Shown here piece after piece: positions 1 through 64,000 of a DNA stretch of 64,000 nucleotides (its first letter is position 1; each line of letters opens with the position of its first letter). The translations under genes were made by a program, and so were the position numbers. Under the pieces are notes generated by a model. It worked only from the letters and a program-made list of their open reading frames with translations. It did no database searches and had not been told where the DNA came from. Source of the DNA: an uncultured Cohaesibacter sp. (GTDB lineage: Bacteria; Pseudomonadota; Alphaproteobacteria; Rhizobiales; Cohaesibacteraceae); contig NZ_OY781091.1 of NCBI RefSeq assembly GCF_963676275.1, forward strand, positions 1,714,775-1,778,774, written 5' to 3'.

Positions 1-617
1 GCAACGCTCAGCCAGCCAATGGCGCGGCCCCAATGGGCAGGGGAGAGGCCGGTTTCCTTGTCAGACCATGCTTGCTCGCGCGATTCATCATAGCCATGGG
101 CATAGAGGCCATTCTGTCCTTCGCCCATGATATCAAGCGCCCGCTCAAGCTGCACCAGCGCATCGTCTACCAGCGCATCATTGCCGGTGAACTGGCCATA
201 TTCGATCTGGAATGGCAGCCCCATATAAAGGCCATCCAGCCAGACCTGATAGGGATAGCGCTTCTTGTGCCAGTAATTGCCTGCATTGGTTCTAGGGTGG
301 CTATCCAGCTGACTTGCCAGTGTCTGGCAGGCCTTCAGATAGCGTTCGTCTTTGGTCTCTTTATAGAGAAAGAGAAAGGCGCGGCCCGAAAGAATGTTAT
401 CGATATTATATTCTTCCAGCACATAGCCGGTCATCGTTCCGTCCGGGGCAACCTGCTTTTGGGCAAAAGAAATCAGAATGTCGAGCCAGCTCTTCTCGCC
501 GGTGGCTTCATAAAGGGTGATCAGACCACGGTAAAGGCAGCCATCTTCATAGCAAATGGGACCACTTTTATAGGCGCTGTAAGTCTCTGCGTAGTGGCGG
601 AAATAAGAAGTCAACAT
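1..617 (-). CDS. GH105 unsaturated glucuronyl/rhamnogalacturonyl hydrolase, C-terminus cut by window edge
   Basis: The reverse strand encodes 205 residues starting at an ATG (MLTSYFRHYAETYSAYKSGP) and running off the window without a stop. The motif WLDGLYMGLPF (Asp about residue 128) and the later HWGRAIGW segment are typical of GH105 (YteR/RhiN-type) alpha/alpha-barrel enzymes; that Asp matches the catalytic Asp of the family. These enzymes hydrate and cleave the unsaturated uronic acid from pectin or rhamnogalacturonan oligomers. I see no signal peptide, so a cytoplasmic location is inferred. It starts 8 bases after the GH28 gene, so the two are probably one transcript. Substrate (galacturonan versus rhamnogalacturonan-I) cannot be settled from the fragment. 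Confidence 0.85.
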   Translation of the reverse strand, partial: MLTSYFRHYAETYSAYKSGPICYEDGCLYRGLITLYEATGEKSWLDILISFAQKQVAPDGTMTGYVLEEYNIDNILSGRAFLFLYKETKDERYLKACQTLASQLDSHPRTNAGNYWHKKRYPYQVWLDGLYMGLPFQIEYGQFTGNDALVDDALVQLERALDIMGEGQNGLYAHGYDESREQAWSDKETGLSPAHWGRAIGWLSV

Positions 618-625
618 GTGTCTGC

Positions 626-2143
626 CTATTCATTCTCAGAGGAAAGTGGAAAATACTCATGCTCATCTTTGAAATTCAATTCGGCAAATTCCGTAGAAAA
701 ACCAACATGATGACAAATCGGGACATGGAGTGCCATAACCGGTACATCCCCCGTCGTGCTGTCGTCGAAGCTCGCATGGATATTTTTGATGGAAACGGAA
801 CGAATGGGCATTTCCGGCAAGCCGTAGAATGCGCCAATCGCAACGCGAACGTCCCGGATAACGAGATCGTTTATATCGATGTCGTGGATGGAAGGGGTCG
901 ATGCATCGACCGGATAGGGGTTGCGGGATTGAACCCACTCGGAACGACCGTCATGGTCGCAGAAATAGAAACAGTTGGCCACGATGGCCGAATGAACCTG
1001 CTGCATCGATAGATTGAAGCAGCGGACATGGGCAATTTCGCCGCCGCGCCCGCGGCGCGTCTTCAGGCGCAGGCCTCGGTCCGTGCCAAGAAATTCGCAA
1101 TGCTCGATGGTCACATAGCGCACCGAACCGCTCATTTCAGAGCCGATGACAACCGCACCATGCCCGCGCTCCATGAAGCAATGGCGCACGGTGATATGCT
1201 CGCAAGGGCGGATATGATCAGCCGAGCCGTCATCGGCCCGCTTGCAGGCCTTAATGGCAATGCAATCGTCTCCCACCGTGAAATGGATGCCTTCCAGCAG
1301 CACGTTGGTGCAGCATTCGGGATCAAGGCCGTCAGTATTGGGAGAATTGGCAGGGTTTTTGATCGAAAGGCCAACAAACTCGATGTCGCGACAATAGAGC
1401 GGATGGATGGTCCATGAAGGGGAATTCTGCACCGTGATGCCCGAGACGGTCACCGCCTCGCAATTGTTCAGAAACAGGGTTCTGGCCCGGCGAGCGCCAT
1501 TGCGGCTTTCCTTTGGCCAGCTCCACCAATCACCCTCAGCGCCCGCGCCATCCAGCGTGCCGGAGCCGGTAATTTCTAGATTGGTGCAGCCGATGGCGGT
1601 TACAACAGACGCGTAACATGCGTCCGGCAACCCTTCCCATGAGCCAAGCATTTCGCCCTGCGCGTTGCGTGCCGGAAGAATGGGGATCTGGTCTCGATCG
1701 GTGATGAAAACAAGAGTGGCGCCCGGTTCCAGATGCAGCGTCATATCGCTCTTGAGGAACAGCGGCGCGGTCTGCCAGCGACCTTCGGGAATGGCCAGAG
1801 TTCCGCCGATGGGAACCGTGGCCAGCGCTGCGGCGATGGCTGGGCCATTGTTGGCAGCATCGGTGCGTGCGCCAAAATCCCTGATATCAACCCGGCCTGC
1901 ACATTCTGCCGTGGTAAAGGCACATTGCTCGCCACTCTCCAGCTCGAAGACATAGTGCGTTGCAGGTTCGAGACAATCGAGGAAAGTGATGACCCGATCC
2001 GTTTCACCGGTCCGTACGATCTCTCCAGTCTTGTGAAGCGACCAGCGGCTCTTTTCGGGAAGGAAGAATTTGGCTTTTCCATCCGGGTTCAGGCAAAGGG
2101 CTACTGTTCGCGCGGTAATGGCCGACGCGGTTATGGTCATCAT
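626..2143 (-). CDS. GH28 polygalacturonase-family glycoside hydrolase
   Basis: A 505-residue right-handed beta-helix protein with the full GH28 signature in order: NTDG (Asp271), GDDC (Asp292/Asp293), GHG (His328) and a RGLRLKT segment following. These are the catalytic acids, the histidine and the substrate-binding Arg/Lys of the family, so it should hydrolyse alpha-1,4-galacturonosyl bonds, probably from chain ends (exo-type), as is usual for bacterial homologues of this length. The N-terminal ~90 residues form an extra beta-rich domain, as in bacterial exo-polygalacturonases. No signal peptide is visible, which fits intracellular processing of imported oligogalacturonides. Two ATG codons are adjacent (2143 and 2140). 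It lies downstream of an ABC transporter and immediately upstream of the GH105 gene. Confidence 0.9.
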   Translation of the reverse strand: MMTITASAITARTVALCLNPDGKAKFFLPEKSRWSLHKTGEIVRTGETDRVITFLDCLEPATHYVFELESGEQCAFTTAECAGRVDIRDFGARTDAANNGPAIAAALATVPIGGTLAIPEGRWQTAPLFLKSDMTLHLEPGATLVFITDRDQIPILPARNAQGEMLGSWEGLPDACYASVVTAIGCTNLEITGSGTLDGAGAEGDWWSWPKESRNGARRARTLFLNNCEAVTVSGITVQNSPSWTIHPLYCRDIEFVGLSIKNPANSPNTDGLDPECCTNVLLEGIHFTVGDDCIAIKACKRADDGSADHIRPCEHITVRHCFMERGHGAVVIGSEMSGSVRYVTIEHCEFLGTDRGLRLKTRRGRGGEIAHVRCFNLSMQQVHSAIVANCFYFCDHDGRSEWVQSRNPYPVDASTPSIHDIDINDLVIRDVRVAIGAFYGLPEMPIRSVSIKNIHASFDDSTTGDVPVMALHVPICHHVGFSTEFAELNFKDEHEYFPLSSENE

Positions 2144-2490
2144 GGTTTCTCACTCATATTGGGGTCGACATCGGGCAGGGGGGAGGCCCGCCAGACGCAA
2201 GCTTGTTTGACCTTATAAGGGGTCGTGTCATGTCCGGATGCCGCCGACATCAATATCGATCGTGTCAATGGCTGCCGTAGCGTTCAATCGCCTCAGGCGA
2301 ATATCCTGATGTCAATCCAACGGCCTGTGCCGATAGGGAATTGCCACAAGATTGCAAAAGCTTCACACCTGCTCCGATCAGGCGATGCCGCTCTGGAGAT
2401 TGTCCGCGCCCGGGTTGGAGGAGGAGGAGGAAATCCCGGGCGCAGACTGGTGTTGACTGCTGGCGGAGAAGCCCGTCAGCAGGGGAGGTG
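2144..2490 (-). other. 347-base gene-free spacer between ABC ATPase and GH28 genes, with two strong hairpins
   Basis: No convincing reading frame is present. Two inverted repeats are seen. One has perfect 9-bp arms (GCGCCCGGG at 2406-2414 and CCCGGGCGC at 2435-2443) around a 20-nt purine-rich loop; on the transcribed (minus) strand that loop is a run of CCTCC units. The second has 10-bp arms (2457-2466 and 2473-2482, one G-T wobble) with a 6-nt loop. Neither is followed by a T-run on the minus strand, so they look like mRNA-stabilising or processing hairpins inside an operon rather than an intrinsic terminator; a separate GH28 promoter in this gap is also possible. Confidence 0.55.
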
Positions 2491-3612
2491 TCAGACAAGC
2501 GAAATATTCTTGCCGCTTGCCTGATCAAAGATATGGGCGCGTGTTTCATTGACCTTCAGGGTGACCTTCGAGCCACGGACCTTGGAAGGATCATATTCTT
2601 CGCCCGGAACAACCACGATAAGTGCGTGGCCTTCCACCTTCACATGCAGATAGACCTCATGGCCCATGAATTCGAGCGCAGAGACTTCACCGGTCAGGGA
2701 GTCTGGTGTGCCGTCATCAACCAGATGGAAATGCTGCGGACGAATGCCCAGCGTCACTTCGCTATTGTCTGCCGCTGCCTTGATGCGGGCAGCAAGGGTC
2801 TCCTGAAGACCAATGGTCTGGTTGCCGATCTTCAGACTATGCGAGCCGGCAATGCTCAGATTGGCCGGGATCAGGTTCATTTCCGGTGTGCCGATGAAAC
2901 CTGCCACGAAGGCATTTGCCGGCTTGTCATAGAGGGTTACCGGATCGGCAACCTGCATGATGTGGCCGTCTTTCATAACGCAGATGCGATCGCCCATGGT
3001 CATGGCTTCAGTCTGGTCGTGGGTCACATAGATAACCGTGGCCGGACGCCCTTCTTCCTTCAGGCGACGATGCAGATCCGTGATGCGGACACGCATTGAG
3101 GCGCGCAGCTTGGCATCGAGGTTGGAGAGAGGTTCGTCAAACAGGAACACTTCCGGCTTCTTGATCAGCGCACGGCCGAGTGCCACACGCTGGGCCTGGC
3201 CACCGGAAAGTTCTTTCGGCAGGCGGTCAAGCAGTTGCTCGATTTCGAGGATCTCGGCAACTTCGTTGGTTGCAGCCGTGATTTCATCTTTCGGACGACC
3301 AGCCAGACGCAGGCCGAATGACAGGTTGTTCTTCACTTTCATATGCGGATAAAGCGCATAATTCTGGAACACCATGGCAATGCCGCGACGGCCCGGAGCC
3401 AGCGTGTTGACGACCTGTTCACCGATGCGGATTTCGCCGCCGGTAACGGTTTCCAGCCCGGCAACCATGCGAAGGGTGGTGGATTTAGCGCAGCCCGATG
3501 GGCCGACCAGCACCATGAACTCACCGTCCTGAACATCAAGGTCGATGCCGTGGACAGCCTCGAAGCCGTTAGGATAGCGTTTTACGAGTTTTTTAAGTTG
3601 AAGGTGTGCCAT
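2491..3612 (-). CDS. CUT1 sugar ABC transporter ATP-binding protein (UgpC/MsmX type)
   Basis: 373 residues with a full ABC core followed by the C-terminal OB-fold regulatory region typical of carbohydrate ATPases. Visible motifs are Walker A GPSGCAKST, Q-loop NYALYPH, signature LSGGQAQRVALGRA, Walker B VFLFDEP and the switch His in YVTHDQTEA. Walker A has Ala instead of the more usual Gly before Lys, a variant I would expect to be functional. It powers the two permeases encoded immediately upstream; the start ATG lies 3 bases after the permease stop, with its ribosome-binding site (AAAGGG) inside the permease end. No solute-binding protein for this system is encoded in the window. Confidence 0.92.
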   Translation of the reverse strand: MAHLQLKKLVKRYPNGFEAVHGIDLDVQDGEFMVLVGPSGCAKSTTLRMVAGLETVTGGEIRIGEQVVNTLAPGRRGIAMVFQNYALYPHMKVKNNLSFGLRLAGRPKDEITAATNEVAEILEIEQLLDRLPKELSGGQAQRVALGRALIKKPEVFLFDEPLSNLDAKLRASMRVRITDLHRRLKEEGRPATVIYVTHDQTEAMTMGDRICVMKDGHIMQVADPVTLYDKPANAFVAGFIGTPEMNLIPANLSIAGSHSLKIGNQTIGLQETLAARIKAAADNSEVTLGIRPQHFHLVDDGTPDSLTGEVSALEFMGHEVYLHVKVEGHALIVVVPGEEYDPSKVRGSKVTLKVNETRAHIFDQASGKNISLV

Positions 3613-3615
3613 GAT

Positions 3616-4518
3616 TTACCCTTTAACACCGCCTGTTGAGATGCCTTCGATGAAGTATTTCTGCGCCATGAAGAAGACGACCAACGCAGGCGTGATTGCG
3701 AGCACGGACATTGCCAGGATCTGGTTCCAGTCGAAGGCTTCCGTCGTGTCGATGGATAGTTTGAGAGCCAGGGAGACAGGGAATTTGTCAACCGAGGACA
3801 GATAGATAAGAGGACCAAGGAAGTCGTTCATGGTCCACATGAACTGGAACAGGGCAACCGAGATGAGCGCCGGGGCCAGCAGTGGGGTCACGATATACCA
3901 CAGGGTCTGCAGACTGTTGGCACCGTCAACGCGGGCCGCTTCTTCCATGTCGCGGGGAATGCCGCGCAGGAACTGCACCAGCATGAAGGTGAAGAATGCA
4001 TCACCGGCAAGTGCGGAAGGAACCCACAGCGGCAGGAAGGTATCAAGCCAGCCCATGTCGCGGAACAGCAGATATTGCGGAATGCGGGTGACCACGTTTG
4101 GCAGCAGCAATGTTGCAATGAGAAGCGAGAAGAAGATTTTCTTCATCGGAAACTCGAAGCGGGCAAAGCCATAGGCCACAAGCGAGGCGCTGATGCATGT
4201 CCCGATCGTCTTTGGCAGAATGATCAGGAAGGTGTTCCAGAAGAAATGCCCGAAACTATATGGCGTCGATGTCTGCCAGCCCTTGACATAACCGCTGACC
4301 GTCGGCTCCTTTGGCCAGAAGCCCGGATTGGAGAAGATCTCGGAGTTGGTTTTGAAGGATGCCCCCACCAGCCAGATCAGCGGATAGAGCATGATGAAAC
4401 CAACGACCACCAACAGCACATAGCGAACCAGAGAGTTGATCTTCTGGCGTCTTGCGATCTGGCGGTTGACGCGTTCCATATCCTCGACAACCGAGGAATG
4501 AGCTACTTCATATGACAT
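3616..4518 (-). CDS. CUT1 sugar ABC transporter permease (MalG/UgpE type)
   Basis: 300 residues with six predicted membrane spans. The EAA loop reads EAARVDGANSLQTLWYIVTPLLAP, the ATPase-docking helix of binding-protein-dependent permeases. The C-terminal GISTGGVKG is the characteristic end of MalG-type permeases. I chose the ATG at 4518 (MSYEVAHSS) because AAGGAG lies just upstream; a longer frame to 4581 exists but would overlap the preceding permease. It forms the second membrane subunit with the permease whose stop is 4 bases upstream. Likely substrate, by context with GH28/GH105, is pectin-derived oligosaccharide (inference). Confidence 0.92.
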   Translation of the reverse strand: MSYEVAHSSVVEDMERVNRQIARRQKINSLVRYVLLVVVGFIMLYPLIWLVGASFKTNSEIFSNPGFWPKEPTVSGYVKGWQTSTPYSFGHFFWNTFLIILPKTIGTCISASLVAYGFARFEFPMKKIFFSLLIATLLLPNVVTRIPQYLLFRDMGWLDTFLPLWVPSALAGDAFFTFMLVQFLRGIPRDMEEAARVDGANSLQTLWYIVTPLLAPALISVALFQFMWTMNDFLGPLIYLSSVDKFPVSLALKLSIDTTEAFDWNQILAMSVLAITPALVVFFMAQKYFIEGISTGGVKG

Positions 4519-4522
4519 GGTA

Positions 4523-5407
4523 TCAACTCCTTTTGTCGCCAGCGTAATAGACCCACTTTTTGGAAGACCAGAAAGCGACAACAGTCAGGACCATGATCAT
4601 GGTGAACAGGATCCAGGCAATCGCCGAGGCGTAGCCCATTTCAAAGTTCCTGAAGGCCTTGTCATAAATATAGAGCGGCAACAGATAGGTCGATTTCAGC
4701 GGTCCACCATTGGTGATGATGTAAGGGCCGTTGAATTCCTGAAACGCCTGCACGCTCTGCATGATCAGGTTGAAGAAGATCACCGGCGTGATCAGCGGCA
4801 GCGTGATATGGCGAAAGACCTGCCACTGGTTGGCATCATCCACCGCAGCGGCTTCATAGAGCGACTTGTCGACGCCCTGCAGCGCGGCAAGGAAGATCAC
4901 CATGGCCGAGCCAAACTGCCAGCAGCGCAGCAGCGTGATGGTGAAGAGAGCGTTGGTTGGATCACCGAACCAGTTGATGGGATCGATACCGACAGCGCCC
5001 AGAACCATGTTGACCAGACCTGTGTCAGCGAAGACATAGCGCCAGAGCACTGCGATCGCGATGGATCCGCCAAGAATGGAAGGAACATAATAGGCTGTGC
5101 GGAAAAAGTTGATGGCCTTCAGCTTGTAGTTCAGGATCACTGCGATAAACAGTGCAAAGACCAGTTTGAGCGGGACCGTTGAGAACACATAGATCAAGGT
5201 CACTTTGAGTGACTTGTCAAAGGTCCGGTCCCGGGTGAACAACTTGGTATAGTTGTCCAGGCCAATCCATTCCGGCGAGCTCATCAGAGAGTAGTCCGTG
5301 AAACTCAGATAGAATGAGTAAGCAAAGGGAAAAGCCGTAAAGACCAGCAACCCTATGATGTAGGGTGACAGGTAGGCAAGACCGAGATAGCGATTTTCGC
5401 CGCCCAA
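4523..5407 (-). CDS. CUT1 sugar ABC transporter permease (MalF/UgpA type)
   Basis: 294 residues, hydrophobic, with the N-terminal LSPYIIGLLVFTAFPFAYSFYLSF span and an EAA loop (YEAAAVDDANQWQVFRHITLPL) typical of the first permease of CUT1 systems. The start is a TTG at 5407: an in-frame stop lies 18 bases upstream and a GGGAGG ribosome-binding site sits at normal spacing, so no ATG is available upstream. It is the first gene of the leftward operon (permease, permease, ATPase, GH28, GH105). It is transcribed divergently from the AraC regulator, which is the obvious candidate controller. Confidence 0.92.
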   Translation of the reverse strand: MGGENRYLGLAYLSPYIIGLLVFTAFPFAYSFYLSFTDYSLMSSPEWIGLDNYTKLFTRDRTFDKSLKVTLIYVFSTVPLKLVFALFIAVILNYKLKAINFFRTAYYVPSILGGSIAIAVLWRYVFADTGLVNMVLGAVGIDPINWFGDPTNALFTITLLRCWQFGSAMVIFLAALQGVDKSLYEAAAVDDANQWQVFRHITLPLITPVIFFNLIMQSVQAFQEFNGPYIITNGGPLKSTYLLPLYIYDKAFRNFEMGYASAIAWILFTMIMVLTVVAFWSSKKWVYYAGDKRS

Positions 5408-5774
5408 GGCTCTATCCTCCCGTTAGTGGTTTAACACAAGGATGATGGCTGCAATCGCGGCTCATCACCGTGAAATGAGCTGCCCGTGACAGGAACTCCA
5501 AATCCCGTCTGACAGTCAATCGATCCGGAATGCCCGCCAAGGCCGGGAATTCCGCATGAAATCTTGTAGCTTTACTAAAGGTCGAGACACTAAAAGACGT
5601 CTGCATATTGACATGGATATGTGAGATGTTCATTTTAGTGCAGATCGTTGGTGCGAATTCGAAGTGTCACACTTTCGATTTTACCATCAGAAGCAGGCGA
5701 CGTCTTCTGATTTCCTCCAGTATTCTTGTTTTGTGCATATGATCATGACACTGAAGCGAATGGAATGAAGGATT
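5408..5774. promoter_or_regulatory. Divergent control region between ABC/pectinase operon and AraC gene, with two dyads
   Basis: No gene fits in these 367 bases. Two dyads stand out close to the AraC side. One is AGTGT-C-ACACT at 5663-5673, embedded in a longer imperfect repeat starting and ending TCGA. The other is ATCAGAAG (5686-5693) paired with CTTCTGAT (5704-5711). A CATAT/ATATG repeat lies at 5604-5621. These are candidate binding sites for the AraC-type regulator or a global factor; AraC proteins more often use direct repeats, so assignment is uncertain. Confidence 0.4.
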
Positions 5775-6674
5775 GTGAACAAAATCATGGATAAAACCGA
5801 ACATTCGATTTTGGAGGGAATTCCTGCCACCTCGTTGAACCTGAATCTGTCCAGATCAACGATCAAGATGCGCCATTCCTCAACCTGGAGTGTTCATAAG
5901 TCAAATGACGTACATGACCTTGTCGTCTGTTTGACTGGTGGGGCGCAATATTTTCTCGACGGAGTCGAGGTGCATCAGCAAAGAGGCGAGGCGATGCTGA
6001 TTCCTGCGGGGTCGCATTTTGAGGGGCGCCTCGATCACGGCGATCAATATACTGGAGTTGCTCAGCATTTTACCCTGACCCTGTTTGACAATGTCGACCT
6101 GATCCAGCAGATGGAACTCAAGCCCGTGGTCCAGCTTCCCAACTGGGAGCAACTGGAGTCGTTAGTACGTTATTACCGATCCATCGCGCCGGCTTCCTCT
6201 ACAACCCTGCAGCAAGTTCACCTGTTCATGGTGATCCTGCTGGCCTATCTCGATTGCGCCTTCGTGCGCTGGAGCGAGGACTCCTTGCAGAACCTTGGAG
6301 GGCAAGATGCCCTGTCGCTTCATGTCATGCTGATCGCGGCTCAGATATCGCGCGACCCGTTGGACAAGGATGAAGCCGAACGCCTGATCTGCTCGGTTCC
6401 CTATAACGATGATTACTTCCGCCGCGCATTCAAGGCCAAGATTGGTTACACCCCAAGAAAATATATGGAATTCAAGAGGATGGAAAAGGCGATGAATATT
6501 CTCCTGACAGGCAAAAGCGTCAACGCAACGGCCCTTGCAGTCGGGTATAACGACGTTTATTTCTTCTCCCGCATGTTCAAGCAATATATGGGTGTCAGCC
6601 CATCCTATTATCGCGTGTCTGCAGATCGACGCAAATTCCTCACCACAGGCGATATTTACCATTATACGGAATGA
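5775..6674 (+). CDS. AraC-family transcriptional regulator
   Basis: 299 residues. The N-terminal half carries a cupin-like ligand-binding domain (residues about 30-110, with GEAMLIPAGSHFEG). The C-terminal ~100 residues are a double helix-turn-helix AraC DNA-binding domain, ending in the typical ALAVGYNDVYFFSRMFKQYMGVSPSYYR. The start is a GTG at 5775 preceded by GAAGGA; an in-frame ATG at 5787 is an alternative. It is divergent from the CUT1/GH28/GH105 operon, so I infer it senses a pectin-derived sugar and activates that operon. The ligand is unknown. Confidence 0.9.
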   Translation: MNKIMDKTEHSILEGIPATSLNLNLSRSTIKMRHSSTWSVHKSNDVHDLVVCLTGGAQYFLDGVEVHQQRGEAMLIPAGSHFEGRLDHGDQYTGVAQHFTLTLFDNVDLIQQMELKPVVQLPNWEQLESLVRYYRSIAPASSTTLQQVHLFMVILLAYLDCAFVRWSEDSLQNLGGQDALSLHVMLIAAQISRDPLDKDEAERLICSVPYNDDYFRRAFKAKIGYTPRKYMEFKRMEKAMNILLTGKSVNATALAVGYNDVYFFSRMFKQYMGVSPSYYRVSADRRKFLTTGDIYHYTE

Positions 6675-7000
6675 GCAAGGCTCGTCTGTAGGTCTATTTC
6701 TTGGTGGATATTGTCGGATTTCGCGAGGGAGATGGATGTTTTCAACAGTTTTTGTTTGCCGGACAATCACGGGGCGGCACTGGCTTGATGCGACGCTCGA
6801 TCTCGGTGATTCTCGTTATATGCCGGGCGCTCTGTCTGCGACCTGATCGCCGGGAGCGGTCCGTTTCTCTACGGGCAGACATTCACCGCAAGCCGTTGTA
6901 AGCTTGGTGTTGGCGATGATCAGGCTCGGTTGAGCCAGAATAGTCGCTTTCAGGCCGCAATGCGGCTCTGGATTCATCCATTATGAAATGGAGACCAGCC
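6675..7000. other. Gene-free stretch after the AraC gene
   Basis: About 326 bases with no reading frame I trust, no clear intrinsic terminator and no recognised RNA. The last ~20 bases supply the ribosome-binding site (GGAGA) of the small membrane protein that follows. Confidence 0.4.
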
Positions 7001-7216
7001 ATGGACAATCAATTCACACAGTCGGCGGCAGATGCTGCTTCCATTTTTTCGGCAAGCTGGGATTCTCTCGGGCTTGGTGTCGTGATCGCCATTGCCATTT
7101 GTTATCTCTATATCAGGCTCTGGCGGGGGCGTAAAAGCTGCCACGCATGCCCCAGCAGTGGCGCCGGATGTTCAAGCTGCCATGTCGTGCCACCTCAAAA
7201 AAGTGACAAGCCGTAA
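7001..7216 (+). CDS. Small Cys-rich single-span membrane protein
   Basis: 71 residues starting at an ATG with GGAGA 8 bases upstream. The layout is a polar N-terminus, one membrane span (about residues 24-41, LGLGVVIAIAICYLYI), a basic stop-transfer WRGRK, then a Cys cluster CHACPSSGAGCSSCH with two CxxC-like pairs. This resembles the FeoB-associated Cys-rich membrane protein family in size and layout, but no feo gene is nearby. The cluster could bind iron or zinc, or take part in redox chemistry, on the cytoplasmic side if the positive-inside rule holds. Function is unknown. Confidence 0.6.
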   Translation: MDNQFTQSAADAASIFSASWDSLGLGVVIAIAICYLYIRLWRGRKSCHACPSSGAGCSSCHVVPPQKSDKP

Positions 7217-7360
7217 TCATCAACCTGCGCCCTTGCTCCTGAAACACGGTGAGGGCTTCCGCTATATGCCCATATGGCCGGAATGCGTAATGATGCCGCG
7301 ATTGCATCCAGAATAGGGAAATACCGCTTCAGCAGATTGAAAAATCAGAAAATCAGATAT

Positions 7361-7375
7361 ATATCGAAATACTGA
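7361..7375 (-). promoter_or_regulatory. Candidate operator at the promoter of the ArsR-type regulator
   Basis: Read on the minus strand the site is TCAGTATTTCGATAT. It overlaps a plausible -10 element (TATATC at 7360-7365) that lies 17 bases after a TTGAAA -35 (7337-7342). A near copy, TCAGTATTTATGATAT, precedes the arabinofuranosidase gene at 8510. Sharing between the regulator's own promoter and its neighbour's promoter suggests an autoregulated repressor site; this is inference. Confidence 0.4.
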
Positions 7376-7385
7376 GGGGAATGGT

Positions 7386-8306
7386 ATGAGTAAACGATAT
7401 ATGCTGATTACGCCGGAAAACGGCATTGATATTCTCAAGAGCCTTGCGGCTCCGGCGCGCCTTTCGATCCTGACATTGCTTCATAAGCAGGGACCGATGA
7501 ATGTCAACGACATTGCCGAAATACTCGGCTTGCCGCAATCATCCACCTCCACCCATGTCAATTTCCTTGAAAAGGCTGGTCTCATAGAGACCGAAAGTCA
7601 GAAGGCGAAAAAGGGCAGCCAGAAGATCTGCCGAACCGCTTATGACGAGGTGGTTCTGTCTTTCAAGGAACCCAGCCAGACGGATCAAAATCTGATCGAG
7701 GTGGCCATGCCCGTCGGGCTTTATTCCGGCTGCAACACCACCGCGCCTTGCGGGCTATGCTCCAGTGAGGGCATTATCGGCTTTCTTGATAGCCCCGATA
7801 CTTTCCATTCGCCCGAACGCATGAAAGCTGGCTTGTTATGGTTCACCAAGGGCTATGTCCGCTACCAGTTTCCAAACAATGCCCGCATTGCCGGCAAGGA
7901 AATAAAGGAACTGGAGCTGGTGCTGGAATTGTCTTCCGAAGTGCCCGGAACATCGGAAGACTGGCCATCTGATATCAATATTTCCATCAATGACAAGCTG
8001 ATAGCGGTCTGGACCGCGCCGGGGGATTATGGCGACCAGCGGGGTAAATATACGCCCGACTGGTGGAAGCTGGCCGGGTCGCAATATGGTCATCTCAAGA
8101 GCTTCCGGGTGACCGGCGACGGCACTTATGTCGACGGTATCCGGGTGTCCGACATCACCTTGTCAGATCTTGAGCTCAATGACCATCGCTCCATTCGTGT
8201 CCGCATCGCCGTGCCTGATGGTGCCAAGCATCCCGGTGGTCTGAATATTTTCGGTCGTGGTTTTGGAAATTATGATCAGGATATCGTGCTTAGACTAAGG
8301 ACCTAG
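7386..8306 (+). CDS. ArsR-HTH regulator with long C-terminal domain (COG4189-like), probable arabinoside regulator
   Basis: 306 residues. Residues about 10-80 form a winged helix of the ArsR type (LAAPARLSILTLLHKQGPMNVNDIAEILGLPQSSTSTHVNFLEKAGLI). The rest is a large non-HTH domain beginning with a Cys-containing segment (GLYSGCNTTAPCGLCSSEG, about residues 114-132), then a beta-rich region with GDYGDQRGKYTPDWW. That layout matches the predicted-regulator family COG4189 rather than small metal-sensing ArsR proteins. The gene lies directly upstream of a GH51 arabinofuranosidase and shares a candidate operator with it, so I infer control of the arabinoside genes by a sugar bound in the C-terminal domain. 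The role of the cysteines is unknown. Confidence 0.82.
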   Translation: MSKRYMLITPENGIDILKSLAAPARLSILTLLHKQGPMNVNDIAEILGLPQSSTSTHVNFLEKAGLIETESQKAKKGSQKICRTAYDEVVLSFKEPSQTDQNLIEVAMPVGLYSGCNTTAPCGLCSSEGIIGFLDSPDTFHSPERMKAGLLWFTKGYVRYQFPNNARIAGKEIKELELVLELSSEVPGTSEDWPSDINISINDKLIAVWTAPGDYGDQRGKYTPDWWKLAGSQYGHLKSFRVTGDGTYVDGIRVSDITLSDLELNDHRSIRVRIAVPDGAKHPGGLNIFGRGFGNYDQDIVLRLRT

Positions 8307-8461
8307 ACTGTTAGTGCGCTTCCAAGTGATGGGCGAATTGATCAAAATTTTGGATAATCAGGACGAAATATCAAGAAGATACTCGCCTTTCCGCCAAAGG
8401 ATGCTGCTGGCGGAGTGATTTGTATCCGAATTCTGGTTTTAAAACTCTCATAAACAACCTA

Positions 8462-8526
8462 TTGACGGTATTGCGACCCCTCTGTTAGCATCATGAAAGC
8501 TGAAATATATCAGTATTTATGATATG
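8462..8526 (+). promoter_or_regulatory. Candidate promoter and operator of the GH51/ABC operon
   Basis: TTGACG at 8462-8467 and TAGCAT at 8486-8491 give a -35/-10 pair with an 18-base spacer. About 10-20 bases after the expected start of transcription lies TCAGTATTTATGATAT (8510-8525), the near copy of the motif found at the ArsR-type regulator's own promoter. A repressor bound there would block early elongation. Sequence-based prediction only. Confidence 0.4.
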
Positions 8527-8540
8527 AATTGGGGGTCAGC

Positions 8541-10046
8541 ATGCGTGCATCCGTCACTGCGCACAAAGATTTTATCGTCGCCAAAATTGATCCACGCTTA
8601 TATGGCTCCTTTATCGAGCATTTGGGGCGGGCTGTTTATAGCGGCATCTATGAACCCGGCCATGCCAGCGCCGACGATCAGGGCTTCCGACAGGATGTGC
8701 TCGATCTGGTCCGGGAACTGGATGTTCCGGTGGTGCGCTATCCGGGCGGAAATTTCGTCTCTGCCTATAACTGGGAAGACGGCATCGGCCCGAAGGAAGA
8801 ACGCCCCGTAAGGCTTGATCTCGCCTGGCACACGTCCGAAAGCAACCAGATCGGTATTCATGAATTTGCCGACTGGGCTGCAAAGGCGGAAACGGAAATG
8901 ATGCTGGCGGTCAATCTCGGCTCTCGCGGGCTGGATGAGGCCCGTGCCTTCCTTGAATATGTCAACCATCCCGGCGGCTCCTACTGGTCGGACCTCAGGC
9001 GACAGAATGGACGGGAAGAGCCATGGGGCGTCAAGCTCTGGTGTCTGGGCAACGAAATGGATGGGCCATGGCAGATCGGCCAGAAAACGGCCGCCGAATA
9101 TGGTCGCACCGCATTCGAGACAGCCAAGGCGATGCGCGCCTTTGACAAGAATATCGAGCTTGTCGTTTGCGGATCTTCAACGCCTCGCATGCCCACCTAT
9201 CCCGAATGGGAATATACCGTGCTCGACTATACCTATGACAGTGTCGATTATATTTCGCTGCATATGTATTTCGATAATCACGCCAAGGATCTCAAGCAGT
9301 TTCTGGCCCGCTCGATGGAGCTGGAAACCTATATCGAGACGATTTCCAGCGTAATCAAGACCATCAAGGCCAAGAAGCGATCCAAAAAGGATGTCTATAT
9401 TTCCTTTGATGAATGGAATGTCTGGTATCACTCCGCCGAGCAGGACAAGCCCGTGCTTGAAGGCAAGCTCGGCTGGCCCCATGCTCCGGCCGTTCTGGAA
9501 GATATTTATGACTTTGCCGATGTGCTGGTGGTTGGCTGCATACTCAACACCTTCATTCGCCATGCCGATATGGTCAAGATCGGCTGTCTCGCCCAGTTGG
9601 TCAATGTGATCGCTCCCATCATGACCGTCGAAGGCGGCCCGGCCTGGCGTCAGACCACATTCTATCCCTATCTCTTCGCCTCGAGATATGGGCGCGGCAC
9701 CGCGCTCAATTTGGCGGTCGACGTGGAGGGCTATGAAAGCAGCTTTGCCGAAAAGGTGCCTTTCCTCGATATTGCCGGTGTGCTCTCCGAGAGTGACGGC
9801 GGCTTGAGCTTCTTCATGGTCAACCGTCATGAAAGCGAAGCTCTGGATGTGGAATTGTCTCTTGAGGGCTTTGCCCAGTCCGATGTCGCCATGGACAAGG
9901 TGATTGCCGGTTATGCGCTTGACAAGGTCAATGGCCCTGACGGGGAGCTTGTGGCTCCTGTCGATGGTGAGGGCGCATCGGTGGCCGGTGGCAAGCTCTC
10001 GGTCACGCTGGCACCGCTCAGTTATCGCATGATCCGGCTGAAATAG
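8541..10046 (+). CDS. abfA: GH51 alpha-L-arabinofuranosidase
   Basis: 501 residues, the normal length of bacterial intracellular GH51 enzymes. The N-terminal (beta/alpha)8 barrel has the acid/base in CLGNEMDGPW (Glu172) and the nucleophile in ISFDEWNVWYH (Glu291); the C-terminal ~120 residues are the usual beta-sandwich. YPGGNF near residue 73 is another family motif. It releases terminal arabinofuranose from arabinan or arabinoxylan oligomers by a retaining mechanism. No signal peptide is present, so it should act on imported oligosaccharides. I chose ATG 8541 over an upstream in-frame TTG because GGGGG sits at ribosome-binding distance. The downstream ABC transporter begins ~110 bases later and is probably co-transcribed. 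Confidence 0.95.
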   Translation: MRASVTAHKDFIVAKIDPRLYGSFIEHLGRAVYSGIYEPGHASADDQGFRQDVLDLVRELDVPVVRYPGGNFVSAYNWEDGIGPKEERPVRLDLAWHTSESNQIGIHEFADWAAKAETEMMLAVNLGSRGLDEARAFLEYVNHPGGSYWSDLRRQNGREEPWGVKLWCLGNEMDGPWQIGQKTAAEYGRTAFETAKAMRAFDKNIELVVCGSSTPRMPTYPEWEYTVLDYTYDSVDYISLHMYFDNHAKDLKQFLARSMELETYIETISSVIKTIKAKKRSKKDVYISFDEWNVWYHSAEQDKPVLEGKLGWPHAPAVLEDIYDFADVLVVGCILNTFIRHADMVKIGCLAQLVNVIAPIMTVEGGPAWRQTTFYPYLFASRYGRGTALNLAVDVEGYESSFAEKVPFLDIAGVLSESDGGLSFFMVNRHESEALDVELSLEGFAQSDVAMDKVIAGYALDKVNGPDGELVAPVDGEGASVAGGKLSVTLAPLSYRMIRLK

Positions 10047-10154
10047 GGAGCAAGGCTGCCGCCGGTGGGCTGCCTTGAGAAAAGCGCAGCGCCCGATACC
10101 GGCGTATTCGAGTGCAAATATACCTTTCGTCATGTTTCGCAAAGAGAGAGACCA

Positions 10155-11267
10155 ATGTCCGCGACCATCGACATCAACCATGTAACCAAGGCCTACGGTG
10201 CCCTGACGGTGCTTGATGATATCTCCCTGAGCATCGAGGCCGGTGAGTTCATTGTCTTTCTCGGGCCTTCCGGCTGTGGCAAATCCACTCTCTTGCGCAT
10301 GATCGCGGGGCTTGAATCCGTCGACAAGGGCACGATTGACATCGGTGGCGAGCGGATCGATACCCTGCCGCCGGGCAAGCGCGGCGTCGCCATGGTGTTC
10401 CAGACCTATGCGCTCTATCCGCATATGACTGTGGCGCAAAATATGGCTTTCGGACTTGAGAATCTGAAATTCGACAGGGTCGAGATCGACAGGCGGGTCA
10501 TGGCTGCCGCAGAAACCCTTGAAATGGCCCATTTGCTTGATCGCAGACCGGCCAAGCTTTCCGGCGGCCAGCGCCAGCGCGTGGCCATCGGGCGCGCCAT
10601 CGTCAAGGAGCCAAAGGCCTTTCTGTTTGATGAACCCCTTTCCAATCTTGATGCAGCGCTCAGAAGCCGCACCCGTCTGGAGTTGGCCCAATTGCATCAG
10701 CGCCTCGGTTCCACCATGATTTTTGTCACCCATGATCAGGTGGAGGCCATGACGCTGGCCCACCGGATCGTCGTGATGCATGACAAGAAGATCGAGCAGA
10801 TCGGCACGCCGATGGAAATCTATCAGCGCCCGGCAACCCGCTTTGTTGCCGAATTTGTCGGCTCGCCAGCCATGTCGATGCTGCCGATCAACAGCGTCAC
10901 CAGCAATCATTCTGCCGGGCAGGCGGGTGCCATGCTTGAGGTTGAGGGCGCGGGGGCCGTTTCGACAAATGTCACCCTGCCGACCGGTTTCAGAATAGAT
11001 GGCGCTGCCATGGGCATCCGCTCGGAAGATACCCATGTGGTGTCTCCCAATGAGGACGGGCTGGAACTTACGGTCACCGTTGTGGAGCGTCTCGGAGAGC
11101 GCACGCTGCTTTATGGCAAGCTGAAGAATGGGCATGACATGATCGTCGAGGATAGCGGTCGCTCAACCGTCAGGGCAGGGGAGAAGGTCACATTCGATTT
11201 CGACCGCTCGGCGCTGCATCTGTTTGATGGCGATGGCCTTGCCTATCATGCGGCAGAGGGGGCGTGA
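10155..11267 (+). CDS. CUT1 sugar ABC transporter ATP-binding protein (UgpC/MsmK type)
   Basis: 370 residues with Walker A GPSGCGKST, Q-loop TYALYPH, signature LSGGQRQRVAIGRA, Walker B AFLFDEP, switch His FVTHDQ and a C-terminal OB-fold region. I chose ATG 10155 (MSATIDINHV), which follows a GAGAGAG ribosome-binding region; a longer frame to 10065 has no family match at its N-terminus. It energises the two permeases that follow. Coupling with the GH51 gene suggests import of arabinose-containing oligosaccharides (inference). Confidence 0.92.
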   Translation: MSATIDINHVTKAYGALTVLDDISLSIEAGEFIVFLGPSGCGKSTLLRMIAGLESVDKGTIDIGGERIDTLPPGKRGVAMVFQTYALYPHMTVAQNMAFGLENLKFDRVEIDRRVMAAAETLEMAHLLDRRPAKLSGGQRQRVAIGRAIVKEPKAFLFDEPLSNLDAALRSRTRLELAQLHQRLGSTMIFVTHDQVEAMTLAHRIVVMHDKKIEQIGTPMEIYQRPATRFVAEFVGSPAMSMLPINSVTSNHSAGQAGAMLEVEGAGAVSTNVTLPTGFRIDGAAMGIRSEDTHVVSPNEDGLELTVTVVERLGERTLLYGKLKNGHDMIVEDSGRSTVRAGEKVTFDFDRSALHLFDGDGLAYHAAEGA

Positions 11268-11268
11268 C

Positions 11269-12144
11269 ATGGCTCAGTCCTATCGCCGCTCGCGCTGGTC
11301 CAACGCCCTGTTCATTCTACCCTATATGACGGTTTTCCTCAGTCTGCTGGTCTTTCCGCTGTTCTGGGGCATGTGGCTTTCGCTCAACAAGACAGACCTG
11401 TTCGGCGGAGCCCGTTTCATCGGCCTCAAGAATTATGCCCGCGTCTTCAGTGATCCCGTTTTCGGGCAGGCGGTCTGGAATACGATCATCTTCGTTCTGA
11501 TCTCTGTGCCGACGCTGGTGGCGCTGGGGCTGTTTCTGTCGCTGGCGCTCAACCGGACAACGCGCGCTTCTTCGCTGTTGCGTGGCCTGTTTTTCTCCTC
11601 CACCGTGCTCTCGGTCACCATTGTAACGCTGATCTGGCGCTTTGTCTTCATTCCCGGCGACGGGTTGCTGTCTCTGGTGTTTGACAAGATGGGCTGGGAA
11701 CAGATCGGCTTTCTCTCGACCGAAGGCTGGTCGCTCTTCTCCATCGGCGTGGCAACAGTCTGGTGGTGCCTTGGTCTGCCGATGATGCTGTTCCTTGCCG
11801 CGCTGCAGCAGATCCCGGCCGATCTCTATGAGGCGGCAGCGCTCGACAATGCCAGCCGCTGGCGGGTACTGACCCGCATTACGCTGCCATCCATCAAATC
11901 CACCATCGTTCTGGTGGCCATCGTTCAGATTGTCATGCAGTTCCAGCTATTCGGTCAGGCCCAGTTAATGACCAATGGTGGCCCGGCGGGCTCCTCGCGG
12001 CCCATCGTGCTCTATATTTTCGATACCAGTTTCATCCGCTGGGATGTCGGTATGGGCACGGCAGCTTCCGAGATACTGTTCCTCATCATTCTGCTCGCCG
12101 CGATGGTGCAATATTGGGTGACATCGCGCAAAGGGGAGGCTTGA
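11269..12144 (+). CDS. CUT1 sugar ABC transporter permease (MalF type)
   Basis: 291 residues, six membrane spans, with the EAA loop YEAAALDNASRWRVLTRITLPS. It begins at an ATG one base after the stop of the ATPase gene, a spacing that implies translational coupling. The N-terminal NALFILPYMTVFLSLLVFPLFW span and the following KNYARVF segment are typical of the first permease in CUT1 systems. It pairs with the next gene to form the transmembrane channel. Confidence 0.92.
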   Translation: MAQSYRRSRWSNALFILPYMTVFLSLLVFPLFWGMWLSLNKTDLFGGARFIGLKNYARVFSDPVFGQAVWNTIIFVLISVPTLVALGLFLSLALNRTTRASSLLRGLFFSSTVLSVTIVTLIWRFVFIPGDGLLSLVFDKMGWEQIGFLSTEGWSLFSIGVATVWWCLGLPMMLFLAALQQIPADLYEAAALDNASRWRVLTRITLPSIKSTIVLVAIVQIVMQFQLFGQAQLMTNGGPAGSSRPIVLYIFDTSFIRWDVGMGTAASEILFLIILLAAMVQYWVTSRKGEA

Positions 12145-12147
12145 GCC

Positions 12148-13020
12148 ATGGCAACAGCAAACCGAGTGAAAAAGAGAGGGAACAAGAGCTTCTCGCCAGA
12201 GAAGCTGACATCCAACAAGACCCTTTTCTGGATTGCTACCATTTTCGCGATCGTCATGATCGCACCGGTGCTCTGGGTACTCGGGCTCTCCTTCAAGGAC
12301 AATACGCTGCTGATGCGCGGCTCGGAGGCGGTCTTCTCTGCCCCTTATACCCTCAAGAATTACAGCGACCTGTTCCATTCCAGTCTGGTCTTTCGCTGGT
12401 TCTTCAATTCCATGGTGGTCGCCGTGGGGCAGACGGTTGGCGTCTTGCTGCTGTCGTCTCTTGCCGGTTATGCCTTTGCGAGGCTGGAATTCCCGTTCCG
12501 GCGGACGATCTTTGTCATCGTATTGTTCGGCCTTGCCGTGCCGGAACAAGCCGTCATCATCGCTCGCCACCAGATGTTCAGCTGGCTTGATCTGCATAAC
12601 AGTTACCTCGGGCTGATGCTGCCGGGCATGTCCTCCGCCTTTGGCGTCTTTCTGATGACGCAGTTTTTCCGCGCCATTCCCAAAGAGATCGATGAAGCCG
12701 CGCTGCTGGACAATACCCCGCGCTTTCGCATCTTCTGGAAAGTCCTGCTGCCCCTGACCATGCCTGCACAGGCAACCCTAGGCATCTTCACCTTCCTTCT
12801 GGCATGGAACGACTATTGGTGGCCGCTGATCTCGGCGACCAAAAAGGACATGTATACCCTGACCATCGGTATCGCATCTTCGCAGCGCAATTTCGCCCAG
12901 ACCGAAGGCTTGGGCTTTCTGGCCGCGCAGGCGGTGTTCGCCTCGTTGCCGGTCATCATCGTCTATATCTTTTTCCAGCGGAATATCGTGACCGCTGTTT
13001 CGGGAGGAGCCGTCAAATAG
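12148..13020 (+). CDS. CUT1 sugar ABC transporter permease (MalG type)
   Basis: 290 residues with a basic cytoplasmic N-terminus, six predicted spans, and an EAA loop IDEAALLDNTPRFRIFWKVLLPL. The protein ends in VSGGAVK, the expected MalG-type C-terminus. It starts 3 bases after the previous permease, so the two are translated together. The substrate-binding protein gene follows after ~90 bases that carry its own ribosome-binding site. Confidence 0.92.
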   Translation: MATANRVKKRGNKSFSPEKLTSNKTLFWIATIFAIVMIAPVLWVLGLSFKDNTLLMRGSEAVFSAPYTLKNYSDLFHSSLVFRWFFNSMVVAVGQTVGVLLLSSLAGYAFARLEFPFRRTIFVIVLFGLAVPEQAVIIARHQMFSWLDLHNSYLGLMLPGMSSAFGVFLMTQFFRAIPKEIDEAALLDNTPRFRIFWKVLLPLTMPAQATLGIFTFLLAWNDYWWPLISATKKDMYTLTIGIASSQRNFAQTEGLGFLAAQAVFASLPVIIVYIFFQRNIVTAVSGGAVK

Positions 13021-13113
13021 GGGCGGCTGAAAGTCGGCAGTCTTCGACAAGAGGGATAATGGAAGGCAGGCCGGTCATTTTAGGGGGCAAGTCCCCATCA
13101 AAGGGAGAGAGAA

Positions 13114-14424
13114 ATGAAATCCATTCTAATGGCAACGGCCTCTGCCGCTCTGCTCGGCATGGCCACTATGGCTCAGGCCGATACGACAATCGAATTGCAA
13201 CGCTTCTTTGGTGCCTGCGAGGCCGATTATGGCACCGTGACGGATGTCTCCAAGGCCGTCGGTGAATGCGGCATCATCACCTCGCTGGTCAACAAGTTCG
13301 AAGCGGAAAATCCCGGCATCAAGGTCAATGTGACCACGGTGGAATGGCCCGGCTATAATCAGCTCAATGCCCAGCTGGCCTCCAACGCTGCGCCGGATGT
13401 GGTTTCCGTGCATTATTCCGCCATTTCCGACTATTCCACCCGCGGTCTCTTCATGCCGCTGGATGAACTGCTCGCCTCGGCTGGCATCAATCCCGATGAC
13501 TTCTCCGAAGCCGCACGGGGCGGTGTGACCAAGGACGGCAAGATGTATGCTCTGCCATTCGACAACTGGACCATGCTGTTCCATGTCAATCTCAATCTGA
13601 TGAAACAAGCCGGACTGGTCAATGCCGACGGCACGCCTGTCCTGCCAACCTCGGTTGACGAGTTTTTCGAGCAGGGCAAGAAATTCAAGGACGCCACCGG
13701 CAAGCCATATCTGGTGCAGATCTATGCCAATGAAACCGCTGCCTATATGCGCATTTTCTACACGCTGATGATGCAGCAGAATTATGATTTCTTCAAAGAT
13801 CCGATGAAGATCGATCTGTCTGGTCCGGAAGCCAAGGCGGCGCTTGAATTCATGAAGAAAATCCATGACGACGGCCTTTCGACGCTGGATATGGACTATT
13901 CGGCAGCTGTTGCCGGCTTCTCGTCCGGTGAAGGCGGCATTGAGGTCAATGGCACATGGCTGATCGGCGATCTGGATGCGCAATCCAAGGAAGAGGGCAA
14001 CGCCCTGTCCGCAGGCTATACCGTCTATCCGGTGCCGCAATTCTATGCTGGCAAGGATGCCACCTATGTGGATGGTCATGGCTGGGCTGTGCCGCGCGGT
14101 GATCGTGATGACGAGAAAATGGCGGCCATCGGCAAGCTCTTCAAGTTCCTCGAAGTGAATGACTTCGAATGGGCTCGCACCGGCCATTTGCCTGCGGTAA
14201 AGGCTGTGTTCGACATGCCCGAATTCAAGGCTCTGCCTCACAGGGACAATATCGAGAAGATTTCCCAGATCGGTCAGACCCTGCCGGATGGTGTCATGCG
14301 CCAGTTTGCCCTGCAAGATATTGTTGGCGAAGAATTGGCCGCCGCGATCAATGGCAACAAGTCGGTTGAGGATGCGCTCAAGAGAATAGAAGAACGCGTC
14401 AACGATCTGCTTGGAAATCTCTGA
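13114..14424 (+). CDS. CUT1 periplasmic sugar-binding protein (family 1 SBP)
   Basis: 436 residues with a clear signal peptide (about residues 1-22, cut after AQA). The mature part has the two-lobed family 1 fold, with FEAENPGIKVNVTTVEWPGYNQL near the N-terminus and aromatic residues that commonly stack on sugars (WPGY, FDNWT, NGTW). GGGAGAG lies upstream of the ATG. It should deliver oligosaccharides to the preceding permease pair. Position at the 3' end of the operon is unusual but not rare. A hairpin about 135 bases downstream probably ends the transcript. Confidence 0.93.
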   Translation: MKSILMATASAALLGMATMAQADTTIELQRFFGACEADYGTVTDVSKAVGECGIITSLVNKFEAENPGIKVNVTTVEWPGYNQLNAQLASNAAPDVVSVHYSAISDYSTRGLFMPLDELLASAGINPDDFSEAARGGVTKDGKMYALPFDNWTMLFHVNLNLMKQAGLVNADGTPVLPTSVDEFFEQGKKFKDATGKPYLVQIYANETAAYMRIFYTLMMQQNYDFFKDPMKIDLSGPEAKAALEFMKKIHDDGLSTLDMDYSAAVAGFSSGEGGIEVNGTWLIGDLDAQSKEEGNALSAGYTVYPVPQFYAGKDATYVDGHGWAVPRGDRDDEKMAAIGKLFKFLEVNDFEWARTGHLPAVKAVFDMPEFKALPHRDNIEKISQIGQTLPDGVMRQFALQDIVGEELAAAINGNKSVEDALKRIEERVNDLLGNL

Positions 14425-14559
14425 TTGATGTGATGCCTTGAGGTTAAGGCCTTCAGTGAGGAGCGCCAAAGTCGGCGAAGCCTGTTTCGCTTGGGTGCAG
14501 CTTTTTGTCTGGCCCGCATGGGCTTCGTCGATCCCTCTTCATTGTGGAGGTGCAAGGGG

Positions 14560-14580
14560 GCGGCCAATTGGCCGCTCTTT
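14560..14580 (+). terminator. Probable intrinsic terminator of the GH51/ABC operon
   Basis: Perfect 6-bp arms GCGGCC/GGCCGC around AATT (14560-14575), followed by TCTTT. The stem is GC-rich and the T-tract short. It lies in the 557-base gap (14425-14981) between the sugar and citrate regions, which otherwise contains no credible gene. Confidence 0.5.
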
Positions 14581-14703
14581 CTGATTCTTCATTCCTGATT
14601 CTTAATTCTGTGTTCAAAGAGTGACGCACAACCAAGTTGTCTTGCAGCAGACAAAAGCTTGGGAACTCTTTTTGCCAACAGGTCACTCATCGTCCATGGT
14701 GGG

Positions 14704-14905
14704 GCAAAGGGTAAGCTCTTACCCTCTTTGCGCGGGGCATTACAAAATCCGGAAGTGAAGAAAAAGCATTGAAAAATCAAATGGCAAAGCAAGAATAGCT
14801 GCGCATCCTTTGCGGGCTTTTCTTGTTTCATCTTTGTGATGCTTCTTATCAATTGGGATAATAGTGAAATCACAATAATCATTTCTCTGTGACAGCTTCC
14901 TGTCA
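14704..14905 (+). promoter_or_regulatory. Promoter region of tctCBA with three dyads
   Basis: A sigma-70-like pair TTGTGA (14834-14839) and GATAAT (14857-14862) has an exact 17-base spacer. Upstream is a hairpin at 14704-14731 (GGGTAA/TTACCC plus outer arms). Around and after the expected start are GTGAAATCAC (14864-14873) and a perfect TGACAG-CTTC-CTGTCA dyad (14890-14905), the last in the leader. These dyads are candidate sites for the response regulator encoded at 27262-27933 or for catabolite control; no binding motif is known to me for this lineage. Confidence 0.5.
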
Positions 14906-14981
14906 GACAAACAGACTAGTATCGCCTTCCGATAGCCCGCCAAAAGCAAAAAATGACGGGCTCAATTGTGGAGGAGAAATC

Positions 14982-15965
14982 ATGATTTCCAAAGTCGTCC
15001 GCGCAGCGCTCGCTGTCGCAGCAATGTCTCTCGCCCCCGTCGCAGCTCAGGCGTTCGAACCGGAAAACCCGGAATGTATTGCTCCTGCCAACCCGGGCGG
15101 TGGCTGGGACTTTACCTGCCGTCAGGTCGGCAAGACCCTTCAGGATCTCGGTCTCATCACGTCTACCATGCAGGTAACGAACCTGGCCGGTGGTGGCGGC
15201 GGTGTTGCTTATGCAGCCGTGGTCAACAAACGCGGTGATGACAACGACCTCATCGTTGCAGCCTCTTCGGCTACGGCTACCCGTCTTGCACAGGGTGCCT
15301 ATCCGGGCAATACCATGGATCAGGTGCGCTGGGTTGGTGCAATCGGCGCCGACTATGGCGTGATTGCAGTGGCTGCAAAGAGCCCGATCAAAGATCTTAA
15401 AGAACTGATGGCACAGATGAAAGAGAAACCAAGCTCCATCGCGGTGGCTGGTGGCTCTGCTGTTGGTGGCTGGGACCATCTCAAGGTGCTGATTGCTGCC
15501 AATGCTGCTGGCATCAGCGATGTCCGCAAGGTCAAATATATCGCCTTCAATGGCGGTGGCGAAGCTGTAACCCAGCTGCTGGCCGGTTCCGTTCAGGCCT
15601 TCTCCGGTGACATTTCCGAAGCAAAAGGCTTCGTGGATTCCGGCGATATCCGTGTGGTCGCCGTGCTGTCTCCAGAGCGTCTGGAAGGCGAATATGCCGC
15701 ATTCCCGACGGCAAAAGAGCAGGGCATCGATGCCCTGGGTGCAAACTGGCGCGGTTTCTACGCTCCTAAGGGCATGAGCGATGAAGCTTACGATTTCTGG
15801 GTATCCAAGATCGACACGCTGTATGATACTCCGGAATGGAAGACTGTCATGAAAAACAACGGTCTTGCTCCTCTGAACCTGCAGGGTGAAGAGTTCCAGA
15901 ACTTTGTTTCTGAATCCGTTGGCAAGATCCAGCAGATCTCCCGTGATATCGGGATCATCAAATAA
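14982..15965 (+). CDS. tctC: TctC: periplasmic tricarboxylate-binding protein (Bug family)
   Basis: 327 residues with a signal peptide (cut after AAQA) and the Bug/TctC fold; the PANPGGGWDFTCR loop near the N-terminus is the ligand-gripping segment of the family. It hands a carboxylate, here probably citrate, to the TctAB membrane pair. The ATG at 14982 is preceded by GGAGGAG, a strong ribosome-binding site. Order tctC-tctB-tctA is the standard one for tripartite tricarboxylate transporters. Linkage to the citrate lyase genes downstream supports citrate as ligand (inference). Confidence 0.93.
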   Translation: MISKVVRAALAVAAMSLAPVAAQAFEPENPECIAPANPGGGWDFTCRQVGKTLQDLGLITSTMQVTNLAGGGGGVAYAAVVNKRGDDNDLIVAASSATATRLAQGAYPGNTMDQVRWVGAIGADYGVIAVAAKSPIKDLKELMAQMKEKPSSIAVAGGSAVGGWDHLKVLIAANAAGISDVRKVKYIAFNGGGEAVTQLLAGSVQAFSGDISEAKGFVDSGDIRVVAVLSPERLEGEYAAFPTAKEQGIDALGANWRGFYAPKGMSDEAYDFWVSKIDTLYDTPEWKTVMKNNGLAPLNLQGEEFQNFVSESVGKIQQISRDIGIIK

Positions 15966-16034
15966 CAATAATCAAACTCAAGTTGTGGCGGTGCAGACCA
16001 GCCGCCACGACCTTCGTCTAACGAGGGGATGATC

Positions 16035-16466
16035 ATGAGTGATCGTATCTTCGGAGCTATAGGGCTCCTACTGGCCGCTCTCTTTGCCTATTCATCCATG
16101 ATAATCGAGGAAAGCTTTCTCTCGGACGCGGTCGGCCCCAAGGCCTTTCCGCTGATTATCGCAGCGATCCTGGCAATTTCTTCACTGACAATCTTTCTCA
16201 AACCGGATGCAGCACCAAAATGGCCAGCGCTTCCCCGGTTTGTTGAACTTGTCGCTTCCATTGTCGTGATGGTGCTTTATGCAGAATTTCTGCCAATTGT
16301 CGGCTTTGTGATCGCAACAGCAATTGCGTCGGCCTATCTCACCTGGCGTCTGGGCACTTCTGCTATCCAGTCCGTTGTGGTTGGCATATCCATCTCCGTC
16401 GGCATCTATGTCATCTTTCACCTTCTCTTCGGCCTGTCGCTGGCCAAGGGCCCGCTTGGTTTCTAA
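16035..16466 (+). CDS. tctB: TctB: small membrane subunit of tripartite tricarboxylate transporter
   Basis: 143 residues with four predicted membrane spans, including AVGPKAFPLIIAAILAISSL, a typical TctB segment (family motif G-P-x-x-FP). I prefer ATG 16035 to ATG 16029 because GAGGGG directly abuts the first but is well spaced from the second. It acts with TctA; the precise role of the small subunit is unknown in the family. Confidence 0.9.
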   Translation: MSDRIFGAIGLLLAALFAYSSMIIEESFLSDAVGPKAFPLIIAAILAISSLTIFLKPDAAPKWPALPRFVELVASIVVMVLYAEFLPIVGFVIATAIASAYLTWRLGTSAIQSVVVGISISVGIYVIFHLLFGLSLAKGPLGF

Positions 16467-16478
16467 GGAGATCGGATT

Positions 16479-18020
16479 ATGGATACTCTTTCGTCTCTTG
16501 CAGACGGCTTCGTGATTGCGATGACCTTTCAGAATCTCATCCTTGCGCTGCTTGGGTGTTTTCTGGGAACCATCATGGGCGCCTTGCCCGGCCTTGGCCC
16601 GTCAAACGGGGTCGCGATCCTCATTCCTCTGGCCTTTTCACTGGGGCTGGGTGCAACGCCATCGCTCATCCTGCTGACATCGGTCTATTATGGGGCGATG
16701 TATGGTGGACGTATTTCCTCCATCCTGCTGAACATCCCCGGTGATGCTCCCGCCCTGATGACCTGTCTTGATGGCTATCCCATGGCGCGCAATGGTCGTG
16801 GTGGTGAAGCTCTGGCGCTGTCCGGCTTTGCTTCCTTCATCGGTTCTTTCCTTGCCACCTGGGGGCTGGTGCTGCTGGCACCACAGCTGGTCAAGATCGC
16901 GCTGGCCTTCGGACCGGCCGAATATTTCGCACTCTTCGCGCTGGCCTTTGCCACGTTGGGTGGGGTGTCGTCGACCAATCAGGCAAAATCCGCTTTTGCC
17001 GCAATGATCGGTCTTGGCCTTGCCATGGTCGGCGTGGATACCCAGACCGGCGTGCCGCGCTTCACATTCGGTATCGTGCATTTCTATGACGGTATCGACT
17101 TCCTCGTTGCCATTGTCGGTCTGTTTGCGATTTCAGAAGTCTTCATCTTCATCGAAAATCGCCATGGCGATGCCGATGCGAGCAACCACAAGGTTGAGCT
17201 TGGCCGTCTGACGCCAACGATGAAAACCTTCTGGGGCAGTTTCCCCTCAATCATCCGGACCAGTATCGTCGGCTTCATCGCCGGTGTCCTGCCCGGTGCC
17301 GGTGCCTCTCTGGGGTCCTTCATTTCCTATTCCATGGAAAAGCGCCTGCTGGACAAGAATGGCACCTTCGGCAAGGGGGATCCGCGCGGTGTTGCCGCTC
17401 CTGAAGCTGGCAACAATGCCGCCGCCGGTGGTGCGCTGGTGCCCATGCTGGCGCTCGGTGTTCCCGGCTCGGGTACAACTGCCGTGCTGCTGGCCGTGTT
17501 GCTTGCGCTCAATATCACTCCCGGTCCGTTGCTCTTTGCCAACAATCCGGATGTGGTCTGGGGCCTGATCGCTGCCCTGTTCATCGGCAACTTTATCCTG
17601 CTGCTGCTCAACATTCCCTTCGTTGGCATCTTCATTCGCGTGCTGCTGGTGCCGCCGCGCATCCTGATGCCAATCGTGGCGATGGTCAGCTTCGTTGGGA
17701 TTTACGGTATTGCCGGTTCCAGCTTCGATCTGCTGATCATGGTGGCCTTCGGTGCTGTTGGCTGGCTGTTCAGAAAACTTGATGTACCGCTTGTTCCGGT
17801 CATTCTGGGCGTGCTGCTGGGCAACAATATGGAAAGCAACCTGCGCCGCGCCATCACCATTTCCGATGGTGACTGGTCGGTCCTGTTTGCCAGCCCGCTG
17901 GCGATCACCCTCTGGGCGATTTCGATCATCGGCTTCGTATTGCCGATCTTCGTGAGCCGCTTCATGCCCAAGAAACCAAAGCCGGTTTCGGATGCCGCAG
18001 CAGAGGAAGTGTCCAATTAG
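16479..18020 (+). CDS. tctA: TctA: large membrane subunit of tripartite tricarboxylate transporter
   Basis: 513 residues, about 11-12 spans. GALPGLGPSNGVAILIPLAF near the N-terminus and the repeated GVLPGAGASLGSFISY in the second half are the paired TctA motifs that mark the inverted-repeat core. AALFIGNFILLLLNIPFVGIF is another conserved segment. It couples carboxylate uptake to a cation gradient, unlike ABC systems. The gene is followed by a 476-base gap carrying a long inverted repeat and then the cit genes. Confidence 0.94.
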   Translation: MDTLSSLADGFVIAMTFQNLILALLGCFLGTIMGALPGLGPSNGVAILIPLAFSLGLGATPSLILLTSVYYGAMYGGRISSILLNIPGDAPALMTCLDGYPMARNGRGGEALALSGFASFIGSFLATWGLVLLAPQLVKIALAFGPAEYFALFALAFATLGGVSSTNQAKSAFAAMIGLGLAMVGVDTQTGVPRFTFGIVHFYDGIDFLVAIVGLFAISEVFIFIENRHGDADASNHKVELGRLTPTMKTFWGSFPSIIRTSIVGFIAGVLPGAGASLGSFISYSMEKRLLDKNGTFGKGDPRGVAAPEAGNNAAAGGALVPMLALGVPGSGTTAVLLAVLLALNITPGPLLFANNPDVVWGLIAALFIGNFILLLLNIPFVGIFIRVLLVPPRILMPIVAMVSFVGIYGIAGSSFDLLIMVAFGAVGWLFRKLDVPLVPVILGVLLGNNMESNLRRAITISDGDWSVLFASPLAITLWAISIIGFVLPIFVSRFMPKKPKPVSDAAAEEVSN

Positions 18021-18496
18021 GATCAAGCCGCATAACCCGGTTCGCTCATAAAGCAAGAAAAGTTCCATAAGAGCGAACCGGGTTATGTTTCAAACATCGG
18101 ATGGACCAGCCCTTTGCAAGCTGGCCCAGCCGTAACAATCCCGAGACTGCAATCTCTCCGATTGTCCGATAAAATCACAGTTTTTTTACCCTAATTGACG
18201 GGTTTATGACTTTGGTCAGCGACATGACAGAAAAGTCGGATAAAAAGAGCGATTAAAATGATTGCCACTTCAAAGCCTTTTGCGGGCAGAAGTGAAAAAC
18301 CAGCAATCAAAGAGGGTGGATAAAACCGCAATCAACAAGGAATGAGAATATCCATTGTCATGGCCCGCATCTCTCAATATGTGGCAGTTTTCTGAAAGCT
18401 GGTATAGCCCTGCGCCGGAAAGGTCTGGCTTGTGTCGCTTTATGAATTCATGACGGTGTAAATTCTGATTGCTCAAACGGCTAGAGGAATGTGCTA
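18021..18496. other. Gap between tctA and citC with a perfect 17-bp inverted repeat
   Basis: No gene is seen. Perfect 17-bp arms lie at 18031-18047 and 18071-18087 (first arm starts CATAACCCGGTTCG) with a 23-nt A-rich loop, followed by TTT. It starts 10 bases after the tctA stop, so it most likely ends or attenuates the tct transcript and lets the cit genes be expressed at a different level. The remaining ~400 bases are AT-richer and could hold a separate citC promoter, which I could not place with confidence. Confidence 0.55.
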
Positions 18497-19525
18497 GTGA
18501 GCGACGGATTGGAATTCTTGACGGTTGAACCGGCCTCTGACCCCGTGGCGCGAAGAGAAATCGTTGATCTGTTGGCCCGATGCGGCCTTGATTACGAGAA
18601 GCATATCGAATTCTTCGTGACGGCCCGACAGGAAGGGCGACTGGTCGCCTGTGCCGGTTTCGAGAAGGGCATCATCAAGGATGTTGCCATATGTCAAACG
18701 CTGAGAGGCAGTTCAATCAGTCTCCGGCTGGTCAGCGAGGTGACCTATCTCGCCCACAGTCAGGGATATCAAATTCTCTTCGTATATACCGAGCCCCATA
18801 ATGCGGATTTCTTTCTGGGCTGTGGCTTCTATCCGCTGGTCGAGGTGCCCGGGCAGACGGCTCTTCTGGAAAATACACCAGTCGGTATCAAGAATTATTG
18901 CGCCTCGCTGGCGCGACAGAAGGTTGAGGGCGACAAGATCGGCTGTGTGGTGGCCAACGCCAATCCCTTCACATTGGGTCATCTCTATCTGATCACGGAA
19001 GCTGCCAAGGCCTGCGACTGGCTGCATCTGTTCATCGTCAAGGAAGATGCCTCTCTCTTTTCCTATCATGACCGCTTCAGGCTGGCCCGGGAAATGACGA
19101 AAGACATTCCCAATCTGACCCTGCATGAAGGCTCGAAATATATGGTTTCGCGGGCAACCTTTCCCGCCTATTTCTTCAAGGACAAGGGCATGGTCGGGCA
19201 ATGCCGAACCGCCGTCGACCTGTTGCTGTTCCGCAAATATATCGCCCCCGCACTCGGGGTGACCCACCGTTTCGTCGGCACGGAACCCTTCTGTGACACG
19301 ACGCGCAAATATAACAATGACATGAAATTCTGGCTGCAGGAGCCAAGCTCGTTCGCCCATCCGATCGATGTGGTCGAACTGGAGCGGACCCAGCGCAGCG
19401 GCATCGCGGTTTCTGCCTCGCAGGTACGCCGACTGCTGGCGGCCGGCAATTTCGAGAAAATCAAGGAATTCGTGCCGAAGCCGACCTTCGAACTCATCAT
19501 GAATAAATATGCCACATCAGTTTGA
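18497..19525 (+). CDS. citC: CitC: [citrate (pro-3S)-lyase] ligase
   Basis: 342 residues. The N-terminal ~130 residues are a GNAT-like domain and the C-terminal half is a nucleotidyltransferase with ANANPFTLGHLYL, the HxGH-type ATP site. The enzyme acetylates the prosthetic group on CitD using ATP and acetate, turning inactive citrate lyase on. I chose the second of two in-frame GTG codons (18497) because AGAGGA is too close to the first (18491). It heads the citCDEFGX operon. Confidence 0.92.
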   Translation: MSDGLEFLTVEPASDPVARREIVDLLARCGLDYEKHIEFFVTARQEGRLVACAGFEKGIIKDVAICQTLRGSSISLRLVSEVTYLAHSQGYQILFVYTEPHNADFFLGCGFYPLVEVPGQTALLENTPVGIKNYCASLARQKVEGDKIGCVVANANPFTLGHLYLITEAAKACDWLHLFIVKEDASLFSYHDRFRLAREMTKDIPNLTLHEGSKYMVSRATFPAYFFKDKGMVGQCRTAVDLLLFRKYIAPALGVTHRFVGTEPFCDTTRKYNNDMKFWLQEPSSFAHPIDVVELERTQRSGIAVSASQVRRLLAAGNFEKIKEFVPKPTFELIMNKYATSV

Positions 19526-19583
19526 CAGCTGACGGCCTGTCGCCGCCAAGCGTGCCAGCGATATGAAATCAAAGGAGCGAAAC

Positions 19584-19880
19584 ATGCAGATCATACAGGA
19601 GGCGTTGGCGGGGACACTCGAATCGAGCGATCTCTTCGTCAGGGTCTCTCCCTCAGAAGGGCCGCTTGAATTGATCCTGAACAGTGAAGTTCAGAATCAG
19701 TTTGGCGACCAGATCAGAAAGGTCGTTCAGGAGACCTTCGAGAAACTCGGCGTTACGGAAGGTGCGACCGTCATCATCGAAGACAAGGGCGCGCTGGATT
19801 GCGTCATTGAAGCCCGCGTTGAAGCTGCTCTGCTCAGAGCCGCCGGAGATCAGGCTGTTAAGTGGGAGGCCCTGTCATGA
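19584..19880 (+). CDS. citD: CitD: citrate lyase acyl carrier protein (gamma subunit)
   Basis: 98 residues with [16 protein letters not shown] at the N-terminus; Ser14 in this motif matches the serine that carries the 2'-(5''-triphosphoribosyl)-3'-dephospho-CoA arm in characterised CitD proteins. AAAGGAG lies upstream of the ATG. The gene overlaps citE by 4 bases (ATGA), ensuring coupled translation of the carrier and lyase subunits. Confidence 0.95.
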
Positions 19881-20749
19881 CCTTGCGTCGTTCCATGTTG
19901 TTCATTCCCGGCTCGAATGCGGCAATGATTTCAACCGCCTTCGTCTTCAAGCCGGATTCGGTCATGTTTGACCTTGAAGATGCCGTGTCCCTGCGTGAAA
20001 AGGATGCTGCCCGGCTGCTCGTTTATCACACGCTCCGATCCTCGCTCTATGATGGCATCGAGCGCGTGGTGCGTATCAATCCGCTGTCCACGCCTTTCGG
20101 CAGGGATGATCTCGAGGCCGCCGTGCGTGGCGGCGCCGACGTCATTCGTCTGCCCAAGACCGAGACCGCCGATGATGTCAGGGAGCTGGAAGCCTGCGTT
20201 GAGGAAATAGAGCGCAAATGCGGCCGTGAAGTCGGCTCGACCCTGCTGATGGCGGCCATTGAATCCGCATCCGGTGTCATCAATGCGGTGGCGATTGCCA
20301 ATGCATCTGAACGGCTGATGGGCATCGCTCTGGCTGGCTTTGACTATGTCGTTGATATGCAGACCGAGCGCGGTGATGGCTCCGAGCTTTTCTATGCCCG
20401 CTGTGCCGTGCTTCATGCTGCCCGCGCCGCCAAGATCGACGCCTTCGACGTGGTCTTTTCCGACATCAACAATGAGGAAGGCTTCCTCAAGGAAGTGGAT
20501 GTCATCAAGCGGCTTGGTTTCAACGGCAAGTCACTGATCAACCCGCGCCAGATCGAGCTGCTGCACAATGCCTATGCGCCGACGCAGGAAGATGTCGATT
20601 ATGCAAACCGCGTGGTCGCTGCCGCCGAAAAGGCCGAGTCCGAAGGGCTGGGCGTCATTTCGCTCAATGGCAAGATGATCGACGCGCCAATCGTGGACAG
20701 CGCCAAGCGGGTTCTGAGCCGTGCTCAGGCCTCCGGCGTCAGACGATAG
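19877..20749 (+). CDS. citE: CitE: citrate lyase beta subunit (citryl-ACP lyase)
   Basis: 290 residues of the HpcH/HpaI aldolase-like TIM-barrel fold. [13 protein letters not shown] at the N-terminus, [13 protein letters not shown] (acidic Mg site) and [14 protein letters not shown] are family hallmarks. It cleaves citryl-ACP to oxaloacetate and acetyl-ACP. Translation is coupled to citD by an ATGA overlap and citF follows after 12 bases. Confidence 0.95.
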
Positions 20750-20761
20750 GGAGCGCGAGAG

Positions 20762-22282
20762 ATGGACAAGAACAATCAATCGGCTCCAGGGAGGAGCGAG
20801 AAGGTGACTGAACCGGAACTGTTTCAGGGCTTTGCAGCCAAAAATCCCTATCTGGCCGATCCGGTGGCAAAGCTGGACCGCAAGCTGGTCGACACGGTTC
20901 AGGAAGCCGTGCGCCGCGTGGGCCTCAAGGATGGCATGACCATTTCCTTCCATCACGCCTATCGTGAGGGTGACAAGGTCATCAATATGGTCGTCGAGAT
21001 TCTGGCCGATATGGGCTTCAGGGATCTGACGCTGGCTTCTTCTTCGCTGGTTTCGGCCAATGCGCCGCTGATCGAGCATATCAGGAATGGCGTGATCCGG
21101 AAAATCTACACCTCCGGCATGCGCGGCAAGCTGGCCGATGCGATTTCCCACGGCCTGATGGATGAGCCGATCACCGTCCATTCCCATGGCGGTCGCTGTG
21201 CGCTCATCGAAACGGGCGAAATCAACATCGACGTTGCCTTCATCGGTGTGTCGGCCTGTGATGCCTATGGCAATGCCAACGGCTTTTCCGGGCGCTCCCG
21301 TTGCGGCTCGCTCGGCTATGCCATGGTGGATGCCCACTTCGCGAAGAATGTCATCATGCTGACCGAGGAAATCGTCGATTATCCGAACGCACCGGCCAGC
21401 ATCCGGCAGGATCAGGTCGACTGGATCGTTCAGGTTGACGAAGTTGGCGATCCGGCCAAGATTTCGGTTGGTGCTGCCCGCGCCACGACCAACCCGCGCG
21501 AATTGCTGATCGCCCGCCTGTCCGCCGAAGTGATGGAATATGGCGGCTATTTCAAGGATGGATTTTCCATGCAGACCGGAACCGGCGGCTCGTCCACGGC
21601 AACGGTGCGCTTTCTTGAAGACCGCATGCGGCATCTCGACATCAAGGCCAAATGGGCACTTGGCGGCCAGACCGGTGGCATGGTCGATCTGCACAACAAG
21701 GGCTTGATCGGCACCTTGCTCGACACCCAGAGCTTTGATGCAGTCGCTGCCCGTTCGCTGGAATCCTCGCCCAATCATGTCGAAATTTCCGCCCATTATT
21801 ATGCCAGCCCGATGTCCAAGGGGGCCGTGGTGGATCGGCTCGACATGGTCATTCTGTCGGCTCTGGAGATCGACCTTGATTTCAACGTCAATGTGCTGAC
21901 CGGTTCTGATGGGGTCATGCGCGGTGCGTCCGGTGGTCATTGCGATACCGCCGCAGGTGCCAAGCTCTCCATCGTTGCTGCACCGCTCATCCGCTCGCGC
22001 ATTCCCACTGTGGTCAAGAATGTCACCACGCGGGTAACGCCGGGTGAGACGGTCGGTGTGCTGGTGACCGATCACGGCATCGCCGTCAATCCGAACCGCC
22101 CTGACGTTGCCGAACGCCTGAAAGCGGCCAATCTGCCGGTCCGTTCCATCGAGGAACTGTATCAGCGGGCCATTTCGATCACCGGTGAACCCAAACCTAT
22201 CGAGTTTCTCGACAAGGTGGTGGGCATCGTGCGCTATCGAGATGGCACAGTGATCGACACCGTCCGTCAGGTCGCCAAATGA
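20762..22282 (+). CDS. citF: CitF: citrate lyase alpha subunit (citrate:acetyl-ACP transferase)
   Basis: 506 residues, the usual length. Family segments include SFHHAYREGDKVINMVV, VHSHGGRCALIETGEI, ACDAYGNANGFSG and TGTGGSSTATVRFLEDRM. It transfers the ACP arm from acetate to citrate, making citryl-ACP for CitE. GGAGCGCGAG precedes the ATG. The stop overlaps the citG start by 4 bases. With CitD and CitE it forms the full lyase complex. Confidence 0.95.
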   Translation: MDKNNQSAPGRSEKVTEPELFQGFAAKNPYLADPVAKLDRKLVDTVQEAVRRVGLKDGMTISFHHAYREGDKVINMVVEILADMGFRDLTLASSSLVSANAPLIEHIRNGVIRKIYTSGMRGKLADAISHGLMDEPITVHSHGGRCALIETGEINIDVAFIGVSACDAYGNANGFSGRSRCGSLGYAMVDAHFAKNVIMLTEEIVDYPNAPASIRQDQVDWIVQVDEVGDPAKISVGAARATTNPRELLIARLSAEVMEYGGYFKDGFSMQTGTGGSSTATVRFLEDRMRHLDIKAKWALGGQTGGMVDLHNKGLIGTLLDTQSFDAVAARSLESSPNHVEISAHYYASPMSKGAVVDRLDMVILSALEIDLDFNVNVLTGSDGVMRGASGGHCDTAAGAKLSIVAAPLIRSRIPTVVKNVTTRVTPGETVGVLVTDHGIAVNPNRPDVAERLKAANLPVRSIEELYQRAISITGEPKPIEFLDKVVGIVRYRDGTVIDTVRQVAK

Positions 22283-23322
22283 CGACAGGGCCTTGCATGG
22301 ATGAGAATGGCAGTGAGGGCAGGAATGAGCCGGAGGCTTCCCGGCCCTCGGCCGATCTGTCTGTCGGGCAGGGGGATGCCTTTCCTTTCCTGCCCGAAGC
22401 GACAGGCTCCGCGCCCGAGAAGCAGGCGCTTGATCGCCTGGAGCCTGCCGCGCAAGCCATCTGGCTTGGCGATCTCGTTCATGAAGCGCTCGTCTGCGAG
22501 GCCACCCTGACGCCAAAGCCCGGGCTGGTCGATGCCAGCAACAGCGGCTCTCACAAGGATATGTCGCTGGCGACTTTCATTGCCAGTGCCAAGGCGCTTC
22601 GCCCGCTTTTTCCCGGCTTCGTCAAGGCCGGGATGCAAGCGGCCGATGATGCTGCCCCCATGGCGCTGCTGCCTCTGCGCAGTCATGGTCTGATCTGCGA
22701 ACAGGCCATGCATGAGGCAACCGGCGGGGTCAATACCCACAAGGGGGGGATTTTCGCCTTTGGCCTGCTGCTCGGTGCCGCCGGTCGCCTGCTTGCGCGT
22801 AAGGATGCGCTCACGGTTTCATCCCTTTGTGGAGAGGCTGCCTCTTTGGTGCAAGGGCTTGTCAAAAGCGAACTGGCTGGCAAGCCGAAAACCGCCAACA
22901 CCGCCGGGGAATATATTTTCCGCCGCTATGGCCTGACCGGTGCAAGGGGAGAGGCCGAAAGCGGCTTTGCTCTGGTGCGCCAATATTCTCTTCCTGCCTT
23001 TCTGGCCGCAAGGCAGGCGGGTCTGGACAGGGAGACCGCACTGCTGGCCGCTTTGCTGGAGCTGCTCATACGCAACCGCGACACAAATCTCGTTGCCCGT
23101 GGAGGCATGGAGGGGCTGTTTTTCGTTCGCAGGGAAGCCCAGCAGCTCAAGCAGTTGGGCGGGGCCTTCGCTCCGGATTTTCTCGCCCGTCTAAGCGCCA
23201 TGGATGAGGCTCTCATCGCCCGCAATCTCAGCCCGGGAGGCAGCGCCGATCTATTGGCCGTGACCCTGTTTCTCTCGCGCATTGACGAAATCGGGCAACC
23301 CGACAGCGGAGAGGCTCCATGA
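22279..23322 (+). CDS. citG: CitG: triphosphoribosyl-dephospho-CoA synthase
   Basis: 347 residues. The core from about residue 58 carries the CitG motifs ATLTPKPGLVDASNSGSHKD, SHGLICEQAMHEATGGVNTHKG and LLELLIRNRDTNLVARGG. It makes the CitD prosthetic group precursor from ATP and dephospho-CoA. Residues 1-57 are a Ser/Pro/Gly-rich extension not expected in the ~290-residue family; translation may instead begin at an internal ATG (for example residue 7), but the ATGA overlap with citF favours the long form. citX follows with another 4-base overlap. Confidence 0.9.
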   Translation: MTTGPCMDENGSEGRNEPEASRPSADLSVGQGDAFPFLPEATGSAPEKQALDRLEPAAQAIWLGDLVHEALVCEATLTPKPGLVDASNSGSHKDMSLATFIASAKALRPLFPGFVKAGMQAADDAAPMALLPLRSHGLICEQAMHEATGGVNTHKGGIFAFGLLLGAAGRLLARKDALTVSSLCGEAASLVQGLVKSELAGKPKTANTAGEYIFRRYGLTGARGEAESGFALVRQYSLPAFLAARQAGLDRETALLAALLELLIRNRDTNLVARGGMEGLFFVRREAQQLKQLGGAFAPDFLARLSAMDEALIARNLSPGGSADLLAVTLFLSRIDEIGQPDSGEAP

Positions 23323-23861
23323 CCGATAGCCGATGGAGCGAGGGGCAGGAGGTGAGCCTTGGGCAAATGCTTGCCGCCAGAGAGATGCGTGTAAGGCGTC
23401 GTCAGGAGGCTCTGGACCGCTATTGCCAGCCCACGATAACGCTTAGCGTCGTCATGCCCGGCGCGGTCAAACTGAGCGCGATGACCAGAGCAATTGCCGC
23501 CGAGGCCAATCGCGCCATCAGCTTAAAACTCCGAGATACTGGCTGGGATTATCGTCAGCTCTGGTCGGCAGAAGAGATTTCCGGGCTGGAAGCACTCTAT
23601 ACGGTGGCATGTCCGCCTGACCAGCTCAAACGGGCGATGGTCGAGTTGGAGGAAGGTCACAAGCTGGGGCGACTTTGGGATCTGGATGTGCATGCCTGCG
23701 ATGGCAAGGGGATTTCCCGCAAGGATCTGGATCTGCCACCGCGTTCTTGCCTTGTCTGCGATGAGCCGGCTCATGCCTGCGCCAGATCACGCGCGCATCA
23801 ACTGACCGAAATTCTCACGGTCATGGAACATACTGTCCGCAGCTTCCGGGGGGATGAATAG
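23319..23861 (+). CDS. citX: CitX: apo-citrate lyase phosphoribosyl-dephospho-CoA transferase
   Basis: 180 residues with LGQMLAAREMRVRRRQ at the N-terminus and HKLGRLWDLDVHACDGKGISR, the GRLWDxDV nucleotidyl-transfer motif. CLVCDEPAHACARSRAH is the conserved C-terminal Cys/His segment. It attaches the triphosphoribosyl-dephospho-CoA made by CitG to Ser14 of CitD. Unlike some enteric operons, where citX and citG are fused, here they are separate, overlapping genes. Confidence 0.93.
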   Translation: MTDSRWSEGQEVSLGQMLAAREMRVRRRQEALDRYCQPTITLSVVMPGAVKLSAMTRAIAAEANRAISLKLRDTGWDYRQLWSAEEISGLEALYTVACPPDQLKRAMVELEEGHKLGRLWDLDVHACDGKGISRKDLDLPPRSCLVCDEPAHACARSRAHQLTEILTVMEHTVRSFRGDE

Positions 23862-23878
23862 CGGAGCGCTCTGGATCA

Positions 23879-23996
23879 GCCGGAGAAAAGTGCCGGAGAA
23901 AAGTGCCGGAGAAAAGTGATTGTGATGGCAATGCGTTATGGAATATCGGCGCGATGCCAGCTTGCCCGGGAGGTGCCCGGGAGGAGCCCGAGAGGT
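23879..23996. repeat. Two adjacent short tandem repeat arrays after citX
   Basis: Three perfect copies of a 13-bp unit (GCCGGAGAAAAGT) occupy 23879-23917. Forty-six bases later, three copies of an 11-bp unit (GCCCGGGAGGT, the second ending in A, the third with one internal change) occupy 23964-23996. Both sit in the 245-base non-coding gap before the hydrolase gene. Neither unit length is a multiple of three. They look like replication-slippage arrays. Confidence 0.8.
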
Positions 23997-24106
23997 GATT
24001 GTACATCAAGCATGAGTTCGATCCCTCAAGCGGGAGTTGAAGATTGGCAGCATTGGGACTAGATTACCGATGCATTATTTGAAACGGTTTTTCATGGAGT
24101 CGCCTT

Positions 24107-24700
24107 TTGATTAGAAAATTGACAGATCCTGAGGTTCTTGCGGCTCTTGAAACACACGCGGAAGAGATCGATTTCATTCTGGTTCCCGGTTTCAAAAATA
24201 GCGGCCCGGAGCATTGGCAGAGCTTCTGGGAGCGGGAGGTCGAGATCTTCCACCGGATCGAACAAAGGCGCTGGGATCAGCGCGATATTGTCCTCTGGAT
24301 CGACGCCATTGGCAGGATGCTGACCAACAGGAAGCGCCCGGCCATTCTCATTGGCCATTCGCTCGGAGCGCTCGCCTCCGCCTGCGTCATCGCCAAGGGC
24401 GAGTTGAATGTGGTGGGCGGCATGTTTGTGGCTCCCGCCGAGCCCATGCGCTTTGCTGTTGAAGAGCGGGTCCCCCGCGACCCTCTGGACATTCCGACAG
24501 TTGTGGTTGCAAGCCACAATGACAAGCTTATTTCCTTTCCGCGCGCCAAGGGACTGGCCGATGACTGGGCGTCCGATTTCATTGATGTGGGAGAGGCCGG
24601 GCACATCAATTCCGAGGCTGGCTTTGGCCGCTGGCCCTATGGCCTGACGATCCTCAAGGATCTTGCCGATCGCATTGTCGCGCAGAAGGGCGATGCCTGA
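24107..24700 (+). CDS. RBBP9/YdeN-family alpha/beta serine hydrolase
   Basis: 197 residues. VPGFKNSGPEHWQSFWE near the N-terminus, the nucleophile elbow GHSLGA (Ser about residue 82) and the C-terminal GHINSEAGFGRWPYG with the catalytic His are typical of the small RBBP9/YdeN hydrolases. Substrate is unknown. The start is a TTG with GGAG 7 bases upstream; an overlapping ATG frame stops at once. Its stop codon TGA directly abuts the reverse-strand stop of the binding-protein gene, so the two convergent genes have no spacer. Any link to citrate use is only positional. Confidence 0.85.
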   Translation: MIRKLTDPEVLAALETHAEEIDFILVPGFKNSGPEHWQSFWEREVEIFHRIEQRRWDQRDIVLWIDAIGRMLTNRKRPAILIGHSLGALASACVIAKGELNVVGGMFVAPAEPMRFAVEERVPRDPLDIPTVVVASHNDKLISFPRAKGLADDWASDFIDVGEAGHINSEAGFGRWPYGLTILKDLADRIVAQKGDA

Positions 24701-25786
24701 TCACTGCTCCTCGGGCTGTTCAAACATATTTTGCCAGACCTCGAGGAAATTCCTCTTTTTCAGCGCATCCTGATAGGTCAATAGCCCAACCCCCATCTTG
24801 ATCGGCAAATAGGCATTGGTGGGGTCCTGCGGCAGATTGAGACGCCGCATATCCGGCGAAATGGGGATCAGCGAGGAAACCTCCGCCATTCTTTCCTGCC
24901 CAGCATCCGACAGCAAAAACTCCATAAAACGCTCAGCCTCACTCTTCTTGACCGAATATTTATAGATAAAGGCGGTGCGCGACATCACGATGGTGTAATC
25001 CTTGAACTGGAAAATGCCCAGATTGGGGTCCTGCGACGCCCGCTCCAGAGCATAGGTGCCTATGACATTATAGCCAAGGATGAGATCGCCGGACGCAACC
25101 GCATCCAATATGGCAGAGGTATAATCATAGGTGCGCATCTTGGCGCGGCTCAGGGATTCGATGACGCGGAAGATCCTGTCGCTCTGGATCGCATCCTGCG
25201 TGAAGAACAGATAACCAGCCCCCGAAGAAACCGCATCATAGGTGCCGACCTTACCTTCGAAAGTGGGAAGGTTGTTGACCAGCAGGTCGGCCAGATCAGC
25301 GTGGGTATTGGGCAGCGGATAGCCCTGAAACAGCTTCTTGTTATAGACCAGCACGATGGGTTCGTAGGTGAAACCGTAAAGCTCGTTGCGCCATTGCGCC
25401 CAGCTTGGGGTCGACCCGGCCCTGTCCTTGCTGAAGGGAGCCGCCAGCCCTTCATTGACCAGCTTGACCTGCAAATCCATAGCCGAACTGATCACCAGAT
25501 CAATGTCTGTGTCGCGCCGGTCACGGGCACTCAGAACATGCTCATACAAGGCGTTGGTCGTGATTTCATGATAGGCAACGGAGATATCCTGATTGGCCTG
25601 CTCGAAGGCGGCAACCAGCCTTTCGAAAGCGCTTGTATCAGTGGTGCCCCAGATATCGAGTTGGGTCTTGTCCTGCGCCGAGGCGTGCCGCACCACGACA
25701 AAGGTCAATAGCAGCGCCAAGGCAAGAAGGGCGATGATCCTGAGCCAGAGAGCTGTCGTGATAGTCCGGTGAGAGAATGGCATCAT
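24701..25786 (-). CDS. Orphan periplasmic binding protein of a two-component operon (FbpA-like)
   Basis: 361 residues with a membrane-targeting N-terminus (IIALLALALLLTFVVVRHASAQ) and the COG1840-type fold (LDIWGTTDTSAFERLVAAFEQ, YEPIVLVYNKKLF). No ABC permease or ATPase is nearby. The gene overlaps the histidine kinase by 4 bases (ATGA), so it is made together with the kinase and I infer that it presents a ligand, perhaps citrate, to the kinase periplasmic domain rather than serving transport. Two start ATGs are adjacent (25786 and 25783). Confidence 0.82.
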   Translation of the reverse strand: MMPFSHRTITTALWLRIIALLALALLLTFVVVRHASAQDKTQLDIWGTTDTSAFERLVAAFEQANQDISVAYHEITTNALYEHVLSARDRRDTDIDLVISSAMDLQVKLVNEGLAAPFSKDRAGSTPSWAQWRNELYGFTYEPIVLVYNKKLFQGYPLPNTHADLADLLVNNLPTFEGKVGTYDAVSSGAGYLFFTQDAIQSDRIFRVIESLSRAKMRTYDYTSAILDAVASGDLILGYNVIGTYALERASQDPNLGIFQFKDYTIVMSRTAFIYKYSVKKSEAERFMEFLLSDAGQERMAEVSSLIPISPDMRRLNLPQDPTNAYLPIKMGVGLLTYQDALKKRNFLEVWQNMFEQPEEQ

Positions 25787-27231
25787 GTCACATCTCCCTG
25801 TTTGTGATTGAATATCATGCGAACGCTCAAGCCGCCCAGTGCAGAGGATGAGAGTTTTAGATAGGCGCCGTGGCTGCGCATGACCTCATCGACAATGCTC
25901 AGGCCAAGCCCGGATCCTTCCGCCGCGCGGTCGGTGCGATAGAAGCGTTCAAGCACTTTCTCGCGTTTGCTTTCGGGAATGCCGGGGCCGGCATCATCCA
26001 CTTGCAGGATGATCTGCCGTCTGATTATGCCGCGCCTCTTGAGGCTCTTCTCATAAAGGGAAATGTCGATCCTGTTGTTGGCTGGCCCGTGCTTGATCGC
26101 ATTGTCAATGACATTGCTGATCGCCTCGCGGATCGAGATGCTGTCTCCGGCGATAAGGTCGGCATCCTCGCCGCCTTCCTCGATTTCCGGCGCTATGGAT
26201 ACGGAGAAATCGATTTTGGATTTCACATGTTCGCGCAGCAGGGTCTGCAGCACAGTGGTCAGCAGGGCTTTCAGATGAATGTCGGAGCTGATCTTCTGGT
26301 CGGCACGGTGAATCACCATGGCGTGAGCCAGCAACTGGTTGGTCAGATGGATCGTCTGGCGGTTCTGTCGTTCGGCCTTCTCGATGCGATTGAGGCGCTC
26401 AATCGGGTCCTGCTCCTTGCTGGCCAGTTCCAGCTGCCCCTGCAAGGCCGAAAGGGCTGTTCTGATCTGGTGGGTCACATCGGCAATGAAGATTTGCGAA
26501 TGATCGAGATTATTCTTCAGTCGCGATATGAAGCCATTGATCGACAGGATCAGGCTGGCCACCTCGCGAGGAGGGGCAACCGGCAACGGCGTGAAATCGG
26601 AAATATCCCGCTGGCGCAAATTCTGCTCGACATCGATCAGCGGGTGGAGCGCCCGGTTGATCGCAATCCAGACAAACAGAAGTCCGACAATCGTGATGAA
26701 GGAGGCCACCGCGAAGCCGCGCCAGAACAGGTCTGCGATCATGTCCTGCCGCGCGATGCATGTCTGCCCGAATTGCACGATCACCCAGAGCGAACGGGTA
26801 TCACCGGTCAGCAGTCGGGCTTGCTGCATGAAGCGAACCGTTTCCCCGCTATAGGCATCATCCCAATAGACAGGGCTTTCGCTGGGCTTGTAATTGGCCG
26901 CCGGAAGCAGATTGTGCGAGGCGGTGATGGTGTCGCCATTCTGAGTGAAAATGCGGTAGAAAACGCGGTCTTCCTTGGCCAGTCCGAGAATTTCGAATGC
27001 GGAATAGGGTATGTCGATGCGCACCTCGCCCGAGGCCATATTGGCGCGCTCCAGAACCGCCAGCGCCGCACCATGCAGCAGCCGGTCATAGGATTCATTG
27101 GCCGCCTGTTGGGCATAGCCCCAAAGGCCGATGCAGATTGCGGTAAGGATCGCCAGAAATCCTGCCCCCATGCCCAGAATGAGGCGGTGGCGGATTGACT
27201 TCTGCGTGATGCGTTTTGAAGATTGTCTCAT
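25783..27231 (-). CDS. TctE-like sensor histidine kinase
   Basis: 482 residues: one span near residue 20, a periplasmic region to about 165 (2CSK_N-like, with YSAFEILGLAKEDRVFYRIF), a second span, a HAMP-like linker, the dimerisation box FIADVTHQIRTALSAL (His254), and a catalytic domain with N box EAISNVIDNAIKHG, G1 VDDAGPGIP and G2 GSGLGLSIV. The residue usually Pro in the H box (HxxRTP) is Ala259 here. Together with the response regulator and the binding protein it forms a tricarboxylate-type sensing system; control of the tct/cit genes is inferred. Confidence 0.92.
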   Translation of the reverse strand: MRQSSKRITQKSIRHRLILGMGAGFLAILTAICIGLWGYAQQAANESYDRLLHGAALAVLERANMASGEVRIDIPYSAFEILGLAKEDRVFYRIFTQNGDTITASHNLLPAANYKPSESPVYWDDAYSGETVRFMQQARLLTGDTRSLWVIVQFGQTCIARQDMIADLFWRGFAVASFITIVGLLFVWIAINRALHPLIDVEQNLRQRDISDFTPLPVAPPREVASLILSINGFISRLKNNLDHSQIFIADVTHQIRTALSALQGQLELASKEQDPIERLNRIEKAERQNRQTIHLTNQLLAHAMVIHRADQKISSDIHLKALLTTVLQTLLREHVKSKIDFSVSIAPEIEEGGEDADLIAGDSISIREAISNVIDNAIKHGPANNRIDISLYEKSLKRRGIIRRQIILQVDDAGPGIPESKREKVLERFYRTDRAAEGSGLGLSIVDEVMRSHGAYLKLSSSALGGLSVRMIFNHKQGDVT

Positions 27232-27261
27232 CCTTGCGCCCTTGCTCGCGCCAAAACAGGC

Positions 27262-27933
27262 TCAGCTTTCATCCATATGCCCGATATAGCCCAGGCCACG
27301 AATGGTCTTGATGAGAAAGGGGGAGCCATCGAGCTTCTTGCGCAGCCGCGTAATCGTCTGTTCAATGGCATTAAGGCTCGGAGTCTCGTCGAAATTATAG
27401 ATCTTGTCGGCAATTTCCTCCTTGGTCAGAACCCGGTCGAGACTGGTCAGGAACAATTCAAGCAATTGCACTTCCTTATTGCGCAATTCGACATCCTTGC
27501 CCTCGACATTGGCCAGCTTGGTGCCCCAGTCGAAGGTGAAATTGCCTGCCGAAAACAGATTGCTGGCAAGACCCGTCTTGCGCCGGGCAAGAGCACGGCA
27601 GCGGGCGATCAATTCGCGGAAGTCGAAGGGTTTGGTCATATAGTCGTCAGCACCGGCGTCCAGCCCGACGACACGATCATCAATCTCCGAGCGCGCGGAG
27701 AGAACGAGTACAGGCGTATCCAACTGCCTTGCCCGGATCGCGCGAAGCAGCTCGAAACCGTTTCGACCCGGCAGATTGATGTCAAGCAGGATCAGATCAA
27801 ACTGCTTGTGGCGCAAGATATAGTCGGCCTGTTCGCCATCGCTTTCATGATCGATGACATGCCCTTCTTTCCTGAAGCGTTCGACGACCGTTTCTGCCAA
27901 CGCCATATTATCTTCGACAAATAAAACCCGCAT
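27262..27933 (-). CDS. OmpR-family response regulator (TctD-like)
   Basis: 223 residues. Receiver domain with acidic pair Glu7/Asp8, phospho-acceptor Asp51 in LILLDINLPG, and the Lys in TKPFDFREL; C-terminal winged helix with LRNKEVQLLELFLTS and ending in FLIKTIRGLGYIGHM. First gene of the leftward operon response regulator-kinase-binding protein. Likely target promoters are tctC (14.8 kb) and possibly citC, both of which carry dyads. Confidence 0.93.
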   Translation of the reverse strand: MRVLFVEDNMALAETVVERFRKEGHVIDHESDGEQADYILRHKQFDLILLDINLPGRNGFELLRAIRARQLDTPVLVLSARSEIDDRVVGLDAGADDYMTKPFDFRELIARCRALARRKTGLASNLFSAGNFTFDWGTKLANVEGKDVELRNKEVQLLELFLTSLDRVLTKEEIADKIYNFDETPSLNAIEQTITRLRKKLDGSPFLIKTIRGLGYIGHMDES

Positions 27934-28262
27934 TGAAAAAGCTGGATCCCAGATCCTCCTCCCGCTGAACAGTGTGAATCCCGCTTTTGTCTGTCCAGTT
28001 CGAGACGAGCTTAGTTTTCTCTCCCGACAGGGTCAATATGACTAGCCTTTGAAAGGATAGTGACTATGGAAAATATTGTTAGGAATCAATGCGCCGTCCA
28101 TTTTTCTGCAAACTATGCTGAAGTCTCGGCCTGAAAGGTAAAAACGCAGCAACAAACACCTGAGATTCAAAGAAAATATTCAACATCCGAGCGTTAAGGC
28201 TAAATTTAGCGGTGATCGTATAATATTGTTTCTGGTTAGTATTTGCATTCCAATGTTGTTTG
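27934..28262. other. Divergent promoter region between response regulator and Amt-GGDEF-EAL genes
   Basis: 329 bases, AT-rich toward the Amt side, with no gene. I looked for a sigma-54 site because ammonium transporters are often nitrogen-regulated; the nearest match (GG at 28234-28235, GC at 28245-28246) is one base too short. I see no ribosome-binding site of strength before the Amt start. Confidence 0.4.
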
Positions 28263-31200
28263 ATGAATATGCGTATTATATTGGTAATTTTTACAGTGTT
28301 GCTCTTGCCTCTATTCTTGCCGGACCGCGCCTATGCGACCGATCTGGCCGGGTTGGAAGCAAATATTGATCTGACATGGGTGATGGCCGCCGCAGCGCTG
28401 GTCATGTTCATGCAAGCCGGTTTCCTCATGCTTGAAGCCGGGATGGTGCGCTCCAAGAACTCCATCAATGTCGCCCAGAAGAATCTGCTTGATTTCGTCT
28501 TTTCCGTCGCCGCCTTCACCGTGATCGGCTTCATGTTCGCCTTTGGCCGGTCTTTTGGCTTTATCGGGCTGGACTGGCGCTATTTCGGTCTGCAACATAT
28601 CACCTCTCATGAGGCCGGATTCTTTGTCTTTCAGGTGATGTTCTGCGGTACCGCAGCCACGATTGTATCGGGTGCGATTGCCGAGCGTATTCGTCTGTCA
28701 TCCTATGTTGTCACCTCGATTTTCCTGTCTGCAATCATCTTCCCCCTGTTTGCCCATTGGGCTTGGGGCAATGCCCTGCAACATAATGACAGCGCCTTTC
28801 TGGCCAATATGGGCTTTATCGATTTTGCTGGCTCCTCTGTCGTGCATGGCACTGGTGGCTGGGTGGCGCTGGCTGGCTGCATGCTGCTTGGCCCCCGTGA
28901 TGGCCGCTTTACCGAAAGCGGAAAGCCCATAAGGCTGGCCGGGCACAGCCCGGTTCTGGCGACCACGGGCGGTCTTCTACTTTTTATCGGCTGGCTGGGT
29001 TTCAATGGCGGTTCAACGCTGAAGGCAGACGAGAGCGTCGCTTTCATCATTCTCAATACGGTTCTGGCCGGAGGCTTCGGCACGGTGGCCGGCTTTCTCC
29101 TTGGCTATTATCAGGATGGACATTATCTGCCCGAGAAATCGCTTGCTGGCCTGATTGGCGGGCTTGTCGCGGTGACGGCTGGCTGCTCGGTTCTGACCCC
29201 GCTTGGCTCCATTGTCATTGGCGCTGTTGGCGGTTGTCTGGCGGTTTATGCCAATACGATATTGGAGGAGAGGTTCAAGATCGATGACGCCGTCGGAGCG
29301 ATCGGGGCTCATGGGGTTGCCGGTGTCGCCGGCACAATCGGGCTGGCCTTTCTTGCGCCTGCGGATGCCTTTGAAATGGGGCGATCCGATCAGATTCTGA
29401 TCCAGACCTATGGGGCAGGGCTCAACTTCATTCTCAGCTTCGGGCTGGGTTTTCTCTGCTTCTGGGTTTTGAAGCGCTTCTTCCGGCTGCGTGCCAGCCC
29501 CGAAGAAGAACTGGTCGGCCTGAATATTGCCGAGCATGCGACCCGTATTGGCGTGGGCCATGTCGAAGATGCCATGGAAAAGCTGCTCTCTGGTCAGAGT
29601 GGTTTCTCGCAAAGGCTGCCAAGCGTTGCAGGTGACGAGGCGGAGAATCTGACCGACCTGTTCAACCAGCTGATGGGCAATCTGGAAACAGAGCACAGAA
29701 AGCTCAGCGAACTGGAATTGCTCAAGGCACAGGCAGAGGAAGCCGAACGCATCGAAGCTCTGTCCAAGGCCACCTTTGAAGGCATTGCCATTCATCAAAA
29801 TGGAGTGGTAATCGATGGCAATCCGCAGATCGCCGAACTGCTGGAATATCATCTGGATGAAGTCATCGGCAGGCCGATCCTGCAATTTGCCGATGCGCGC
29901 CATCATGGCCGTATCGAACGGGCAATCTCGGAACAATGTGCCGATCCTTATGAGGCGGTTTTGCTTTCCAAGTCCGGCGAGCAGATTCCCGTTGCCATTC
30001 GCGGGCGCAACATCAATTACAAAGGCAAGGAAGTGCGCATTTCCTGCTTTGTTGATCTCAGGGAGCGCAAGGCCGCCGAAGAACATATTCGCCTCATGGC
30101 CCAGCATGACGCGCTGACAGGCCTTGCCAATCGCTCACTCTTCAACTCGCAGCTGGAAAATGCCGTGCGCACGGCAACGCCGCAAAGGGTTGTCGCGCTG
30201 CTGCTGATTGATCTAGACCGCTTCAAGAATGTCAATGACGTTTACGGCCATCAGGCTGGCGACATTGTCATCCGAGAAACGGCAGCACGGCTCAATGCCA
30301 TCGCCGGGGTCAATGACACCGTTGCCCGTCTTGGTGGCGACGAATTCGCGATCATCCAGCGCAATCTGATGTTCACCAATCAGGCGGCGGACACCGGTCA
30401 CCGGATCATCAATGCGCTGTCCCGCCCGATCCAGATTGATGACAAGAAGTCCGTGTTGATTGGAGCCAGTGTTGGCATCTCCCTGAGCCCGGAACATGCC
30501 AAGGATGCTGAAACCCTGTTCTCCCGCGCCGACATTGCCCTTTATCATTCCAAGAATACCGGGCGCAACATGTCGAATATCTATCGCTCGGGCCTAAACA
30601 AGCTGATGGAAAAGCGGCGGGCGCTTCAGGCCAGCCTCGAAAAGGCGTTGGTCAATGATGAGCTTGAGCTTTATTACCAGCCGCGCATCGACGCCAAGTC
30701 CCTTGAAATCAGCTCCTATGAAGCCCTGCTGCGCTGGAACCATCCCCAGAGGGGCATTGTGAGCCCCGGCGAATTCATTCCCGTTGCCGAGGCCAGCGGA
30801 TTGATTGTCGAGATCGATAAATGGGTCTTCAACAGGGCCTGCATGGATGTTGCCCAAGGGGCGATTGGCAAACCGATCAGCATCAATGTCAGCCCGCTCG
30901 GATTCCAGCAGCGTGATTTCGTCAGAAAGATCGAGCAGATCCTGAAGGAAACGGGCACCGACCCGGCCCAGATCGAGCTGGAACTGACAGAGAGCATGCT
31001 GATCGAGGATGACGAACGTGGTCTGGCCATTTTGAAGCAGCTCAAGCGGCTCGGCCTGTCTCTGGCTCTGGACGATTTCGGAACCGGTTACTCGTCTCTG
31101 TCCTACCTGTCCAAATATCCCTTTGACACCATCAAGATTGATCGCAATTTCGTTGTCGCTCTCAGTCAGGAGAAGAGTGCGGTTGCCATCATGAAAGTCA

Positions 31201-31544
31201 TTATCGGGCTGGGCAAGGGGCTTGGCATGGATATCGTCGCCGAGGGCGTCGAGACCGTGGAGGAAGCGGCCTTCTTGCGGGAAAATGACTGTGATCAGCT
31301 GCAAGGTTATCTCGTCAGTCGTCCCTTGCCGGTAAGCGAGATCCTGCGCGAAGTGCCATATGATGTCCGCGCCGCTATCCTTAGCCAGAAACCCGACATG
31401 GAAGCCAATCAGCAGGTTTCCAGTCTGCGGTCAGTCTATCGCGAAGATGCTACACGCCCGGAAGATTTGGCTGACGAACAGGTGGAGAGTCTGGCAGAAG
31501 ACCAGCAAGCGGGGGCAAGTCAGTGCGATGGCAAAAGGGCATAA
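28263..31544 (+). CDS. Ammonium transporter fused to PAS-GGDEF-EAL (ammonium-linked cyclic-di-GMP enzyme)
   Basis: 1093 residues. Signal-like N-terminus (to about 26), then a complete Amt domain (about 28-430) with twin pore histidines in SSVVHGTGG (His195) and GAIGAHGVAG (His350), IGWLGFNGGS and the AERIRL segment. A helical linker (430-495) leads to a PAS domain (about 497-610), a GGDEF domain with intact GGDEF at 691-695 (no Arg in the RxxD inhibitory site; it reads GVND), and an EAL domain with EALLRW (Glu820), ELTESMLIED, DDFGTGYSS, IKIDRNF and AEGVET. Both cyclic-di-GMP synthase and phosphodiesterase residues are kept. I infer that external ammonium tunes cyclic-di-GMP. A ~60-residue acidic tail follows the EAL domain. 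Confidence 0.95.
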   Translation: MNMRIILVIFTVLLLPLFLPDRAYATDLAGLEANIDLTWVMAAAALVMFMQAGFLMLEAGMVRSKNSINVAQKNLLDFVFSVAAFTVIGFMFAFGRSFGFIGLDWRYFGLQHITSHEAGFFVFQVMFCGTAATIVSGAIAERIRLSSYVVTSIFLSAIIFPLFAHWAWGNALQHNDSAFLANMGFIDFAGSSVVHGTGGWVALAGCMLLGPRDGRFTESGKPIRLAGHSPVLATTGGLLLFIGWLGFNGGSTLKADESVAFIILNTVLAGGFGTVAGFLLGYYQDGHYLPEKSLAGLIGGLVAVTAGCSVLTPLGSIVIGAVGGCLAVYANTILEERFKIDDAVGAIGAHGVAGVAGTIGLAFLAPADAFEMGRSDQILIQTYGAGLNFILSFGLGFLCFWVLKRFFRLRASPEEELVGLNIAEHATRIGVGHVEDAMEKLLSGQSGFSQRLPSVAGDEAENLTDLFNQLMGNLETEHRKLSELELLKAQAEEAERIEALSKATFEGIAIHQNGVVIDGNPQIAELLEYHLDEVIGRPILQFADARHHGRIERAISEQCADPYEAVLLSKSGEQIPVAIRGRNINYKGKEVRISCFVDLRERKAAEEHIRLMAQHDALTGLANRSLFNSQLENAVRTATPQRVVALLLIDLDRFKNVNDVYGHQAGDIVIRETAARLNAIAGVNDTVARLGGDEFAIIQRNLMFTNQAADTGHRIINALSRPIQIDDKKSVLIGASVGISLSPEHAKDAETLFSRADIALYHSKNTGRNMSNIYRSGLNKLMEKRRALQASLEKALVNDELELYYQPRIDAKSLEISSYEALLRWNHPQRGIVSPGEFIPVAEASGLIVEIDKWVFNRACMDVAQGAIGKPISINVSPLGFQQRDFVRKIEQILKETGTDPAQIELELTESMLIEDDERGLAILKQLKRLGLSLALDDFGTGYSSLSYLSKYPFDTIKIDRNFVVALSQEKSAVAIMKVIIGLGKGLGMDIVAEGVETVEEAAFLRENDCDQLQGYLVSRPLPVSEILREVPYDVRAAILSQKPDMEANQQVSSLRSVYREDATRPEDLADEQVESLAEDQQAGASQCDGKRA

Positions 31545-31585
31545 GCCGCAATCATTGGGTTGGTTGGTACGCAAGGCAAAGAAGA

Positions 31586-31616
31586 AAGGCGGCGAGCCCT
31601 GATCTGCCGCCGCCTT
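31586..31616. terminator. Probable bidirectional terminator between Amt fusion and tamB
   Basis: Perfect 9-bp arms AAGGCGGCG (31586-31594) and CGCCGCCTT (31608-31616) with a 13-nt loop. On the minus strand the stem is followed by a T-rich run (TTCTTCTTT), suiting it to end the tamAB transcript; on the plus strand there is little T-tract. Confidence 0.5.
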
Positions 31617-31666
31617 GCCAATGGTCGTGATCTTCATGCGGGCAGACATCTCGCCCGCTGAATGGC

Positions 31667-34600
31667 CTAATAGTCCCGTTCGAAGAATATACCGGCCTTG
31701 GTTTCTCCGTCCGAGCTGGCCTCGCCATGGGCCTTGATCTGATCGGTGATGTCGAGATCGATACTCACCTTGCCCGCATCACTGGCCGTGCTCTTTTCCA
31801 CATTGATATAGGTGCGGTCATTGATATAGCGCCCGACACCAACCGTGGTTTCATTCGTGTCCGCATCAGACTTGATGTCGATATTGTCGATTCCGGCCAT
31901 ACTTCTGAGACGATCGAGCACGCCGGGACCGGAATTGACGCCACTCAGTGTCGCCACCGCATTGGCCAGTTGGGCCAACTGGATGGCAGAGAGTTCGGAA
32001 AGCTCCTTGTCGAAGAACAAATGCGCCAATATTTCATCCTCCGGCAGGGTCGGGGAGGATGTCAGCGAGATTTCCGGTGCCGAAGCATAGCCCGTCACGG
32101 CCACTGTGTAGGTGGTGCCGCTGTTTGTGGTGGTCGCCGAGAAATCCAGCGCCGGATCGAGTGTGCCCGTGAAGGTGACATCGCCGCTGTCAAAATCCAG
32201 CCGTTTGGTCAGGATTTCAAGCCGTCCCCGCTGCATGGTGATTGTTCCCAGCGGGCGGGGAGCTGCCGTGGTGCCGCCAATGCGGATGGTGCCGCCCAGT
32301 TCAGCATCCATACCGCGTCCACGCACATAGATGCTGCGTGGCGCACGAATATTCAGATCCAGCAGCATGGCCGGACCGGCATCACTGCTCTGGGAAACCT
32401 CTGCCGGGGCGAATTTCTTGGCCTGCTCGGCAACGCGGCCCTGGGCATTCTTGTGTGTGACATCAACCGGCGACAGGCTGGAGGGCAGCTTTTCCGGAAT
32501 CATGATTTCCGTTGTCTTGAGATCGACGTCACCGGAAATCGTCGAAGTGCCGGTCAATTCGCCTTTCAAATTCATGCTGGCATTGAATAGGCTGGTCAGC
32601 ATTTCCTCATATTTGAAGCTGCCATTCTGAATGCTGACGCTGATATCCGCTGGCAACCCGGCATTGGGATCAATCCCCACCTTGCCATTAACCGCAAGGG
32701 TGCCTTTCTGCCCGAGACGCCCGGTCACATTGTCAATCAGTGCCTGCTGCCCTTCAAGCCTTATCGTTCCGCCCAGATCGCGTAAGACAATGCCGGAGGA
32801 AAATTCGGAGAAGCGCGCGCCCTTTGTGGTGATCGTGCCGTTGATATCAGGGGAGGCGAAGCGACCGGTAATAGAGGCCTGCACATTGGCACTGCCATCC
32901 AGTTGCAGCCCCGCATTGGCCAGACTGCGCGCTGCCAGCGAGAAGGGCACCGAACCACCTGCGGAGATATTCATGCTCTGCTGTTTGAGCGCAACGCTGC
33001 CATTGACGTCAAGATCGGCTCCGCCACCAGTCAGATGGTTTTTCATCCTGATCGTGTCATTCTCGAATTGTCCCGAACTGTCAATCGCCATGCGCGGCAG
33101 GCCGGCATCGCGGGTTGAGCGCACGGACAGATCGCTGATCTTGCCTTGCCAATGGGCCACCGGACTGGTGGAAGAGCCGCTAATCTTGGCCGTCAGATCC
33201 AGTTGGCCGGTTGGCGTTTCCCCGGTTGGAGAAATCTTCTCGGCAATGGCCAGCGGCAGGGCGGAGAGCGCGACGTCCAGAGCGAGTTGCTCACCCGCCG
33301 AGCCCGAGACTGTGACGAGACCGCTATCCAGCTTAAGCTTGAGGGCAGACTGAAGCGCGGCCCCGTTTGTCAGATCGATATTGACAGGATCGGCGAGCGC
33401 CAGTGCAACGCTTTTCCAGCTGCCTTGGAACTGGTCTAGTGCGATGGCTGTTTGCCCATTCTGCTGCAACAGCTTGCCCTTCAGCGAGAAAGGCGCACGG
33501 GAAATGCTGGCAGTCGCTGCGAAGGGAAGGGTACCATTGCCGCCGCTCATCTCTGCCTTGAGCGTGCGGATGGTCTCACCTTGAACTACGATCCGGTCGA
33601 CAGCGAGGGCGCTATTCATGCTCATCATGCCCGTGGCATCGCTGATTTGCGCATCGAGCTGGAGGGCTGACAAGGCAATGTCTTTCACCGCAAGTTCTGG
33701 CGACGTGGCGTCCACTGTTACGGATTGCTTGCCTTCACTTACGGCCAGAGCGATATCGGCCTTGAGCGAGCCTTTCAGATCCGGTTGCAGCAGCAACGGC
33801 CCAAGGGCCGCAAGATCGGATATGGACGCGGCAAGATCGCCAGTGGCCAGCCCCTCGGGCGAGATGGAAACCGAGCCAGAGATCTCGGTGCCGGGTGCCG
33901 TTACCGAAAGGTGATTGATCGATCGGCTGCCATCGCCATTGGTGACGAGCTCGATTGCGCTCTCAAGCGGCGAGCCGTCATAGCTGGCCGAGAGTGCCAA
34001 TTGGGCATCCGGCGCTGCGGTCGATGTCAGGTCAATCTTGAGATTTTCGACAGCCTTGTCATAGACCGAAAGCGACTGCCCGCCCATGTTGAGCGCAAGG
34101 CGCGGATTGGCCGGAGTGCCTTCAACGGAGAATGTGCCGGAGAGCGATCCTTCAAGCCCTTCATCAATCGGTTTGAGGTCGGCAACAGACAGACTACCCT
34201 CAATCGCAAGAGCATCAGCGCCATAGCGTCCCTGTGCCTGCAGGGACGCAAGGCCTGCGACCAGATTGGCATTGTCGAGGCGCAGGCTGTCGCCATCAAG
34301 TACGCTCTCGATGCGCAGGGTCTTGTTGCCCTTGACCAGAGCGTCAAGCTGGCCTGATCCGGTGGAAAGGCTGGCAAGGGCGATTTCGGCATTGATTGCG
34401 CCTTGCCGATTTTCAAGATCGAGTTCTGGCGCCGAGACCAGAAGCGTCAACCCCTCAAGCGAAAGAGCATCCTGCGACAGGCTGGAAACAGAGCCGTCAA
34501 CGGCCAGAGCCGCCTTGGCAAGCGTGCCTTGCAACCGGCCCGTAAGGCCTGTGTGGCCGATCATCAGCGAGACCGCATTATCCTGCTGCATTTCGATTTC

Positions 34601-35662
34601 CGTGCCCTCGGAGCCGAGATCAAACTGCATGGCCATATCAAGGCTCTTGTCGCGATTATTCAGATAGCCGCTTGCTGAAAGACGCGCCAGACCGGAGGAA
34701 AAGGTCAGTTGCTTGAGGCTGATCACATCGTCAGGGCTTTGCTCGATCTGCAAGTCGACATTGCTCGTTCCGGCGACCAGCGGCAGGATCGATTTGGGCA
34801 GGAAGGGAGAGAGCTTGCCAAGCAGCTTGGCATTGACGCGCGAGGTGCCATCTGCAATCGCGACAATCACCTGACCGCTGATCGTCGTCTTGCCATCAAG
34901 CTTGACGGCAAGTGTCGATGCCCAATTGTCTCCGGGGCCATCGCCCTTGAGCGACACATCAATTGCGGGCAGGTCGGCAATGGCAATCAGGCGGGCTGCC
35001 AAACCGCCGCGCGGCTCGGAAAAATCCAGATCAAGCAGACGGCGGTTTGCATCCGGTGCCAGATCCCAACGCGTGCTGAGGCCATTCTGCGGCGCATCAA
35101 GATAATGAATATCCAGCGTGCCTTCGGTGCGGAAAGGCAGGCCATCAAGGGCCATATTGCCCGAGAGGGTCAAATCGGCAGCCTTGCCCAGCACAGCTTC
35201 GCCCAGTGATATCCGGTCGATGGCAACGGAGCCGATACGAGCGCTGACAGCAGGCAGGTTCGGAATGAGCGAGCCATCGCCGCTGCTTGCATCTGTGCTG
35301 CTTGTTTCAGCGGCGGGTTGCCGGATGACATCCAGCTCAGCCAGCGTGAGATCGTCAATCGTCAGGGCAAGGCTGAAAAGATCGGCCAGTGCGTAATGGC
35401 CCGAAAGCTTTCTGGCCACCAGCCATTGTCCATCCTTGTCCGAGAGTGCAATCTGGCCGATCTCCACATGACCCAGAAGGCTTTCAACGCCAGATATCTC
35501 GACCCGCTGCGCATCATTGCTGGCAAGGCGGCTGGTCAGCGACGCCGTCATGGACAAGCCAAAGCTGCTGGCCAGCATCATGTAGCCAATCAGCAGCAAC
35601 GCCAAAATCGAAAAGAGCAGGATATAAAGACCCCGGAAAAGCAGGGTGCGAGCTGACGTCAT
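31667..35662 (-). CDS. tamB: TamB: inner-membrane-anchored translocation and assembly module protein
   Basis: 1331 residues. One N-terminal signal-anchor (about residues 8-32), then a very long beta-rich periplasmic region of repeated amphipathic strands and the conserved C-terminal DUF490/TamB domain (VRGRGMDAELGGTIRIGGTTAAPRPLGTITMQRGRLEIL; FDSGDVTFTG; final residues FFERDY). TamB spans the periplasm and works with TamA in outer-membrane protein insertion, and the family is also implicated in lipid transport. AAGAGG precedes the ATG. It starts 43 bases after tamA. Confidence 0.95.
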   Translation of the reverse strand: MTSARTLLFRGLYILLFSILALLLIGYMMLASSFGLSMTASLTSRLASNDAQRVEISGVESLLGHVEIGQIALSDKDGQWLVARKLSGHYALADLFSLALTIDDLTLAELDVIRQPAAETSSTDASSGDGSLIPNLPAVSARIGSVAIDRISLGEAVLGKAADLTLSGNMALDGLPFRTEGTLDIHYLDAPQNGLSTRWDLAPDANRRLLDLDFSEPRGGLAARLIAIADLPAIDVSLKGDGPGDNWASTLAVKLDGKTTISGQVIVAIADGTSRVNAKLLGKLSPFLPKSILPLVAGTSNVDLQIEQSPDDVISLKQLTFSSGLARLSASGYLNNRDKSLDMAMQFDLGSEGTEIEMQQDNAVSLMIGHTGLTGRLQGTLAKAALAVDGSVSSLSQDALSLEGLTLLVSAPELDLENRQGAINAEIALASLSTGSGQLDALVKGNKTLRIESVLDGDSLRLDNANLVAGLASLQAQGRYGADALAIEGSLSVADLKPIDEGLEGSLSGTFSVEGTPANPRLALNMGGQSLSVYDKAVENLKIDLTSTAAPDAQLALSASYDGSPLESAIELVTNGDGSRSINHLSVTAPGTEISGSVSISPEGLATGDLAASISDLAALGPLLLQPDLKGSLKADIALAVSEGKQSVTVDATSPELAVKDIALSALQLDAQISDATGMMSMNSALAVDRIVVQGETIRTLKAEMSGGNGTLPFAATASISRAPFSLKGKLLQQNGQTAIALDQFQGSWKSVALALADPVNIDLTNGAALQSALKLKLDSGLVTVSGSAGEQLALDVALSALPLAIAEKISPTGETPTGQLDLTAKISGSSTSPVAHWQGKISDLSVRSTRDAGLPRMAIDSSGQFENDTIRMKNHLTGGGADLDVNGSVALKQQSMNISAGGSVPFSLAARSLANAGLQLDGSANVQASITGRFASPDINGTITTKGARFSEFSSGIVLRDLGGTIRLEGQQALIDNVTGRLGQKGTLAVNGKVGIDPNAGLPADISVSIQNGSFKYEEMLTSLFNASMNLKGELTGTSTISGDVDLKTTEIMIPEKLPSSLSPVDVTHKNAQGRVAEQAKKFAPAEVSQSSDAGPAMLLDLNIRAPRSIYVRGRGMDAELGGTIRIGGTTAAPRPLGTITMQRGRLEILTKRLDFDSGDVTFTGTLDPALDFSATTTNSGTTYTVAVTGYASAPEISLTSSPTLPEDEILAHLFFDKELSELSAIQLAQLANAVATLSGVNSGPGVLDRLRSMAGIDNIDIKSDADTNETTVGVGRYINDRTYINVEKSTASDAGKVSIDLDITDQIKAHGEASSDGETKAGIFFERDY

Positions 35663-35705
35663 GATGGCCTCTTGTCTGGAGAATCAGTTCAACAGATGAC
35701 TACAA

Positions 35706-37670
35706 CTAGAAAGCCTGACCTAGCCCCAAATATACACCAAATTTGGGCTCATCCTTGATTTTCTTGAGCGGAACGGCAACATCAAGGCGCAAGGGCCCGA
35801 TTGGCGTCAGATAGCGCAGGCCAGCGCCGACGCCGGTATACCATTCATCCTCGAATTTCGGCAGCGAGCTGTTGAAGCTGTTGCCCGAATCCACGAATGC
35901 GGCAAGACCGATGGTGTCGGTCACCCGCATGCGCGCTTCAAGCGAGCCGGTGAGATAGGAGCGCCCGCCGGTTGGATCGTTGCTGCCGTCTCTGGGGCCT
36001 GCCATCTGATAGGAATAGCCGCGTATGCTGCCGCCACCGCCAGTGAAGAAACGGCGGTCGGTTGGAATGTCGCTCTTGGAAGCGCCAACGATGGAGCCCG
36101 CGGAAATCTTGCCTGCAAGCACAAACCGTTTGGCATCGTCCAGCGCCTGATAGGCCGACAGGGTAGCGCTCGTCTTCAGGAAGCTGATCGAACCATCGCT
36201 GTTGATGGTCGGCTCGCTATCGATCAGGGCATAGAAACCCTCGGTCGGATCAAGCTTGCTGTCGCGTTTGTCATAGGCCAGTTCAAGCGGTGTCGAGAAC
36301 AGCAGGTTGGTCTCGGAACCGGTGCCGTCTGTAATGCGGGCATATTCGGTCTTGAAGGCGGCGCGGCCGGAAAGTGCGTCGGTCCATTGATAGCTCAGCC
36401 CGACTTCACCACTGACAGACCGTTTCTGATAGGCCTCAGGATTGCTGAAATCGACAGAAAGCTTGGCATCAAAAGTGCTGGCCGGGCCGATTGCGCCGGG
36501 CTTCTTGAAAATGATGTCGGCGTTATAATCCAGATCCTTGACATCATCCCGCCCGATATTGGCAATACCGCCCTGAATGCGCAGGCTTTCGCCATTGCCG
36601 AAAAGATTGCGATGAACCCAATAGCCCTCAAGCCCGACACCATCAAGGTTGCCGACGGTTACACCGGCACCGATGGTGCGGAATTTGCGCTCCTTGACGG
36701 CGATTTCAATGGGCAGGCTGCCATCTTCCAGCACGGCATCTGCTGTCTGGACGATGACGCTGTCAAAGACGCCGAGCGCCCGCAGGTTCCGTCCGGCCCG
36801 TTTGATGGCGTCCGGTGAATAGGCCGTACCAACTGGAATGGCCGCCTGCTGGATGATGAAGCTGCTGCTGACATCCTTGTTACCGGTCACAGAGACCTGA
36901 CCCAGCCGGGCCTGAACTCCGGGGGAAACGCGCAAGGTGACATCAAGCTTGCCCGTATCATGGTCTGCTTCCAGCGAGCGCTGTTCTATTTTGGCAAGCG
37001 CATAGCCGCGTTTCTGATAGTCATCAACGATGGCCTGTTCTGCATCGATAACCAATTGGGAATAGGCGGGTGCTCCGGCGCTGACACCATATTGCCCAAG
37101 ATCTATGGCTGCCCCGTCGTTTGAGCGGGCATCCGGCTGGGCAAAGGTGAAGACGCGACCGGGAGAAACGGCAATGGCCACCTTGACCGGCTGGCTAGCC
37201 GACAGGTCTTCATCCAGCGGAACGCGGTCATAGCGTGTGCCATTGATGGTGATGTCGATGGTGCCGCCATAAAGGCCTTTCTGATACAGCGCGGCAAGCA
37301 GGCGCTTTTGATCGCTGCGGGCACACATCAGTAACCCGGTGGTACCCGAGGCTGGCTCTTCTTTCTTCTCGATCAGCAGGGACGCTGCTTCGAGCATTTC
37401 GGTCAGTTCTTCATCCTTGCTGCTCAAGCTTACTTCATAGCGGATCGGATCGGGAATGTCGGCGGTTGCTTCGGTCTTGGAGACAGCCTCAATGCCGCTG
37501 GTGCTGAAACGGTAGCCAAACAGTTCAAACGCATCAGCGCTAGTTGCCCAGACAGTCGACAGCATCGTTGTCGCAAGGCAAAATGCGACCATTGAGGCCC
37601 CAACCGAGCGGTTGCCTCCTGATCGCGCGCTGATTTCCCGCGCTGTCTGATATGTCTTCCGAGACAGCAA
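35706..37670 (-). CDS. tamA: TamA: outer-membrane BamA/Omp85-family assembly protein
   Basis: 654 residues. Signal peptide within the first ~48 residues (cut after SADA, before FELFGYRF), POTRA domains (about 130-340, including LGQVSVTGNKDVSSSFI), and a C-terminal 16-strand barrel with the loop-6 motif GGGGSIRGYSYQ and a last strand ending in aromatic Phe. Start is TTG 37670 with GGAG upstream; no in-frame ATG is nearer than residue 27. It pairs with TamB in the same operon. Confidence 0.93.
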   Translation of the reverse strand: MLSRKTYQTAREISARSGGNRSVGASMVAFCLATTMLSTVWATSADAFELFGYRFSTSGIEAVSKTEATADIPDPIRYEVSLSSKDEELTEMLEAASLLIEKKEEPASGTTGLLMCARSDQKRLLAALYQKGLYGGTIDITINGTRYDRVPLDEDLSASQPVKVAIAVSPGRVFTFAQPDARSNDGAAIDLGQYGVSAGAPAYSQLVIDAEQAIVDDYQKRGYALAKIEQRSLEADHDTGKLDVTLRVSPGVQARLGQVSVTGNKDVSSSFIIQQAAIPVGTAYSPDAIKRAGRNLRALGVFDSVIVQTADAVLEDGSLPIEIAVKERKFRTIGAGVTVGNLDGVGLEGYWVHRNLFGNGESLRIQGGIANIGRDDVKDLDYNADIIFKKPGAIGPASTFDAKLSVDFSNPEAYQKRSVSGEVGLSYQWTDALSGRAAFKTEYARITDGTGSETNLLFSTPLELAYDKRDSKLDPTEGFYALIDSEPTINSDGSISFLKTSATLSAYQALDDAKRFVLAGKISAGSIVGASKSDIPTDRRFFTGGGGSIRGYSYQMAGPRDGSNDPTGGRSYLTGSLEARMRVTDTIGLAAFVDSGNSFNSSLPKFEDEWYTGVGAGLRYLTPIGPLRLDVAVPLKKIKDEPKFGVYLGLGQAF

Positions 37671-38118
37671 AATTCATACTCCATACTCAATGGCATTTTG
37701 AGGCACTTTAACCCGTTCAGCCCGGAATAGCCAATCACAGCTAACTATAGCTTAACCAAACTTTGCAAAGAAATCGTATCTACCACAGATGGCCATTTTC
37801 TGAAGTGATTCAATAGCACATCGAAAACTAGTCAGAAAGCCTTGCCTTGTGATTTCTACTATTAGCATTGGATTGCCGCTGAGGGCAGGCTAACCACTTG
37901 CACTATCAACACGGTGTCATCTGTCTATAAACATTTCCTATCAGGAAAAGGCAGTATATTTTCTGCCAGTTTATTTTTGAGTGGGTCTGACTAAAAATGC
38001 GGGGAAGGCGCGAAAATCTGCGCTTTGTGACCGCTGCATGATTTGACAAAATTCCAAATATCGATTTAGCTTTTTTAAAAGGTATTCAGGATCGCACTCC
38101 CACGACAGGTTCTTATTG
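37671..38118. other. AT-rich divergent region between tamA and LysR gene
   Basis: 448 bases with no credible gene, RNA or terminator that I can support. It must contain the tamAB promoter (leftward) and the LysR promoter (rightward). The LysR gene lacks a strong ribosome-binding site. Confidence 0.4.
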
Positions 38119-39066
38119 ATGGATATTCGCAATTACACCAGCTTCGTCGCTGTTGCCGAATTGATGAATTTTACAAAGGCTGCCGAGCGGCTGAATATCA
38201 CCCAGTCGGCCTTGTCCCGTCAGGTCAAGGCGCTGGAGGATTATCTCGGCGTCAAACTGTTCGAGAAGACCGGGCGCAATATCCGCTTCACGCCGCAGGG
38301 CGAGGCGCTGTTGGCCAAGATCAACAATGTTCTGGTCGCCGACAGGGAATTGCGCACCTTTGCGGGAGATCTGACCGAGGGCGAGTCCGGCCTTCTCAAA
38401 ATCGGTGCCTGTTCGCAATTGATCGAGCGCTACATGCCTTCCTTCCTGAAAAAATGGACCGAGGACAATCCCGATATCGAGATCAGGCTGGAAGATGGCG
38501 GCGGGCCGGAACTGGCGGCCAAGCTGGCCGATGGTGCCTTTCACCTGACAATCAGCGCCGAACCTTCCGCGCCCATCGAGATTCTGGAAAGTCGTCCACT
38601 GGGCCATCTTGGCTTTCTGGCTGTCGGTACGGCCGAGTTCCTGGGGCACAAGGAAGATCCGATCGAAATCGAGCAACTGCTCAGCCTGCCCATTCTGACC
38701 CTCAACAAGAAGCATGTCTCGCGTGAAGTTTTCGATGCCGCCTGCCGGGTCAGCGGCACAGTGCCGCGCGTGGTTCTGGAAAGCAATTCCCCCCACACAT
38801 TGCTCGCCATGTCCATCGGCGGCAATGGCGTCGCGGTGGTGCCATCCTCCACGCAGCCGCAGGAAGCATCCCTGCGGTCTCGTCCCATTGCGCTCAAGGG
38901 AGAGCTGATCAGATTCGGCATTTGCGCCATGTGGAACATACGTCAGCCGTTGCCTGCCTATGGGCAGCGATTTATTGATTCACTTGAGAATCACATTTGC
39001 GCCGAGCAACAACAGGAAGAATTTTTGACCCACCCCGCACAATATGGTCGCCTTCAGGTCATATAA
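38119..39066 (+). CDS. LysR-family transcriptional regulator
   Basis: 315 residues. N-terminal winged helix with FTKAAERLNITQSALSRQVKALEDYLGVKLFEKTGRNIRFTPQG, then a two-lobed effector domain. It is upstream of and co-oriented with the CUT2 ABC operon (169-base gap), unlike the common divergent arrangement, so its control of that operon is plausible but not certain. Effector unknown. Confidence 0.92.
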   Translation: MDIRNYTSFVAVAELMNFTKAAERLNITQSALSRQVKALEDYLGVKLFEKTGRNIRFTPQGEALLAKINNVLVADRELRTFAGDLTEGESGLLKIGACSQLIERYMPSFLKKWTEDNPDIEIRLEDGGGPELAAKLADGAFHLTISAEPSAPIEILESRPLGHLGFLAVGTAEFLGHKEDPIEIEQLLSLPILTLNKKHVSREVFDAACRVSGTVPRVVLESNSPHTLLAMSIGGNGVAVVPSSTQPQEASLRSRPIALKGELIRFGICAMWNIRQPLPAYGQRFIDSLENHICAEQQQEEFLTHPAQYGRLQVI

Positions 39067-39235
39067 TCTGTTGTTTTTTGCGCGAAACTTTTATCCATGC
39101 CAATTGCGCATGGATTTTCGATAAAAATATTCATTGGACGCGTCGAACGGACTGACGCTACGCTGCTCATTGTTTAGGCAAGGAGTGTCTCTGCATCAAT
39201 ATTATGCAGTAAATGGCATGAGTGGAGTAGCGCAA

Positions 39236-40207
39236 ATGAGCTTCATCAAAAATCTCAATCAGGAGAGCATCGTGCTGGTGATTACCATCGCGATCTTTGC
39301 GTTGGCGTCGCTGTTTTTGCCCGGCTTCTTCGCTGCTGATAATATCGTTTCCATCGTGCGTTCCGTTTCGGTGCTCGGCATTCTGGCGCTCGGAATGGCC
39401 ATGATCATCATCGGTCGCGGCATTGATCTCTCCATGGTGGCCATCATGGCCATGTCCGTCGCCTGCTATCTCCAGATGCTTAATGGCGGCATGGGCGAGG
39501 GTGCCGCGCTTGCCCTGACGCTGGGTGGGGTCATTGTCATGGGCCTGATCAACGGTTTCCTTGTTGCCTATGCCGATGTGCCTGCCATCTTTGTCACGCT
39601 GGCCAGTTCCTCCTTCGTTTTCGGCTTCGTGCGCTCGCAGTTGATCAATACCGACGCGGTGCCCGTGCCGACCGGCCATTGGGTCGAGATACTCGGAGGT
39701 CTGCGCCTTTTCTCCATTCCGGTCGAGGTCTTCCTCTTTGCCGGTCTGGCTTTTGCGACCTTCCTCTTTTTGCGCTACAGCAAATGGGGGCGCTATGTCT
39801 ATTATGCTGGCGACAATCCCGAGGCGGCCCGCAATTCGGGTATGCCCGTGCGCCCGATGATGGTGCTGCGCTATGTGCTTTCGGCACTGATTGCCTTCAT
39901 CGCCGGTATTCTGACCGCCGCCAGCCTTCATTCCATCAATACCCGTATCGTCAACTCCAACCTGCTTTATGACATTGTGCTGATCACGGTGATCGGCGGG
40001 ATCGGGCTTTCCGGAGGCAAGGGCGGGGTGCGTAACGTGCTGTTTGGTGCCGCGCTCATCGGTATCATGCTCAACGCCATGACGATCATCGACATTCCTC
40101 TGCTTTATCAGAATCTGATCAAGGCAGGCATCCTGCTTGGCGCCATCATCGTGGACGGCATTCTCAATCCGCGCGATGAGCAGACCGCACAGCAGGGGGA
40201 TATCTGA
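39236..40207 (+). CDS. CUT2 sugar ABC transporter permease (RbsC type)
   Basis: 323 residues, about 10 spans, with MIIIGRGIDLSM and the later ITVIGGIGLSGGKGGVRNVLFGA segment typical of ribose/xylose-type permeases. ATG 39236 has GGAG 8 bases upstream; longer frames exist but lack it. It forms the channel with the second permease (the propeller fusion at 41663), so the transporter probably uses a heterodimeric permease. Confidence 0.92.
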   Translation: MSFIKNLNQESIVLVITIAIFALASLFLPGFFAADNIVSIVRSVSVLGILALGMAMIIIGRGIDLSMVAIMAMSVACYLQMLNGGMGEGAALALTLGGVIVMGLINGFLVAYADVPAIFVTLASSSFVFGFVRSQLINTDAVPVPTGHWVEILGGLRLFSIPVEVFLFAGLAFATFLFLRYSKWGRYVYYAGDNPEAARNSGMPVRPMMVLRYVLSALIAFIAGILTAASLHSINTRIVNSNLLYDIVLITVIGGIGLSGGKGGVRNVLFGAALIGIMLNAMTIIDIPLLYQNLIKAGILLGAIIVDGILNPRDEQTAQQGDI

Positions 40208-40252
40208 CAAGAGAAGTCCCGCAAAGACCCCAACAGTCGGCGAAACAAGTCG

Positions 40253-40276
40253 CACCGCACAAAGCACCGCACAAAG
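40253..40276 (+). repeat. Tandem 12-bp duplication in permease-SBP spacer
   Basis: Two perfect copies of CACCGCACAAAG lie head to tail in the 182-base spacer before the binding-protein gene. The spacer is unusually A-rich on the plus strand and C-rich in patches. Function unknown; probably slippage. Confidence 0.7.
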
Positions 40277-40389
40277 CAAGACTTCCAAACCAGAAAAGAT
40301 CAAGCAAGCCCAATTCGAAAAATCCCGAATTCCAAAAACAAGATCCGAATAATCGCGCAATCAAGAAACCTTTCCAGAGAGGGACAGTC

Positions 40390-41418
40390 ATGAACATCAT
40401 CAAGACCCTTATGGCCGCAACGGCGGCGCTCACCATCAGCTCTGGCGCGCTCGTCAGCCAGGTCTCTGCCGCCGGTGATCCGGCACCCCAGATCTATTCC
40501 AAGGCCCTCACAGGCAAACGCATCATGCTCGTTCCGATGACGATGGGGTTCGACCTCGCTCAGGGCTGGGCTGCCATCGTGAAGCGTGAAGTGGAGGCCT
40601 TCGGCGGCATCTTCGAGACCCGTGATCCGAACTGGAGCGTGGAATCCGGCGCGCAGGCCATCACAGAAGCAATCGCATCGGAAACCAAACCGGACGTTCT
40701 GATCATCCAGTCTCCTGATATGAACTCCTATTCCAAGCTGATGAAGCGCGCCCAGAAAGCCGGCATCTATGTCATTCTCGTTGACAACCCCGCCAACTTC
40801 GCCGCAGACGCCTATGTCGGTAGCGACTGGACCGAGCTTGGTCGACTGGAAGCAGAAGCCGTGGTCAAGGGCTGCGGACCGGATTCTTCGAAGAAGATCG
40901 GTCTGGTGCAGGGCGATCAGGTCAACGCCACCAGCCTGTTCCAGTATCAGGGCATCATGGAAGTGCTGGCCAAATATCCTGATTTCGAAGTGGTTGCAAA
41001 GCCCGATTCCAACTGGGATGCCACCACCTCTCGTAACGTGACCACCACCATGCTGCAGCAGAATCCCGACGTGTGCGGCATCATTGATTTCTGGGATGGC
41101 GATGCAACCGGTGCCGCTGCCGCCATTCGTGACGCCAATCTTCAGGATAAGGTCTTTCTGGTTACCACTGGTGGCGGCGAGAAAACCGCCGATTGCGACC
41201 GTATCGCAGATGGCACCTATGGCGCCGTGGTTATGACCGATCTGGCTCAGGAAACCCACAATATGGTGGCGATCATCAAATATCTGCTCCAGAGCGGCCA
41301 GCCTGCCGGTAGCGCTGCGACCTATATCTACACGCTGATGGAAGCAACCACCAAGGACAGCATGAAGCCCGATAGCTGCTGGGATCTGTCAGCCCTTCAG
41401 GCCAAAGCCGGCATGTAA
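40390..41418 (+). CDS. CUT2 periplasmic sugar-binding protein (RbsB-like)
   Basis: 342 residues with a signal peptide (to about residue 27, cut after VSA) and the periplasmic-binding-protein type I fold: GKRIMLVPMTMGFDLAQGWAAIVKREVEAFGG at the start and DVLIIQSPDMNSYSKLMKRAQKAGIYVILVD at the hinge. Cysteines occur at several places, including the C-terminal SCWDLS. GAGGGA precedes the ATG. It should deliver the ligand to the two-permease CUT2 system; the ligand is unknown. Confidence 0.92.
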   Translation: MNIIKTLMAATAALTISSGALVSQVSAAGDPAPQIYSKALTGKRIMLVPMTMGFDLAQGWAAIVKREVEAFGGIFETRDPNWSVESGAQAITEAIASETKPDVLIIQSPDMNSYSKLMKRAQKAGIYVILVDNPANFAADAYVGSDWTELGRLEAEAVVKGCGPDSSKKIGLVQGDQVNATSLFQYQGIMEVLAKYPDFEVVAKPDSNWDATTSRNVTTTMLQQNPDVCGIIDFWDGDATGAAAAIRDANLQDKVFLVTTGGGEKTADCDRIADGTYGAVVMTDLAQETHNMVAIIKYLLQSGQPAGSAATYIYTLMEATTKDSMKPDSCWDLSALQAKAGM

Positions 41419-41428
41419 TTAAGGGATC

Positions 41429-41454
41429 GGGCAGAGCCTAGCGGCTCTGCTGCC
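41429..41454 (+). other. Stem-loop after the sugar-binding-protein gene
   Basis: GCAGAGCC (41431-41438) pairs with GGCTCTGC (41443-41450) around TAGC, with outer GG/CC pairs past a T bulge. It begins 10 bases after the binding-protein stop and lacks a long T-tract, so it likely stabilises or partly terminates the mRNA, a common way to make more binding protein than membrane subunits. Confidence 0.5.
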
Positions 41455-41662
41455 CCTTTGGTTTCGGGCGGGTCTTCTTGCGCTCGCCCGTAGCCTTCCC
41501 CTCTCGCAAGCCTTCAAAAGCCAGAGCCAAAAGGCCAAAGCCGAAAGGCCAGCCCCCAAAAGGCAAGAAGCGAGATGGCAAATGATTTTATTCTCCCAAT
41601 CCGTCTCATTCGGGAATGCTCCCTTGCGAGGCGGGTGGCTCAAGTCGTCGGAAATTTGATAG

Positions 41663-43786
41663 ATGGCCTTTCGTGAAAGACTGCAAGCCTGGCGTTACAA
41701 CAATATTCCCGATCATCTCATCGGGGAAATCCTGACCAAGCGTTGGACGGATAACGCCATTCCCTTTATTGCCCTGATCATCACAGTGGCCGCCTTCGGA
41801 ACCGCGATTCCGGGCTTTTTCAAACCTTACTCCTTGCAGGAATCCACCCGGCAGTTGGGCGAATTCTCGCTGGTTGTCACCGGCCTGACCGTGGTTATGC
41901 TCGGTGGCGGCATCGATTTGTCGGTCGGCTCCATTTTCGCGCTGGCGACTTTTGCCTCGGTCGGAACCTTCTTCATCTTCGAAGCACCTGTATGGGTCTG
42001 CCTTCTGGCGGCGATCGCGACGGGCGTTGCCTGCGGTGCGATCAATGGCTATCTCATCGGCTTCCTGCGCCTGCGCGCCTTCCTGACCACTCTGGTGACC
42101 TTCATCATCGGACGGGCCCTGTTTGACATTCTGGTGGTGCAATATGGTGCCGAAACGCAGATGTCTTTCATGTCTTCCGATCTGTGGGACTTCATCGGCG
42201 ACGGCACCATTTTCGGCTTCTCCGTTCCTGTCCTGACAGCGATCATTTTTGCGCTGGTCACACATATTGCTCTTACCAGATCCCGCCCCGGCTGGCATGT
42301 CCAGGCGGTTGGTGGGTCTCGCCGCTCGGCGCATAATGCCGGTATCCGCGTGCGGCGCACTGTTTTCATGACCTATGTCTTTTCCGGCTTTTGTGCCGGT
42401 ATCTCCGGCTTTCTGATGGCGACCCGTCTCTCCAGTGCCGGGCCGGGCACCGGCAATGGCCTTGAGATTCTGGCCCTGACCGCTGCCGTGGTGGGGGGCA
42501 ACTCCCTTGGTGGTGGGCGCGGCTCCGTCGTCAAGGGCATCATGGGCGCGGTGATCGTGCTGGTGATGACCAACGGTCTCATTCGCCTTGGCTTCGGCAC
42601 GGGCACCAACCAGATGGTGCTCGGCATCATGCTGGCGCTGGCGGTGACCATCGATATCCGCTGGCTGAAAAACCGCCACAAGGTGCTCAATGAGGTCTAT
42701 GTCGCGCCGGTCTATCTGAAAATGGGCAAGTCGGAATCCGCCGAACCCGGCTCCGGTTCTGCCTATTCCCTCAACAACAAGCTTTCATCGGCACAACATA
42801 TCGGCCTTGGCGAGTTGGAAGGGCCAGAAGACGTCATTTTGGACCGCAATGATCATCTCTATTGCGGTACGCGCCATGGCGAGATCGTTCGCTACTTCGC
42901 GCCCGACTATAAGCGCTCTGAAGTCTTTGCCCATGTCGGAGGTTTCCCGCTTGGGCTGGCTTTTGACAAGGACGAGAATCTCATTTCCTGCGTCGGAGCC
43001 ATGGGCCTTTACAAGATCTCACCCGATCGCGAAGTGACAAGGCTTTCTGCCGAAACCCGCCGTTCGCTGACATCCATCGTCGATGACGCCCGCATGCGCG
43101 ACCCCAACGATCTGGACATCGCGCCGGACGGCAAGATCTATTTCACCGATAGCACCAAGCGCTATGATGCTCATGAATGGATGCTCGATTCCATCGAGAA
43201 CCGCGGCACCGGTCGCCTCTTGGTCTATGATCCCGAGGATGGTTCTACCAAGACCCTCTTGGATGGCTATCGCTATACCAACGGCGTCTGCATGGCCCAT
43301 GACGGCCAGTCGCTCTATTTCTCGGAAAGCTGGAGAAGCCGTATCCATCGCTACTGGATTGCCGGTCCGAAGGCAGGTTCTGTGGAATGCGTCATCAAGG
43401 ATATGCCGGGATATACCGACAATATCAACCGTGCCTCCGATGGCACCTACTGGATGGCATGGCTGGGCATGCGCACGCCGAGTTTCGATCTTTCGCTGCG
43501 TCATCCGGATATGCGCAAGCGCATGACCCGTCGTCTACCGCAGGATGACTGGCTGTTCCCCAACATCAACACCGGCGGCATCGTCAAGTTCGACGATAAT
43601 GGCAAGATCATCCAGACTATGGGCGATCTCACCGGCCAGAGCCACCCGATGGTAACTTCCATGCGCGAGCATAAGGGCAAGCTCTTTATCGGCGGCATTC
43701 TGAACAATCGTATCGGCCTGTTCGACATTGAAGGGGCCGACCCGAACTGGACGGGCATGAATTCCTATTGGGGAGAAAAAGCATGA
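41663..43786 (+). CDS. CUT2 ABC permease fused to SMP-30/strictosidine-synthase-like beta-propeller
   Basis: 707 residues. Residues 1-345 are a RbsC-type permease (VVMLGGGIDLSVGSIFALATF; AAVVGGNSLGGGRGSVVKG). After a Ser/Gly linker (~355-375) comes a six-bladed propeller to the end, with metal-site style residues in LEGPEDVILD (Glu386), RDPNDLDIAPDGKIYFTDS, YTNGVCMAHDGQSLYFSES and DNINRASDG. Permeases of this type end in the cytoplasm, so the propeller, possibly a lactonase, would sit on the inner face of the channel. The reading frame is open through the junction. The next gene, a second propeller, overlaps by 4 bases. Confidence 0.93.
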   Translation: MAFRERLQAWRYNNIPDHLIGEILTKRWTDNAIPFIALIITVAAFGTAIPGFFKPYSLQESTRQLGEFSLVVTGLTVVMLGGGIDLSVGSIFALATFASVGTFFIFEAPVWVCLLAAIATGVACGAINGYLIGFLRLRAFLTTLVTFIIGRALFDILVVQYGAETQMSFMSSDLWDFIGDGTIFGFSVPVLTAIIFALVTHIALTRSRPGWHVQAVGGSRRSAHNAGIRVRRTVFMTYVFSGFCAGISGFLMATRLSSAGPGTGNGLEILALTAAVVGGNSLGGGRGSVVKGIMGAVIVLVMTNGLIRLGFGTGTNQMVLGIMLALAVTIDIRWLKNRHKVLNEVYVAPVYLKMGKSESAEPGSGSAYSLNNKLSSAQHIGLGELEGPEDVILDRNDHLYCGTRHGEIVRYFAPDYKRSEVFAHVGGFPLGLAFDKDENLISCVGAMGLYKISPDREVTRLSAETRRSLTSIVDDARMRDPNDLDIAPDGKIYFTDSTKRYDAHEWMLDSIENRGTGRLLVYDPEDGSTKTLLDGYRYTNGVCMAHDGQSLYFSESWRSRIHRYWIAGPKAGSVECVIKDMPGYTDNINRASDGTYWMAWLGMRTPSFDLSLRHPDMRKRMTRRLPQDDWLFPNINTGGIVKFDDNGKIIQTMGDLTGQSHPMVTSMREHKGKLFIGGILNNRIGLFDIEGADPNWTGMNSYWGEKA

Positions 43787-44838
43787 TCCTCGATCCCATC
43801 CTCGATATTTTCCGCGGCAAGGCCGTGACCATCCCTCCCATGGATGGTGCTTTCCGCCCCAACACCGTGCTGGACGATGCCGATATCATGGCCCACCTGT
43901 CCGAGCCGGACAATCTGGCCCTCTTCAAGGGTGAGCTGATCGCCACCTCAGGCAATGCGATCTATGCCATCAACAAGGGGACCGAGCCCAGATTGCTCAG
44001 ATCCTTCGAAGCGCCGATAACGGCGCTGACCGTCTCTTCCGACGAGAAACTGGCCGTCGCTCTGGAAACCGGGCAGTTGTTCATCGAGGGTGAACCGGTG
44101 CATCTGCTTGAGGAAATCAAGGCAATCACCGCGCTTGCCTATTCTCATGATGGTGCGCTGTGGCTGGCCAATGGTTCATCCGAACATCTCTGTTCGGACT
44201 GGGCTGCCGACCTGATGAGCAAGAAGTCTTGCGGCTCCATCTGGGTGCGTCATACGCCCAAAGATGCCTTCGAGAAGATCGCCGATGGTCTGGCCTATCC
44301 TTATGGCCTTTGCCCCTTGAGCGGTGGGCGCGTCGTCTTCTCCGAAAGCTGGCGGCATCGTGTGATGCAGCTTGATGCTGATGGCAATATTTCCACCCTG
44401 ATCGATCAGATCCCCGGCTATCCGGCCCGCATCATGCCGACGGCGGATGGCGGTGCTGTGCTGTCGGTCTTTGCGCCGCGCAACCGGCTGGTGGAGCTGG
44501 TGCTGCAGGAGAAACACTATCGCTATGATATGATGGAGACGGTTCCGCGCGATTACTGGATCGCGCCGGCGCTCTATTCCAACCGCAGCTTCCTTGAGCC
44601 GCTGCAATGCGGTGGCATTCGCACCATGGGCGTCTACAAGGCTTGGGCTCCGGCCCGTTCCTACGGCATGGTGGTGCGTCTGGGCAAGGCCATGAACCCG
44701 CTGACCAGCATGCATAGCCGCGCCAACGGCAACCGCCACGGCGTCTGCTGCGCGATGGAGCATAATGGCAAACTCATCGTTGCCTCCAAGGGCGGTGATG
44801 TTCTGCTCGGCATCGAAGACATCAAGGCGGAGGGCTGA
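43783..44838 (+). CDS. Stand-alone SMP-30/strictosidine-synthase-like beta-propeller protein
   Basis: 351 residues with repeated blade motifs such as AYPYGLCPLSGGRVVFSESWRHRVMQLDADG and IPGYPARIMPTADGGAVLSV, similar in layout to the propeller fused to the preceding permease (FSESW...R... is shared). No signal peptide, so cytoplasmic. It starts in an ATGA overlap with the permease fusion. It may be a lactonase acting on the imported sugar acid, a partner propeller of the fusion, or a sensor; catalytic residues are less clear than in the fusion partner. Confidence 0.85.
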   Translation: MILDPILDIFRGKAVTIPPMDGAFRPNTVLDDADIMAHLSEPDNLALFKGELIATSGNAIYAINKGTEPRLLRSFEAPITALTVSSDEKLAVALETGQLFIEGEPVHLLEEIKAITALAYSHDGALWLANGSSEHLCSDWAADLMSKKSCGSIWVRHTPKDAFEKIADGLAYPYGLCPLSGGRVVFSESWRHRVMQLDADGNISTLIDQIPGYPARIMPTADGGAVLSVFAPRNRLVELVLQEKHYRYDMMETVPRDYWIAPALYSNRSFLEPLQCGGIRTMGVYKAWAPARSYGMVVRLGKAMNPLTSMHSRANGNRHGVCCAMEHNGKLIVASKGGDVLLGIEDIKAEG

Positions 44839-44842
44839 GGAT

Positions 44843-46339
44843 ATGGAACCCATCATTCGCATGGAAAAAATCACCAAGGCCTATCGCGGCGTTCCCGCCA
44901 TCAGGGAGGTGGATTTCGAGCTGCACAAGGGCGAGGTTCACGCGCTTCTGGGCGAGAATGGAGCGGGCAAATCGACCCTTACCAAGATGATGGCCGGGGT
45001 GGTCGAACCCACCGCAGGCAAGATGTTCCATCATGGCAAGGAGACCGTTTTTGCCAACCCGAACGAAGCGCTGGAAGCTGGCATTGCCATGGTGTTTCAG
45101 GAAACCAGTCTGGTCCCGTCTATGACGGTGGCGCAAAATCTCTATCTGGGTTCGGAGAATTTCCTCAATCGCCTGCGCGGCACCTTCATCTCGGCCCAGC
45201 AATTCCTGCAGTCGCTCAATTTCTCTGTCGATCCCACCGCGCTGGTCGCCACCCTAGGGGCTGCCAAGCGGCAGATGGTCGAGATTGCCCGCGCCGTCCA
45301 TCACAAGGCCGAGGTGATCATTTTCGACGAGCCGACCGCGACCCTGACACCGGAAGAAAAACGCCATTTCTTCGCGTTGGTGGATCGTCTGAAGAAAAGC
45401 GGCGTCTCCATCATCTTTATCAGCCACGCACTGGAAGAGGCTTTGCAGATTTCTGATCGCATCACCATTCTGCGCGACGGTGAACTGGTGGCCAGCGACA
45501 AGACCGAAAATTTCACCCGCGACACGGTGATTGCCGCCATGGTCGGACGCACCCTTTCCGGTGAGCTTTATCGTGATCGTGGTGCAAGCGGCGTGCGCAA
45601 AGCTGGCAAGAAGGTATTGTCCGTGCAGGATATCTCCATGGGAGCCATGGTCCGCAACAATTCCTTCTCCATCTTTGCCGGTCAGATCACCGGCGTGTTC
45701 GGCCTGATCGGCTCGGGCCGGACGGAAACCTTCAAGATCATATCCGGCATCTACAAGCGCGATTTTCTGCGTGGCGGAACCGTGGTGCTGAATGAAAAGC
45801 CGACCCGCTATTATGTCCCGCGAGAAGCGGTCAATGACGGCATCGTCTATGTCACCGAGGACAGAAAAAGCGAGGGCTTTTTCGAGACCATGTCGATTGC
45901 AGAGAATATCTATGCTGGCCTGATCGCCGCCGGGCATGACAAGGCCTGGTATATCAGCCAGAAAGAGATGAAAGATGTTTCCGCCGCCTGGTCGGAAAAG
46001 CTCAATATCCGGGCGATCAACGACAATGCCCGCGTGGTCGAGCTTTCCGGTGGTAACCAGCAGAAGGTGGTGATCGGCAAGGGACTGGTGCAGCAGCCAA
46101 AACTGGTGATCTTCGATGAACCCACCCGCGGGGTGGATGTCGGCGCCATTGCCGAAATTCATCAGATCATCAATGGACTGGCCGATCAGGGCCTCGCTGT
46201 GGTGGTGATCTCGTCCTATCTGCCGGAAATCATGAATCTGTCAGATCGTATTCTCGTCTGTCGGCAGGGGCGCATCGTGGAAGAATTCTCGCCCGCCGAG
46301 GCGACGGAAGAAAAAATCATGTATGCGGCGGTCCATTAG
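44843..46339 (+). CDS. CUT2 sugar ABC transporter ATP-binding protein (RbsA type, two nucleotide domains)
   Basis: 498 residues with tandem ABC domains. The first has Walker A GENGAGKST, Walker B VIIFDEPTATL and a degenerate signature LGAAKRQMVEIARA. The second has a degenerate Walker A GLIGSGRTE, a good signature LSGGNQQKVVIGKG and Walker B LVIFDEPTRGVD, the normal asymmetry of RbsA/MglA proteins. ATG 44843 has GAGG just upstream and lies 4 bases after the propeller gene stop. Confidence 0.94.
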   Translation: MEPIIRMEKITKAYRGVPAIREVDFELHKGEVHALLGENGAGKSTLTKMMAGVVEPTAGKMFHHGKETVFANPNEALEAGIAMVFQETSLVPSMTVAQNLYLGSENFLNRLRGTFISAQQFLQSLNFSVDPTALVATLGAAKRQMVEIARAVHHKAEVIIFDEPTATLTPEEKRHFFALVDRLKKSGVSIIFISHALEEALQISDRITILRDGELVASDKTENFTRDTVIAAMVGRTLSGELYRDRGASGVRKAGKKVLSVQDISMGAMVRNNSFSIFAGQITGVFGLIGSGRTETFKIISGIYKRDFLRGGTVVLNEKPTRYYVPREAVNDGIVYVTEDRKSEGFFETMSIAENIYAGLIAAGHDKAWYISQKEMKDVSAAWSEKLNIRAINDNARVVELSGGNQQKVVIGKGLVQQPKLVIFDEPTRGVDVGAIAEIHQIINGLADQGLAVVVISSYLPEIMNLSDRILVCRQGRIVEEFSPAEATEEKIMYAAVH

Positions 46340-46644
46340 GATTGCCGGATATGAACAAGGTGCTTTCAATGGTCTGCGCAGGCAAAATGCGGCGATCCCC
46401 AAGGGGACTGGGGTGAGGGTCTGACAGCCCTCTGCCGTCATTCTGTCAGGCAGGCTACCGCGTCCATGATGGATCCGGACCATTCGGAGCGTCATGGACG
46501 CGGATAAATAATCGACCGGGACGCTTTCAAAAGGGGATCCCGGTAGTCAGTAGTGAAGACCGGGAACGCACAAGCGGACCAATAGCGACGCAAGACGGTC
46601 CGTTCTTTCTATCTCGAATGGCGTATGCCCAGGAGGAAACCAAA
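46340..46644. other. Gap with perfect 12-bp inverted repeat between RbsA-type gene and AhpD-like gene
   Basis: 305 bases without a gene. Arms CCGCGTCCATGA (46458-46469) and TCATGGACGCGG (46492-46503) are perfect, with a 22-nt loop. No T-tract follows, so it is either a rho-linked end of the sugar operon, a structured leader for the next gene, or an operator. AGGAGG at the end of the gap serves the next ATG. Confidence 0.5.
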
Positions 46645-47052
46645 ATGGCAACTGTAAAATTGCTGAGCGATGAAGAAGCCGAGAAAATTCCGGCCGTGAA
46701 GGAAGTCTTTGATGAAATCCGCGAGCTTCGCAAGACGGACTTCATCAACAATTTCTGGCGCGTGTTGGGCGCTGCAGATCCGGCCTTGCTCAAGCGCACA
46801 TGGGAAGGCCTGAAGGCCGTCATGCTGGTGCCGGGCAATATTGATCCCATGACACGGGAAATGATCTATATCGCGGTGTCTGCGGCGAATTCCTGCTCTT
46901 ACTGCATTCATTCGCACACGGCTCAGGCCCGCGCCAAGGGTATGGGCGAGGACACCTATGCCGAGCTGCTTTCCATTATCGGTCTGGCCGCCCAGACCAA
47001 CCATCTGGTGACGGCTTTGCAGGTTCCTGTCGATCCGGAATTCATGGCCTGA
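46645..47052 (+). CDS. AhpD/carboxymuconolactone-decarboxylase-family protein
   Basis: 135 residues of the all-helical CMD/AhpD fold. The motif NSCSYCIHSHTAQA has the CxxC pair (Cys84, Cys87) followed by HxxH-like histidines, as in AhpD-type alkylhydroperoxidase proteins rather than true carboxymuconolactone decarboxylases, which lack the CxxC. It probably has thiol-based peroxidase or reductase activity. AGGAGG lies upstream of ATG 46645. The quinone oxidoreductase gene follows after 77 bases, suggesting a redox pair. Confidence 0.88.
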   Translation: MATVKLLSDEEAEKIPAVKEVFDEIRELRKTDFINNFWRVLGAADPALLKRTWEGLKAVMLVPGNIDPMTREMIYIAVSAANSCSYCIHSHTAQARAKGMGEDTYAELLSIIGLAAQTNHLVTALQVPVDPEFMA

Positions 47053-47129
47053 GTGCCTGACCTGATGAAATGACTTTGGCATTGTCGCCGCTCAGTTGGG
47101 CCGCGCCAATGCAAAAATCGGAGAAGAAA

Positions 47130-48101
47130 ATGGATATGGCACTTGTCGCTTCCAGACCGGGTGGTCCGGAAGTCATGGAGTGGTGCGCTCTGGAAACAGC
47201 TGTTCCCGGCCCGAACGAGGCCTTGGTGCGCCACACCGCAATTGGCGTCAACTTTATCGATGTCTATAACAGAACAGGCCTTTATCCCTGGCCAGAAGAC
47301 ACCATGATTCCGGGTGCCGAGGCGGCCGGAGTGGTCGAAGCTGTTGGTGAAGATGTAACCGGATTGAAGGTCGGAGACAGGGTTGCCTATGTCCTCAAAT
47401 TCGGTGCCTATCGCGAGCGTCGGGTGTTGCCCGCAGACCGGCTGGTTGTTCTGCCAGACGGCGTGTCCGATGATCTTGCCGCTTCCGTCATGCTGAAGGG
47501 CCTGACAGCGCAATATCTCGTCACCTCGACCTATGCCGTCAAGGCCGGAGACACCGTTCTGGTGCATGCCGCAGCTGGTGGGGTAGGGCTCATTCTCGGC
47601 CAATGGCTCAAGGCCCTTGGAGCTCGCGCCATCGGTACCGCCGGTACGGCTGAAAAGGTCGCTCTGGCCAAAAAGCATGGCTATGGCGACGTGATCAACT
47701 ATCGCGAGGAGGATTTCGCCGAGCGGGTCATGGAGCTGACCGGAGGTGAGGGTTGTGAAGTGGTCTATGACAGCGTCGGCAAGGACACATGGCGCGGCTC
47801 AATCGCTTGCCTCAAGCCTTTCGGCATGTTCGCCAATTTCGGCCAGTCTTCCGGCATGATCACCGATTTCAAGCTCTCCGATCTGGCCGCAGGCTCAAAG
47901 GCTGCAAGCCGTCCCGTTCTGTTCGACTATGTGGCCAAGCGTTGTGATCTGGAAAGGCGTGCCGCCGACCTGTTCAACCGGCTCGTCAGTGGCGATGTGA
48001 AGGCAGACATTTTCGCCTCCATGCCACTTAAAGACGCAGCTAAGGCCCACATGGCGCTGGAAGGCAGAAAGACCACTGGTGCCACCATTCTCAAGCCTTG
48101 A
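47130..48101 (+). CDS. Zinc-independent quinone oxidoreductase (MDR family)
   Basis: 323 residues. N-terminal GroES-like domain with GVNFIDVYNRTGLYPWP, then a Rossmann domain with the NADPH-binding HAAAGGVGLILGQWLKALGA motif. No catalytic zinc cysteine/histidine set is present, as expected for quinone oxidoreductases. It reduces quinones or enones with NADPH. ATG 47130 has GGAG at normal spacing. A strong terminator follows. Confidence 0.92.
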   Translation: MDMALVASRPGGPEVMEWCALETAVPGPNEALVRHTAIGVNFIDVYNRTGLYPWPEDTMIPGAEAAGVVEAVGEDVTGLKVGDRVAYVLKFGAYRERRVLPADRLVVLPDGVSDDLAASVMLKGLTAQYLVTSTYAVKAGDTVLVHAAAGGVGLILGQWLKALGARAIGTAGTAEKVALAKKHGYGDVINYREEDFAERVMELTGGEGCEVVYDSVGKDTWRGSIACLKPFGMFANFGQSSGMITDFKLSDLAAGSKAASRPVLFDYVAKRCDLERRAADLFNRLVSGDVKADIFASMPLKDAAKAHMALEGRKTTGATILKP

Positions 48102-48135
48102 GACATGATGCGCGGAAGCGATGCAAAATAAAAGA

Positions 48136-48178
48136 CGCGGCTATTCTCCTGATTTGCCTGAATAGCCGCGTTTTTTTT
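48136..48178 (+). terminator. Strong intrinsic terminator after quinone oxidoreductase
   Basis: Perfect 11-bp arms CGCGGCTATTC (48136-48146) and GAATAGCCGCG (48160-48170) followed by eight T residues (48171-48178). The A-rich run before the stem also gives T residues on the other strand, so it may end the leftward LysR transcript as well. Confidence 0.9.
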
Positions 48179-48268
48179 CATCATCCGTACCCTTGCTCAA
48201 TCAGCGCTCTTTTTCAGCTTTTGCCGGGCAGAGCGCTGGCTCGGGCCATAATGCGGGGGAAGGCGGGA

Positions 48269-49225
48269 CTAAAGCGGCAATCTGAAGTCGGCCAGCTCTT
48301 CCAGACCGGATGCATGCCGGTCTATTTTCATATCAAGATCCTCGTCAATCAGGCTGGTTTGAATATTCTCGATAACTTCCCACAAGGCCTTGGACTGGTT
48401 GTCCTTGCGCCAGGCAAGAACCAGATCGAAGGATGTATCCAGATCCAGCGGTCGCGCCACCACTTTTTCAGGCAGGAAGCGGGTCTGATATTGCGTGATA
48501 AGCGCAAAGCCGACGCCGCTGCCCACCAATTGCAGCCGCATGAGAATGCTGTCACAAGCGGTTTTCGTCGGCAGGAAGGTTATTTGCTGCCGACGCGCAA
48601 AGGACTGGATGACCGCATGATAATTGGGGGCAAAGTCCGGATCCGGAGCGACAAAGGGCAGGCTGAGCAATTGAGTGAAGGAAACGATCTTTTCATTGGC
48701 AATGGGATGGTTGGCCGGAATGGCTGCAAGCAGCGGCTGGCTGACGATCACCTGTGACAGCAGGTCCGGATCGGTTATCGGCCCGGCCAGAACTGCTGCA
48801 TCCACATCGCCCTCATAAAGACTTTCCAGCAAATGCCGTTCTCTTTGGCCGCGAAATGAAATATGCAGCGTCTTGCAGCGCTCGACGATGTCAGAGAAAA
48901 TGTCGATGAGGAAGGGGGCCTCGGTGCCGGAAACAAATCCGATGGTCGTGCTGCTGGCTTTCTTGCTGGCGACATTCTGAGCCGCCGAAATTGCCCTGTC
49001 GACCTGATCGAGAATGGATCGGCTCTGTTCATAGAAAATCTGACCGGCGTCGGTCAGGCGGACTTCATGGGTATTTCGGATGACCAGCGCAGTTCCGACA
49101 ATCTCCTCCAGCTTTTTGATCTGACGGCTGAGCGAGGGCTGGGCCGTATTCATCTTTTGCGCTGCCTGCGTAAAGCTTTTTGTTTCAGCCACTGCCATGA
49201 AGAATTTTATATAGCGCAGATGCAT
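48269..49225 (-). CDS. LysR-family transcriptional regulator
   Basis: 318 residues with helix-turn-helix FTQAAQKMNTAQPSLSRQIKKLEEIVGTALVIRNTHEVRLTDAG and a substrate-binding-like effector domain (TIGFVSGTEAPFLIDIF; AAIPANHPIANEKIV). It resembles BenM/CatM-type aromatic-pathway regulators in layout. It is divergent from the MFS/amidohydrolase genes and the likely regulator of them. Confidence 0.92.
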   Translation of the reverse strand: MHLRYIKFFMAVAETKSFTQAAQKMNTAQPSLSRQIKKLEEIVGTALVIRNTHEVRLTDAGQIFYEQSRSILDQVDRAISAAQNVASKKASSTTIGFVSGTEAPFLIDIFSDIVERCKTLHISFRGQRERHLLESLYEGDVDAAVLAGPITDPDLLSQVIVSQPLLAAIPANHPIANEKIVSFTQLLSLPFVAPDPDFAPNYHAVIQSFARRQQITFLPTKTACDSILMRLQLVGSGVGFALITQYQTRFLPEKVVARPLDLDTSFDLVLAWRKDNQSKALWEVIENIQTSLIDEDLDMKIDRHASGLEELADFRLPL

Positions 49226-49745
49226 TATATCCTCCCGAATGCAAAGGGCTCATGTCTGGTCTGACCGAAGGGCTATGGCGAGTATCTGGTGAGTTGGATC
49301 TTTCTCATGGCTGCATCATCTTCCCTGTAGATGCGCCCGTCTGCGAACAGGGAGCGGCTGCCTTGCCATGCTTTTTCCTGTTCGATTGCCACCTGATACC
49401 CCTCTTGGCTCTTCCCTTCCAAGCCTCCCGACTTCGAGCAGAGTTTATATCAGACAAGAAGAGCGCTCGATATATATTTTTCAAGTTGGGGAAAGAAGAA
49501 GATGAAGCGGACTAGGTTGTTTTGCTTATTTTGCTTTGGTTATGCCAAATGAGTATCAACTTGGTTCTTTTAAAGTATTGGTGTGAATTTGTGATGCCAA
49601 TTTGGTTTTGAATATTGTTAAAATAAGTATTTCCAAAATATCCGTTACAAAAATACCGTCACGTTTGCTATATAATCAAACTTGAGCACCTTTTCGCGGG
49701 AGGAAACCGACGGTGGGGTGCTTGTATGCGGGAGGAAATGCAACC
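49226..49745 (+). promoter_or_regulatory. Control region of MFS/amidohydrolase genes with paired CCAA/TTGG sites
   Basis: 520 bases without a credible gene. Two related sites occur: ATGCCAAAT...TTGG (CCAA at 49545-49548, TTGG at 49561-49564) and CCAATTTGG (49597-49605), their ATGCCAA cores about 51 bases apart, near five helical turns. A good -10, TATAAT, lies at 49671-49676 with no good -35, as expected of an activator-dependent promoter. LysR is the likely binder (inference). Confidence 0.4.
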
Positions 49746-51008
49746 GTGAAGGAAATATTCAGAAACCCATGGTGGGTTGTCTTTGGTGCTGTTATTGGTC
49801 TGCTCGTTGGTAACGGCCCTGTCATGCAGTTTACATTTGGGGTATTTCTCAAACCGATCTCGCAGGATATGGGCTGGGATCGCGGTACCATCTCGCTGGC
49901 GCTGAATGCAGGGCTGGTTCTGACCGGTCTGGCAACCCCCATCGCTGGCCGTCTGATGGACCGATATGGCATTCGCACGATCGCGCTGCCAGCGATCACC
50001 ATTTTTGCCCTTGCCACCGCTTCTGTCAGTCTGGTTTCCAGCTCTGCCGCTTTCTTCGTCGCGCTTTATTCGATCATGGGTCTTGCCGCTGCCGGTCAAA
50101 CACCAATGCCTTATTCCAAGGCCATTGCAACATGGTTTGACAAGAAGCGCGGTTTGGCGCTTGGCATTGCCATTTCCGGCGTTGGACTGGGAACCGCGCT
50201 TGTGCCGAAATTCGCCATGTCCCTCATTCAGAGCTATGGCTGGAGAGAGGCCTATATCGGACTTGGTCTGCTTACCTTCATTCTCGCTTTTCCGGCCGTT
50301 TTATTCTTCATTCGGGATCGGAGAGTTGAGACCGGGGCTGAGGGCAAGGCCAAGCTGATCGTTCAGAAAGGACTGACGACGGGTGAGGCGCTGCGCACAG
50401 CTGACTTCTGGCTTCTGGCAACATCCTTCTTCTTTGTCGCGCTTGCGGCCAATGGGGCGATTGCCCATGTGGTGCCGATGCTGACAGACCGAGGCGTTGC
50501 CCCCGGCGTTGCCATTTCGGCTCTCTCTGTTGCTGGCATGGCCCTGATTGGCGGTCGGCTCATTTCTGGCTATTTGCTGGATCGCATTTTCGCTCCCTAT
50601 GTGGCCGCAGCCTTCTTCCTTGCGCCGCTGGCCGGGCTTCTGGTCCTGATGCAGGCGCATGACGCATCTCTGGGCGCAGTTGGTACCGTGCTGATTGGTA
50701 TCGGCCTTGGTGCCGAGGTGGATCTGATCGCCTTCCTGCTCACCCGCTATCTTGGCAATCGCTCCTTCGGCGAGATCTATGGCTATCTCTTCCTTGTCTT
50801 CATGCTCGGCTCGGGGCTGGGGCCAATGATCATGGGCGTCTCCTTTGATCACTTCGGCGGCTATTCGGAAATCATGATGGCGTTGAGCGTCGGTCTGGTG
50901 GTGTCCGTCATCATCATGCTGCGCATGAAGCCCTATCGCTTCCCGCCAGAAGAAAGCCTGCCTTCCAAGGGGGCTGAAAAGGCCACTCTGGGCCAGCCTG
51001 CGGAATAA
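49746..51008 (+). CDS. MFS transporter (OFA/monocarboxylate-like)
   Basis: 420 residues, 12 spans. GRLMDRYGIRTIA between spans 2 and 3 is the MFS motif A region; the second half has GGRLISGYLLDRIFAPYV. Overall layout fits oxalate-formate antiporter-type carboxylate carriers. The GTG at 49746 (VKEIFRNPWW) is preferred; another in-frame GTG at 49713 also has a GGGAGG site, the two start regions being near duplicates. Coupling with the amidohydrolase suggests an aromatic acid substrate. Confidence 0.88.
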   Translation: MKEIFRNPWWVVFGAVIGLLVGNGPVMQFTFGVFLKPISQDMGWDRGTISLALNAGLVLTGLATPIAGRLMDRYGIRTIALPAITIFALATASVSLVSSSAAFFVALYSIMGLAAAGQTPMPYSKAIATWFDKKRGLALGIAISGVGLGTALVPKFAMSLIQSYGWREAYIGLGLLTFILAFPAVLFFIRDRRVETGAEGKAKLIVQKGLTTGEALRTADFWLLATSFFFVALAANGAIAHVVPMLTDRGVAPGVAISALSVAGMALIGGRLISGYLLDRIFAPYVAAAFFLAPLAGLLVLMQAHDASLGAVGTVLIGIGLGAEVDLIAFLLTRYLGNRSFGEIYGYLFLVFMLGSGLGPMIMGVSFDHFGGYSEIMMALSVGLVVSVIIMLRMKPYRFPPEESLPSKGAEKATLGQPAE

Positions 51009-51200
51009 AGCCCGAGCGGAATTTCCCACCTTCAAATCAACAAACCAGCAGCCAGCCGATCAAACAGTCGGCTGGCAACAGTCCCCCTTTGTCAATTTCA
51101 GGGCCGCCACATGGTCCTGCCTTGCCCTTTCCATCACCCCGAAGAGCTTCCCAAGACCTTCCGCTTGGCAAGGGCATGAATAGCAAGAATGGAGCTAACA

Positions 51201-52163
51201 ATGAAAAGAATCGCCCTTGAAGAGCATTTCCTGACGCCGGAACTTGCTGGCTATATCGAAGAGACATACCAGAATGTGAACAAGGATCTGGCTTCAATGG
51301 CCGTGCCGCGCCTGCTTGATGTCGGGCAGGAGCGCCTTGATGTCATGGACGGCTGCGGCCTCGATTTTGCGGTCTTGTCGATTGCTGGTCCGGGCGTGCA
51401 GATTGAGCCGGATGTGGAACTGGCCTGCAAGCTCGCCGCACAAGCCAATGATGATCTGGCTGACATCATGGCCAAAAGGCCTGACCGTTATGGCGGACTG
51501 GCCCATCTCGCCATGCAGGATCCGCGCCGCGCCGCCGATGAGCTGGAGCGCTGCGTAACCGATCTGGGCTTTCAGGGAGCCATGGTCAATGGTCAGACGC
51601 TGGGTGTCTATCTCGATGCGCCCGAGAATGAGGTCTTCTGGGAAAGAGCGGCCGCGCTCAAGGCTCCGGTTTATATTCATCCGGGCAATCCGGTGGCCAT
51701 GCCGAGCTGTTTCGAAGGGCATCCGGGCCTTTGGGGACCATTCTGGAGCTGGGGTGTTGAAACCGCAACCCACGCCCTGCGGCTTATTCTGGCGGGTGTT
51801 TTTGAGCGTCATCCCGATGCTCGCCTCATCCTTGGCCATATGGGGGAAACGCTGCCCTTCATGACCTGGCGCTTTGACAGTCGCCTGCCGGTTTCCTATC
51901 ACCCCGAACCGCCATTGCCTCATGCACCATCCTATTATCTGAAAAAGAATGTAACCTGCACCACCTCTGGCGTCTTTGACGATACCCCGCTGCGTTGCGC
52001 TCTGGAGGGATTTGGCGAAGACAATGTGATGTATTCGATCGACTATCCTTTCGAGGCTGCCGCCGAAGCAGGCAAATGGATCGAGAAGGCCGATATTCCG
52101 GATGCGGTAAAAGAGAAGGTCTGCTCCAAGAATGCACAGAACATCCTCCTGAACCTGAAGTAG
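51201..52163 (+). CDS. Amidohydrolase-2 family protein, gamma-resorcylate decarboxylase type
   Basis: 320 residues. N-terminal IALEEHF carries the metal-binding Glu and His (Glu7, His9), followed by IHPGNP (His160), LGHMGE (His213) and SIDYPFE (Asp281), the metal/catalytic set of the ACMSD/gamma-resorcylate decarboxylase family. Such enzymes non-oxidatively decarboxylate hydroxybenzoates. ATG 51201 has GGAG 8 bases before it. It follows the MFS gene and is probably co-transcribed; together they could import and decarboxylate a hydroxybenzoate. Some family members are hydratases or hydrolases, so the reaction is uncertain. Confidence 0.88.
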   Translation: MKRIALEEHFLTPELAGYIEETYQNVNKDLASMAVPRLLDVGQERLDVMDGCGLDFAVLSIAGPGVQIEPDVELACKLAAQANDDLADIMAKRPDRYGGLAHLAMQDPRRAADELERCVTDLGFQGAMVNGQTLGVYLDAPENEVFWERAAALKAPVYIHPGNPVAMPSCFEGHPGLWGPFWSWGVETATHALRLILAGVFERHPDARLILGHMGETLPFMTWRFDSRLPVSYHPEPPLPHAPSYYLKKNVTCTTSGVFDDTPLRCALEGFGEDNVMYSIDYPFEAAAEAGKWIEKADIPDAVKEKVCSKNAQNILLNLK

Positions 52164-52203
52164 TGCAATAACAGCAGCACGGTTTGCTTTATGTTGAGGA
52201 AAA

Positions 52204-52232
52204 GGCCCTGCCAATGTCCCATTGGCAGGGCC
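52204..52232. terminator. Hairpin terminator between convergent operons
   Basis: Perfect 13-bp arms at 52204-52216 and 52220-52232 (GGCCCTGCCAATG and its complement) with a 3-nt loop. On the minus strand the stem is followed by TTTT; on the plus strand by TCGCTCGTT. It may serve both the amidohydrolase gene and the leftward ABC operon. Confidence 0.65.
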
Positions 52233-52258
52233 TCGCTCGTTATATTGCCGCTGTTGGT

Positions 52259-52270
52259 GGGGGGGGGGGG
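52259..52270 (+). repeat. Run of twelve G residues
   Basis: An unbroken 12-G homopolymer lies between two terminator hairpins in the non-coding space between convergent operons. It is by far the longest G-tract I noticed in the window. It may be unstable in vivo or length-uncertain in the assembly. Confidence 0.95.
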
Positions 52271-52288
52271 AGCCCTTGCTTGCCGCAC

Positions 52289-52326
52289 AAAAAAACACCC
52301 GGAAGCAATTGCACGCTGCCGGGTGT
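52289..52326 (-). terminator. Intrinsic terminator of the amino-acid ABC operon
   Basis: ACACCCGG (52295-52302) pairs with CCGGGTGT (52319-52326). On the minus strand the stem is followed by a run of T residues (complement of the A-run at 52289-52295). It lies about 40 bases past the stop of the binding-protein gene, the last gene of the leftward operon. Confidence 0.75.
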
Positions 52327-52367
52327 ATATTGGTTTGTCAGGCTATGGTTCGCATAGCTTTTGTGGC

Positions 52368-53216
52368 TTAGTAGACGGTTACGTCAAAGCCGAACCATTT
52401 GATGGACAGTTCCTTGATGGTGCCATCATCGCGGGCCGAGGCGATGGCTTCATCGAACATGGCCTTGAGATCGTCAGAGCCCTTGCGCATGCCGATGGAG
52501 CTGCCTTTGCCCAGAATGCCGCCCTGGAAGCGCGGTCCAGCCAGAACCATGCCTTCGTTGGCTGGGTCCTTGATGGCCGTGGAAATATAGGCGGTGGACG
52601 CCATGATGGCATCGACGCGACCGGACATCAGATCAAGATCATGTTCCTGTGTCTTGCCATATTCGCGGATCTCGGCAACGTCAGCCAGATTTTCCTGCAG
52701 GAAGCGTTCTGCAATGGCCGAGGACTGTACGCCGATGATCTTGCCCTTGAAGAGAGGCTTGATCTCTTCGATGGCCTTCTTGGCTTCTTCCGGTTTGGAT
52801 TCCAGCGGGAAGACATCGCCCTTCAGCGGCAGGTTGGCAAGATCGGAATCGGACAGCACGCCGAAGGTCTGGCCGGTGGAGCCGTAAGGAATAGAGAAGT
52901 CGATCACTTCAGCGCGTTTTGCCGTAGCCGACATGCCGGACATGATGACGTCGAATTTGCCTGCGTTGAGGGCGGGAATGATGCCTTTCCAGTCCTGAAC
53001 AACCCATTCGCATTCTACTTTCATGCGCTCGCACAGGATCTTGCCAAGGTCGATTTCAAAGCCTTCCAGCGTGCCATCGGCATTGGTGGAGTTCCACGGA
53101 GGGAAGGCACCCTCGGTGCCCAGTTTGACGGTTTTCCATTCTTTTGCCATCGCAGGGCCTGCCACCAGCATTGCTGCTGTCATGGCCACCCCGAGAAGTC
53201 GGGTCCAGACTTTCAT
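52368..53216 (-). CDS. Periplasmic amino-acid-binding protein (family 3 SBP)
   Basis: 282 residues with a signal peptide (cut after AMA, about residue 24) and the family 3 fold: GTEGAFPPWNSTNADGTLEGFEIDLGKILCERM, then FDVIMSGMSATAKRAEVIDFSIPY, the ligand-gripping segments of HisJ/ArgT-type proteins. I chose ATG 53216 over a longer frame because the signal peptide begins there with GGGA upstream. It serves the transporter encoded upstream; ligand unknown. Confidence 0.93.
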   Translation of the reverse strand: MKVWTRLLGVAMTAAMLVAGPAMAKEWKTVKLGTEGAFPPWNSTNADGTLEGFEIDLGKILCERMKVECEWVVQDWKGIIPALNAGKFDVIMSGMSATAKRAEVIDFSIPYGSTGQTFGVLSDSDLANLPLKGDVFPLESKPEEAKKAIEEIKPLFKGKIIGVQSSAIAERFLQENLADVAEIREYGKTQEHDLDLMSGRVDAIMASTAYISTAIKDPANEGMVLAGPRFQGGILGKGSSIGMRKGSDDLKAMFDEAIASARDDGTIKELSIKWFGFDVTVY

Positions 53217-53286
53217 ATTACTTTCCCTTCTTTGGTGATTGACCGGCCGACCGGGATGGCTTGGCCGGAGTGATGCATTTGCGCCG

Positions 53287-54069
53287 TCAACCGGCGATGA
53301 ATTTCTGAAAGCGCTCGTTATTTTTATCGTTGAAGAGCTCTTGCGGGCTGCCCTCGGCATCAATCTGCCCCTGATGCAGAAAGACCACGCGGTTGGAAAC
53401 ATCGCGCGCAAAGCCCATCTCATGGGTGACGACGAGCATGGTACGGCCTTCCTCGGCCAGACCGCGCATCACGCGCAGCACCTCGCCGACCAGTTCCGGG
53501 TCAAGCGCCGAGGTCGGCTCGTCAAACAGCAATACGTCGGGATGCTGGGCGAGGGCACGGGCGATGGCGGCGCGCTGCTGCTGTCCGCCCGACAGATGGG
53601 AGGGATAGAAATCAAGCTTGTCCGCAATTCCCACCTTGGCAAGGATATCCTTGGCTTCCTCAATGCAGTCCTTGCGGTCGCGCCCCTGCACATGGATGGG
53701 AGCCTCGATGACATTCTCAAGTACCGTCTTGTGGGACCACAGATTGAAAGACTGGAACACCATGCCGACGCGGGTGCGTAGACGATCGATCTGCTTGCGA
53801 TCTGCCGGTTTGACGACACCCTTGCGGTCGGTCACCAGCTTGATGGTCTCGTCCCCGACGGTAACGGTGCCCGAGGTCGGCACTTCCAGCATGTTGATAC
53901 AGCGCAGCATGGTGGATTTGCCCGACCCTGAAGAGCCGAGAATGGAAACCACTTCACCTTCATGCGCCTTCATGGTGACGCCCTTGAGCACTTCGAGATC
54001 GCCGAAATACTTGTGCAGATCGGTCAGACTGACAGCGATTGAGCTGTTTTGGGAGGCAGAGCTGGTCAC
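53287..54069 (-). CDS. Polar amino-acid ABC transporter ATP-binding protein (HisP/GlnQ type)
   Basis: 260 residues with Walker [11 protein letters not shown]-loop QSFNLWSH, signature [14 protein letters not shown], Walker [13 protein letters not shown] and switch VTHEMGFAR, all typical of the PAAT family. The start is GTG 54069, overlapping the permease stop by 4 bases (GTGA). It energises the two permeases upstream in the operon. Confidence 0.94.
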
Positions 54070-54803
54070 GAGATTTCTCCAACAGATTCATTTTCAAGGG
54101 CGAGCGCTTTGGTGATGCGCGGCTCGCGCAGATGCGGGGTGAGCTTATATTCGAGCGCCATGATGATGCGGGTGAGCAGGAAGTTGATCACCAGATAGAT
54201 GGCCCCGGCCACGACAAAGACCTCGATCACCCGATAGGTCTCGGAAACCAGCTTGGCGGCAAGGCCGGTGATTTCCATGATGGTGATAATGGAGGCCAGC
54301 GAGGTGGCCTTGACCATCAGGATCAGTTCCGTGCCATAGGCTGGCAGGGCCTGCCGAATGGCGAGCGGCAACACGATGCGGCGAAACAGCTTCATGCCGG
54401 ACATGCCCGAAGCGCGCGCGGCCTCCACCTGACCATGCGGAACGGAAAGGAGCCCGCCGCGAATGACCTCGCTGGCATAGGCAGCCGTATTCAGCGTCAA
54501 CGCGATGATGGCGCACCAATAGGGATCACGCAGGAAAGTCCAGGCAAAGGAATGGCGTACCGCCGGAAATTGGCTGAGGCCATAATAGATGAGGAACAAC
54601 TGCACCAGCAGCGGCGAGCCGCGAAACACGAACAGATAGCCCTGTGCGAACCAGTCCAGCGGGCGAACGCCAGAAAGCCGCATCATGGCCAGCAGCAGCG
54701 CAATGAAGGCCCCCAGAAAGGTGGACAGAAAGGCCAGTAGCAACGTGAGCGGAATGCCGGGGATCAGGGTGACCAGCGACTCCCAGAAAAATTGCATATC
54801 CAT
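54066..54803 (-). CDS. Polar amino-acid ABC transporter permease (HisM type)
   Basis: 245 residues, about five spans, with the EAA-like loop [36 protein letters not shown] characteristic of PAAT permeases. Its ATG shares one base with the stop codon of the preceding permease (TGATG), so translation is coupled. A basic/acidic C-terminal tail ([21 protein letters not shown]) is longer than usual. Confidence 0.93.
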
Positions 54804-55513
54804 CAGCTTCTTCTCACCCCTTTATTGAACCGTTTCTCGGCGGTGTGAAAACTGATGCTCGAAATCGTCGTGATGCAGAGATAGAGAATGGCGGCAGCGA
54901 AATAGAAGTCGAAGGGCTGGCGGATCGATCCGGCTCCTACCTGACTCTGGCGCAAGAGTTCGACAACGCCAGTAACCGAGACCAGAGCGGATTCCTTGAG
55001 CACGATCTGCCAGACATTGCCAAGGCCGGGTAGCGCATGGCGCAGAACCAGCGGCGCAATGATGCGGCGAAACCGCATGAAGCGCGGCATACCACAGGCC
55101 ACCGCAGCCTCGATCTCACCCTTGGCGACCGCACGATAGGCACCGCGGAAAACTTCCGTATGCTGGGCTCCCGAGGTGATGCCGATGGCCATCGCTCCGG
55201 CAAGGAAGCCCGGCAGGCCGATGAAGCCTTCCGAGCCAAACAGCCGTCCCAGCCATGTCAGGAAGGCGCTGCCGCCAAAATAGAACAGATAGATCACCAG
55301 CAGATCGGGGATACCGCGCAACACGGTGGTATAGATATCCGCCATGGTGCGCGTGAAGCGGTTGCCCGAGATCTTTGCCCACGCAGCGAAGGCACCAAAG
55401 AAGGCCCCGATGCTGAAGCCGCACAGGGCCAGCGCCATGGTGACCAGCGCCCCCATCAGCATGAAGGCTCCCCAGCCACCTTCGCCAAAGCCCATCAGTT
55501 GAAAAAAACTCAC
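54803..55513 (-). CDS. Polar amino-acid ABC transporter permease (HisQ type)
   Basis: 236 residues with IEAAVACGMPRFMRFRRIIAPLVLRHALPGLGNVW, the ATPase-docking loop of HisQ-type permeases. I chose GTG 55513 (VSFFQLMGFGEGG) because AAGGAG lies 9 bases before it; a longer frame to 55552 has no such site. It is the first transporter gene after the amidohydrolase, from which it is separated by 115 bases. Confidence 0.92.
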   Translation of the reverse strand: MSFFQLMGFGEGGWGAFMLMGALVTMALALCGFSIGAFFGAFAAWAKISGNRFTRTMADIYTTVLRGIPDLLVIYLFYFGGSAFLTWLGRLFGSEGFIGLPGFLAGAMAIGITSGAQHTEVFRGAYRAVAKGEIEAAVACGMPRFMRFRRIIAPLVLRHALPGLGNVWQIVLKESALVSVTGVVELLRQSQVGAGSIRQPFDFYFAAAILYLCITTISSISFHTAEKRFNKGVRRS

Positions 55514-55628
55514 TGCTTGCTTTCTCCTTGTCGGGATTGCGTATTTGCGCAATCGGGAATTCAGGATTGAACGGATGCTGGCCGGAGCCTTGTCTATTCA
55601 GTGGGTCCATCTATTCCGTGTCAGTTGA

Positions 55629-57050
55629 TCAGCCTTTGGTTTCCGGCAGTTCCGGGTCGCAATCATCCGGGATGGGATTGATGAAGGGGCGGCCATCAAG
55701 CTTGTCGGCAAAGTCGGCCTTGGCAGCTTCGATCTTTGCCGGATCAAGAAACAGCTCGCAGGCAGTGGCTGCCAGCACCTTGGCGGTGTGCTCCATGCCC
55801 TTGTGCGCAGCAGGGGTCTTGCCTTGCGCGACCAGCTGCCATGAATGGCCCGGCGTACCGACGGCATAGGTTGCCCCACGCATTTGCACGGTCGGAACCA
55901 CCCAGCTGACGGTGCCAACATCGGTCGAGCCGACATGGGTGCCATCTCCCGCGCCGAGCGGCGTGATGCCTTCGCAAAGCGGCTCGTCAAAGCGCGGTTT
56001 CATGCCAAAGCGCTTATAGGCCGCTTCGATATCCTCGCGCGAAAGGGTTGCCTGAATTTCGCGGGCAAAGGCCTTGTCTTCATCGGAATATTGCGGCGGG
56101 CCGAGGCGCTCCAGCATCTGGTGCATCAGGGCTTCCAGCGGATCATTGCCAATGAGATTGCCGTCGCCGGAAACGATCTTGCTTTCAACAGAGGTTTCGG
56201 TCATCAGCGCTGCACCATCGGCAATCTTGCGGACGCGCTTGACCAGATCCTGCATGTCAGGCAATTCGCGGTCGCGCACCAGATAGCGCACCACGGCGCG
56301 TGGCTGCACCACATTGGGGGCGATCCCGCCGGTGTCGATCACCGCATAATGAATGCGTGCCGTCGAGGGCATATGTTCGCGCATATAGTTGACGCCGACA
56401 TTCATCAGCTCCACGGCATCAAGCGCGCTGCGGCCCAGCTCCGGCGAGGCGGCAGCATGGGAGGCCCGTCCGGTGAAGGTGAAGATCAGTTCATTGCAGG
56501 CCAGAGAAATGGGTTTGTTGACGCCGGCAAAGGGAGCCGGATGCCAGCAGATGGCAATATCCACGTCATCAAAAAGACCCTCCCGCACCATGAAGCCCTT
56601 GGCAGAACCGCCTTCTTCGGCAGGACAACCATAATAGCGCACGCGCCCCTTGATACCCTTTTCCTTGAGCCAGTCCTTGACGGCTGCCGCCGCCAGCATG
56701 GAACCGGCGCCGAGCAGATTGTGACCGCAGCCATGGCCGCTGCCACCGGCAACGATCTCGCGGCGCTCGGCAACGCCATGTTCCTGACTGAGGCCGGGCA
56801 GGGCGTCATATTCACCAAGAATGGCAATGACAGGGCCTTCGCTGCCCGCTTCTCCCATCACGGCCGTCGGGATGCCAGCAACACCGGCTTGCGCCTTGAA
56901 ACCGTGTTTTTCCAGCATGGCCAGATGCTCGGCCGAGGAACTGAATTCGTGAAAATTCAACTCGGGCGTATCCCAGACCCGGTCCGCGAGACCACGAAAG
57001 TCTTCGGACAATTCATCAATGCGAGACCAGATTTCATCGCTATTCTGCAT
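55629..57050 (-). CDS. M20D-family amidohydrolase (AbgB-like)
   Basis: 473 residues. The metal-site segments are GSGHGCGHNLLGAGS (Cys/His), PAEEGGSAK (Glu pair) and ICWHPAPF; a lid domain (about 190-310) with GRASHAAASPELGRSALDA, typical of M20 peptidases, follows. Closest in layout to AbgB, the B subunit of p-aminobenzoyl-glutamate hydrolase, and to N-acyl-amino-acid hydrolases. It is the first gene of an operon with a polar amino-acid ABC transporter, so imported amide conjugates are the likely substrate (inference). AAGGA precedes the ATG. Confidence 0.9.
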   Translation of the reverse strand: MQNSDEIWSRIDELSEDFRGLADRVWDTPELNFHEFSSSAEHLAMLEKHGFKAQAGVAGIPTAVMGEAGSEGPVIAILGEYDALPGLSQEHGVAERREIVAGGSGHGCGHNLLGAGSMLAAAAVKDWLKEKGIKGRVRYYGCPAEEGGSAKGFMVREGLFDDVDIAICWHPAPFAGVNKPISLACNELIFTFTGRASHAAASPELGRSALDAVELMNVGVNYMREHMPSTARIHYAVIDTGGIAPNVVQPRAVVRYLVRDRELPDMQDLVKRVRKIADGAALMTETSVESKIVSGDGNLIGNDPLEALMHQMLERLGPPQYSDEDKAFAREIQATLSREDIEAAYKRFGMKPRFDEPLCEGITPLGAGDGTHVGSTDVGTVSWVVPTVQMRGATYAVGTPGHSWQLVAQGKTPAAHKGMEHTAKVLAATACELFLDPAKIEAAKADFADKLDGRPFINPIPDDCDPELPETKG

Positions 57051-57145
57051 GGGGTAACATCCTTCGAGTTGCCACTTGAAATTTAAATCATTTTGTTTCG
57101 CAAGTATAAATCTACTAAAATAATGAGATTAAACGCCTTTACGAA

Positions 57146-57157
57146 ATTGGTACCAAT
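57146..57157. promoter_or_regulatory. Perfect 12-bp palindrome, candidate GntR operator
   Basis: ATTGGTACCAAT is a perfect palindrome in the 217-base region between the divergent amidohydrolase and GntR genes. FCD-type GntR regulators commonly bind short palindromes with TTGGT/ACCAA half-sites (for example UxuR/ExuR sites), so it fits the adjacent regulator well. It probably controls both directions. Confidence 0.6.
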
Positions 57158-57267
57158 ATTGAACATAATTTTGGGGGTTGCGCAATCTCTGTGCATGGTG
57201 AAAAATGAGGCAAACTGATTTCTGATGCATATTTCGCCATTTAACGACATGGGAGCGGTGGAAAGCT

Positions 57268-57891
57268 TTGAGGAGAAGGAAGCCCAGCAAAGACCTGACG
57301 GACCTGTTGGCGGCAGATATCAGGGCCGGAGTCTTCTCTCCGGGAAGCTGGCTAAAGCAGATCGAGCTGCAACGCCGATATGACGCCAGTCGCTCTGAAA
57401 TCCGCAAGACACTGGTCACGCTCTTCAACAAGCGCATCATTCGCTACGAGCAGAACCGGGGCTATTATGTGCATCATGAAGACGGGGCCTCTACCGATGA
57501 AATCCGCGACATTCGCATCATGCTGGAAACATCGGCGGTGGAATTCATGGTCAGGAATGTTCAGCAAAAGCAATTGCACGAGCTTCATGCGCTGGCGCAG
57601 AAATTCGTCGACCAGATCCAGACCGACCGGATGACAGAGATCTACGAGACCAATATTGCCTTTCATGCGGCGCTGCTGGCGACCTCGGGCAATGGCAGTC
57701 TGGTTGATCTGGTCGCTGAATTGCGGCTGCGGACCCCGCCGGCTACGGCCTCCCAATGGGCCCACCTTGCCCGGATCAAGCAATCCGGCAGGGAGCATTT
57801 TGAAATGGTTGATGCCTTGGCGGAAAAAGATGGGGAACGCCTCAAATCCGTTATCCGCGCCCATATCGAGCAATCCGCCCCTTCAGATTGA
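57268..57891 (+). CDS. GntR-family regulator, FCD subgroup
   Basis: 207 residues. N-terminal winged helix with LAADIRAGVFSPGSWLKQIELQRRYDASRSEIRKTLVTLFNKRIIRYEQNRGYYV, and an all-helical FCD ligand domain (about 75-205; EIRDIRIMLETSAVEFMV, NIAFHAALLATSGN, HFEMVDALAEKD). Asp/His residues in the latter usually bind a metal or carboxylate ligand. The start is a TTG; no in-frame ATG or GTG lies close upstream. Divergent from the amidohydrolase/ABC operon, which it likely represses. Confidence 0.88.
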   Translation: MRRRKPSKDLTDLLAADIRAGVFSPGSWLKQIELQRRYDASRSEIRKTLVTLFNKRIIRYEQNRGYYVHHEDGASTDEIRDIRIMLETSAVEFMVRNVQQKQLHELHALAQKFVDQIQTDRMTEIYETNIAFHAALLATSGNGSLVDLVAELRLRTPPATASQWAHLARIKQSGREHFEMVDALAEKDGERLKSVIRAHIEQSAPSD

Positions 57892-58503
57892 GGGGAAAGG
57901 CCTTCGCAGCCAGCCGGGCTGAGTCCTTATGGTGTCGAGCGAGACGGGAAAATATCATCCAAAAGTCTACTATTTTACCTTTCCGATTGGCTTCATTTGC
58001 GCTGGCAAGAGAGGCTTGAAAAGGCTGTTTTGATCAGGTCGGTGGATAATTGCTGCGGCAAGCATGGGCATCTTCTAGGACAAATTCGCTCCGGCAGGAG
58101 CAACGCCTGCCTACATGACGCACTGCGGTAACTGGCATTCCTGAAAGGCAATGGACGGCCGTCTCCTCCTCTTTCATCAATAGAAATTTAAAATTATATA
58201 ACAATGAGATAGAGCAAAGCGCTACTTCCTTGATCCAAGCCTTGTTGCCACCCTTTCGCGAAGATGAATGACATATTTCTCCGGTTGTTTAAATCGGGAG
58301 ATACTACCGGCTCGCATCCTGATGGGGCGGTTTTCCAGCGCGTGAATTTCAGACAGCGCTGAAGAAAATACTCTTGTAAATTTAAAAATACATATGTAAT
58401 TTTTGATTGCCGATCCCGGAAATGCGAAATGGAGGAATTTCGCTTCGGGGCGGTAATTTTCAGCGGGCGGGTGATGTCGTCCGTTTTTTCTGGGAGGAAA
58501 ATC
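57892..58503 (+). promoter_or_regulatory. Long leader region of the dihydroxyacetone-kinase ABC operon
   Basis: 612 bases with no credible gene. Three structures are seen: a 6-bp GGCAGG/CCTGCC hairpin at 58093-58111; a perfect 10-bp palindrome TACATATGTA at 58389-58398; and perfect 7-bp arms GCGAAAT/ATTTCGC (58424-58443) that hold GGAGGA in the loop, about 60 bases before the real start. The palindrome is a possible operator for the SorC-type regulator at the right edge. I recognise no riboswitch class. Confidence 0.4.
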
Positions 58504-59445
58504 ATGAAGATTATTGCTACTCTGGTGGCATGTGCCGCCATTTCACTGCCCATCACCGCCATTGCTCAGGATCAGGGTACGGTCAAGAAAGACAGCTACC
58601 GCTTCGTCGTGGTGCCGAAGGTCGTTCATCCATGGTTTGACAAGGTCAATGATGGTGCCAAGGCTGCCGCAGCAGCGCTTGAGGCCCAAACCGGGGCCAA
58701 GGTCGAAGTGATCTATTCTGCGCCTCAGACTGCCGACGTGGTACAACAGAACCAGATCATTGATAGCGCTCTTGCCACCCGTCCGGATGGTCTGGCTCTC
58801 GATCTGCTCGATCCGTCCGGCAACCGTGCTTCGCTTGAAGAAGCGCAGGCTCAGGATATCCCGCTTGCCATTTTCGACTCTGTCCCGCCAGAAGGCATGA
58901 AAATCCCCTATATCGGCTCCGATTTCTGCGAACAGGCAAAAATCGCATCTCGTCGTCTGGCTGAAGTGCTGGGTGGTAAGGGCGAAGTGGCGATCATGAT
59001 GGGGGTTCCCACCGCACCAAACCATGCCATTCGCGCCGAATGCCACCGTCAGGTTTTTGCTGAATATCCCGACATCAAGGTCGTAGCAGAAGGCATCGAC
59101 AACGACAGTATCGAGATTGCACAGCAGCAGGCTGCCGCCATCATGCAGGCCAATCCGGATCTGGATGGCTGGGTTGCATGCGATGCTGCCGGTCCAATCG
59201 GTGTCGGTCAGGCAATCGTGGAAGCAGGCAAGGAAGGTGACGTCACGCTCGTTGGCCTCGATAACCTGCCCGAAATGCTCGACATGATCCGTAACGGTGT
59301 TGCAGACAGCTCGTCGGCATCCCAGCCGGAATTGCAGGGCTATTGGTCTGTCATGTTGCTGTGGGCACAGGCAACCGGCGCTCCGGTTCCCGGATATCTG
59401 GATACCGGCAATGCCTTCCTGACCAAGGAAAATGTCGACGGCTAA
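58504..59445 (+). CDS. CUT2 periplasmic sugar-binding protein (RbsB-like)
   Basis: 313 residues, signal peptide to about residue 21 (cut after AIA), then the type I fold: YRFVVVPKVVHPWFDKVNDGAKAAAAALE, PDGLALDLLDPSG and DGWVACDAAGPIGVGQAIVEAGK. HPWF is the usual place for the sugar-stacking aromatic. GGGAGG precedes ATG 58504. First gene of an operon with an ATPase, a permease and dihydroxyacetone kinase. Confidence 0.93.
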   Translation: MKIIATLVACAAISLPITAIAQDQGTVKKDSYRFVVVPKVVHPWFDKVNDGAKAAAAALEAQTGAKVEVIYSAPQTADVVQQNQIIDSALATRPDGLALDLLDPSGNRASLEEAQAQDIPLAIFDSVPPEGMKIPYIGSDFCEQAKIASRRLAEVLGGKGEVAIMMGVPTAPNHAIRAECHRQVFAEYPDIKVVAEGIDNDSIEIAQQQAAAIMQANPDLDGWVACDAAGPIGVGQAIVEAGKEGDVTLVGLDNLPEMLDMIRNGVADSSSASQPELQGYWSVMLLWAQATGAPVPGYLDTGNAFLTKENVDG

Positions 59446-59532
59446 TGCTTCCGGGATAGCTCATCGGGGAGCGCGGCGGTTTGCCCTTTCGCGCTCCCGT
59501 TCATACAGAACTCCCCAGAAGGTAATTCCACC

Positions 59533-61041
59533 ATGGCTTTTCTTGAAGCAAGCGGCCTGGGCCGCGACTTCCCCGGTGTGACCGCGCTCAATGATGTCGA
59601 CCTGAAACTGGAGCTTGGGCGGACGCATATTCTTGCCGGTGAAAACGGGGCCGGAAAATCAACGCTCGTTAAAATCCTGACCGGCACCGATCAGCAATCG
59701 CGCGGTCAGGTGCTGATTGATGGCCGCGATCCCCTAGAAGATCCGGCGCTGTTTGATCAGGTCTCCTATGTTCCTCAGGAGCTGAACCTCTTTCAGGAAA
59801 TGAGTGTTGCCGAAAATCTGTTCATGCCCTTTCACAGGACAGGCTTTGCCGGACGGATTGTAAATAGTTCCATTCTTGTCAAGGAGGCAAGAGCCTATCT
59901 TGACCGCTTCGGCATCGAGGCGGACCCGCGCGCGCTGGTGAAACATATTTCCGTATCCGATCAGCAATTGCTGCAGATTGCCCGTGCCTGTACCAACAGG
60001 AATATGAAGGTTCTCATTCTCGACGAACCCACGTCATCCCTGACACGGGTAGAGGTGGATCGGGTCTTCAGGGTCATTGATGATCTGCTCAAGCAGGGTC
60101 TGGCCATCGTCTTCATCAGTCACAAGATGGAAGAAGTGCTCCAGATCGGTGATGACTATACGGTGCTGCGCAATGGCGAGTGGGTCGAAAGCGGCTTGAT
60201 CAGTGATATTGAGGAAAGTGACCTGATCCGCGCCATGTCGGGCAGGGATCTCTCCTTTCAGGAGCATTTTCGCCCGCAGGCTCCGACCCGTGACAAGATC
60301 ATGGAAGTGCGCGGCCTGACCGGCAAGCGCTTTGGTGACATCAATTTTGATCTTTATCGCGGCGAGATACTCGGCTTTGCCGGACTGGTCGGCGCTGGCC
60401 GCTCAGAGGTCATGCAAGCTATATTCGGCTTTCTGAAGGCAAAGGAAGGCCAGATATCCGTAGAAGGGCAGGCCTGGGCGCTCGGCGATACGTCTCTCTC
60501 GGTCAAGGGAGGAATGCTCTATCTCTCTGAAGAGCGTAAGCTGCACGGCATTTTCCCGCTGCTTTCCCTGCGCGAGAATATCGGCCTGTCTCTCTTCTCG
60601 CTGACATGCGGTCCGGCTGGTATCAACAGCACAGCGGAACGCGATGCCGTTCAGAAGGTCATTGATGATTACGACATCAAGGCCGCCAGCATGGCCAAGC
60701 GCATTTCCCAGCTGTCTGGCGGAAACCAGCAGAAGGCCATCATCGGCCGAGCCATGGCCACCCGGCCGCGCATCATCATTTTCGATGAACCGACCAAGGG
60801 CATCGATATTCGAACCAAGTCCGAGATCTATCGCATCATGTGCAATCTCGCAGAGGAGGGCGTCGGCGTCATTCTCGTTTCGTCCGAGCTCAATGAACTC
60901 AAGAAATGCGCCAACCGGATCATCACGATGCATAGTGGCGCGATTACCGGAGAGTTCGATTCAACAGATACAAACAACGAGACCCTAGTTGGGGCCATCT
61001 TCGGCACGGAGGCGAAGACCGATGAATGCTCAATCCAGTAA
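59533..61041 (+). CDS. CUT2 sugar ABC transporter ATP-binding protein (RbsA/MglA type)
   Basis: 502 residues with two ABC domains. First: Walker A GENGAGKST, Walker B VLILDEPTSSL. Second: degenerate Walker A GLVGAGRSE, signature LSGGNQQKAIIGRA, Walker B IIIFDEPTKGID. This is the standard CUT2 layout. Its 3' end overlaps the permease start by 20 bases. Confidence 0.94.
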   Translation: MAFLEASGLGRDFPGVTALNDVDLKLELGRTHILAGENGAGKSTLVKILTGTDQQSRGQVLIDGRDPLEDPALFDQVSYVPQELNLFQEMSVAENLFMPFHRTGFAGRIVNSSILVKEARAYLDRFGIEADPRALVKHISVSDQQLLQIARACTNRNMKVLILDEPTSSLTRVEVDRVFRVIDDLLKQGLAIVFISHKMEEVLQIGDDYTVLRNGEWVESGLISDIEESDLIRAMSGRDLSFQEHFRPQAPTRDKIMEVRGLTGKRFGDINFDLYRGEILGFAGLVGAGRSEVMQAIFGFLKAKEGQISVEGQAWALGDTSLSVKGGMLYLSEERKLHGIFPLLSLRENIGLSLFSLTCGPAGINSTAERDAVQKVIDDYDIKAASMAKRISQLSGGNQQKAIIGRAMATRPRIIIFDEPTKGIDIRTKSEIYRIMCNLAEEGVGVILVSSELNELKKCANRIITMHSGAITGEFDSTDTNNETLVGAIFGTEAKTDECSIQ

Positions 61042-61990
61042 CCTGATGATCAAGCTTCGCAGTCCGATCGCGGGCGTCTTCATTGCCCTGGTCATCATCT
61101 TCGTGCTTTCGGCTCTGGTTTCTCCCTATTTTCTGAGCGGCTATAACCTCTCGGTGATTGCCCGCGGTCTGGCTTTTGTCGGGCTGATCACCATCGCGCA
61201 ATCCTCGTTGATGGTGCTCGGTGAACTCGACCTTTCCCTCGGTGCCATCGGCGGGCTTTGCGGTGTCATATCCGGTATCCTGATGGTCCGCTATGGCTTC
61301 AATCCTTATCTCTCCATGCTCGTCGCCGTCATGCTTGGTGCCTTCATGGGCTTCCTCAACGGCATTCTGGTAACCGCATTGCGACTGCATTCTCTGGTGC
61401 TGACCATTGGTATGGCTGGTGTCTTTGGAGGTACCAATCTGGTGCTGACACGCGGCGTGGCCATCACCGGTGTTCCAAGAGAAGTGCAGTTTCTGGGGCG
61501 CGGTGATCTGATGGGTATTCCGGTTCCCTTCCTGATCATGCTGGTCGCCCTGATCGCGGCTTCCTTTCTCATGCTCAAGACACCGATGGGCCGCTATATG
61601 TATGCCATCGGCAACAATCCCGCAGGTGCGAGGATGCTGGGCATCCGCGTCGACTATATCCGCGTGCTGGTCTTCATCTCCGCTGGTGCTCTTGCCGCTC
61701 TTGCCGGTGTGCTGATGGTTGCCCGTCTGGGTACGGCACAGCCTTCCATCGGCAACACATGGGTGCTGGCACCCATCGCGGCCTCTGTCATCGGCGGCGT
61801 TGCCACCACTGGCGGCATAGGCAGTCCCATCGGCGCAATATTTGGCGCTGGTATCATCGCAATCATTGAGAATATCATCGTTCTTTTCGGTGTGTCTCCC
61901 TATTGGCAAGGCATCGTATCGGGCGCAATTGTTGTTCTCGCGATCTCCTTTGACGCTGTCTCCCGCCGTTATCTTCGGGCAGATGCCTGA
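61022..61990 (+). CDS. CUT2 sugar ABC transporter permease (RbsC type)
   Basis: 322 residues, about ten spans. SSLMVLGELDLSLGAIGGLCG (family GxxDLS motif) and ASVIGGVATTGGIGSPIGAIFGA are conserved RbsC segments. ATG 61022 lies inside the 3' end of the ATPase gene with GGAGG at good spacing; an ATG 24 bases later lacks one. As the only permease of this operon it should form a homodimer, unlike the heterodimeric system at 39-43 kb. Confidence 0.92.
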   Translation: MNAQSSNLMIKLRSPIAGVFIALVIIFVLSALVSPYFLSGYNLSVIARGLAFVGLITIAQSSLMVLGELDLSLGAIGGLCGVISGILMVRYGFNPYLSMLVAVMLGAFMGFLNGILVTALRLHSLVLTIGMAGVFGGTNLVLTRGVAITGVPREVQFLGRGDLMGIPVPFLIMLVALIAASFLMLKTPMGRYMYAIGNNPAGARMLGIRVDYIRVLVFISAGALAALAGVLMVARLGTAQPSIGNTWVLAPIAASVIGGVATTGGIGSPIGAIFGAGIIAIIENIIVLFGVSPYWQGIVSGAIVVLAISFDAVSRRYLRADA

Positions 61991-62025
61991 GCGGCCCTCG
62001 AATGGATTTGACGAAAGAAAAAGCT

Positions 62026-63795
62026 ATGACTGAAGAAATCAAAACCAAAAAGCTGATCAATGATCCTGAAAATATCATCGAGGAAATGATCGAGGGAATG
62101 GTTGCGGCGCATCCGGACATGTTGACGGTGCAGGGTGAAACGGGGCGGGCGGTTGTTGCCCTTGATGGCCCTCGCGATGGCAAGGTGGGCATTGTTGTCG
62201 GTGGCGGCTCCGGTCATGAACCGGCCTTTGCTGGTTATGTCGGGCGGGGGCTCGCAGATGCCGCTGCCGTCGGCAATGTCTTTGCCTCTCCATCGCCAGC
62301 CCATATCGTGGAGGCCGTTCAGGCGGCAGATGGTGGTGCCGGTATCCTCATGCTCTATGGCAACTATACCGGCGACGTCATGAATTTCACAATGGCGGCA
62401 GAAGAGATCGAACAGGCCGGCGTTGCTGTTCGCCATGTTGCCGTGACCGATGATGTGGCCTCCGCTCCCCTTGATCGTCGCAGTGAAAGGCGCGGCATTG
62501 CCGGTGACTTTTTCGTCTTCAAGGTGGCCGGAGCGGCTGCGGATCTGGGCGAGCCTCTGGCGCGCGTCGAAGCTCTGGCACGGGCGGCCAATGAGGCAAC
62601 CTTTTCCATGGGCGTTGCCCTCAGCCCCTGTTCCCTGCCGCAGACCGGCAAGCCGAATTTCGTCATCAATGACAGTGATATGGAAATCGGCATGGGCCTG
62701 CATGGCGAGCCGGGCATCCGGCGTCACAAACTGGCCTCGGCCGATGCGGTTACCGACGAATTGCTCGACACCATCATGAAGGAAGCCAACCTGAAGGCTG
62801 GTGATGAAACTGCCATTCTCGTCAATGGCTTGGGCGCAACATCCCAGATCGAACTCTATATTCTCTTCCGCCGGGTCAAGCAGCGTCTTGACGCGCTTGG
62901 TATCAAAATCCATGCTTCCTGGGTCGGGGAATATGCCACATCGCTTGAAATGGCTGGCGCGTCGGTTACGCTCTTCAAGCTGGATGAGACGCTCAAGCGC
63001 CTGCTGGATCATCCTTGCAAAACACCGGCCTTGATGGTTGGCTCCCTTGAGCAGGATGGCGAAGCCGCTACCCGCAGCCAGCGCGTGATGGTTCCGGTAC
63101 AGAAGGCAGTTTCCGCCCAGAAAAGCCCTGCTGACCTGATCCGCGAGGGTGAGGTGACGCCGACGATCTTCAAGGCGATGATGCATAATGTCGGTGCGCA
63201 GGTCATTGCGGAAAAAGACTGGCTCTCCGAGCTGGATGGCATCATCGGCGATGGCGACCATGGCATGACCATGGAAATCGGATGGAAAGCCGTCCAGCGC
63301 GCTCTTGAAGAGGCGCCCGAAACAGATGAGACCATCGAAAGCATGTGCAAGCGCATGGCCAAGGCATTCCTCGATGCTGTCGGTGCTTCCTCCGGGCCGC
63401 TCTATGCCACCGCATTTCTCAGGGCCGGAACGGCTGTCAGCAACAGGCTCAATCTGGATGGCAAGGCGATGGCACAATGGCTTGATGCGGCCTGCAAGGG
63501 CATTCAGGACAGGGGCCGGGCCAATCTTGGCGACAAGACCATGATTGATGCATGGGTGCCTGCCGTGGAGGCGGCCTTGAAATGCGCCGAACAAGGCGGC
63601 TCGGCCTGTGATGTCATGGCCGCAGCCCAGAAGGGCGGGGAAGAGGGCATGAATGCAACCGCTCCCATGACCTCCCGCCGTGGGCGTTCAGCCAAGCTCG
63701 GTGAACGGGCCGTTGGTCATATCGACCCCGGCGCAGCCTCGACCTTTGTCACGCTACGCGCCATGCGGGAGGCGCTTGACAAGGCTCTTGCCTGA
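62026..63795 (+). CDS. Two-domain dihydroxyacetone kinase (DhaK-DhaL fusion)
   Basis: 589 residues. The DAK1/DhaK half has KKLINDPENIIEEMIEG, GGGSGHEPAFAGYVG and IGMGLHGEPG, where His226 matches the histidine that binds the ketone covalently. The DAK2/DhaL half (from about residue 385) has the Mg-binding GDGDHGMTME and GASSGPLYAT. With both halves it is an ATP-dependent single-chain enzyme, not the PTS-dependent three-subunit form. It phosphorylates dihydroxyacetone or a related short ketose. Start is ATG 62026; ATG 62002 in the same frame is possible, both with weak ribosome-binding sites. Confidence 0.93.
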   Translation: MTEEIKTKKLINDPENIIEEMIEGMVAAHPDMLTVQGETGRAVVALDGPRDGKVGIVVGGGSGHEPAFAGYVGRGLADAAAVGNVFASPSPAHIVEAVQAADGGAGILMLYGNYTGDVMNFTMAAEEIEQAGVAVRHVAVTDDVASAPLDRRSERRGIAGDFFVFKVAGAAADLGEPLARVEALARAANEATFSMGVALSPCSLPQTGKPNFVINDSDMEIGMGLHGEPGIRRHKLASADAVTDELLDTIMKEANLKAGDETAILVNGLGATSQIELYILFRRVKQRLDALGIKIHASWVGEYATSLEMAGASVTLFKLDETLKRLLDHPCKTPALMVGSLEQDGEAATRSQRVMVPVQKAVSAQKSPADLIREGEVTPTIFKAMMHNVGAQVIAEKDWLSELDGIIGDGDHGMTMEIGWKAVQRALEEAPETDETIESMCKRMAKAFLDAVGASSGPLYATAFLRAGTAVSNRLNLDGKAMAQWLDAACKGIQDRGRANLGDKTMIDAWVPAVEAALKCAEQGGSACDVMAAAQKGGEEGMNATAPMTSRRGRSAKLGERAVGHIDPGAASTFVTLRAMREALDKALA

Positions 63796-63850
63796 TCTTC
63801 CCGTCGCTTGATGGGCGACAAGATCGCCAAATAGTCTTGGATGAAACGCC

Positions 63851-63880
63851 AAGGGCCGTGCAATGCATGGCCCTTTGTTT
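63851..63880. terminator. Convergent intrinsic terminator after the dihydroxyacetone kinase
   Basis: AAGGGCC (63851-63857) pairs with GGCCCTT (63869-63875) around an 11-nt loop, followed by TGTTTTG on the plus strand. It sits between the kinase stop and the stop of the convergent SorC-type gene. Confidence 0.7.
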
Positions 63881-63896
63881 TGTCAGGGGCAGGGGC

Positions 63897-64000
63897 TTAG
63901 CGTGGCCCCTGCAGCAAGGCGTGAGCGACACTTTCATTTGTCACCAGACGGTTGACATAACCGGCCCGCAGGATCGCCCGGATGATCGGTATCTTGTTGA
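63897..64000 (-). CDS. SorC-family sugar-responsive regulator, C-terminal end only
   Basis: The minus strand reads in from the right edge as NKIPIIRAILRAGYVNRLVTNESVAHALLQGPR and stops at 63897. The K-x-x-x-IRAxLRxGYxNxLVTxExxAxALL pattern is the C-terminus of SorC/DeoR sugar-phosphate-sensing regulators. It is convergent with the dihydroxyacetone kinase operon and a candidate regulator of it. Only 33 residues are visible. Confidence 0.7.
   Translation of the reverse strand, partial: NKIPIIRAILRAGYVNRLVTNESVAHALLQGPR

Follow-up and report, generated by a model that had tools for sequence, protein, structure and literature searches.

A Cohaesibacter Amt domain fused to both cyclic-di-GMP enzymes as a probable membrane ammonium receptor

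General family models give ammonium receptors and ammonium importers the same name. In an uncultured Cohaesibacter sp. (contig NZ_OY781091.1), one gene joins an ammonium transporter (Amt) domain to GGDEF and EAL domains, and it raises the question of which of the two this Amt is, and what it would do to the enzymes behind it. We analysed the whole 64,000-nt stretch of DNA around it, called here the window. Ammonium sensors built from a fused Amt are already known, and the present protein is a variant with both cyclic-di-GMP enzymes. We propose that it probably senses ammonium as a membrane receptor and controls cyclic-di-GMP turnover through the Amt two-ion site, a HAMP-like relay with a PAS domain, and GGDEF-EAL pairing.

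Layout and enzyme domains of the fusion protein

The frame at 28263-31544 of the + strand is open over 1093 codons and ends at a stop. The first-pass annotation had read Amt, PAS, GGDEF and EAL in this single frame, and the Pfam domain search found all four; a HAMP-like relay between Amt and PAS had been overlooked. Rfam (gathering threshold) and tRNA searches gave no match in the window. The features are the following.

27934..28262, no strand: intergenic stretch between a divergent response-regulator gene and the Amt-GGDEF-EAL gene; sigma-54-type sites not above the level in shuffled sequence
28263..31544, + strand: whole gene Amt-HAMP-PAS-GGDEF-EAL, 1093 aa; ATG start, full-length orthologs
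28263..28340, + strand: hydrophobic N-terminal leader, residues ~1-26; putative signal peptide or additional helix, as read from the sequence only
28377..29543, + strand: Amt domain, residues 39-427; PF00909, E 7e-102; alignments with PDB 8qj3 and 6eu6
28413..28670, + strand: stretch with the counterparts of the two-ammonium site of Ks-Amt5 (Q51, E58, N74, D77, F78, T133, S136)
28764..29312, + strand: pore landmarks W168, H195, F247, S251 and H350, by alignment; Phe-gate residue F127 just upstream at 28641
29559..29687, + strand: HAMP-like relay, residues ~433-475 (GDEAENLTDLFNQLM); top-scoring Pfam model for the linker (E 0.012), under the cut-off
29781..30065, + strand: PAS domain, residues 507-601; PAS_9, E 7e-11
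30099..30569, + strand: GGDEF domain, residues 613-769; Pfam E 2e-42; GGDEF motif 30333-30347; I-site Arg absent
30630..31325, + strand: EAL domain, residues 790-1021; Pfam E 1e-72; EAL motif 30720-30728; DDFGTG from 31071

The HAMP match is stronger in the ortholog L168 (E 4e-4), also below the Pfam cut-off, and the domain scan of another ortholog (L269) listed no HAMP. The motif GDEAE.L..LFN.L within this segment is nevertheless present in 16/16 aligned sequences, that is the window protein and 15 orthologs that are 52-82% identical to it, and HAMP scores above the cut-off in three related Amt-MCP proteins (L099, L127, L014).

The window protein has GGDEF at residues 691-695, EAL at 820-822 and DDFGTG starting at 937; its Lys and Glu ligands are also in place. 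The motif GG[DE]EF with its metal-binding Asp, and the EAL, DDFG, Lys and Glu catalytic residues, are found in all 16 aligned sequences (three read EVL, with the Glu still kept); active-site residues are also kept in 14 of the 15 Amt...GGDEF-EAL proteins of a phylum-wide sample. Both enzyme domains thus look competent from their residues, as the first-pass annotation had held. Its remark that the RxxD product-inhibition site is missing also stood: the Arg is absent (GVND) from the window protein and the 15 aligned orthologs. The tandem aligns over the whole GGDEF-EAL pair, with the same motifs, to PDB 5m3c ('diguanylate cyclase') and 4rnh ('motility regulator'), which we take to be MucR and MorA. 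Proteins of this type carry other sensory parts and, unlike the window protein, no Amt.

The PAS domain behaves differently from its neighbours. A PAS-matching region was found in the orthologs examined, but in 14/15 window-ortholog comparisons it is the least conserved folded domain, and it is tied in the remaining one; the domain searches identified no ligand-binding PAS subtype, generic PAS-fold models alone standing out. Such variability gives no hint that the PAS has a fixed ligand. This bears on a reading close to the rheostat suggested by the first-pass annotation, in which the ammonium state and a PAS ligand would together decide between net synthesis and net breakdown of cyclic-di-GMP by the protein. 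The intact pair of active sites in 16/16 sequences, the retention of a PAS region, and the missing I-site Arg, which takes the usual product brake off the synthase, all fit such a two-way switch. With a PAS that varies this much and matched no identified ligand-binding subtype, and since many GGDEF-EAL proteins with intact motifs work mainly one way, we hold this reading only tentatively, at well under an even chance.

The Amt part: receptor or importer

By alignment, the pore landmarks of Amt proteins are kept: the Phe gate F127/F247, W168, S251 and the His pair H195/H350. The full pore with both histidines that had been noted at first sight was therefore confirmed, and the possibility that alignment would reveal lost pore or catalytic residues was checked, with all of them kept.

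Ks-Amt5 of Kuenenia stuttgartiensis (PDB 6eu6) couples ammonium binding to its fused kinase and signals without efficient ammonium transport, according to the available part of PMC5764959, from which we also took its two-ammonium site. The two proteins are alike in having an Amt that is (here, would be) an ammonium receptor, in the pore landmarks and in having no adjoining glnK; in the same part of that source Ks-Amt5 has a histidine kinase output and no HAMP or PAS, unlike the window protein. Five of the seven site residues are identical between the two (F78 here is T51 there, and S136 here is T112 there), and all seven are identical to those of 8qj3.

This entry, with 8qj4 and 8qpf, we take to be Sd-Amt1 of Shewanella denitrificans, which Pfluger et al. 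are said to have shown in 2024 to be an ammonium sensor. An Amt joined to a GGDEF domain is visible in the alignment, as in the window protein, and a HAMP reportedly lies between them, comparable with the HAMP-like segment here; in contrast to the window protein, the chains, of 644-661 aa, have no match to the EAL part.

How far does the site mark receptors? The set Q24-E31-N47-D50-T109 is complete in 63/64 fused Amts vs 1/60 Amts from a class family search, the first count being biased because the fused rows were collected by likeness to the window protein and many are closely related. In a family-based draw it is present in four of the five long-frame Amts (>=700 aa) in which the site was read, the exception being L004, whose pore is dead. 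Two of the five residues are missing from L270, a GGDEF-EAL fusion that belongs to another class. The set also occurs in 17 of 25 non-fused rows, a biased collection that came from a pattern search including the site Gln and from a genus search, and we rejected the view that only fused Amts have the two-ammonium residues. (Two of these 25 rows turned out to be cut or frame-broken fusions.) Since stand-alone Amts of other phyla are among the carriers, the site alone is no proof of sensing, but in the class sampled the signature largely marks a receptor-type Amt clade.

We observed this clade in a tree of 88 Amts (a quick one, without bootstrap, L004 left out), in which the branch dividing 48 fused rows from the 40 stand-alone ones has an SH-aLRT of 96. 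The fused side includes both proven sensors, Ks-Amt5 and Sd-Amt1 (8QJ3), and covers kinase, chemoreceptor, GGDEF and GGDEF-EAL tails. From the residues of the two-ammonium site and the clade shared with proven sensors, the reading of this Amt as a sensor, and no nitrogen supplier, is well supported.

The gene's position agrees. An assimilatory AmtB-GlnK system has an adjoining glnK or glnB and no output domain, and the window gene shows neither feature. The genome carries two stand-alone Amts, one adjoining a PII gene, and its two PII matches are both outside the window, at 2.78 Mb and at 4.81 Mb, the latter directly before stand-alone amtB (L002); GlnK is not adjacent to the fusion, as first reported. 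The first-pass preference for a sensor over a transporter thus stood, but its appeal to ammonium flux is not required: sensing need not involve flux, because Ks-Amt5 signals without efficient transport (PMC5764959, available part).

Could the Amt still import ammonium, with the fused enzymes reporting transport flux? The pore is full: the His pair, the Phe gate and the residues for selectivity are all there, and of the three residues said to block Ks-Amt5 in the available part of PMC5764959 (F27, Y30, F34) the window protein keeps only F27; Y30 is replaced by L57 and F34 by M61, and the pore may therefore conduct. Nevertheless, two stand-alone Amts are there for uptake, one of them beside PII; the fusion gene has no PII beside it, and its Amt shares both site and clade with Ks-Amt5, a protein without efficient translocation as far as the available part of PMC5764959 describes it. 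We thus regard a flux-reporting importer as unlikely.

Far less probable still is an ordinary transporter merely regulated by its tail, with cyclic-di-GMP or PAS signals gating the channel inside-out. The domain order would allow it, and Amt proteins are gated by PII at the cytoplasmic face, but kinase, chemoreceptor, GGDEF and GGDEF-EAL fusions share one clade with two proven receptors, and the catalytic residues kept in 16/16 sequences would be needless for a mere gate.

From ammonium to cyclic-di-GMP

Returning to the preferred reading of a receptor that sets cyclic-di-GMP turnover, control of cyclic-di-GMP by ammonium is likely, judging from residues and from analogous proteins. The vestibule of Amt (W168/S251) would select external ammonium, which would then occupy the two-ion site inside Amt (Q51, E58, N74, D77, T133, S136, as placed by alignment). 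By analogy with Ks-Amt5 and Sd-Amt1, a change in the Amt trimer would reach, by way of the C-terminal helix, the HAMP-like segment and PAS, which would alter GGDEF-EAL pairing and shift the balance of synthesis and breakdown.

As to the sign, residues 482-1027 score best, among NCBI families, with the phosphodiesterase DibA, though well under its cut-off. Because the PAS-GGDEF-EAL part is closest to this characterised phosphodiesterase, net breakdown without ammonium seems the most likely reading, and ammonium-driven GGDEF pairing would give relatively more synthesis with ammonium; this sign is a guess, near a coin toss. The outputs would likely be motility and attachment.

If this is true, external ammonium is read straight into the messenger that chiefly governs the lifestyle of a marine bacterium, and neither PII nor a two-component relay takes part. 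A protein whose two enzyme activities answer to a single likely ligand would also make a clean case for how GGDEF-EAL hybrids choose their sign.

Origin, spread and surroundings of the fusion

A chance or broken fusion, that is a two-gene read-through or decaying enzyme parts, is refuted by the kept active sites, by full-length copies in 14/18 Cohaesibacter genomes (its own included), two further families within the order, and Rhizobium sp. L1K21, and by a low dN/dS in the folded domains, where silent sites come close to saturation.

The combination of Amt with synthase and phosphodiesterase is not singular: 15/397 other genomes of the phylum-wide sample hold Amt...GGDEF-EAL in one frame. Among the papers listed, our literature search found no description of an Amt-GGDEF-EAL protein, the 2024 Sd-Amt1 paper, which possibly lists such architectures, lying outside the search. 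In their available parts, neither PMC2907700 nor PMC2330054 deals with a fusion.

In the 88-Amt tree, the Amt parts closest to the window protein's clade are those of the class-level members among the Amt-HAMP-MCP proteins L008, L010-L012, L014, L098, L099 and L127. The proteins of this group have HAMP in the same position where it is detected, but a chemoreceptor signalling domain instead of PAS-GGDEF-EAL. The Amt of Sd-Amt1 groups with kinase-type and other-class fusions, outside the window's clade. Elsewhere in the phylum, in other classes, Amt-PAS(n)-GGDEF-EAL proteins (L270-L282, L286) share the output domains and their order; unlike the window protein they carry 1-3 PAS domains in the seven scanned, and the RxxD Arg is present in most of them. 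The Amts of these proteins fall on another branch, which argues for an independent joining. Judged from these trees, GGDEF-EAL became attached to sensor Amts on at least two occasions; a single origin of cyclic-di-GMP outputs was rejected by AU tests (p 0.0017 and 1.45e-36), to be taken with caution as some rows are long.

Taken together, one possible history, which we offer tentatively, is that Amt became a receptor module once, before outputs diversified, and that outputs (kinase, chemoreceptor, GGDEF, GGDEF-EAL) were then swapped, cyclic-di-GMP outputs being joined at least twice. The window protein would be a two-way ammonium switch derived from an Amt-HAMP chemoreceptor whose signalling tip was replaced by PAS-GGDEF-EAL, and the sign of cyclic-di-GMP turnover, and swimming or settling, would track external ammonium. 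A single clade of receptor-type Amts whose outputs can be exchanged, together with the residue signature that largely marks it in the class sampled, would aid in separating ammonium receptors from importers.

Upstream of the window gene and its 15 orthologs, no sigma-54-type site was clearly beyond 200 single-base shuffles each; the best candidate (L162, 9/11 matches) was equalled in 5.5% of shuffles, and we rejected a nitrogen-control promoter for the fusion gene. A constant gene partner was rejected as well: the window's gene order (citrate lyase, SBP-HK-RR and Tam genes) is kept in 8/15 orthologous loci and absent from seven, and no neighbour is common to all seven. Matches common to four or five of these seven are reverse-strand frames inside the fusion gene itself. 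In two of the seven, flagellar genes lie tail-to-tail with the fusion gene.

Domain order and conservation of the fused Amt protein

The open frame begins with an ATG and encodes 1093 residues (28263-31544, forward strand). Four Pfam domains score over their cut-offs within it, which bears out the first-pass annotation of Amt, PAS, GGDEF and EAL in a single frame:

Residues 39-427, + strand: Amt
Residues 507-601, + strand: PAS_9
Residues 613-769, + strand: GGDEF
Residues 790-1021, + strand: EAL

In the linker that follows the Amt domain, the top Pfam match is HAMP (residues 433-475, E 0.012), below the cut-off. HAMP is likewise matched below the cut-off (E 4e-4) in L168, an ortholog from another family, and is not listed in the Pfam scan of the ortholog L269. 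Because of this linker match, of the motif GDEAE.L..LFN.L, conserved in 16/16 aligned orthologs (window included), and of HAMP domains over the cut-off in three related Amt-chemoreceptor (Amt-MCP) proteins (L014, L099 and L127), we placed a HAMP-like segment between Amt and PAS, and the order is read from the sequence as Amt-HAMP-PAS-GGDEF-EAL.

Amt receptors with a kinase or a GGDEF output are already known; what appears to be new here is a receptor-type Amt joined to EAL too. The GGDEF output is reportedly known from the 2024 structure of Sd-Amt1, from Shewanella denitrificans. A literature search, mostly shallow and with the 2024 Sd-Amt1 work outside it, found no description of an Amt protein with an EAL domain. 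The kinase output has been known since 2018 from Ks-Amt5 of Kuenenia stuttgartiensis (PMC5764959).

Full-length copies are present in 14 of the 18 genomes of the genus, own genome included, in two genomes from other families of the order (G040 and G792) and in Rhizobium sp. L1K21 (63% identity). No copy was found in the four other genus genomes, G005 (64% complete), G009, G011 and G017. We aligned 16 sequences, window included and L269 left out, and observed that all of them keep the GGDEF motif with the metal-binding Asp, the EAL Glu (EVL in three sequences), DDFG, EGVE and the catalytic Lys. The Arg of the RxxD product-inhibition site is absent from all 16, in line with the earlier claim that this site is missing. 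L269 keeps all 15 catalytic positions checked, with ETL replacing EAL. Where it was computable, pairwise dN/dS of the folded domains against the window protein is about 0.05-0.41; silent sites are almost saturated. In 14 of 15 such comparisons PAS has the lowest identity of the folded domains, and in one it is tied (PAS 35-81%, Amt 61-85% identity). Conservation of the C-terminal tail is low (13-38%).

The two-ammonium site and the Amt tree

According to PMC5764959, Ks-Amt5 binds two ammonium ions via Q24, E31, N47, D50, T51, T109 and T112, and signals to its fused kinase without ion translocation. By alignment, the window equivalents are Q51, E58, N74, D77, F78, T133 and S136; five of the seven are identical to Ks-Amt5 and all seven to 8qj3, the solved Amt-GGDEF protein.

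We then followed five of these residues (Q24, E31, N47, D50 and T109 of Ks-Amt5; Q-E-N-D-T). A family-based draw of Amt proteins covered 57 genomes of the class, the own genome among them, and gave 77 places by hand count, of which 60 were fetched; the 17 omitted comprise four of the own genome, four long fused frames, six others, mostly low-scoring, and three fragments. Q-E-N-D-T is complete in 1/60 of these rows versus 63/64 fused rows, the latter count being biased since the fused rows were gathered for their similarity to the window and include many close relatives. Three of the 60 frames exceed 600 aa (L173, L204 and L210), and L173 stops with its Amt domain. Six frames of the draw have at least 700 aa; five were read and four carry the set, the exception being L004, a second fused Amt of the own genome. 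The set is also found in 16 of 17 further fused rows of a phylum sample with a readable site; L270 lacks two of the five residues, and in L286 the sequence breaks off ahead of the site. Among 25 non-fused rows, mostly from a search whose patterns include the site's Gln, 17 also carry the set, two of them being fusions broken by a contig end or frame break. The two-ammonium site, as judged from sequence, is thus necessary-looking and not sufficient for a receptor.

A quick IQ-TREE run with SH-aLRT as its sole support measure gave a tree of 88 Amt domains: 30 rows selected from the 64 fused ones, 42 presumed to be stand-alone and 16 more of the phylum sample. L004 was excluded, and L118 and L174 denote one gene. 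One branch (SH-aLRT 96) splits 40 stand-alone rows from the other 48, within which both proven sensors fall. The 48-row side holds two apparent stand-alones, L020, which stops at a contig end, and L009, whose chemoreceptor part lies in the next frame. Output labels were Pfam-checked for part of the rows; L104, L113, L120, L122 and L124 (kinase) and L133 (chemoreceptor) were labelled from length, motif or kinship, several GGDEF-EAL rows from matches to the window protein by phmmer or blastp, and three rows carry the label 'other'. The window's clade joins Amt-MCP rows of its own class (support 100, 13 rows), L013 and L285 among them; the placement of these two long rows, and of L051, is unsure. 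8qj3 and the Amt-PAS-GGDEF-EAL rows of other classes sit with kinase rows (support 99). A single group of all cyclic-di-GMP outputs was rejected (p-AU 1.45e-36 in the 88-row tree, 0.0017 in a smaller one).

Genomic context and sign of the proposed response

The window protein is kin to two proven receptors, its domains and active-site residues are intact, and no PII gene stands beside its gene, as had been noted earlier for GlnK. Full-length Ks-Amt5 shows ammonium-responsive phosphorylation; its isolated kinase does not (PMC5764959). In the window protein, ammonium would bind at the Amt site and the signal would pass via HAMP and PAS, the GGDEF-EAL part thereby being controlled. In Sd-Amt1, ammonium binding reportedly makes HAMP pairs bring the GGDEF domains together, and by this analogy ammonium would favour synthesis. 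The solved structures nearest to the GGDEF-EAL part are 5m3c and 4rnh, which we take to be MucR and MorA, and the NCBI family nearest to residues 482-1027 is the phosphodiesterase DibA, well below its cut-off; because of these likenesses, breakdown would be expected to dominate without ammonium. We give the proposed sign about even odds.

The genome, that of a Cohaesibacter, is a single contig of 5.03 Mb; among named organisms, Cohaesibacter marisflavi (82%) and C. celericrescens (67%) are its closest relatives. It contains four Amt matches: the window gene, the stand-alone amtB L002 with a PII gene directly before it, a second stand-alone Amt (L003), and L004, in which a divergent Amt is joined to an ATPase-type domain. 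With 18 EAL matches and three PilZ matches in two frames, cyclic-di-GMP signalling is therefore well developed in it.

The neighbours in the window (response regulator, kinase, binding protein and citrate lyase genes, tamB and tamA) either point away from the gene or run against it, and offer no functional clue. At 20762-27933, citF, citG and citX (citrate lyase) adjoin a set of binding-protein, sensor-kinase and response-regulator genes on the opposite strand, which may act as a carbon-source regulator. In two relatives, G006 and G016, the ortholog lies tail-to-tail with a flagellar cluster, which makes motility a plausible target. In G016 the adjoining gene matches flagellin models. Its G006 homolog has no Pfam match, but flgE and flgD follow a few kb further on.

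Distribution of the fusion and related Amt loci

In the phylum sample (398 genomes, own included), 31 genomes hold a window-like Amt at E 1e-60 or better. From the 18 places fetched, a 770-aa frame of G525 being left out, 15 in 15 genomes carry Amt together with GGDEF and EAL in a single frame. This architecture, found in 15/397 genomes (own excluded), is thus recurring and not singular. Eight of the 15 proteins were Pfam-scanned and have one to three PAS domains each. All 15 checked catalytic positions are kept in 14 of the 15; L270 lost two EAL positions. L286 is truncated where its contig ends. Most of the proteins from other classes (L270-L282 and L286) keep the RxxD Arg, absent in the window's clade.

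The Amt part is separated from the GGDEF-EAL part in L284, and from the chemoreceptor part in L009 (5848-8120), in two overlapping frames, by an assembly frameshift or a real split. In L018, L019 and L023 (Solirubrobacter/Conexibacter), a GGDEF-EAL frame overlaps the start of the Amt frame on the same strand. In L016, L022, L027, L032, L048, L055 and L063, mostly from Desulfovibrio-type genomes, a stand-alone Amt with a receptor-type site has a separate EAL frame about 0.3-0.5 kb downstream of it, possibly a two-gene version of the Amt/cyclic-di-GMP link.

L004 (1456-3639; C1:1130235-1132418 of the own genome) has lost both pore His, the Trp and the Phe gate, and its C-terminal ATPase-type domain scores just under the Pfam cut-off (25 against 26.4 bits). 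L004-type Amts (frames of 728-759 aa) are present in 17/18 genus genomes; among 190 genomes of the class, the top outside matches of L004 (25-31%) are for the most part other fused Amts, and those that were scanned are of the kinase type. By its residues, L004 looks like an Amt that has lost its pore function and serves signalling alone.

Frames of the Amt-HAMP-MCP type (828-837 aa; one Pfam-scanned, the rest assigned by motif) occur in 8 of the 18 genus genomes compared, and none was found in the window's own. Amt-HAMP-MCP proteins, likely ammonium chemoreceptors, include L127, L128, L133 and L146-L150 in the genus and L008, L010-L012 and L014 in Oceanospirillum, Nitrincola and an Alteromonadaceae.
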